The translations under genes and the position numbers were made by a program. The notes under the pieces are model-generated. The model searched no databases. It saw only the letters and a program-made list of their open reading frames with translations, and had not been told where the DNA came from. This document shows positions 1 to 35,864 of a stretch of 35,864 bases of DNA, piece by piece; the first letter of the stretch is position 1, and the number at the start of each line of letters is the position of its first letter. The stretch comes from Azospirillaceae bacterium. Its GTDB lineage: Bacteria; Pseudomonadota; Alphaproteobacteria; Azospirillales; Azospirillaceae. The stretch is from assembly GCA_028281465.1 (NCBI GenBank), contig JANQJV010000012.1, forward strand, positions 1 through 35,864, read 5' to 3'.

Positions 1-164
1 GAGGAGCGCCGGCATCCCTGCCGGCTGGACCGCCGCCATCTTGGCGGCCGGCCGCTGGGCGTGGTCTGGGCCGGCTGGAAGCCGGCGGTCCAGCCGGCAA
101 GGAGGCCGGCGCTCCGAAACAGGGCGGCCCGAGGACTGGTCAGTGTTTCGGGCCATTGGTATAA
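1..164 (+). repeat. MITE-like foldback repeat, copy A (5' end outside window)
   Basis: This is the first of three copies of a dispersed palindromic element; the others start at 12895 and 35715, all in the same orientation. The core folds back on itself. GGAGCGCCGGC (3-13) pairs with GCCGGCGCTCC (105-115), and the 15-base arm at 20-34 pairs perfectly with 84-98. Smaller hairpins sit at the apex. The copy ends in CGGGCCATTGGTATAA (149-164), the inverse of the TTATACC...GGCCCG end seen at the left of the other copies. There is no room for a transposase gene, so it looks like a non-autonomous (MITE-like) element. The left terminal repeat lies before position 1. Confidence 0.8.
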
Positions 165-222
165 GTAATTGATTTTTCAAACTCCACCCCCCAAAGATCG
201 GCACCACGGCGGGAGCGCCGGG

Positions 223-509
223 TCAGCGCTGCGGCAGGGCCAGCTTGCGCTGCTGCAGCAGGAGTAGCTGTTCGCGGTCGGGATGGGTGTAGCGAGACAG
301 AATGATGAGGCGTCCGTCGGCAATCGGGAGATGCCCATCGACCATTTGGATCGCCGAGAGTTTTTCCAAGACGGCGCGTGGTGTCGGACCAGGGTGCGCA
401 TACGTTGTTTCAGCGTGACGTGCAGGGCGTCAGCAACGAAAGCAACGAAGATCTGGGCTTCGATCCGATCAGCGCGCTGATGGTGGATCGGTCGGATCGC
501 CAGGTCGTC
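223..509 (-). pseudogene. IS4/IS1634-type transposase C-terminal remnant, frameshifted
   Basis: The minus strand encodes the C-terminal end of a DDE transposase in two frames. The first part (about 509-398) reads DLAIRPIHHQRADRIEA then IFVAFVADALHVTLKQR, the L-RPI-H...RIEA-IF-AF signature of IS1634/IS4-like transposases. After about 398 the same protein continues in another frame as TPRAVLEKLSAIQMVDGHLP and ends LALPQR at a TGA (223-225). The N-terminal two thirds, including the first catalytic aspartates, are missing. It is therefore a dead, frameshifted fragment. It lies between repeat copy A and the helicase gene, in a small graveyard of mobile DNA. Confidence 0.7.
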
Positions 510-607
510 ATTGCTCAGGGGGGTGGTTTGAGTGGGGATGATCGACGCTGACGAATTGGTCGCACAAGAGGGATGCATCAACATTGTCCACGCCGGCCCC
601 ACGCCCC

Positions 608-3118
608 TCACACGTCCAGCCGCCCCTGGATCGCTTCGGTCGGTCCCGCCGGGGTCAATTCGGGCATGGCTTCGGCGATCAGTGTGGCGGCGGCGTCTTC
701 CAGAAGCTCGTCCATGGCGGTGCCGTAAACCTGTTCGCGACCGACGTGCAGGATCACGGGCACGGCCAGGGGGGAAATCCGGTCCAGGGGTTTGTGCGTG
801 ATGCGGGTTTTGACGCGGACCAGCATCTCGGAGAGCCGCCGGATGTCGGTCAGGCCGCCGGCGGCATCGGCACGGGTGGCGCGCAGGAGCACATGACCCG
901 GCTCGTGCCGGCGCAGCACGTCGTAGATCAGGTCGGAGTTCACCGTCACCTGGCGGCTGGTCTTTTCGTGTCCCGGGTGCCGGCGCTCGATCAGGCCGGC
1001 GATGATGGCGACGTTGCGGAAGGTGCGGCGCAGCATGCTGGAGTCCGCCATCCAGCTTTCCAGGTCGTCGCCGAGCAGATCCTGATCGAACAGCGCCGCC
1101 ATATCGGTGGCCGGGCGCAGCGACCAGGCGGCCAGCACGTAATCGGTGGCGACGAAGCCGAGCGGTCCGAGGCCGAAGCGTTCCATACGCCGGGTCAGCA
1201 GCATGCCCAGGGTTTGGTGTGCGTTGCGGCCCTCAAAGCAATAGGCGACCAGGAAATGCTTATTGGCGCGCGGGAAAGTTTCCACCAAAAGTCCGTCGGG
1301 TTCCGGCAGCACGGAGCGCCAGCGCTGCAGGCGCAGCCATTCCTGTACGTCGGGCGGGAAGCCGGTCCAAGCGGTCGGATCAGCCAGCAGGCTCCGCACA
1401 CGTTCGGCAAGATGGGTCGACAAGGGCAGTCGTCCGCCAGCGTACACCGGAACCTGGGGGTCGCCTTCGCCACCGCGCGCCACCGTGGCCTCGGTTTCCC
1501 GTATGCCTAGAAACCGGAGCAATTGTCCGGCGAAGAAGAAGCAGTCGCCTGGTACCATGCCTTGGAAGAAGTACTCCTCGACCTCGCCCAGGACCGGTCC
1601 GCGGTTGAGCCGTACCTTGAGCATGACTTCTTGCACGATGGTGCCCACATTCATGCGGTATTGCCGGGCGACCGACGGGTGGGCAAGGGTGTATGTCTCA
1701 CCGTCTCCGATGCGCAGCCGCCTGTAACGTTCGTATGCGCCCAGCGCGTACCCGCCGGTGGCGACGAAATCCAGCACATCGTCGAAATCATCCCGGTTCA
1801 GACCAGCATAGGGTGCGGCCCGGATGACCTCTTCGTACAGCGCCGTGGCGTCGAACCGGCCGGCGCAGGCGACGCCTAGGATGTGTTGGGCCAAGACGTC
1901 CAATCCGCCCGGGTTTGGCGGGTCACCGTCCAGCGTTTTGGCCCGGACGGCTGCCACAGCGGCCTGGCATTCCAGGAGCTCGAAGCGGTTGGCCGGCACC
2001 AGCAAAGCCCGGCTGGGCGCATCCAAGCGGTGGTTGGCACGGCCGATGCGCTGCACCAACCGGCTGGCACCTTTCGGCGCGCCGACTTGAACCACCAGGT
2101 CGACGGCGGCCCAGTCCACCCCCAGGTCGAGGGACGACGTCGCCACCACGGCGCGCAGCTTACCTTCGGCCATGGCGGTTTCCACCTTGCGGCGCTGTTC
2201 GCGTGCCAGGCTGCCATGGTGGAGGCCGATCGGCAGGCCGTCGGTGTTGAGCCGCCACAACGCTTGGAACACGATTTCCGCCTGGGCCCGCGTGTTGACG
2301 AAGACCAGCGTTGTACCGTACGTTTTGATCCGCTCGTAGACTTCGGGCAGGGCATGGATCGCCATGTGGCCGGACCAGGGCATGGCCCGGTTGGTGTCGA
2401 GGATTTCGATCTCCGGAGCGGCTCCGGCCTGGCCACCGATCAGCCGGACGTCTCCCGCCTCGACCCGGCCGTGCGGCGACAGCCAGGCCAAGAGCGCAGT
2501 CGGCTCGGCCACCGTGGCCGACAGGCCGACGCGGCGTACGTGTGGTGCCAGGCCGCTCAGCCGGGCCAGCCCCAGTGCGAGCAAATCGCCGCGTTTGTTT
2601 CCGGCGAGTGCGTGCAGCTCGTCGACGATGATGCAACGCAGGCCGCCGAACAGGTCCGCCGCATCGCGGTATGACAGCATCAGCGCCAGACTTTCCGGCG
2701 TCGTCATCAGCATCTGCGGCGGTGAGCGGCGTTGGCGGTCGCGTTTCTTCTGCGGTGTGTCGCCGGTGCGCGTCTCCGTGCGGATCGGCAAGCGCAGCTC
2801 GGCGATCGGGGTTTCGAGATTGCGCACGATGTCCACTGCCAGCGCCTTCAACGGTGACAGGTACAATGTATGCAACCCATCGCGCGGCCGTTCCGACAGC
2901 TCGATCAGGCTGGGTAGGAACCCGGCCAAGGTCTTGCCCGCCCCGGTCGGCGCAATCAGCAAGGCATGCTGCCCGTCCTGCGCCGCCGCCAGCATGGCGC
3001 GCTGGTGTGTGTACGGCTGCCACCCTTTAGCCCGGAACCAGCCGGCCAGCGTTGGTGTCAGAGTTGGCAGGTTTGTCGCTTGCGTCACGGCGATCTCTGG
3101 GGAACGGTGTTCGGTCAA
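608..3118 (-). CDS. Lhr-like DEXH-box helicase (ligase-associated type)
   Basis: This 836-residue superfamily 2 helicase matches the Lhr-core / ligase-associated DEXH helicase family, which unwinds DNA or RNA:DNA duplexes in DNA repair. Visible motifs are I (APTGAGKT, residues 56-63), II (VDELH), III (GLSAT), IV (LVFVNTRAQAE), V (ATSSLDLGVDW) and VI (QRIGRANHR), followed by the winged-helix and Lhr-specific C-terminal region. In many proteobacteria it sits beside an ATP-dependent DNA ligase, an exonuclease and a phosphoesterase; none of these is visible here. The longest frame begins with TTG at 3118 without a clear ribosome site. GTG at 3088 (codon 11) is an alternative start. It is divergent from the flavin oxidoreductase at 3137, with a very short shared promoter space. 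Confidence 0.9.
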   Translation of the reverse strand: MTEHRSPEIAVTQATNLPTLTPTLAGWFRAKGWQPYTHQRAMLAAAQDGQHALLIAPTGAGKTLAGFLPSLIELSERPRDGLHTLYLSPLKALAVDIVRNLETPIAELRLPIRTETRTGDTPQKKRDRQRRSPPQMLMTTPESLALMLSYRDAADLFGGLRCIIVDELHALAGNKRGDLLALGLARLSGLAPHVRRVGLSATVAEPTALLAWLSPHGRVEAGDVRLIGGQAGAAPEIEILDTNRAMPWSGHMAIHALPEVYERIKTYGTTLVFVNTRAQAEIVFQALWRLNTDGLPIGLHHGSLAREQRRKVETAMAEGKLRAVVATSSLDLGVDWAAVDLVVQVGAPKGASRLVQRIGRANHRLDAPSRALLVPANRFELLECQAAVAAVRAKTLDGDPPNPGGLDVLAQHILGVACAGRFDATALYEEVIRAAPYAGLNRDDFDDVLDFVATGGYALGAYERYRRLRIGDGETYTLAHPSVARQYRMNVGTIVQEVMLKVRLNRGPVLGEVEEYFFQGMVPGDCFFFAGQLLRFLGIRETEATVARGGEGDPQVPVYAGGRLPLSTHLAERVRSLLADPTAWTGFPPDVQEWLRLQRWRSVLPEPDGLLVETFPRANKHFLVAYCFEGRNAHQTLGMLLTRRMERFGLGPLGFVATDYVLAAWSLRPATDMAALFDQDLLGDDLESWMADSSMLRRTFRNVAIIAGLIERRHPGHEKTSRQVTVNSDLIYDVLRRHEPGHVLLRATRADAAGGLTDIRRLSEMLVRVKTRITHKPLDRISPLAVPVILHVGREQVYGTAMDELLEDAAATLIAEAMPELTPAGPTEAIQGRLDV

Positions 3119-3136
3119 AGGGGCTGGGGATGTTGT

Positions 3137-4543
3137 ATGTCGAGCACGGGATGGTTCAAGTCCACCCGCCGTCCGCTAGGCCATGCCGTGGTGTGTGGCG
3201 GCAGCGTCGCCGGGCTGCTGGCGGCGCGGGTGGCGGCAGGGCATTTCGATCGGGTCACGTTGGTTGAGCGGGATCGGCTGACGGGCACACCCGGGACAAG
3301 GCGCAAGGGCGTGCCGCAAGGCGATCACCTGCATTTGTTGTTGGTGCGCGGCCGCATGATTCTGGAAACGTTGTTTCCGGGATTGACCACCGATCTGATG
3401 GCAAGCGGAGCATGTCTGGTCGACAGCGGCCGTAGCTTTCGCTGGCACCAGGGTGGCGGATGGCGCATGGGCCACGACAGCCCGCTGTGGCTGGTGTCGG
3501 CGAGCCGGCCGTTGCTGGAAACGGCCATCGCGGCGCGCGTACGGGCCCTGCCCAATGTGACCATCCGCGATGGCACAACGGTGGCCGGGTTCGTCCCGGC
3601 GCCGGACGGTGTTGCCGGTGTTCGCCTCGCATCGGCTGGCACCGACACGCCCAAGGATCTGCCTGCCGACCTGGTGATCGACGCCACGGGGCGCGGCAGC
3701 ATCGTGCCGCGCTGGCTCGATGCGCTCGACTGGCCGGTGCCGGCGGCCGAGCGCTTCGGCGCCCGCATCGCCTATGCCACCTGCTTGTTGCCGCGCCCAC
3801 GGCCGGGGCCGGCGTGGCGGGCCCTGGCGGTCACCGGGACTCCCGCACCGCGGAGCGCGGCCCTGTTTCCGATCGAAGGCGGGGTCTGGCAGCTCACTCT
3901 GGCAGGGTTTTTTGACCAACCGATGCCGGTTGACCATGGTGGGATTCTCGACTTTCTGGGCCGGCTGGGCGTCTCCGATCTGACGGACGCCGTGTCCGGG
4001 CTGGTGCCGACCACACCCGTCACCGCCTACCGCTTTGCCGGCAGCCGGCGCCACCGGTACGACCGGTTGCCAAGGGTTCCGGCCGGTCTTGTTGTCCTGG
4101 GCGATGCGCTGTGTTCGTTCAATCCGGTGTATGGCCAGGGCATGACCGTCGCTGCCCTCCAGGCGGAGATATTGGATCGGCGGCTGGCGCGTGCCAGCCG
4201 GTGCGGTGGCCTCGGTCCCGGGTTCGGTCGTCGCTGGTTCAAGGCCGTGGCGCCCGTCCTCGATGCCGCGTGCGCTGGGGTCACCGTGGAGGACACGCGT
4301 TACCCGGAGTTGGCCAGGCAGGCCGGTTGGCGCACGCGCTTGCTGCGCTGGTACATGGAACGATTACACCGCAGGACGCTGGATGATGCCAGCGTTACCG
4401 ACCAGTTTTACCGCGTGACACACTTCGTTGATCCACCTAGCCGCTTGTGCCAGCCCCGGATTGCCGCTGCCGTACTGTGCCGGGCGGGTGACCGGTTCGA
4501 TGCCCCAGACTCGGAGTCGGTGCATGGTCGTCGCCATCAGTGA
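3137..4543 (+). CDS. FAD-dependent oxidoreductase (monooxygenase/epoxidase-like)
   Basis: This 468-residue flavoprotein belongs to the p-hydroxybenzoate hydroxylase / FAD-epoxidase superfamily. It has an N-terminal dinucleotide fold (VVCGGSVAGLLAA, about residues 18-30), followed by the family's R-GVPQG-H-H segment. It also has the second FAD contact GDALCSFNPVYGQGM (about residues 323-337). The substrate cannot be deduced; relatives act on polyprenyl, aromatic or polyketide substrates. The ATG at 3137 is preferred over upstream in-frame starts because the fold begins soon after it and the longer N-terminus overlaps the divergent helicase. Its 3' end overlaps the rhomboid gene by 20 bases, so the two are probably co-translated. 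Confidence 0.8.
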   Translation: MSSTGWFKSTRRPLGHAVVCGGSVAGLLAARVAAGHFDRVTLVERDRLTGTPGTRRKGVPQGDHLHLLLVRGRMILETLFPGLTTDLMASGACLVDSGRSFRWHQGGGWRMGHDSPLWLVSASRPLLETAIAARVRALPNVTIRDGTTVAGFVPAPDGVAGVRLASAGTDTPKDLPADLVIDATGRGSIVPRWLDALDWPVPAAERFGARIAYATCLLPRPRPGPAWRALAVTGTPAPRSAALFPIEGGVWQLTLAGFFDQPMPVDHGGILDFLGRLGVSDLTDAVSGLVPTTPVTAYRFAGSRRHRYDRLPRVPAGLVVLGDALCSFNPVYGQGMTVAALQAEILDRRLARASRCGGLGPGFGRRWFKAVAPVLDAACAGVTVEDTRYPELARQAGWRTRLLRWYMERLHRRTLDDASVTDQFYRVTHFVDPPSRLCQPRIAAAVLCRAGDRFDAPDSESVHGRRHQ

Positions 4544-5366
4544 CGGCAACCCACTGGTGCATATCCGCGCGCCGTATGTTAACCGGGCATTGGTGGCGGC
4601 GAATATCGCGCTGTTCGTCATGGTCTTGTTCGATTGGCCGTGGTGGCCGTACGCCTATGTGCCGGCCTATTTGGGGCAGCCGGGTGTTTGGGCTTATGCG
4701 TTCGACGACACCGGCGCGTTCACCCTCATCACGCACCAGTTCCTGCATGCCGATTTGCTGCATCTGGCTGGCAATATGGTTGCGCTGTGGGTGTTCGGCG
4801 ACACCATCGAGGATGCACTGGGCCATATTCGTTATCTCCCCTTCTATCTCCTGTGTGGCGTGTCCGGGGCGCTGGCCGAGTCCGCCCTTGGTGCCGATAC
4901 CCTGGTGCCGATGGTCGGCGCCAGCGCGGCCATCAGCGGTGTCATGGGTGCTTATCTGCTTTTGCATCCGCGCGCCAAAATCCTGGTTGTGTTGTTCTTC
5001 CGCGTCCCATTGCTGCTGCCGGCCATGCTGGTGGTCGGCGCCGACTTCGCTTCCAATCTGGCCATGCTGTGGTTGCCGCCGGTGGAGGGCGAGGTGGATC
5101 TGATCGCTTGGGGTGCCCACGTCGGCGGCTTTTTCTCGGGCATGGGGCTGATCCTGGTGCTGCGCCGGCCCGGCGTGGCGCTGTTTCAGCCGGTGGTGCA
5201 CGACCCCGAGGGGCCCTATCCACGGCTCCAGACGGTGGTCATCGATTTCTTTCCGGACCGTCGACCATCGGCCGGCGCGCCCGGGCGCAAGCGCGATTTT
5301 GTCGCAGTGGCCCTGAAGGCCGTTGCCTATGTTGCCCTGATAATTGTTTTGCTCTGCATCGTGTAG
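4524..5366 (+). CDS. Rhomboid family intramembrane serine protease
   Basis: This 280-residue polytopic membrane protein has rhomboid hallmarks. These are a first membrane segment near residues 20-36, the H-x4-H-x3-N element at H75/H80/N84, the catalytic serine in GAS (S134) and the partner histidine in WGAHVGG (H199). Rhomboids cut transmembrane segments of partner proteins within the bilayer. A C-terminal extension of about 60 residues ends in another hydrophobic helix. The start at 4524 has GGAG about 9 bases upstream and lies inside the end of the flavin oxidoreductase gene, an arrangement typical of translational coupling. The substrate is unknown. Confidence 0.88.
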   Translation: MVVAISDGNPLVHIRAPYVNRALVAANIALFVMVLFDWPWWPYAYVPAYLGQPGVWAYAFDDTGAFTLITHQFLHADLLHLAGNMVALWVFGDTIEDALGHIRYLPFYLLCGVSGALAESALGADTLVPMVGASAAISGVMGAYLLLHPRAKILVVLFFRVPLLLPAMLVVGADFASNLAMLWLPPVEGEVDLIAWGAHVGGFFSGMGLILVLRRPGVALFQPVVHDPEGPYPRLQTVVIDFFPDRRPSAGAPGRKRDFVAVALKAVAYVALIIVLLCIV

Positions 5367-5515
5367 GTCGTAGAATGCGTCTGCCGTGGACGAACGCCGT
5401 AAGTCGTCAGTGAGTCGTTTTTGGCACCTAGCCGAGACCGGCATCGGTCGGTCCCTGTCTGCTCCGTAACGCCCGGTCCGCCCGCCATCCGTCCGACCTG
5501 CAGCCGAACAGGCCC

Positions 5516-6541
5516 ATGACCAAACAGGGCTTTTTGTCGATTGGTGGCCGCATCAGCCGCACCACGAGGCCAGTTCCCAGTGTCGATTGGGCGGAGGTAT
5601 GGCCGGTGTCCGTGCTTCTGGCGTTCGGGCGATTTCTGTACCGGTCAGCATGGGCGTGGCTCATTGCCGTGCCGTTTGGGTGGTTGTTGCTGTTCTTCCT
5701 GGTGCCGTTCCTGTTTGTGTTGAAGATCAGTCTGGCCCAGTCGGTGTTGGCCCTGCCGCCATTCACGGCGCTCGCCGCCTGGGTAGCCGATCCGGCGTTC
5801 GAGGAGTACCGGCTCGATATCACCATCCATCTAACCAGCTATGTCCGCCTGGTCAGCGACAGTTTGTACGTCGCCGCCTATCTCAACTCGATCAAGATCG
5901 CGTCGATCGCCACCGGCCTGTGTCTGGTCATCGCATACCCCATGGCCTATGGCATCGCGCGCGCCACGCCGAGATGGCGTAACGTGCTGTTGTTGTTGAT
6001 TATTCTGCCGTTTTGGACGTCGTTCCTGATTCGCGTCTACGCCTGGATGGGCATCCTCAAACAGAATGGACTGATGAACAACGTGTTGGTGTGGCTGGGG
6101 GTGGTCGATCAACCGGTCCAATTCCTTTACACCGAGTTTGCCATCTATCTCGGCATCACCTATTCCTATCTGCCGTTCATGGTGTTGCCTTTGTACGCCA
6201 CTCTGGAAAAGCTGGACCGCAGTCTCCTGGAAGCGGCGGCCGACCTGGGGTGTCGGCCGTTCCGCGCGTTCGCCACCATCACCTTGCCCCTGTCCATGCC
6301 CGGCGTCATCGCGGGCTCATTGCTCGTGTTCATCCCCGCCGTGGGTGAGTTCGTCATTCCCGAGTTGCTCGGCGGCGCCAGCACCCTGATGATCGGCAAG
6401 GTGTTGTGGAATGAGTTCTTCGCCAACCGGGATTGGCCAATGGCTTCAGCGGTTGCCATTGCCCTCTTGGTGATCCTGGTCGTGCCCATGGCGGCGTTCC
6501 AGCACATGCTGCTCAAACAGCGGGAGGCGAACACGCCATGA
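5516..6541 (+). CDS. potH: Spermidine/putrescine-type ABC transporter permease (PotH/PotB-like)
   Basis: This inner-membrane permease has about six transmembrane helices and the binding-protein-dependent transport EAA loop, EAAADLGCRPFRAFATITLP, which docks the ATPase. The run ILPFWTSFLIRVYAW and the C-terminal PAVGEFVIPELLGG are typical of PotH/PotB polyamine permeases. From ATG 5516 the protein is 341 residues. A GTG at 5606 with GGAGG (5593-5597) eight bases upstream would give 311 residues, close to the usual family length, and may be the true start. The gene overlaps the next permease by ATGA. No ATPase (PotG/PotA) or substrate-binding protein is encoded nearby, so those parts must lie elsewhere. 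Polyamine specificity is inferred from family resemblance and the neighbouring agmatine deiminase. Confidence 0.85.
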   Translation: MTKQGFLSIGGRISRTTRPVPSVDWAEVWPVSVLLAFGRFLYRSAWAWLIAVPFGWLLLFFLVPFLFVLKISLAQSVLALPPFTALAAWVADPAFEEYRLDITIHLTSYVRLVSDSLYVAAYLNSIKIASIATGLCLVIAYPMAYGIARATPRWRNVLLLLIILPFWTSFLIRVYAWMGILKQNGLMNNVLVWLGVVDQPVQFLYTEFAIYLGITYSYLPFMVLPLYATLEKLDRSLLEAAADLGCRPFRAFATITLPLSMPGVIAGSLLVFIPAVGEFVIPELLGGASTLMIGKVLWNEFFANRDWPMASAVAIALLVILVVPMAAFQHMLLKQREANTP

Positions 6542-7344
6542 AGCCGATGGGTCGTCTGGTCTGGCCCGTGGTGTTCGGCTACGCCTTCTTGTACGTGCCG
6601 ATCATGCTGCTGATTGTGTACTCCTTCAACGCGTCCCGTTTGGTGACGGTTTGGGGCGGGTGGTCTGTCAAATGGTACGTGTCGCTGTGGTCGAACCAGC
6701 AACTGATCGACGCCGCCCTTCTGTCCTTGCGGATCGCCGCGGTCACGGCGACCCTATCGGTCGTGCTTGGTACGATGGCCGGCTTAATTCTGGCACGCTT
6801 CGGCCGCTTCCGTGGACGCACGGTGTTCGGCGGGTTGATCACCGCGCCGTTGGTCATGCCCGATGTCATCATCGGCCTGTCGCTGCTGCTTTTGTTCGTG
6901 TCGCTCGAACAACTGATCGGCTGGCCGGCCGGGCGTGGTGCGACCACCATCACGCTGGCCCACATGACGTTTGCGATGGCCTATGTGGCGGTTGTGGTGC
7001 AGTCGCGGCTCACCTCGCTCGACCGGTCATTGGAGGAGGCGGCCATGGACTTGGGTGCGCGGCCAACCAAGGTGTTTTTCGTCATAACCGTGCCGATCAT
7101 CGCGCCGGCCATCGTTGCCGGTTGGCTCCTGGCCTTTACATTGTCCTTGGATGATTTGGTGATCGCCAGTTTCGTCTCGGGCCCCGGTGCCTCGACCTTG
7201 CCGATGGTTGTCTTTTCCAGCGTGCGACTTGGTGTCAGCCCGGAAATCAATGCCTTGGCCACCATCATCATCGCTCTGGTGACGGTTGGCATCGCCGTGG
7301 CCGGATTGCTGTCGGCGCGTCCGGCGGCGTCGCCGACACCGTGA
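6538..7344 (+). CDS. potI: Spermidine/putrescine-type ABC transporter permease (PotI/PotC-like)
   Basis: This 268-residue second permease of the pair starts at the ATG that overlaps the preceding stop codon (ATGA), so the two should be made in equal amounts. It starts with a hydrophobic helix (YAFLYVPIMLLIVYSFNAS) and carries the EAA loop EEAAMDLGARPTKVFFVITVP. The following LAFTLSLDDLVIASFVSGPG is characteristic of PotI/PotC. Together with the upstream protein it would form the transmembrane channel of a polyamine importer. The agmatine deiminase gene follows after about 150 bases on the same strand, suggesting a common polyamine role. Confidence 0.87.
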   Translation: MKPMGRLVWPVVFGYAFLYVPIMLLIVYSFNASRLVTVWGGWSVKWYVSLWSNQQLIDAALLSLRIAAVTATLSVVLGTMAGLILARFGRFRGRTVFGGLITAPLVMPDVIIGLSLLLLFVSLEQLIGWPAGRGATTITLAHMTFAMAYVAVVVQSRLTSLDRSLEEAAMDLGARPTKVFFVITVPIIAPAIVAGWLLAFTLSLDDLVIASFVSGPGASTLPMVVFSSVRLGVSPEINALATIIIALVTVGIAVAGLLSARPAASPTP

Positions 7345-7345
7345 C

Positions 7346-7384
7346 GCCGCCAGTGGCGGCTGTGCGGCGCGATTGTGGCGCCGC
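7346..7384 (+). other. Two adjacent hairpins after the permease pair
   Basis: Directly after the permease stop codon, GCCGCC-AGT-GGCGGC (7346-7360) forms a perfect six-pair hairpin. It is followed by GCGGCG...CGCCGC (7364-7369 with 7379-7384). There is no T-tract, so this is not a standard intrinsic terminator. It may stabilise the upstream message or separate it from the agmatine deiminase gene. Confidence 0.4.
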
Positions 7385-7492
7385 GAGCAGCCGGTTACGC
7401 TGCATGGTCCGCAGGTGGCGGCCCAGACGTCGGCACGCCGGCTGTCATAGCCGCCGCTTTGGGAACGGCTCGTGTGAGGAGGAGTCACCGAG

Positions 7493-8506
7493 ATGACAAC
7501 GCCCGCGGAAGACGGGTTTCACCTGCCGGCCGAATGGCAGCCGCATGAACGCTGTTGGATGGCTTGGCCGTGCCGTGCTGAGGTGTGGGGCGGCGATCTG
7601 GAGCCGGCCCGTGCGGCCTACGCCGAGGTTGCCAAAGCGATTGCGAAGTACGAACCGGTCACGATGATCTGCAATCCCGACGATGCGGCCGAGGCGTCCT
7701 TGGCTTGCGGTTCGGGCGTCAATGTTCATCCGTTGCCGATCAGCGATAGCTGGCTGCGCGACACCGGCCCCAGTTTTTTGCTCGGGCCGAGCCGACGGAT
7801 CGCCGGCGTGCACTGGGGCTTCAACGCCTGGGGCAATCTCTACCCCGATCATGCCGAAGATCGGCAGATCGGCCGACGCCTGCTCGAGCATCTGGCTTTA
7901 CCGATCTATGATGCTCCCATGGTGCTGGAGGGCGGTGCGGTGCTGTGCGACGGCGAAGGCACCTTGCTCACCACCGAGCAGTGCCTGTTGTCCGGCGAGC
8001 GTAACCCCGGCCTTGAGCGCCGGGAGATGGAGGAAATCCTTTTAGCCTTCACCGGCGCCCGTCGGGTGATTTGGCTCGGCCAAGGCTATCAGGACGACGA
8101 GACCCGGGGGCATATTGACGAGATCGCCTGTTTCGTTCGGCCCGGCGTGGTGATGATGTTGACCACGGAGGACCCGGGTGATGGCAACTTCGAGGCGTTT
8201 CATGACAACCTGGACCGGTTGCGCGCCGCCCGCGACGCCGCCGGGCGGTCGTTGGAGGTGATCGAACTGCAGCAACCCGAGCGCCAGGAGGGCCCGCGTG
8301 GCCGGCTCACGCTCAGCTATACCAATGTTTATCTCGCCAATGGGGCGGTGATCATTCCCGGTTTCGAGGACACGGCCGATCACGAGGCATACAAGGTGTT
8401 CCGCAAGGCGTTCGCCGGCCGAGACGTGATGCAGATCCCGGCGTTGGACATCGTGCGTGGCGGCGGCGGCATCCATTGCATCACGCGTGAGCAGCCCGCG
8501 GTCTGA
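7493..8506 (+). CDS. aguA: Agmatine deiminase (peptidyl-arginine deiminase family)
   Basis: This 337-residue protein matches agmatine deiminase, which converts agmatine to N-carbamoylputrescine plus ammonia on the route from arginine to putrescine. The N-terminal PAEWQPHERCWMAWP and the SDSWLRDTGP segment are family signatures. The C-terminal GGGGIHCIT holds the expected catalytic cysteine (C329), and GHIDEIACF supplies the catalytic histidine and acid. GGAGG lies upstream of the ATG. Its position after polyamine-type permeases supports a role in polyamine supply. A broader peptidyl-arginine-deiminase-like function cannot be excluded, but the length and motifs fit AguA well. Confidence 0.9.
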   Translation: MTTPAEDGFHLPAEWQPHERCWMAWPCRAEVWGGDLEPARAAYAEVAKAIAKYEPVTMICNPDDAAEASLACGSGVNVHPLPISDSWLRDTGPSFLLGPSRRIAGVHWGFNAWGNLYPDHAEDRQIGRRLLEHLALPIYDAPMVLEGGAVLCDGEGTLLTTEQCLLSGERNPGLERREMEEILLAFTGARRVIWLGQGYQDDETRGHIDEIACFVRPGVVMMLTTEDPGDGNFEAFHDNLDRLRAARDAAGRSLEVIELQQPERQEGPRGRLTLSYTNVYLANGAVIIPGFEDTADHEAYKVFRKAFAGRDVMQIPALDIVRGGGGIHCITREQPAV

Positions 8507-11158
<2,652 letters not shown>

Positions 11159-11223
11159 CCGACCGTCCCTGCGACGATTGGCCACGACCCTTCGGCGATC
11201 GACCTGGTACGGTTGATTCTCCA

Positions 11224-11282
11224 CGTCATCTTGACGCAATTGTGACGGCGGCGAGATTAACAAAACCGTCAAATTGACGTCA
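11224..11282. promoter_or_regulatory. Paired 13-bp palindromes, candidate operator
   Basis: CGTCATCTTGACG (11224-11236) and CGTCAAATTGACG (11267-11279) are near-identical inverted repeats with CGTCA/TGACG arms. They start 43 bases apart, close to four helical turns. A further TGACG half-site lies between them (11243-11247), and the second palindrome runs into TGACGTCA (11275-11282). The pair lies between gyrB and the chemoreceptor gene and would suit a dimeric repressor or activator of the latter. The regulator is unknown. Confidence 0.5.
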
Positions 11283-11321
11283 GATCGGCCCGATTCGGCT
11301 TCCCTCTATCTGTTCTTTGGA

Positions 11322-11327
11322 TATAAT
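11322..11327 (+). promoter_or_regulatory. Candidate -10 box of the chemoreceptor gene
   Basis: A perfect TATAAT occurs 33 bases before the chemoreceptor ATG at 11360. No good -35 hexamer lies at the usual distance, which would fit an activator-dependent promoter using the palindromes just upstream. Confidence 0.35.
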
Positions 11328-11359
11328 TTGAAACCGATCCAATGCGCTGGGGAGTCGCC

Positions 11360-12793
11360 ATGCTCGGACTTAGCCGCTCGAAACATCAAACCGAGGATGC
11401 ATCATTCACGGTCTCGTCGACGCACGGGGCGACTGAAAACGGCATCTGGGTAAACCCGCCGGGTGACATCAAGACGGTCATCGCTTGCCTGACCGCGTTG
11501 GCCCAGGGGCAGTATGGCGAAAACCCGATTGGCGACCAAGCATTGGTGACGGTCGTGCGGGCGGTACGGGCCTCGGTTATGGCCCGCGACCATGCTCAGT
11601 TGGAGCGGGCGGTGGCGGATTCCATTCAGGCCAGCGAGATTGTTTCGGCCGTGTCCTTTGTCACCGGTGATGTGCGCGAGGCGGCCGTCAATGCCCAAAC
11701 CATCTCTGCTGCCGTGGAAGAACTCGCCACCGCGGTCAACGACATCTCGGGTGTTAGCAACGCGGTGGTGACGGAGGCGCACAGTATCGAACAACTCATC
11801 GGTGAGGGCATGGTAGCGGTCGAGCGGTCGTCCGGCAGCGTCGACCGCATTGCTCTGGCGACCGGTCAGGCTGCTACCCAAGTGGACCGCCTGTCGGCTG
11901 CGTATAAAGATATCACCACCATCCTCGCGACGATTGACGCCATTTCAAAGCAAACCAACCTCCTCGCGCTGAACGCGACGATCGAGGCCGCGCGCGCCGG
12001 CGAAGCTGGGCGCGGATTTGCGGTGGTCGCCGGTGAGGTCAAACAGTTGGCAACGCAAACGGCGCGCGCCACCGAGGACATTCGCAGCAAGATCGAGGCG
12101 ATCACGCGGGAGATGGCCGAGTTGTCGGCGGCCATGGGGGGGACCGTGGAGGTGTTGGACGAAGGCCGCGAGGGTATCCGCAATGTTGGCGATCGCTTTG
12201 CCGTGGTCGCCGAAAGCATCCGCACGGTCAATGCGCGCATGGCGGACACGGCGGCGGCGGTGACCGAACAATCCGCCGCCATCGACGAGGTGGCGCGCAG
12301 CGTTGCCGTGATCCGGGACAAGAACCAGCGCTCCATGGCCAATGCCGACGAAGTGATCGCCGCGGTCCAGAGATCGGAGGACCGTCTCAATCAAGAACTC
12401 GCCAGCTTGGCCGAGCGGGGGATTCCCGATGCGGTGCTGGATTTGGCCATGTCGGATCACGTCCTGTGGAAGAAACGGTTGGCCGGCATGCTGATCGGTG
12501 CCAATCGTCTGACCGCCGACGAATTGTCCGACCATCACCACTGTCGGCTCGGCACCTGGTACGACCAAGTTTCTGATCTCTCCATCACCGCCCATCCGGC
12601 CTACCGTGCCATGGAGGCGCCGCATCGGGCTGTGCATCAGCATGGTAAGGCGTCCGCAGCGCTGTTTGCGGCCGGTGACCGGGACGGTGCGCATGCCGAG
12701 TACGAGAAAATGGAAGCTGCATCGCGCCAGGTCGTGGCTCTCTTGCGCGACCTGAAAGCGGCACGTCGACCGGCCGAGGCAGGCGCATCTTAG
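11360..12793 (+). CDS. Cytoplasmic methyl-accepting chemotaxis protein with CZB domain
   Basis: This 477-residue chemoreceptor has no transmembrane segment or signal peptide, so it should act in the cytoplasm. The signalling hairpin tip is clear ([18 protein letters not shown] then [17 protein letters not shown], about residues 198-232), flanked by long Ala/Glu/Gln-rich coiled-coil helices. The C-terminal portion (about 360-460) matches the chemoreceptor zinc-binding (CZB) domain, with a DH pair, CRLGTWY and PHRAVHQHG. These supply the conserved 3-His/1-Cys zinc ligands. CZB domains are known to sense zinc or oxidants such as hypochlorous acid. ATG 11360 is preferred over 11342 because GGGGAG sits just upstream. 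No other che genes are present. Confidence 0.9.
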
Positions 12794-12894
12794 CCCCTCG
12801 GCCTTGCCTGGGCGGTCGTCCACAGCCTCCACAGGTCAGTGCATGGTCTGCGCACCAGCATGAGCAGAATTTGTTCTTGTTTGTTCGGGATATG

Positions 12895-13047
12895 TTATAC
12901 CCATGGCCCGCATTGACGACAGGTTCGGTTTCGGCGCTGAACCAGGAGCGCCGGCATCCCTGCCGGCGGCCCAGCCGGCAAGGAGATGCCGGCGCTCTGA
13001 AACAGGGCGGCCCGAGGACCGGTCATTGTTTCGGGCCGTTGGTATTA
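12895..13047 (+). repeat. MITE-like foldback repeat, copy B (complete, 153 bp)
   Basis: This is the only complete copy. It begins TTATACCCATGGCCCG (12895-12910) and ends CGGGCCGTTGGTATTA (13032-13047), giving 16-base terminal inverted repeats with 13 matches. Inside, the sequence matches copies A and C, except that the apex of the core is missing, leaving a shorter stem (GAGCGCCGGCATC with GATGCCGGCGCTC). The arms keep complementarity despite differing from copy A, which suggests selection on the fold. The right end lies on the 3' end of the diguanylate cyclase gene and supplies its stop codon. Confidence 0.85.
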
Positions 13048-13836
13048 CAGGGCCGCAGAGTCTGAGCGCGTGGCGATACGGGGTCCGGAGGCGACGACGA
13101 CGTCCGCTCGAGGCAGGCGGCGTCGCTTTTTCTGGGCGTACATCTTGCGATCAGCCCGCCGGATCACGTCATCACCGGTGTCACCGGCTCTGAACGGCTC
13201 CATGCCCAGGCTGAAGCGCACGGGTAAGTCGGTGTCGCGCCATGATACCACTTGGCCATGGATCCGGTCGGCAATCTCGGCCGCGCGAAGGGCTGACGTT
13301 GGCGCATCGACATGCGTCAGCAGGATGGCGAATTCGTCACCACCCAGGCGGGCGACCACGTCCTGTGGGCGGACCTGGGCCACCAAGAACTGTCCGACCT
13401 GGCGCAGATAAGCGTCACCGGCGACATGGCCGTGGGTGTCGTTAACCGCTTTGAAGCCGTCCAGATCGATCATGATCACGGCTCCGGCCGCCTCGGGCGA
13501 CCGCCCGACGGCCGACAGGGCACGCCGCAGGTGGCTCAGAAAGCCGCGCCGGTTGAACAGTCCGGTCAGTTCGTCCGTGAAGGTGAGGGTTTCCAAGTAA
13601 GCGATCTGTTCACGCTGGTGGGCGATGGTCTGTTCGGCTTCTGTCAGGCGGTCCAGAGCTTCCTCAAGCCAGCGCAGGGGCCAGGCCGGCATGGGCGAAA
13701 CATCGGTCTGGAGAGCGTTCAACCCAGCCGGTTGGTGTCGGAGAAGGGGCTCATCGGGGGTGGCCGTCCGGGGGCGTGATGCGTCGGCCACGGCGTGTTG
13801 GTAGGGGCTGTCGAAGGGACTGTCGAACGGGGTCAT
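13045..13836 (-). CDS. Diguanylate cyclase (GGDEF domain)
   Basis: This enzyme of about 263 residues should make cyclic di-GMP from two GTP. The C-terminal half is a GGDEF domain, with FTDELTGLFNRRGF at its entry, the active-site GGDEF (residues 165-169) and the closing RRADRKMYAQKK. The inhibitory site RxxD (RPQD, 156-159) lies exactly five residues before the GGDEF motif, so feedback inhibition by product is expected. The N-terminus is short and unstructured and contains a duplicated FDSP; a predicted coiled coil (about 56-85) replaces any sensory domain. ATG 13836 is the first ATG of the frame; a TTG at 13929 would extend it. The stop codon TAA lies within the terminal repeat of the adjacent MITE-like element, so the C-terminus may have been altered by that insertion. 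Confidence 0.88.
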   Translation of the reverse strand: MTPFDSPFDSPYQHAVADASRPRTATPDEPLLRHQPAGLNALQTDVSPMPAWPLRWLEEALDRLTEAEQTIAHQREQIAYLETLTFTDELTGLFNRRGFLSHLRRALSAVGRSPEAAGAVIMIDLDGFKAVNDTHGHVAGDAYLRQVGQFLVAQVRPQDVVARLGGDEFAILLTHVDAPTSALRAAEIADRIHGQVVSWRDTDLPVRFSLGMEPFRAGDTGDDVIRRADRKMYAQKKRRRLPRADVVVASGPRIATRSDSAAL

Positions 13837-14135
13837 CACACCGGGTCCATCGCTTAGTGACGTGGTTCGGCCTCTGGTCGTCGTGCCGAGTGCGGCCGTT
13901 GACCACGCCGTAAGCAAGCCATGGTCCAAGGATAAATATTTGAAAAGAATGATTTATTTCTGCCATGATCAGGAACCTGGCGAAGTCTGCCGGCAGATTC
14001 TGCCGCGGCGTCGAAAGGCCCGGCACCGTTTGCCTGGAGGCGCGACCGGCCGAGAAATCAACACTTTCCAGGCATGGCCGAATGCCACATAGTAATGCTC
14101 CGTCCTCGTGGTTCCCCAATGTCCGTGCCTTGCCC

Positions 14136-14963
14136 ATGATTGAACGTTTGCGACGACGCGGCCCCATCCTGATGCTCGTCATCGGACTTCAGACCGGCAT
14201 CTGGTCGGTGGTTTCCCCGGCGGCCCGGGCCGAGGTCGAGATTGCTCCGCACCGCGCCATCTACGCCATGTCACTGCGGTCGGCCCGAAACAACAGTTCG
14301 ATCACCGATGTGCGCGGCAAGATGTTGTTCCAATGGGCGGATGCCTGTGATGGTTGGACCATCGAGCAGCGCTTCGATCTGTCGTTTTTGTATGCCGAGA
14401 GCGAAGAAGTCGAGATGGAGCTGAGCTTCGCCACGTGGGAAGCCAAGGATGGTCTCAGCTACCGCTTCAATATGCGTAAGCACATCAACAAGGTGCTGGA
14501 TGAGGATGTGCGTGGCGAAGCGTCATTGGATCGGCCAGGGGGCCCCGGGCGGGCCGTCTTCGATCGTCCGGAACCTAGGACGATGAGGCTGCCGTCGGGC
14601 GTTCTGTTTCCGTCCCGGCACACTGTTGCGTTGATCGAGCGGGCCCAGGCCGGTGATACGCTCTTCTTCCGCCGCGTTTTCGATGGCGCCGACACCGAAG
14701 GTGCGTCTGACATTAGTGCGGCGATCCTGGGTCAGGAAACGGAGATTGCCACCGATCTCGACGATCAGCTTCTCAAGGGGCCGCTCTGGATGGTCCGCTT
14801 GGCATTCTTCCCGATCAAGACACCTGAGGGCCTCCCGGAATACGAGTTGAGCCTGCGGTTGTTGGAGAATGGCGTCGCCGAAGCGATGATCATCGATTAC
14901 GGTGATTTCGCTGTGGACGTGACGCTGGATACGATTGAAGCTCTGCCCGAAAGTGGTTGCTAA
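14136..14963 (+). CDS. eipB: EipB-like periplasmic cell-envelope protein (DUF1849)
   Basis: This 275-residue protein begins with a signal peptide (RRRGPILMLVIGLQTGIW...ARA, cleavage near residue 32). It continues with the family opening IAPHRAIYAMSL and the DACDGW segment. EipB proteins are alphaproteobacterial periplasmic beta-spiral proteins needed for envelope integrity in Brucella. They carry a conserved disulfide, and the two cysteines here (in DACDGW and the final ESGC) match that arrangement. ATG 14136 fits the signal peptide and family length; ATGs at 14082 and 13965 are in frame but would bury the signal peptide. It is divergent from the diguanylate cyclase across an AT-rich promoter region (about 13925-13965). 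Confidence 0.75.
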   Translation: MIERLRRRGPILMLVIGLQTGIWSVVSPAARAEVEIAPHRAIYAMSLRSARNNSSITDVRGKMLFQWADACDGWTIEQRFDLSFLYAESEEVEMELSFATWEAKDGLSYRFNMRKHINKVLDEDVRGEASLDRPGGPGRAVFDRPEPRTMRLPSGVLFPSRHTVALIERAQAGDTLFFRRVFDGADTEGASDISAAILGQETEIATDLDDQLLKGPLWMVRLAFFPIKTPEGLPEYELSLRLLENGVAEAMIIDYGDFAVDVTLDTIEALPESGC

Positions 14964-15015
14964 CGACGGCCATGGACTTCGCCGCCCTTCCAACGGTCTT
15001 TTCAAGTGGCGAACC

Positions 15016-15945
15016 TCAGCCACAGGGCGGGGGGCGATAGCCTTCGGCTGCGGGTTGGCCGTGGCCCATGCGCGTGGTCACTTTGGGGATCGGCCAGATG
15101 TTGATCAGGATGTCGAGTAGGGAAAGATCCTCAACTCGGCCCAGCGCCATGGCACCCGAGTTCACCGAGATGAGTGAATTGAAGAAGATGTAGTCGAGCA
15201 AATAGCGGAACGACAGCTTGCGCGGATGCCGCTTGAAATAGACGTCGATACGTTTGCGCACGCGGTCACTTTCTGCGGGGCTCAAAACCCGTGTCTTGCG
15301 TAGGAACATTTGGATGTCGGGGCCGATGATGCTGATGCCTTCCCGCATGCCCAGCACGGAGAAGCCGTACTCATCCACCAGGAGTTCAATGTCCGAAGAG
15401 AGTTGTCCGGTGACGGGTGTGGATGGTCCGGCCGGGGCCAGATAAACCTGGACATAGGGAAACGGCAACAGGTGAATGTCCACCCCCTGCACGGTCATGT
15501 TGAACATCAACGAATAGTGTGACAACTCGCTTTCAAGATTGGAGAGCGTCAACAACATCCATTGTTCCGCGCGCGACCAAACATCGTACCAGCTCATATC
15601 GATGCTGTCGAAGTAATCGTTGATCTCGCGGATCGCCACCTGCCGTTCGTCGGCATTGGCGAAATGAACCTTCTCGAATGATAGGCAGTAGGCCGGTAGA
15701 GGATTGAATCCCTCAACCACGGCTTCGAGCTGGAACCCGGCCCGGTCAACCAACTGGCTAAGTGCTTCCTGATGGGTGCGCGCGGGGGGAGACACGCGGG
15801 ATTGGGCCAGATCGATGGCATCCGCCGGTTCGGTCAGGAGGAACGGGAACGCCCAACAGCACAGACAGATCAGACATAGCTGCCTGAGTTGGTTTGGAGG
15901 CAGGGACGGCAGGCGGAGGCAATCGGGGCGAGGCCGGCTAGCCAT
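15016..15945 (-). CDS. Secreted protein of unknown function
   Basis: The family of this 309-residue protein was not recognised. The N-terminus has a basic start, a hydrophobic cysteine-rich stretch (LCLICLCCWAFPFLL) and a likely cleavage site after EPADA, so it is probably exported. The mature part is rich in aromatic residues and mixed in structure, with YDVWSRAEQWMLLTLSNLES and DYIFFNSLISVNSGAMALG as notable segments. The last residues are PPPCG. ATG 15945 has AGGAG about ten bases upstream. The gene converges on the EipB-like gene, ending about 50 bases from it. Confidence 0.6.
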   Translation of the reverse strand: MASRPRPDCLRLPSLPPNQLRQLCLICLCCWAFPFLLTEPADAIDLAQSRVSPPARTHQEALSQLVDRAGFQLEAVVEGFNPLPAYCLSFEKVHFANADERQVAIREINDYFDSIDMSWYDVWSRAEQWMLLTLSNLESELSHYSLMFNMTVQGVDIHLLPFPYVQVYLAPAGPSTPVTGQLSSDIELLVDEYGFSVLGMREGISIIGPDIQMFLRKTRVLSPAESDRVRKRIDVYFKRHPRKLSFRYLLDYIFFNSLISVNSGAMALGRVEDLSLLDILINIWPIPKVTTRMGHGQPAAEGYRPPPCG

Positions 15946-16800
15946 TGGGACACGACTCCTGGGGACGAACGCAACCACAAGTCTAGCTTAGGGTTGATTG
16001 TGAAACCAACATTTTGGCTTGCTTCGCGTCCGGTGCCGCGACGCGTTCGAACCGCCGTTGCCGTTTCGGTGCCGTGTCGCTGGTCTGGACCAGTGCCCGG
16101 TGCGATTGGGCGACGCGTTGGCTGATCCGATCTGCGGCATCCGGTCACAGCGTTTACCATCCAGGCAAGCTTGATGCGGAGATTAGGCATAAAGGATTAG
16201 TCCCGAGTCGAGGGTGGTCGCGGACAGGCATCCAGCGGATGCCGATTCGGGCCCTTCAGCAGCGATTCGGTCAGCAGCGATTCGAGTCTCTACCTAAGCC
16301 AATGGAGTTAGTCAGGGCGGCCTGTCTTGGACACGGGCTCATCGCGGCGAAATTGTGGCTTTTGCGTCACCAGCTCGCGACAGGTCGTGGGACTTGGGCT
16401 ACCAAATCTAGATCATGGCATGTGCGCAACCACGAGATATCTAGTCTCCGAAAAATATTGTGGCCAGTCACCACAACAAAAAAACGGATTGATTAGAAGA
16501 GAAAGCAATAGTCGAACTAGGAACATAAAAAGAACAATCTGCTCGAAACTGCACCGCTCATGGGCATATTTTGCGATGCGTCAAAGCCTGTACGCTCCGG
16601 CAACTTACTGGCATCAGCGGTCGGAAAAACGAATCGCATTTTATTCTTTGCGGCGGCGTGCTAGACGAAAAGGCAAATAAGACCGGCGCGGGTCAGAGTT
16701 CGGCTGCCAATCGGCTTGGCTCGACCCGCGCTGCGGTTCGTTCGAACGGCGGGATCACACCGCCGGACGAGCGAAACGAAAATCGGAAGGAGCAAATGGA
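15946..16800. other. Gene-poor stretch with an AT-rich island
   Basis: No convincing gene was found in these 855 bases. A 15-base tandem duplication, TCAGCAGCGATTCGG followed by TCAGCAGCGATTCGA, lies at 16256-16285. From about 16430 to 16680 the composition is distinctly richer in A and T than the surroundings. Open frames crossing this region lack recognisable protein features. Part of the segment may serve as promoter and leader for the small membrane protein at 16801. Confidence 0.5.
16451..16484 (-). terminator. Terminator-like hairpin in the AT-rich island
   Basis: TTGTGG (16458-16463) and CCACAA (16471-16476) form a six-pair stem with a seven-base loop, flanked by A-runs on the plus strand. 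Read on the minus strand, the stem is followed by TATTTTT, as in a weak intrinsic terminator. No minus-strand gene ends here, so it may be a relic. Confidence 0.35.
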
Positions 16801-17142
16801 ATGCGCGGATTGCTGCTTGCGGCGTTGATCCTCGTGCTGCCTTGGTTCGGCTATGCTCAGCAGGAGCAAGGTCCCATCGATCCCGTATCGACGACCGCCG
16901 AGTTCCTCGGCATGTCCTCCAATCAGGCCCTGGCCGTTGGCTTGGGTATCGTTGGGGGGGCGACCGGCCTTCACCTGCTGTTGGGCGGCGGCGCTGCCAC
17001 GCTGGCCGGTGCGTTCGGCGGTGCCCTGATTGGCCACTGGTGGTACGAACAGAAATTGAGGGCCATGACCAGCGAGGCTCAGCCTTACACTGTGTATTAT
17101 GCGCCAACTCGGCAGGCCGCCTTCGCGTCAGCCGAAAACTGA
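16801..17142 (+). CDS. Small exported glycine-rich membrane protein
   Basis: This 113-residue protein was not assigned to a named family. It begins with a signal peptide (MRGLLLAALILVLPWFGYA, cleavage before QQ). Residues about 43-78 form one long hydrophobic stretch with regularly spaced glycines (GLGIVGGATGLHLLLGGGAA...GAFGGALIGHWWY). This resembles the glycine-zipper segments of small envelope proteins that pack helices tightly or oligomerise. The start is well supported: GGAAGGAG (16785-16792) lies eight bases upstream. It stands alone between long non-coding stretches. Confidence 0.7.
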   Translation: MRGLLLAALILVLPWFGYAQQEQGPIDPVSTTAEFLGMSSNQALAVGLGIVGGATGLHLLLGGGAATLAGAFGGALIGHWWYEQKLRAMTSEAQPYTVYYAPTRQAAFASAEN

Positions 17143-17551
17143 GTGGTTTTGGGGTCTGGCGAGAGAAAGTCGCCGGTCATTGGGCCGGTGGCGAGGGGAC
17201 GCGTCGTTTCAATTCTGATCATGATAGGCTGATCACGAGGGCCGAGCCATGCCAGCCACCAAGGCCGCGGTGTGGGCAGTCGGTCTTGCAGATCGATGTG
17301 GTTGGCCGGGAGCACCGCAGCGCGTTTCCCGGAAATCGCTGCGGCAGATCACCCCCTGTTTCCAACTGAACCTGGTTGCGGTGTGTTGGCTCGGCCGCGG
17401 GGCCCCGTGACCGGCAGGCCGTGATGCATGCATCGGGTCGGCCGCTGTGGGGTTTAGGCGCCGGCGGAAGGCGCCCAGGGGGCCGTGATCGCGCCGGTCG
17501 CCATGCGGATACCCCGAGCCCATGGGATCCGCATGACGACGGCGAAGGTCG
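17143..17551. other. Intergenic region, no gene seen
   Basis: These 409 bases lie between the small membrane protein and the convergent superoxide dismutase gene. An imperfect inverted repeat at about 17170-17195 (TCGCCGG with CCGGTGGCGA) could be a transcription end point. Nothing else stands out. Confidence 0.4.
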
Positions 17552-18154
17552 TCAGTCGGTTTGGCGTAGACGCTCGGCAACGAACTCCCAATTCACCAGA
17601 TTGTCCAGAAACGCCTTGAGATAATCGGGGCGCCGGTTCTGGTAATCCAGATAGTAGGCGTGCTCCCAAACATCGCAGCCGAGCAGCACGTGCTTGCCGT
17701 GCACCAACGGGGTCTCGCCGTTCGGGGTCTTGGTTACGGCAAGCTTGCCTTGATCCACCACGAGCCAAGCCCAGCCGCTGCCGAACTGTGTTTTGCCCGC
17801 GTCGATGAACATTTGCTTGAATTGCTCGACGCTGCCGAAATCGCTGATGAGGCGATTTTCAAGTTCGCTGGGAATGGCGCCACCGCCACCCGGCTTCATG
17901 CTGGGCCAGAACAGGTTGTGATTCCAGTTTTGTCCGGCATTGTTGAAGATGCCTTGGGTTTCTGGTTTGCCGTACGATTCTTTCACGATCTGTTCGAGCG
18001 TCATGGTCTCGAACGGCGTGCCGGCGATCAAAGTGTTAAGCGTCGTGACGTATGTGTTGTGATGTTTGCCGTGGTGGAGCTCCAGAGTCTGGACACCCAT
18101 GTGGGGGGCCAGTGCGTCGTGCGCGTAGGGCAGCGCAACAAGTTCGAATGCCAT
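17552..18154 (-). CDS. sodB: Superoxide dismutase, Fe type
   Basis: This 200-residue Fe/Mn-family superoxide dismutase converts superoxide to oxygen and hydrogen peroxide in the cytoplasm. The four metal ligands are visible: H27 (ELHHGKHH), H79 (QNWNHNLFW), and D161 and H165 (DVWEHAYY). A glutamine at position 75 just before WNH is the arrangement typical of iron rather than manganese enzymes. The length is normal. GAGG precedes the ATG by six bases. It is transcribed alone. Confidence 0.95.
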   Translation of the reverse strand: MAFELVALPYAHDALAPHMGVQTLELHHGKHHNTYVTTLNTLIAGTPFETMTLEQIVKESYGKPETQGIFNNAGQNWNHNLFWPSMKPGGGGAIPSELENRLISDFGSVEQFKQMFIDAGKTQFGSGWAWLVVDQGKLAVTKTPNGETPLVHGKHVLLGCDVWEHAYYLDYQNRRPDYLKAFLDNLVNWEFVAERLRQTD

Positions 18155-18636
18155 TGGCGACCTCGTTTGGGGATTGGCGGATCAGCAGACCGCGGCGCAA
18201 AGTCGCGGCGCAGCAACCGTTGCTGTCCTATACCCGACAGATAAGCTTGGTCAAACACAACGCAAGCCACCGGTCGGGTCCGGTCCGCCGCTGTGTGCAC
18301 CGCTGGCACCGTGCCCCCCGTCCACGGCCGGTGTGCCTGGTTGGGGCAGCCGCATGCCGGTGGCCGCTATCATCGGTTGTGCCAGCGTGAGCCATGGCTG
18401 CTATGCAGCGCTTAACCAGGCGATGCAAAGCGCCAAGGGCAGGAAGGCTCCGGCCTGGGCACCGGTGTCGGACATCTCCGTGCGGGATATGTCACATGCA
18501 CCGTTCGGATGAGCATCGATTGTGTTGGATCAACGAACGGTTAAGACCTATCTTCTATTTTGTGCAGTGCAGCATAGATTTGCTGACTGAATTCGGCTGC
18601 TGGAGCGATGGCGGTCGTGGGAACCGGACGACAACC
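18155..18636. other. Intergenic region between sodB and the HicB pair
   Basis: These 482 bases separate divergent genes and must hold both promoters. The part near 18500-18600 is richer in A and T and is the likely promoter region of the HicB-like genes. No HicA-like toxin frame, RNA gene or repeat was recognised. Confidence 0.4.
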
Positions 18637-18897
18637 ATGAGATACAAGGGCTATCAGGCGCACATCGGGCTCGACAGGGATGCCGGCAGGTTGTGTTTGC
18701 GCATTTCCGAGGTGGCCACCGGAACCGACTGTGGTGTAGAGGTTTACGCCCATTCGGTCTCGGACTTGGAACGTCAGTTCCAGGTTGCCGTGGATGACTA
18801 CCGGGCCTGGAAACGTTTTCGCAGCGCCGAAGACGAGGGCATCCGGCAAGCTCTGCAGGCGGCCGGCGCGGAGCCGCGGACGTCGGTTTTGCGATGA
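18637..18897 (+). CDS. HicB-like protein, short, no DNA-binding domain
   Basis: This 86-residue protein has the partial RNase H-like fold of HicB antitoxins. It begins MRYKGYQAHIGLDRDAG and has the SVSDLERQFQVAVDDYRAWK helix that matches the HicB S-xEEL...AVDDY motif. Unlike its downstream neighbour it lacks a C-terminal ribbon-helix-helix domain, and its strand motif has diverged (DRDAGRLCLRIS rather than the usual DPEDG-F-GEV). No HicA toxin is adjacent. It may be a diverged duplicate of the next gene that forms complexes with it or with a distant toxin. The ATG lacks a strong ribosome site. Confidence 0.6.
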   Translation: MRYKGYQAHIGLDRDAGRLCLRISEVATGTDCGVEVYAHSVSDLERQFQVAVDDYRAWKRFRSAEDEGIRQALQAAGAEPRTSVLR

Positions 18898-19004
18898 ATC
18901 AATTTGCCGGTGGCAACGCCCGTTCAATTGAGCCAGGTCATGTTGCCGCGCTGCGCAATGGCGGATGTTCCGGACGTCCTTCGCGGCCTAGCGGAGCCGG
19001 ACCA

Positions 19005-19340
19005 ATGATGGAATACGAGAACTTCAAGGCACAAATTGAGTTTGATGCGGAAGACAACATCTTCCGCGGTGAGGTCATCAATACCCGCGACGTGATCGGC
19101 TTTTCCGGTCGATCGGTGGAGGAATTGCAAGCGGCGTTCCGTCAGGCGGTGGAGCGGTACTTGGAATGGTGCCGCAACCGCGAGTTGCCGGCCAACGACC
19201 TCTACACCGGACGAGTCGCGGTCCGGATCAGCCGCGACGTGCATCGGAGCCTGGCGGTGGCGGCCCAGCGCGAGGGTAAGCCGCTCAACACCTGGATTGC
19301 CGAGCGCCTGTCCGAAGCAGTGCTGGGTGCCCGGCCCTGA
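19005..19340 (+). CDS. HicB family antitoxin-like protein with RHH domain
   Basis: This 111-residue HicB-type protein has an N-terminal HicB fold (YENFKAQIEFDAEDNIFRGE, then SVEELQAAFRQAVERYLEWC). A C-terminal Arc-like ribbon-helix-helix follows (GRVAVRISRDVHRSLAVAAQ, then GKPLNTWIAERLSEAV). HicB proteins neutralise the HicA ribonuclease and repress their own operon through this C-terminal domain. No hicA gene flanks it; the upstream gene is a second, shorter HicB-like protein. ATG 19005 has GGAG eight bases upstream. It probably acts as a DNA-binding regulator or a solitary antitoxin. Confidence 0.78.
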   Translation: MMEYENFKAQIEFDAEDNIFRGEVINTRDVIGFSGRSVEELQAAFRQAVERYLEWCRNRELPANDLYTGRVAVRISRDVHRSLAVAAQREGKPLNTWIAERLSEAVLGARP

Positions 19341-19521
19341 GTCCGGCCCTGACTGATGCTCAAACCCATGCCGAGCCTTGCGTCGGGAGCGAATCGGCGC
19401 TAACGTAACGCTAGACGCAATCGCACGTGCCTATGGCCCATTGTGGTTATGCAACGACGTACAGCGTCCTTTTTGGCGGACCGGATGCTCTGTGGGAGCC
19501 GGCCGCGAGAGGGAGGTGGGT

Positions 19522-19557
19522 ATGTTGTCTGTCCACAACGGGGCCACGGTGATGTAG
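19522..19557 (+). CDS. Short leader peptide ORF upstream of ornithine decarboxylase
   Basis: ATG at 19522 opens an 11-codon frame, MLSVHNGATVM, ending at TAG 19555-19557. GGGAGG (19511-19516) sits five bases upstream, a stronger ribosome site than many real genes here have. The stop codon lies inside the GGGGC...GCCCC hairpin and ten bases before the terminator stem. A ribosome translating or stalled here would therefore affect which structures form. It is probably a regulatory leader peptide. Confidence 0.5.
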   Translation: MLSVHNGATVM

Positions 19558-19566
19558 CCCCCAAAC

Positions 19567-19629
19567 AACGCCCGAATGGCATCGCCTGGCCGGTCTTGAG
19601 GACCAACGAACGGCGAGCGGGCGTTTTTT
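19567..19629 (+). terminator. Intrinsic terminator in the ornithine decarboxylase leader
   Basis: AACGCCCG (19567-19574) pairs perfectly with CGGGCGTT (19618-19625). Nested inside are TCGCC/GGCGA (19582-19586 with 19612-19616) and GGTC/GACC (19592-19595 with 19601-19604). Six T residues follow (19624-19629). This stem-plus-T-tract lies about 100 bases before the coding start, so it would stop transcription unless relieved. Confidence 0.7.
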
Positions 19630-19732
19630 CTGTTTTCCGATCCTGTTCGATTACGGCGCGACGGCAAATGACCGTCGTCCGTGACCTGACTGTCGCAACA
19701 CGACCTGTGGCAGTCGGTGGGAGTTGAAAGAC

Positions 19733-20980
19733 ATGGGGCATCTCACCCTGCGTTCGGCAGTCTCGCCCGTGCGGCGCGGCCGTACCACTGATCTGGGCCG
19801 GCGGCCGAGCGTGACCGAAGCGACCTCGATCTTCCGTCCGGCCGAACCCATGCATTGTCTGCGGCCGGCCGCTTTGGCCGACTCGGCGGCGGTGTTCGTG
19901 AATGGCTTTGCTGGCGACGTGCTGTACGCCGTCAAGTGCAATCCCGAGCCGACCGTGTTGCGGGCCCTGTGGGCTGGTGGTATCCGGCACTTCGACGTGG
20001 CGTCGCCGGGCGAAATCCGTCTGACCGCCCAGGTATTGCCGGACGCCCATCTGCATTACATGCACCCGGTCAAGGACCGCGGCGCCATCGCCGTGGCATA
20101 TGGCCATTATGGCGTGCGCGATTTTGCGCTGGACAGCTTGGATGAGGCCGACAAGCTGCACGCCGAAACCCGTGGTGCCGATGATATGGGTCTCATCGTC
20201 CGCCTTGCGTTGCCGAAGGGTCAAGCCCAGCACGATCTTTCCGGCAAATTCGGTGCCGCGCCGGCTGAGGCGGCTGCCTTGCTGCGTTTATTGCGTCCGC
20301 GGGCGCATCGCCTGGGTCTCAGTTTCCATGTCGGATCCCAGTGTCTGGACCCGGCGGCGTATGTCGAGGCCATTGGCCTTGCGGGAGGCGTCATTGCCGA
20401 CGCCGGTGTGGCGCTGGAGGTCCTCGATGTCGGCGGTGGCTTCCCGGTGGTGTACCCAGGTCTCGCCCCGCCTCCGGCCAATGATTATTTCGCCGCGATC
20501 ACATCCGCCGTTGACGCCCTTGGCCTGCCGGCCGGCTGCCGGCTATGGTGTGAGCCGGGGCGGGCCCTTGTCGCGGGCGGTGTGTCTCTCGTGCTCAAGG
20601 TCTTACTGCGCCGCGGCGACAGCCTGTACGTCAATGATGGTGTTTATGGCTCGCTGCATGATTGCCGTTGGCCCGGTGTGCGTTTCCCGGCCCGGCTGGT
20701 ACGGCCGGGCCGGCCGTCCATCGCGCCGGTGCGGCCGTTCCAGGTGTTCGGTCCGACCTGCGACAGCGTGGATCGATTGGTCGAGCCGTTCATCTTGCCG
20801 GACGACGTCCGCGAGGGCGACTGGATCGAGCTTGGTCAGATGGGGGCTTACGGCGCATCGCTGCGCACCGGGTTCAACGGCTTCGACCAGGCACGCCTGG
20901 TCGAAGTGACGGATCCGCCACTGGTCGAAACACCCGGTTTCGCCGTGGGTGGATCGGCGCGGGCTGCAGCCGTGGCGTAA
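19733..20980 (+). CDS. Ornithine decarboxylase-type PLP enzyme (fold III)
   Basis: This 415-residue fold-type III PLP decarboxylase most likely converts ornithine to putrescine; lysine use is possible. The PLP lysine is K68 in YAVKCN. HVGSQ and LDVGGGFP bind the cofactor phosphate, EPGRALV is the next conserved segment, and GPTCDSVD supplies the cysteine (C343) and aspartate of the active site from the partner subunit. The CDS motif is typical of ornithine/lysine decarboxylases rather than diaminopimelate decarboxylase. ATG 19733 has GGGAG nine bases upstream; a TTG at 19724 overlaps that site. Expression is probably controlled by the leader attenuator. Confidence 0.88.
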   Translation: MGHLTLRSAVSPVRRGRTTDLGRRPSVTEATSIFRPAEPMHCLRPAALADSAAVFVNGFAGDVLYAVKCNPEPTVLRALWAGGIRHFDVASPGEIRLTAQVLPDAHLHYMHPVKDRGAIAVAYGHYGVRDFALDSLDEADKLHAETRGADDMGLIVRLALPKGQAQHDLSGKFGAAPAEAAALLRLLRPRAHRLGLSFHVGSQCLDPAAYVEAIGLAGGVIADAGVALEVLDVGGGFPVVYPGLAPPPANDYFAAITSAVDALGLPAGCRLWCEPGRALVAGGVSLVLKVLLRRGDSLYVNDGVYGSLHDCRWPGVRFPARLVRPGRPSIAPVRPFQVFGPTCDSVDRLVEPFILPDDVREGDWIELGQMGAYGASLRTGFNGFDQARLVEVTDPPLVETPGFAVGGSARAAAVA

Positions 20981-20993
20981 TGCGCCTGCCGTC

Positions 20994-21026
20994 CGGCCCA
21001 GATTCGGCCCAGATCCGGCCTAGATA
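20994..21026 (+). repeat. Three tandem 11-bp repeats
   Basis: CGGCCCAGATT, CGGCCCAGATC and CGGCCTAGATA follow each other without gaps, just after the ornithine decarboxylase stop and upstream of dnaK. An 11-base period places each unit on nearly the same face of the helix, as in repeated protein-binding sites. Confidence 0.6.
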
Positions 21027-21219
21027 GGGTACCGCCTGCCGCCGGCTGGGCCGACGCGTGGCGATGGGTGCCCATTGCGGCCCCAATACCCCCACCCCAT
21101 ATCTGCGCTTGATCTTTTGCGATCATCCGAAACAGCTTCCGCATATGGCAAGACCTGGGGATGACGGCGGCGCTGGTTGGCAGGCCGCGGGACATTCGCC
21201 GAACCGAGAGGGGCAACGT

Positions 21220-23175
<1,956 letters not shown>

Positions 23176-23288
23176 CGGTGGACGGACGCAGTGTGGCGGC
23201 AGAGATCGGTCCGGCTTGGGGGCGCCTGACATGGGGCCCACAGCCGGATCATCGGCGTAACAAAATCCAATAAGGTGCGCAGCGTCCC

Positions 23289-24434
23289 ATGGCAAAGCAG
23301 GATTATTATGATTTGCTCGGAGTTGCGAAAAGTGCCAGTGCGGATGAGCTGAAGAAAGCCTTCCGAAAGCTGGCCATGAAATATCACCCGGATCGCAATC
23401 CGGGGAGCAAAGACGCCGAGCACAAGTTCAAGGAAATCAACGAAGCGTATGACGTGCTGCGCGACGACCAGAAGCGCGCGGCATATGATCGCTATGGCCA
23501 CGCCGCTTTCGAGAACGGTGCTGGCCGGGCGGGCGGCGGCATGGGGGGGTTTGATTTCCACTTTGGTGGCGGTGGTTTCGCCGACATCTTTGACGAGATG
23601 TTCGGCGAGTTCATGGGCGGGCGGCGCTCCCAATCGTCCGGCAGCCGCGGCAGCGACCTGCGTTATAACCTGGAAATCAACCTGGAGGATGCGTTCCAGG
23701 GCAAGCAGGCCCAGGTGCGCGTGCCGACCTCTGCGGTGTGTGACACCTGCGGTGGCTCGGGGGCGGCCAGCGGCGCGGCTCCGGTCACGTGCACAACCTG
23801 CAATGGGACCGGCCAGGTCCGTACCCAGCAGGGGTTCTTCACCATTCAACGCACCTGCCCGAGTTGCGGCGGCTCTGGCAAGGTGATCAAGGACCCGTGC
23901 CGTACCTGTAGCGGCACCGGGCGCGTGCGCCGGGAGAAGACACTCCAAGTCAACATCCCCGCCGGTGTAGAAGATGGCACGCGCATCCGGCTGGCCGGCG
24001 AGGGTGAGGCCGGTCTGCGCGGTGCACCGCCCGGCGATCTCTACATTTTCCTGGCCGTGGCGCCACACCGCCTGTTCCAGCGTGATGGCACGGACATCCA
24101 CTGCCGGGTACCGATTCCGATGACCACGGCGGCGTTGGGTGGCAGCATCGAAGTGCCGACCATCGACGGTAGTCGGGCCCGCATCACAATTCCGGCCGGT
24201 ACACAATCGGGCCATCAGTTCCGTCTCAAGGGCAAGGGCATGTCGGTGCTGCGTAGCCCAGCCCGCGGCGATATGTATGTGCAGGCTCTGGTCGAGACGC
24301 CGATCAACCTAACGCGAAAGCAGCAGGATCTTTTGAAGGAATTCGAGAAGGCCGGCAATCAGTCTGGCCACCAGCCAGAAAGCGAAGGCTTCTTCGCTAA
24401 GGTGCGCGAATTCTTCGAAGACCTGCGCGATTAG
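23289..24434 (+). CDS. dnaJ: Chaperone protein DnaJ (Hsp40)
   Basis: This 381-residue class A Hsp40 co-chaperone delivers substrates to DnaK and stimulates its ATPase. It shows the J domain with HPD in [10 protein letters not shown], the Gly/Phe-rich linker ([14 protein letters not shown]), and four zinc motifs of the CxxCxGxG type ([32 protein letters not shown]). The C-terminal substrate-binding domains follow. Length and order are standard. It forms the usual dnaK-dnaJ pair and converges on the sensor kinase gene. Confidence 0.98.
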
Positions 24435-24614
24435 GGATCGGGTTGCACCCACTGGTGCGGGAGAGGCGTGGCGCGCGTATCCCGAGTCCGACGGCGGTCC
24501 AGTCGTCAAGGAGGCGAGTGCGACCGAAACAAGCCGGCGCAACGACCGGTGACCAAATTGGACCGCTGGCTGGCACAAATTGGGATCGGCCGGATGCGGT
24601 GGCGCGTTTCACGT

Positions 24615-26519
24615 CTACGCCGCGGCTTCGGTCTCCCCGGCACCGATGCGGGTCGGGAACTGGAGCGTGAAGCGGCAACCATTGCCGGGGGTGCTCGCCA
24701 GCGTGATGCTGCCGCCCAAAGTCTGGGTGACCAGGCGCTGTACGATGTGCAGGCCGAGGCCCGTCCCGCCCCGATCTTGCTGGGTCGTGAAGAATCGGTC
24801 GAAAATGCGGTTCTGCATCGTCGGGTCGATGCCGCAGCCGTCGTCGGTGTAGTCGAGCCGGATGAGCCCGGGCTCGGGTTCGACCACGTGGATGGTCAAT
24901 TCACCCTCGTCGCCGGGGGCGTAGCCGTGGCGGATCGAGTTGACCACCAGATTGGTCAACACCTGGGCCAGCGCACCCGGGTAACTGTCGACGACGATAC
25001 CCTCGTAGCAGGTCACCCGCACCAAGAGCTTGGTCCGCTTCAGCTCGGGCCGCAGGCTGAGCATGACGTCGTCGATGAACTGTTTCAGCCGGAACTGCCG
25101 GCGCCATTCGCTCGCTTGGTCGGACGAGACGCGTTTGAAGCTCTGGATCAGCTCGGCGGCTCGAGTGGTGTTGGTTACGAGTAGGCGGGAGGATTCTGCG
25201 GTCTGCTCCAAGAACGACTCCAGGTCAGATTTGCGCAGGCGGCTGCTGGCGAAGGTATCCCGAAATAGCCGGGTCTGTCGTGCGAGACCGGTCGCCGTTG
25301 TCATGCTGATGCCGAGCGGTGTGTTGATCTCGTGCGCCATGCCGGCGACCATTTGGCCCAGCGAGGCCAGCTTTTCGGCCTGTATGAGAGAGTCCTGGGC
25401 CAGCTTCAGCTCGGTCAGTGCCATCTCGGCATCGTCCTTGGCCTGGCGCAAGGCCTGCTCGATCTGTTTACGCGCCGTAATGTCTTGCATCACAGTGACA
25501 AGGCCAGTGGTCGTTTCGCCGGACCAGGTGAAGTGGGCAACGGTCAACAGCACGGTACGCGACACATCGTCCGGCAGCCGAATCGTCGTCTCCAGGGTGT
25601 CCTGGCTGCTGCCGGCCCCGTCCAGCAACGCTTGTGCCAGCAGGCTCCAGGCCGAACCGGGCAGCAGGTCCTCGAGCCTCCGGTCCAGCACCTCCGTTTC
25701 CGGGCGGTCGAGCAGGGCCAGGAACGCCGGATTGGTGGCAATGATGCGGCCTTCTTCGTTCTGCACCACGATGGGATTTGGGATGGTATTGAGCAGAACC
25801 GACCGGAATGTGAGTTGTGTCCGAAGCTCGGCTTCCCGCCGTTCTTCCCGCGCCAGGGCCTGGTTGTAGGCCTCGACCACGGTGCCGATCTCGTCTGCCG
25901 CTGGCCAGGACACCCGGGCCCGCGCACCGGTTTGCTCATGTTGGGCCAGGGCGGCGCGCAGGGCTCCGAGCGGCTGGTGCACGATCCTGCGGAAGCCGAT
26001 GACGACGGTGGCAACGATCAGGGTCACCAGCAGACCCAACATGGACACTGGCGGCCACACGAAGCTGAGCAGCCGTGTTCCGGCCTCCAGATCGACCGTG
26101 AGCGCGAGTTGGCCCAGCACCGTCGGGCGGACGTCCATCAAGGTCTCCACCATCGGCACCACGACGCGGTAGGTGTCCGCCCGAGGGTCGCAATCACCGG
26201 CACGCATGGGAATGTGGCCACCAGTCAGATCGAACAATTCGATGCAGACGACGCCGCTTGCCTCCGGCATAACGTCGAGGATGCGTCGAACGATCGACAT
26301 CTCGAACAACCACAGCGGTCGCACCAGAATTCTGGCGGCCTGTTCGGCCTGCTCCTGCGCTTGTTGGCGCAAGGCCACGCGTGCTGCCTCGTTCTGAAAC
26401 ACTGAGAGGAAAACCAGGTACGCCAGGCTGCAGGTCAGGAGCACCGGAAGTGCCACGAGCAGGTATTTGCCGATGATCGGCTGGCGCAAGTACCAGGCCT
26501 TGATGCCTCCAATCGCCAT
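24615..26519 (-). CDS. Membrane sensor histidine kinase with PAS domain
   Basis: This 634-residue kinase has two transmembrane helices (about residues 19-41 and 157-176) around a periplasmic sensor of roughly 115 residues. A HAMP-like segment (to about 230), a PAS domain (about 240-350) and a coiled coil precede the catalytic core. The phosphorylated histidine is H396 in GMAHEINTPLGIS. The ATP-binding N box (NLVVNSIRHG), G1 (DDGCGI) and G2 (GGTGLGLHIV) are intact. The DHp segment resembles kinases related to two-component C4-dicarboxylate and stress sensors. No response regulator lies nearby, so the partner is encoded elsewhere. The signal is unknown. Confidence 0.9.
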   Translation of the reverse strand: MAIGGIKAWYLRQPIIGKYLLVALPVLLTCSLAYLVFLSVFQNEAARVALRQQAQEQAEQAARILVRPLWLFEMSIVRRILDVMPEASGVVCIELFDLTGGHIPMRAGDCDPRADTYRVVVPMVETLMDVRPTVLGQLALTVDLEAGTRLLSFVWPPVSMLGLLVTLIVATVVIGFRRIVHQPLGALRAALAQHEQTGARARVSWPAADEIGTVVEAYNQALAREERREAELRTQLTFRSVLLNTIPNPIVVQNEEGRIIATNPAFLALLDRPETEVLDRRLEDLLPGSAWSLLAQALLDGAGSSQDTLETTIRLPDDVSRTVLLTVAHFTWSGETTTGLVTVMQDITARKQIEQALRQAKDDAEMALTELKLAQDSLIQAEKLASLGQMVAGMAHEINTPLGISMTTATGLARQTRLFRDTFASSRLRKSDLESFLEQTAESSRLLVTNTTRAAELIQSFKRVSSDQASEWRRQFRLKQFIDDVMLSLRPELKRTKLLVRVTCYEGIVVDSYPGALAQVLTNLVVNSIRHGYAPGDEGELTIHVVEPEPGLIRLDYTDDGCGIDPTMQNRIFDRFFTTQQDRGGTGLGLHIVQRLVTQTLGGSITLASTPGNGCRFTLQFPTRIGAGETEAAA

Positions 26520-26665
26520 CGTTCGGTTCGTTTCCGGTTTTTGAGGTCCGATTTTTAAGGCTCGCCGCCCTGCGTGGGGTGTTCAGCACATCCCACCCAT
26601 GCATCCCGAATAACCACGGTACGCATCGTCTTCCATATCAAATTGTCACCATGGCGGGCCAGGGT

Positions 26666-27859
26666 TCACGCGGCCTTGGCTGCCGTGTAGCGGTCCAGTC
26701 CGGCGCGCAGATCGGCGATCAGATCCGATGCGTCCTCGAGGCCAGCGTGCAGGCGCAGCAACGGGCCCGGTTCCTCCCAGGACGTGACTGAGCGAATGTC
26801 TTGCGGTTTGGCCGGTATGATCAGACTTTCGAACCCGCCCCAGCTGTACCCCATGCCGAACAGCCGCATGTGGTCGAGCATGGCGGCCAGAGCGGTGCGG
26901 GGTGCCGGCTTGAGCAGGACGGAAAACAGACCGCTCGCGCCTGTGAAATCGCGCCGCCACAAGGCATGGCCGGGATCGCCCGGGCGGGCCGGGTGCAGGA
27001 CGCGAACGACCTCGGGGCGCGTTGCCAGCCATTCGGCCAGGGCCAGCCCGGTCTCCCAGTGCCGTGCCAGCCGCACCCCCATGGTGCGCAGACCGCGCAG
27101 ACCGAGCCAGACGTCATCAGGGCCGGCACAGGTGCCGAGCAGGACTGCGGCCTGTTTGACGGCGTGGAAATGGGCCTCGTCACACACGATGAGCCCGAGC
27201 ATGGCATCGGAATGGCCAACGATGTACTTGGTGGCCGCATGCACCGAGACGTGTGCGCCATGGGCGAACGGCTTGAAGTACAGTGGCGAGGCCCAGGTGT
27301 TGTCGGTGATCAGCACCGGTGGGTCGCCGCGGCCGGCGGATCGGATGGCCTCGGCCATGGCCGGGATATCCTGCACCTCGAAGGTTAGAGATCCCGGCGA
27401 TTCGGCGAACACCACCCGAGTCTCCGGGCGCAGCAGGGCGGCAATGCCGGCGCCGACGTGAGGGTCGTAGTACTCCACCCGAACGCCCATCGGTACCAGC
27501 ATCTGGTCGCAGAACAACCGGGTCGGCGCGTACACGGAATCGGTCACGAGGATATGGTCGCCGGTCTTCAGGAATGCATACAAGGTGGTGGTGATGGCGG
27601 CCAGACCAGAGCCGGCGACGATGGCACGATGACCACCTTCCAACAGCGCCACAGCGGTCTCCAGCGCAGAGGTGGTGGGCGTCCCCACGCGCCCGTAATA
27701 CACGCTGTCGAACTTGGTCTGGCCGGCATGCTCGAGCGCGTCCAAGGTTGGGAACAGCACCGTCGAGGCGTGGTAAACCGGCGGATTAACGATGCCGTGA
27801 TGGGCGTGCGGCTCAAGGCCGGCATGGGTCATAACCGTGTCGGGACGGGCAGTCTGCAT
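26666..27859 (-). CDS. metC: Cystathionine beta-lyase-type PLP enzyme
   Basis: This 397-residue Cys/Met-metabolism PLP enzyme probably cleaves cystathionine to homocysteine, pyruvate and ammonia. It has the opening THAGLEPHAHHGIVNPPVYHAST, the YYGRVGTPT cofactor-binding loop, and PLP lysine K211 in HAATKYIVGHSDAM. The C-terminal GMGYSWGGFESL is typical of cystathionine beta-lyases. ATG 27859 has GAGG about eleven bases upstream and gives the usual family length; an ATG at 27898 is also possible. A related gamma-lyase role cannot be excluded. It is divergent from the AAA ATPase gene. Confidence 0.88.
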   Translation of the reverse strand: MQTARPDTVMTHAGLEPHAHHGIVNPPVYHASTVLFPTLDALEHAGQTKFDSVYYGRVGTPTTSALETAVALLEGGHRAIVAGSGLAAITTTLYAFLKTGDHILVTDSVYAPTRLFCDQMLVPMGVRVEYYDPHVGAGIAALLRPETRVVFAESPGSLTFEVQDIPAMAEAIRSAGRGDPPVLITDNTWASPLYFKPFAHGAHVSVHAATKYIVGHSDAMLGLIVCDEAHFHAVKQAAVLLGTCAGPDDVWLGLRGLRTMGVRLARHWETGLALAEWLATRPEVVRVLHPARPGDPGHALWRRDFTGASGLFSVLLKPAPRTALAAMLDHMRLFGMGYSWGGFESLIIPAKPQDIRSVTSWEEPGPLLRLHAGLEDASDLIADLRAGLDRYTAAKAA

Positions 27860-28060
27860 GGGATCAAAGGCCCTCAGAACCGAATAGTCAAACGGCATTG
27901 TGGCAGGGCCGACGGGCCCGGCATAGCGTATTGTGGTGGGGTGGCCATCGATCGCCCGGCACATACTGTTCCGGCCGGCCGGATCGGCGTATGGTTTCGG
28001 CGAGGTGGTCGGCCGACGCACGCGGACGGGGCCGCGCCGGTTCTGCGCAGGAGGGCTGCC

Positions 28061-29344
28061 ATGGCGGACCACACCGACGTCGAGGCGGTAGCGGCACCGT
28101 CACCGGCCCAGTGTCCGGCTCCAGGCGTGGGCGGATCAAGGCCAAGCGCGCCTGGTTTGCTCCTGCCGTCGTTGCGCGTGGTCGGCTTTCGCGGTCTTAA
28201 GGATGTGACGGTCCCGGCGCTGGCACGGGTCAACCTGTTCACCGGGCCGAATTGTGTTGGCAAGACCAGTCTGCTCGAGGCGATTTGGCTTCTGCTAACC
28301 GGTGGCCATCCGGCGGCTTTGCGATCCCTCTGGCTGCGGCGGCAAGCCTTTGCCGCGCGCGCGGAAACCGATGTGCCGTTTGATCCGGATCGGTTTCGGC
28401 TTCTGGGTCCAACGGTCGGTCAGCTTTTCCATGGTCGTCCCATGCCCGGGCAGCTGTGGCACGACATCCTGCTCGGTACACAGGACCGATCGACCCTGCG
28501 CATCCGTTTCCACATGCCCGGCCTGGTCTCCAGCGAGGATTATCCCGACACCCTACGCATTCCCGATCATGTGGAACGCGCGCCTGCGGAAGACGGCGGC
28601 GGTGACCGCCCCGGCGACGCCTATCTGCTGGTCTATTGGAACAGTCACCTGTTTCCGGTCCAGGTCGAGCCCGTGGGTCGGGCGCGGCCGTCGCACCAGG
28701 ATGCGGCGCTGTTGCTGCCTCTGTGTGGACCGGATTTGACCACGCGTTCCGCAGACGCGCGACAGTCAACCGCGCCGTGCCTGTACGCGCCGATGCCGAT
28801 GTCGGGTCCCGGACCGGATGCGGCGTTGGCTTTGTGGGACCGGCTGGTCCCCGGTGCGGCCGTGGATGACATTCTGGCGGCCGTCCGTTTGGTCGCCCCA
28901 TCGGTTGAGCAACTGGCAGCGGTGGAAACATCGGCCGGGCGTCGTGTCATGGCGGCCGTCGCTGGCCATGCCATGCCATGCTCCTTGAGTACACTTGGTG
29001 ACGGTGTCGAGCGGGTTTTCCGCTTGGCCCTGGCGCTGGCCAGCGCCAGGGGTGGGATGGTCGTGATCGATGGGTTCGACTCCGGTCTGGACGAGGCGGT
29101 CCTGACGGCGGTGTGGCGTTTCGTTATCGACCGAGCTGAACGGTGGCCGTGTCAGGTTTTCGCCGCAGCGACCGGGAGCGATGCGGCCAGGGCGCTTGCC
29201 GTGGCCGGGGGATGCACGGGAGTGGCCCGGATCTTTCGGTGTGAGCGGGGCAGCCAGGGGGTGACCGTGCGTGTCCAACGACTGCCGGAGGACGATACGG
29301 AGTCCCGTAAGGATGTGGATGCCGCCGACCCGTCGGGCGTTTGA
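28061..29344 (+). CDS. AAA15-type ATPase with altered Walker B
   Basis: This 427-residue P-loop protein resembles the SMC/RecF-like AAA15 (OLD-related) family of unassigned ATPases. After a Pro/Gly-rich N-terminus it has LRVVGFRGLKDV, then Walker A GPNCVGKT (residues 62-69). The ABC-type signature is SLSTLGDGVERV (about 308-319). The Walker B stretch reads VVIDGFDSGLDEAV, with glycine (G338) where the family normally has the catalytic glutamate of IDE. GGAGG precedes ATG 28061 by seven bases, although the frame is open far upstream. There is no OLD nuclease (TOPRIM) domain. Function unknown; it may bind ATP but hydrolyse it slowly. Confidence 0.75.
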   Translation: MADHTDVEAVAAPSPAQCPAPGVGGSRPSAPGLLLPSLRVVGFRGLKDVTVPALARVNLFTGPNCVGKTSLLEAIWLLLTGGHPAALRSLWLRRQAFAARAETDVPFDPDRFRLLGPTVGQLFHGRPMPGQLWHDILLGTQDRSTLRIRFHMPGLVSSEDYPDTLRIPDHVERAPAEDGGGDRPGDAYLLVYWNSHLFPVQVEPVGRARPSHQDAALLLPLCGPDLTTRSADARQSTAPCLYAPMPMSGPGPDAALALWDRLVPGAAVDDILAAVRLVAPSVEQLAAVETSAGRRVMAAVAGHAMPCSLSTLGDGVERVFRLALALASARGGMVVIDGFDSGLDEAVLTAVWRFVIDRAERWPCQVFAAATGSDAARALAVAGGCTGVARIFRCERGSQGVTVRVQRLPEDDTESRKDVDAADPSGV

Positions 29345-29571
29345 CGGCGGTCATTGCCGCCACACAGCGCCCGACGGTGGGCAGGCAAGACGCGTCTGCT
29401 GCTCTTTAAATGGGCGTCGATGCGCGAGCCATGCGCAAAACGCTTGGACAGCCATGACGATTTTGAGGCACTCTCGGCTCCACCCGGCTGGCGTGCGGAT
29501 TGCTATCGGGTCAGCCGTTCGGGCCGGCCGGTGGGCAGCGCCGGCCGGCGTTAAACCAATTGGGGGGATTG

Positions 29572-30591
29572 ATGAACACCAAGGCACTGGCTTTGGCGGG
29601 CGTGGTTCTGGCCACCCTGGCGGCACCGGCCCTGGCCGGCGAGACCTTCGATGCCGTGAAGGAAAAGGGCTTCGTGCAGTGTGGCGTCAATGCCGGCGGT
29701 CTGCCCGGCTTCGCAAACACTGACAGCGAGGGCACCTTCGTCGGCCTCGACATCGATTTCTGCAGGGCCGTGGCGGCCGCCGTTTTCGGCGACGCCGAGG
29801 CGGTGCGCTACACGCCGCTCAGCGCGCAGCAGCGCTTCACCGCCCTGCAGTCCGGCGAAATCGACGTGTTGATCCGCAACACGACCTGGACCACGACGCG
29901 CGACACGTCGCTCGGCCTTAACTTCACCGGCGTCAACTTCTACGATGGACAGGGCTTCATGGTCCCGACCAATCTGGGGGTGACCAGCGCCATGGAGTTG
30001 GACGGCGCCACTGTGTGTGTGCAGCCGGGCACCACCACCGAGCTGAACTTGGCTGATTTCTTCCGCGCCAACGCGATGAGCTTCGAGCCGGTGGTGATCG
30101 AGAAGCTGGACGAGGTGGTCGAGGCCTATGTGCAGGGCCGCTGCGACGTCTACACCACCGATGCCTCGGGCATCGCCAGCACGCGCTCGACCTTCACCAA
30201 CCCGGAAGAGCACCTCATTCTGCCCGAGCTGATTTCGAAGGAACCGCTCGGTCCATCGGTGCGCCATGGCGACGACCAGTGGTTCGACGTGGTTAAATGG
30301 GTCGGCTTCGCCCTGCTTGAAGCGGAAGAGAAAGGCATCACCGCGGCCAACGTGGACGCGATGCTGGAGAGCACCGATCCGACCATCCAGCGTCTGCTCG
30401 GCGTCGATGCCGGCATGGGCGAGGCGCTCGGTCTTGAGGAGAACTGGGCCTACAATGCGATCAAGCAGGTCGGCAACTACGGCGAAATCTTCGAGCGCCA
30501 TGTCGGCGTGGAAACGCCACTTGGTCTTTCGCGCGGACTGAATGCGCTGTGGACCGATGGCGGGCTGATGTACGCCCCGCCGATCCGCTGA
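29572..30591 (+). CDS. aapJ: General L-amino-acid ABC transporter, binding protein (AapJ-like)
   Basis: This 339-residue periplasmic solute-binding protein has a signal peptide (NTKALALAGVVLATLAAPALA, cleavage before GETFD). The mature opening FDAVKEKGFVQCGVN and TTWTTTRDTSLGLNFTGVNF fit the general amino-acid (AapJ/YhdW) cluster, which binds a broad range of L-amino acids. It heads a four-gene operon with two permeases and an ATPase. GGGGGG lies just upstream of ATG 29572. A strong hairpin follows the stop codon and may raise the amount of this protein over the permeases. Confidence 0.93.
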   Translation: MNTKALALAGVVLATLAAPALAGETFDAVKEKGFVQCGVNAGGLPGFANTDSEGTFVGLDIDFCRAVAAAVFGDAEAVRYTPLSAQQRFTALQSGEIDVLIRNTTWTTTRDTSLGLNFTGVNFYDGQGFMVPTNLGVTSAMELDGATVCVQPGTTTELNLADFFRANAMSFEPVVIEKLDEVVEAYVQGRCDVYTTDASGIASTRSTFTNPEEHLILPELISKEPLGPSVRHGDDQWFDVVKWVGFALLEAEEKGITAANVDAMLESTDPTIQRLLGVDAGMGEALGLEENWAYNAIKQVGNYGEIFERHVGVETPLGLSRGLNALWTDGGLMYAPPIR

Positions 30592-30597
30592 CCGGCC

Positions 30598-30625
30598 GGG
30601 CCGCATCGGCACGCCGGTGCGGCCC
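30598..30625 (+). terminator. Intercistronic hairpin after aapJ
   Basis: GGGCCGCA (30598-30605) pairs with TGCGGCCC (30618-30625), and CGGC/GCCG extends the stem inside, giving twelve pairs around one mismatch. There is no T-tract. Between a binding-protein gene and its permeases, such a structure usually protects the upstream message or partly ends transcription. Confidence 0.55.
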
Positions 30626-30697
30626 ACGGTTTCCCCGGGGGCTGCTGTCTTGGGGCCACCCAACCCGTGAGCCAGATCCGAACGAGGAGGCCGCGTT

Positions 30698-31897
30698 TTG
30701 ACGCAGCTCTCTGAAAGCGCCGGCGGGACGTCGACTCGCACGGTGCGCGCGTCTTTTCTCGCCAATGAAAACGTTCGCGCCGTCCTGTTCCAACTTTTGG
30801 TCGGTGGTGCCGTCCTGGGCCTGGTCTGGTACCTGGTCGACAACACCATGACCAACCTGGAGCAGCAGTCCATCGCCACCGGGTTCGGCTTTCTCGACCG
30901 ATCCGCCAGCTTCGCCATCAGTGAGAGCGCGATCCCATACTCCCCGGCGGACAACTACTTCCGCGCGTTTCTGGTCGGGTTGTTCAACACGCTTTATGTC
31001 GCCGCCATCGGCATTGTGCTCGCCACCCTCCTGGGCACCGTCATCGGTGTGGCCCGCCTATCCAGCAATTGGTTGGTGGCACGGTTGGCGTCTGTCTATG
31101 TCGAGGTGGTGCGCAACATTCCGTTGTTGCTGCAACTTTTCTTCTGGTATGCCTTCATCACCGGTGTGCTGCCGCACCCACGCCAAGCAGACAATCCGTT
31201 GCCCGGGGTTTTTCTGAGCAACCGCGGCCTTTCAGTGCCCGTGCCGGAGCCGCATCCGGCTTGGACCGCCATGCTGATCGCCGTCGCCGTCGCGGTGGTG
31301 GCGGTGATGGTGCTCTCCTCTTGGGCCAAACGGCGCCAGGCGAAGACCGGCCAGCCGTTTCCCACACTATCGGTCGGCTTGGGGGTGCTCATTGGTTTGC
31401 CGCTGGTGGTGTATGGCGCGTTCGGCGCGCCGACTGCGCTCGACATGCCGGAGCTGCGCGGCTTCAACTTTCGTGGCGGCGCTCGCCTCACCCCAGAATT
31501 CACCGCTCTGATCCTGGGGTTGGTCATCTACACGGCCGGTTTCATTGCCGAAATCGTGCGCAGCGGCATCATCGCGGTCAGCAAGGGCCAGAGCGAGGCG
31601 GGGCTGTCGCTCGGTCTGTCACGCGGTCAGGTGCTTCGCCTGATCCTGTTGCCGCAGGCGCTGCGCATCATCATCCCGCCCACCACCGGCCAGTATCTCA
31701 ACCTGACCAAGAACAGTTCGCTGGCCGTGGCCATCGGCTATCCGGACCTGGTTTCGGTGCTCAATACGACGCTGAACCAAACCGGCCAGGCCATCGAGGC
31801 GGTCGCCATGATGATGGCGGTTTATCTCACCATCAGTCTCAGCATTGCCTTGTTCATGAACTGGTACAACGCGCGTATCGCGCTGGTGGAGCGCTGA
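30698..31897 (+). CDS. aapQ: General L-amino-acid ABC transporter permease (AapQ-like)
   Basis: This 399-residue inner-membrane permease matches AapQ, including the large central insertion (about 150-240) that sets this subfamily apart from shorter HisQ-type permeases. Helices are visible throughout. The EAA loop reads SEAGLSLGLSRGQVLRLILL, followed by PQALRIIIPPTTGQYLNL. The start codon appears to be TTG at 30698: GAGGAGG (30684-30690) lies seven bases upstream and no ATG is better placed. The stop is three bases before aapM. Confidence 0.93.
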   Translation: MTQLSESAGGTSTRTVRASFLANENVRAVLFQLLVGGAVLGLVWYLVDNTMTNLEQQSIATGFGFLDRSASFAISESAIPYSPADNYFRAFLVGLFNTLYVAAIGIVLATLLGTVIGVARLSSNWLVARLASVYVEVVRNIPLLLQLFFWYAFITGVLPHPRQADNPLPGVFLSNRGLSVPVPEPHPAWTAMLIAVAVAVVAVMVLSSWAKRRQAKTGQPFPTLSVGLGVLIGLPLVVYGAFGAPTALDMPELRGFNFRGGARLTPEFTALILGLVIYTAGFIAEIVRSGIIAVSKGQSEAGLSLGLSRGQVLRLILLPQALRIIIPPTTGQYLNLTKNSSLAVAIGYPDLVSVLNTTLNQTGQAIEAVAMMMAVYLTISLSIALFMNWYNARIALVER

Positions 31898-31900
31898 TCC

Positions 31901-33001
31901 ATGACCGCGGAAACCCGTGACGATCCGCGCCCGTCCCCCGACTTTGCCGCTCGCGTGGCCGGCTCTTTGGCCTGGGTGCGCAACAATCTGTTCAACACCT
32001 GGTACAACGCGCTGTTCACGCTGATCATCGCGTGGTTCTTCTTGAACGTGCTGCCGCCGCTGTTCGACTGGATGGTGACCAACAGCGTGTGGCAGACCGA
32101 CGATCCCCGGGTCTGCCGGGACGCGGCCGGGGCGTGCTGGGCGTTCATCCACGAGAAATACCGTTTCATCCTGTTCGGCACCTACCCGTATGACGAACAG
32201 TGGCGCCCGCTTTTGATGGTGATGATCACCATCGCCCTGTTGGCGGCAAGCTGCGACAAGCGCACCTGGCGCTTCATCGTGCCCATGTGGGTGGCCGGCC
32301 TGACCGTGTCCGGCGTGCTGTTGTGGGGCGGCGTGTTCGGGCTGACCTATGTGGAAAACCTGCGCTGGGGTGGGCTGCCGATCACCTTGCTGTTGTCGGT
32401 GGTCGGGCTTGCGGTGGCGTTTCCCATTGCGGTCCTGCTGGCCTTGGGCCGGCGCTCCGACCTGCCGGTGGTGCGGGCGATCTGCATCTGTTACATCGAG
32501 ATGATTCGGGGCGTGCCCTTGATCACCTTGCTGTTCATGTCTTCGGTCATGCTGCCGTTGTTCTTGCCGACCGGCGTGACCATCGACAAGCTGCTGCGTG
32601 CCCAGATCGCCATGATCATGTTCGCGGCCGCCTATCTGGCCGAGGTGATCCGGGGCGGCCTGCAGTCGCTGCCGCGCGGGCAATATGAGGCCGCCGACAG
32701 CCTGGGCCTGGGCTATTGGCGCAAGATGCGGCTGATCATTCTGCCGCAGGCGCTGGCCGTGGTCATCCCGCCGATCGTCAACACCTTCATCGCCTTCTTC
32801 AAAGACACGTCGTTGGTGCTGATCATCGGCATCTTCGACATCATGACGGCGACCAAGAGTGCCCTCACCGACCCGCATTGGCGCGGCTTCTTCCGCGAGG
32901 CCTATCTGTTCACAGGGGTGATTTACTTCTGTTTCTGCTTCTTCATGTCCAAATACAGCCAATGGCTGGAAAAGGAGTTCAGCAAGGGGAGGCGGCATTG
33001 A
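31901..33001 (+). CDS. aapM: General L-amino-acid ABC transporter permease (AapM-like)
   Basis: This 366-residue permease partner of AapQ has a long N-terminal part and a first helix near FTLIIAWFFLNVLPPLFDW. The C-terminal transport domain contains the EAA loop YEAADSLGLGYWRKMRLIIL, then PQALAVVIPPIVNTFIAFF. Long N-terminal extensions of this kind are usual for AapM. It starts three bases after the aapQ stop, so the two permeases are translated together. The ATPase gene follows after about 110 bases. Confidence 0.93.
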   Translation: MTAETRDDPRPSPDFAARVAGSLAWVRNNLFNTWYNALFTLIIAWFFLNVLPPLFDWMVTNSVWQTDDPRVCRDAAGACWAFIHEKYRFILFGTYPYDEQWRPLLMVMITIALLAASCDKRTWRFIVPMWVAGLTVSGVLLWGGVFGLTYVENLRWGGLPITLLLSVVGLAVAFPIAVLLALGRRSDLPVVRAICICYIEMIRGVPLITLLFMSSVMLPLFLPTGVTIDKLLRAQIAMIMFAAAYLAEVIRGGLQSLPRGQYEAADSLGLGYWRKMRLIILPQALAVVIPPIVNTFIAFFKDTSLVLIIGIFDIMTATKSALTDPHWRGFFREAYLFTGVIYFCFCFFMSKYSQWLEKEFSKGRRH

Positions 33002-33110
33002 GCGGGGCGAGGTTTCCCATCCTTGAGGCACGGCGGAGTGCGCCGACACCGCATGCTGACTGATCGACCGCGACGCTAGTTCCACCACCCGACCGCAGGA
33101 AACGCCGCCC

Positions 33111-33887
33111 ATGTCCCTTGCCGCTCAGACCGCGCCCGAAACCGAAGCCGCCGACGACATCATCCAGATCAGTGGCGTCAACAAGTGGTTCGGCCAGTTC
33201 CACGTGCTGCGTGACATCGACCTCAACGTGGCACGCGGCGAGCGCATCGTCATCTGCGGCCCGTCCGGGTCGGGCAAGTCGACCCTGATCCGCTGTATCA
33301 ACCGGTTGGAGGAGTTCCAGGAAGGGCGCATCGTCGTCGATGGCATCGAACTCACCCACAACGTCAAAAACATCGAGGCGATCCGGCGCGAAGTCGGCAT
33401 GGTGTTCCAGCAGTTCAATCTATTCCCGCACCTCACCGTGCTGGAGAACCTGACTCTGGCACCGATCTGGGTGCGCCGCCAGCCCAAGGCCGAGGCCGAG
33501 AGAATGGCCCGCTTCTATCTGGAGCGGGTGCGCATCCCGGAGCAGGCAGACAAGTATCCGGGGCAGTTGTCCGGCGGACAGCAGCAACGTGTGGCGATCG
33601 CGCGGTCCCTGTGCATGAGCCCGAAGGTCATGTTGTTCGACGAGCCGACCTCGGCGCTCGACCCGGAAATGGTCAAGGAGGTGCTCGACACCATGATCGG
33701 CCTGGCCCAGGACGGCATGACCATGCTGGTGGTGACCCACGAGATGGGCTTCGCCAAGAGTGTGGCCGATCGCGTGCTGTTCATGGACCGTGGGGAAATC
33801 GTCGAGCAGAACACACCTGATCGGTTCTTCACCGACCCGAAATCCGACCGTACCAAGCTGTTCCTGAGCCAGATTCTGCACCATTGA
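33111..33887 (+). CDS. aapP: General L-amino-acid ABC transporter ATPase (AapP-like)
   Basis: This 258-residue ATPase powers the amino-acid importer encoded upstream. Walker A is GPSGSGKST (residues 50-58), the Q-loop is [16 protein letters not shown], the signature is [15 protein letters not shown] and Walker B is [14 protein letters not shown]. The switch histidine lies in VVTHEMGFA. The sequence is typical of polar amino-acid transporters (GlnQ/AapP group). It is the last gene of the aap operon and is followed by a strong hairpin. Confidence 0.95.
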
Positions 33888-33897
33888 TGGCCAGCAG

Positions 33898-33926
33898 CGA
33901 AAGGTGCGCTGGGGGCGCACCTTTCG
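33898..33926. terminator. Hairpin between aapP and the hydrolase gene
   Basis: CGAAAGGTGCGC (33898-33909) and GCGCACCTTTCG (33915-33926) form a perfect twelve-pair stem with a five-base loop. It lies eleven bases after the aapP stop and 14 bases from the 3' end of the convergent hydrolase gene, so it may end transcription from both sides. No separate T-tract is present. Confidence 0.75.
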
Positions 33927-33939
33927 GTCGAAATGGTGG

Positions 33940-35292
33940 TTACTTGGGCCAGCGATAGCCGAGCAGGCGGCTCTTGGGGTAGGCCTTAATGTTCACGGCA
34001 TTCGCTTGGTTGCCGCCGAGCACATAGATCGACTCCCCTTCTATTCGGTCGAGGAAGCCAACGTGCCCCTTCCAGGAGTCCCGTGACCCTCGCCAGAAGA
34101 CAACGATGCAACCGCGTTTGGGGGTGTCGAGCGCAACACCGTGTTGCCACTTCACCCAAGAGCGTGCATTGGCCTTGTTGGTACCTTTGTAGCCCGCTTG
34201 GATCATGCACCAATTCACAAAGGCTGAACACCAGGCCACTTCGTCCGATGTTGCGCGTAACATGGTTGTTGCATGGTATTGCAGGATGCGTGGATCATGG
34301 TCACGACCGGGGCTCTCTTCCACGCCGGTCTCGTATTCCCGCCGCGCGATTTCAAACCAGGGCACATCATTCGCGGTGGCCGCCACCGCATCGCGGTGCA
34401 ACTGGCGTTCCGCTTCCTGGACCGCCGGGACGTTGAGTTGTTCGCCAACGTGGATGATATCGGGATTGTCGATCTGGGGGTTCAGCGCCAACAGATTCGC
34501 GACCGTCGTGGAAAAGGCGGTGGCGATCCGGGCCAGGGAATCGCCCGACCGGATAACGTAGACGCTGAAATCGTTTGCATCGTCGTCGTCATCCAGATGG
34601 GGCGCATTGGGTGTTGGCGGTGCCGTGTTGATCGGCGTGCCCAACACCGGGCCGGCCCCGTTGCGGGATTCGTCATACGTGAAGCCGGTGAACTGTGTCG
34701 GTCGGCCATCGACGTGGTAGGTCCCGGTCGTTCTGCCGAAGGCAATGATATCGGCTTCGAACGCCCGTCGGCCCACCAGGCCACGCAGGCGATTGCCACC
34801 GGACGTGGTTCCCCGGGTGCGCACGTATGTTGCCACCTCGTCCCAGCGGCCGGCGGCGACATGACCGTACAGCGGGCCCCGGGTAATCCAGCCCAAGCCG
34901 CCGGTATTGAACACGAACGAGATCAAACCATCGAATTGGGCTTGAGTGATCTCCGTATCGACCGGAACATACAGACCGAGGAAACGGTCTTTGTGGCGGG
35001 TAATGTCGTCACCCAGCAGCGTTTTCGCTTGGTCGTGGCTGATGCCGTTGTTGACGTTGACCGGTACGCCGCCGATTTCGATAATGCCAGTGTTGTGTTC
35101 CGTCTCGGTCATGAGGTGACCGTAGCCGATGGTATCGGTCGTGGTGCCACACTCCCCGGGCGGGCGGTAGCGCCGCGGCTCGAAACTCTCCATTTTGGCG
35201 ATGATATCAACCATTTGTGGTGACGTGCCAATCTCAGAGATGGGTTTGGCAACGCCAGGTGGCAATACACCTGCGGCTGTGTTGCTTTGCAT
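33940..35292 (-). CDS. Three-domain peptidoglycan hydrolase (muramidase-LysM-peptidase)
   Basis: This 450-residue protein seems built from three cell-wall modules. Residues 24-190 resemble phage T4-type lysozymes (GH24): the expected catalytic glutamate is E35 and the TIGYGH block is at 54-59, although the usual catalytic aspartate position is not obvious. A Pro/Asp-rich linker with DDDDD (234-238) leads to a LysM wall-binding domain (244-289, YVIRSGDSLARIATAF). Residues 310-450 resemble the phage-associated TIGR02594/CHAP-like cysteine peptidase or amidase, with C355 in EVAWCSAFVNW and H410 in KGHVGF. There is no signal peptide. ATG 35292 has GGAG about eight bases upstream. No phage genes, holin or obvious immunity gene is nearby. 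It could be a relic endolysin, an autolysin or an antibacterial effector. Confidence 0.8.
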   Translation of the reverse strand: MQSNTAAGVLPPGVAKPISEIGTSPQMVDIIAKMESFEPRRYRPPGECGTTTDTIGYGHLMTETEHNTGIIEIGGVPVNVNNGISHDQAKTLLGDDITRHKDRFLGLYVPVDTEITQAQFDGLISFVFNTGGLGWITRGPLYGHVAAGRWDEVATYVRTRGTTSGGNRLRGLVGRRAFEADIIAFGRTTGTYHVDGRPTQFTGFTYDESRNGAGPVLGTPINTAPPTPNAPHLDDDDDANDFSVYVIRSGDSLARIATAFSTTVANLLALNPQIDNPDIIHVGEQLNVPAVQEAERQLHRDAVAATANDVPWFEIARREYETGVEESPGRDHDPRILQYHATTMLRATSDEVAWCSAFVNWCMIQAGYKGTNKANARSWVKWQHGVALDTPKRGCIVVFWRGSRDSWKGHVGFLDRIEGESIYVLGGNQANAVNIKAYPKSRLLGYRWPK

Positions 35293-35509
35293 CTTCTTGC
35301 TCCAGGCTTGATGTGATTGGCTTTCTGGTGAGCAGGTGCCTCCAACTCTCTGCCGGAAACTGCTATCACGATATCAAGATTTCAGAGAAGCTATGCGTAG
35401 TTTTATTTGGTAACGGCTCGACGGTTTGGTGAGATGGTTGGTGGTTTTCGCTGGCGGGTTGATAGCGAATAGGGGTTGCGTTGGACGGCGACTAAGAGTC
35501 AAGAGTCCC

Positions 35510-35714
35510 ATGACTCGTGGCAAGCCCCTTTCCGAGCTGACCTCTGCAGAGACGGACGCATTGATCCTTGAGCTGATGGCCACGGCCGAAGCTCAGGCGG
35601 CATGCATGGCCGTCCTGGAGGCGCAGCTCACTCAGGGCAAATCGCCGCCGAAGACGCCGGACAACTCGGGTATTCCGCCGTCCCTTGGCTGGAAAAGAAC
35701 CGGCCGCCGCGGGA
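35510..35714 (+). pseudogene. IS66-type transposase N-terminal fragment, interrupted by repeat
   Basis: A frame opening at ATG 35510 reads MTRGKPLSELTSAETDALIL and continues to LEAQLTQGKSPPKTPDNSGI and PPSLGWKR. The PPKTPDNSG-PPS motif after a short coiled coil is typical of the start of IS66-family transposases. Only about 68 codons of transposase-like sequence remain before repeat copy C begins at 35715. The frame stays open through the repeat to the window end, giving a chimeric tail rich in Gly, Pro and Ala. The gene is presumed inactive. Confidence 0.55.
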
Positions 35715-35864
35715 TAATACCCTTGGCCCGCCTTGACGACAGGTTCGGTTTCAGCGCTGAACCAGGAGCGCCGGCATCCCTGCCGGCTGGACCGCCGCCA
35801 TCTTGGCGGCCGGCGGCTGGGCGTGGTCCGGGCCGGCTGGAAGCCGGCGGTCCAGCCGGCAAGG
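35715..35864 (+). repeat. MITE-like foldback repeat, copy C (3' end outside window)
   Basis: This copy starts with TAATACCCTTGGCCCG (35715-35730), matching the left terminal repeat of copy B. It continues with the shared ACGACAGGTTCGGTTTC and the full-length palindromic core of copy A (from GGAGCGCCGGC at 35765). It differs from copy A at only a few core positions and runs off the window before the right arm is complete. It lies within an IS66-type transposase fragment. Confidence 0.8.

Follow-up and report, generated by a model that had tools for sequence, protein, structure and literature searches.

The odc mRNA of an Azospirillaceae bacterium probably begins with a leader (19412-19732) that belongs to an alphaproteobacterial leader family attached to polyamine genes, and comparison of its sequence with relatives points to a polyamine-responsive switch on translation of a short ORF, relayed to odc by transcriptional read-through, as its most likely function. 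A probability of about 0.6 is assigned to this whole explanation, i.e. leader identity, two-fold switch and relay to odc taken together. The window (the whole stretch of 35,864 nucleotides that was analyzed, to which all positions refer) is part of a 6.3 Mb draft genome. The product of 19733-20980 is a PLP-dependent decarboxylase (Pfam PF02784, E=2.2e-35; PF00278 is also matched) whose best solved-structure matches are lysine/ornithine decarboxylases (PDB 2plj, E=6.6e-48). A gene for a HicB-family protein (PF05534; 18894-19340, + strand) adjoins the leader on its upstream side.

Parts of the leader

A first-pass annotation had proposed a leader-peptide attenuator upstream of the decarboxylase. 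The features that it recognized together form the 3' half of a conserved leader that extends further upstream; the RNA core at 19414-19474 and the promoter at 19377-19405 had been missed, and the first lead to them was a weak Rfam alpha-r45 match at 19415-19471. The parts of the leader and the gene that it precedes are:

19377-19405, + strand: promoter, with -35 CTTGCG (19377-19382), a 17-nt spacer and -10 CTAACG (19400-19405); conserved motif upstream of the core
19414-19474, + strand: alpha-r45-like RNA core (Rfam ar45, 22.5 bits; independent profile; closing-stem covariation)
19434-19476, + strand: 3' half of the core, complementary to the Shine-Dalgarno (SD) sequence, start codon and first codons of the short ORF (joint fold, duplex test)
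19479-19505, + strand: hairpin between core and SD, ACCGGATGCTC...GGGAGCCGGC (alignment of leaders, folds)
19510-19516, + strand: SD AGGGAGG, 5 nt before the ATG of the short ORF (sequence)
19522-19557, + strand: upstream ORF of 11 codons, MLSVHNGATVM, stop TAG at 19555-19557 (sequence; conserved short ORF)
19540-19561, + strand: hairpin across the stop codon, GGGGC 19540-19544 / GCCCC 19557-19561 (position-conserved hairpin)
19567-19629, + strand: hairpin 3' of the stop, AACGCCCG 19567-19574 / CGGGCGTT 19618-19625, with T6 at 19624-19629 (fold)
19733-20980, + strand: odc, ornithine or lysine/ornithine decarboxylase, 415 aa (Pfam PF02784, PF00278; PDB 2plj)

The core is closed by a stem of GACGC (19414-19418) and GCGTC (19464-19468), carries the invariant letters CGCACGTGCC (19422-19431) and GCAACGACG (19451-19459), and is followed by T5 at 19470-19474. 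From the promoter-like sequence transcription is expected to start near 19412. A CTTG/TTGC motif peaks 43-48 nt 5' of CGCACG in most of 89 leaders, and TTGN at -60 to -34 is present in 80 of the 89; the 19377-19405 promoter is absent from the list returned by a sigma-70 consensus scan of the window. The SD, the MLSVHNGATVM ORF and the stop-codon hairpin are present as the annotation had described them, all upstream of the decarboxylase, and its general proposal, a leader that regulates odc and contains a short ORF of translated appearance, is borne out by conservation in relatives and by the conserved promoter upstream. The two findings that it had named as counting against itself, a transcription start downstream of 19629 and a lack of conservation of the short ORF and terminator in relatives, did not turn up, in that this promoter lies upstream of the leader and the short ORF is kept.

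Distribution and gene association

The Rfam alpha-r45 model (RF02347) scores the window core at 22.5 bits (E=0.01 in 521 bases), below its cut-off of 40. Weak matches to Rfam sR47 and Yar_1 are at chance level. The same arrangement, CGCACGTGCC ... GCAACGACG ... GCGTCCTTTTTGG followed by a hairpin, SD and ATG, was found by alignment in 29 of 30 Azospirillaceae pre-odc loci, the core-SD hairpin reading ACCGGYC...GRCCGGT in relatives. Alignment of related leaders, a check that the first-pass annotation had proposed, shows SD and short ORF to be kept in 28 of the 29 core-bearing Azospirillaceae odc leaders, with ORFs of 11, 12 or 17 codons that end in TAG, TAA or TGA, but neither the 11-codon peptide nor the T-tract is conserved. 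In one Azospirillaceae locus (L025) the 11-codon stop is lost and the short ORF runs 31 codons.

Since the leader model R1 itself contains the window, a separate profile was built from 62 leaders outside the Azospirillaceae; with it, window positions 19412-19552 are matched at E=2.7e-30, and nothing else does better than E=1.2. A further copy of the core elsewhere in this genome was discounted, as the runners-up had E=0.7 and 2.7 and were taken as chance. R1 detects the core in 73 of 385 alphaproteobacterial genomes, representing 50 genera, and a sample of 299 genomes from the phylum gave 18 matches, all within the Alphaproteobacteria and none outside. Of the 73 loci that were fetched, 62 have odc as the next gene, 6 have homospermidine synthase (hss; calls that rest on a saccharopine-dehydrogenase-type domain and on reading of the sequence) and one has speD with speE behind it; the remaining four comprise two other genes and two contig ends. 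An exact core-pattern scan of named genomes, whose Azospirillaceae matches include Azospirillum, Niveispirillum and Arenibaculum, found 65 loci, some of them truncated at contig ends, and every one of the 65 has an SD and ATG at 53-71 nt beyond the core. The SD belongs to odc itself in roughly a dozen of the 73 loci, a class that is partly approximate (e.g. L108, L130, L132). At the level of sequence these comparisons establish the homology of core, SD and ORF start, the gene association and the positional conservation.

Several individual loci depart from the window arrangement. Before homospermidine synthase (L078, L090, L099, L100, L113, L139) the core is followed by a short ORF of 14-16 codons, e.g. 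MFGHELASPLSFER, and upstream of speD-speE (L123) by an 8-codon ORF, MSGSSLRG. In L092 the SD and ATG are those of the next gene itself, which resembles glutamine amidotransferases and may encode a polyamine-related enzyme. In nine loci (L083, L086, L097, L104, L105, L106, L107, L115, L126) the SD and ATG that follow the core are in frame with odc, which thereby gains an N-terminal extension that in several contains the hairpin found at +14 to +22. In L084, a sibling of these odc-fused loci, a stop codon ends the same frame at a length of 12 codons; short ORF and odc N-terminus may thus have arisen one from the other, in either direction.

Two competing folds

In the joint fold of 19412-19575 (z -2.43, matched by 1 of 200 shuffles) the SD, start codon and first codons are taken up by pairing with the core's 3' half. 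The predicted pairings are 19434-19439 with 19541-19546, 19441-19446 with 19533-19538, 19451-19462 with about 19520-19530, and core 19467-19476 with the SD region. In a duplex test over 63 non-redundant loci each core was paired with its own and with other loci's SD/ORF segments, with correction for row, column and composition-interaction effects. Native duplexes are stronger than swapped ones (z -7.9, p 4.8e-9, the p-value being indicative only, as the loci are related); the test is conservative in that swaps were made among related loci. The start-codon segment alone gives z -5.85, the window's own value there being -3.34, and control duplexes with downstream segments, an upstream segment or a reversed segment are null (-1.6 to +1.0). 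The joint minimum free energy has a mean z of -1.77 over the 63 loci, the value of the window itself being -5.0. The closing stem of the core co-varies as well (z -5.1 in a test of the same native-versus-swapped type), with the variants GACGC/GCGTC, GCCC/GGGC, GACGT/ACGTC and CCGTC/GACGG. A one-to-one covariation of GCAAC with codons 2-3 was considered and dropped, as GTAAC-core loci show no consistent change in these codons; for this reason, and because the duplex register varies between loci, only the whole-segment test is relied upon.

Because both the closing stem and the complementarity of core to SD/ORF co-vary between genera, two competing conserved folds are indicated: fold 1, the compact structure of alpha-r45 with GACGC/GCGUC as its closing stem, and fold 2, a long hairpin that lays the 3' half of the core on the SD, AUG and first codons. 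The covariation demonstrates both as predicted structures, and it supports a switch controlling ribosome access to the short ORF. Mutually exclusive structures, which the first-pass annotation had also claimed, are thus conserved in relatives, but the key switch lies upstream of the ORF rather than between ORF and terminator. Likewise GTTGT, which had been proposed to capture the first terminator arm, is in the predicted fold paired upstream with the alpha-r45-like core instead. In the window the predicted energies are -67.7 kcal/mol for fold 2 and -51.7 kcal/mol for fold 1, i.e. fold 2 is the more stable by 16, and in predicted fold 1 the U-tract still pairs with the SD, leaving it largely paired; the energies therefore do not explain the polarity of the switch or release of the SD.

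These results bear on the status of the core as a separate molecule. Alpha-r45 has been described as an sRNA without function, and its window counterpart looks instead like the segment with which the odc mRNA leader begins. Were the core an independent trans-acting sRNA ending at T5 19470-19474, the ORF and odc leader would be separate and the complementarity between them incidental. A separate alpha-r45 transcript beside speF in Bartonella bacilliformis, co-precipitation of S. meliloti alpha-r45 with Hfq (both PMC7717549) and the resemblance of closing stem plus T5 to a terminator speak for such an sRNA. However, the 47 nt between core and ORF hold neither a second promoter nor room for one, the T-run is replaced in several loci (e.g. 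GCGTGATCCCC in L140, GCGTATCCACC in L142) where SD and ATG are kept, a polyamine gene is nearly always next, and the complementarity to SD and ORF co-varies; we regard a free-standing sRNA as quite improbable.

Two mutually exclusive conserved folds, one of them covering the ribosome binding site, are what is expected of a riboswitch, and a more specific version of the switch would make the core the aptamer for a polyamine-related metabolite and fold 2 the expression platform. The invariant nucleotides of CGCACGTGCC and GCAACGACG, the regulon of polyamine genes and the competing folds favor this, as does the standing of speF as an orphan riboswitch candidate for which further conserved sequence was found in 2018 (PMC7266159). 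The A. tumefaciens speF region bound none of six pathway metabolites, namely ornithine, lysine, DAP, putrescine, cadaverine and spermidine (PMC1273637), which counts against a direct riboswitch; its ligand might then be homospermidine, norspermidine, agmatine or another compound outside the 2005 set. A direct riboswitch is conceivable at somewhat under even odds, a likelihood that overlaps with that of the preferred explanation because it is the special case of the polyamine-responsive switch in which the sensor is RNA.

The short ORF and its peptide

The 11-codon peptides differ between genera and have a dN/dS-like ratio of 1.0 (crude, from few sites), which lends no support to the earlier suggestion that the 11-mer is an ornithine or polyamine sensor. 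The window peptide lacks Arg or Lys runs, and its C-terminus, ATVM, compares with ALRR, AVKR, ALVP and AMSI in relatives; the leader of an Azospirillum brasilense strain encodes MLALHGRALRR.

Upstream of a second odc type lies a short ORF of 32-69 codons, of which the 36-codon group is conserved as protein: its ratio is 0.38, with changes mostly at third positions, indicating purifying selection. Many of these second-type peptides end near S-S or T-S (...DPSSLS, ...NPLSSMCSRQ, ...SSMRAPD, ...KTSI), as in loci L154, L162, L164, L188, L192 and others, and in L080-L098 and L131-L144, and the second serine of the S-S motif is AGT in most copies read. Those tested have no Pfam match and no convincing NCBIfam match. 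Judged from their sequences they are possibly arrest peptides. Consequently, given ratios of 0.38 and 1.0, a sensor peptide is possible before the second odc type and unlikely in the window.

The same evidence weighs on an attenuator of the SpeFL/TnaC type, in which the 11-residue peptide or its codons would sense ornithine, arginine or a polyamine, the stalled ribosome would decide between terminator and antiterminator, and the core would be accessory. The window does have an SD, a length-constrained ORF, a stop-codon hairpin and a probable terminator, and the longer ORFs before the other odc type have both purifying selection and the C-terminal S-S motif; against this stand the ratio of 1.0 for the 11-codon peptides, the absence of Arg/Lys runs and the divergent C-terminus of the window peptide, and the restriction of the proposed antiterminator to the window. 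The letters of that antiterminator, GGG+GTTGT pairing with ACAACGCCC, do exist, and the sequences are absent from related leaders. Control by such a stall is accordingly judged unlikely, if somewhat less so than a free-standing sRNA.

Hairpins downstream of the short ORF

Hairpins that start 14-22 nt from the ATG are enriched over 82 loci (Stouffer z 9.0, with control offsets at -1.3 to 2.2); in the Azospirillaceae-only subset z is 3.3, and there the hairpin straddles the stop. The hairpin after it opens with its 5' arm 9 nt past the stop in the window and 4-9 nt past it in most Azospirillaceae loci, with arms that differ by locus (AACGCCCG/CGGGCGTT, TAGCCGGT/ACCGGCTA, CTGGTC/GACCAG, GGCAAATC/GATTTGCC); in these predicted structures the distance from the short-ORF stop to the next hairpin is thus shown to be fixed.

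The intrinsic terminator with T-tract of the first-pass annotation stands in part. Hairpin and T6 are in the sequence, and on the predicted fold 19567-19629 is probably an intrinsic terminator in this genome, but folded alone the hairpin (-25.5 kcal/mol) is only modestly better than shuffles (z -1.5, 16 of 200), and, apart from the window, just 4-5 related loci have a T-rich tail after the second hairpin. A terminator common to the whole Azospirillaceae family was ruled out on the same grounds, the T-tract being present in few loci; since most relatives lack it, read-through there could be Rho-dependent or of a different kind.

Proposed mechanism

The polyamine-responsive switch would have the following order: an alpha-r45-like sensor or switch core at the 5' end of the mRNA, the RBS hairpin, the short ORF, the post-stop hairpin and odc. 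Fold 2 would keep ribosomes from translating the short ORF. If the ORF is being read, a ribosome at its stop codon would cover the 5' arm of the 19567-19629 hairpin and transcription would reach odc; without translation of the ORF, transcription would end before odc. We infer this relay from short-ORF translation to odc read-through. Where the SD serves odc itself, fold 2 would act on that gene directly and silence it. With odc, hss and speD as its targets, the switch is presumed to respond to polyamine status, and the sensor could be RNA, protein or the translation apparatus.

Relation to known leaders

The speF element of 2005 (RF00518; PMC1273637) starts at a putative transcription start with a stem bearing a large insertion, followed by a long stem-loop; from position, the large-insertion stem would be alpha-r45. 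The order alpha-r45 / speF / odc is already in the literature (PMC7717549), and Rhizobiales loci that match Rfam speF (L033-L040) have an alpha-r45 match 8-9 nt upstream, with cores that align with those of the Azospirillaceae. The window leader resembles Rhizobiales alpha-r45 in its invariant core, closing stem, T-run and position directly before the speF/odc leader, and differs in that its core is about 60 nt rather than 148, scores well under the cut-off and precedes a strong SD and short ORF. It resembles speF (PMC1273637) in lying upstream of a COG0019-type odc with conservation from near the putative start, and it follows the alpha-r45 stem as speF does. The comparison with the Rfam speF model (cut-off 37 bits) that the first-pass annotation had suggested gave no window match at gathering, nor at E<=10 in 19340-19860, so that 19508-19629 is not called speF, and no Azospirillaceae genome examined exceeds the cut-off. 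The suggested relation to alphaproteobacterial speF is therefore supported in kind, by the shared order of alpha-r45, following hairpin and odc, though not by a match to RF00518. Unlike the Azospirillaceae and many others, Rhizobiales-type elements have no conserved ATG ORF after the core; short ORFs with AUC, AUU or TTG starts in the Rhizobiales speF element were considered and rejected, their lengths not being conserved. No leader peptide is mentioned in the available part of the 2005 paper (PMC1273637), whereas the window leader has an explicit short ORF.

In the Salmonella speF leader, translation is reported to prevent termination through a ribosome that, when at the stop codon, blocks a "downstream of stop" hairpin (PMC6386406). 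This enterobacterial leader (orf34/SpeFL) shares with the window a short ORF before odc, translation of which up to the stop masks (or, in the window, would mask) a hairpin. It differs in having 34 codons, two regulatory Arg codons and Rho termination, as against 11 codons, no conserved peptide and a putative intrinsic-type terminator, and no upstream switch core has been described for it; a hairpin just past the stop, where a terminating ribosome would reach it, is found in the window and a 34-codon peptide with conserved regulatory residues is not. By analogy the two leaders are parallel in mechanism, with no sequence relation. The trp/his-type attenuators likewise have a short ORF, a hairpin near its stop and, before the structural gene, a terminator (a probable one in the window), but the window ORF has no run of end-product codons and the strongest co-varying alternative pairing uses the region upstream of the ORF.

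Significance

Judged against the open-access literature, the window leader is a new version of the alpha-r45/speF region, one that includes an explicit short ORF. speF was described in 2005 and has been an orphan among regulatory RNAs ever since, and alpha-r45 has counted as an sRNA with no function assigned; it now appears an even bet that the two are parts of one alphaproteobacterial polyamine switch for odc, hss and speD, which flips between folds and drives either the enzyme or a relay ORF, and the results suggest how the two parts may work together. Treated as one leader they have a target set (odc, hss, speD), an output (SD and ATG at a fixed distance) and a testable switch, and would provide a better construct for ligand searches. 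The short ORF appears to work by relaying the signal and not by encoding a sensor peptide, which adds a case of this kind, and a parallel emerges between the unrelated odc leaders of gamma- and alphaproteobacteria.
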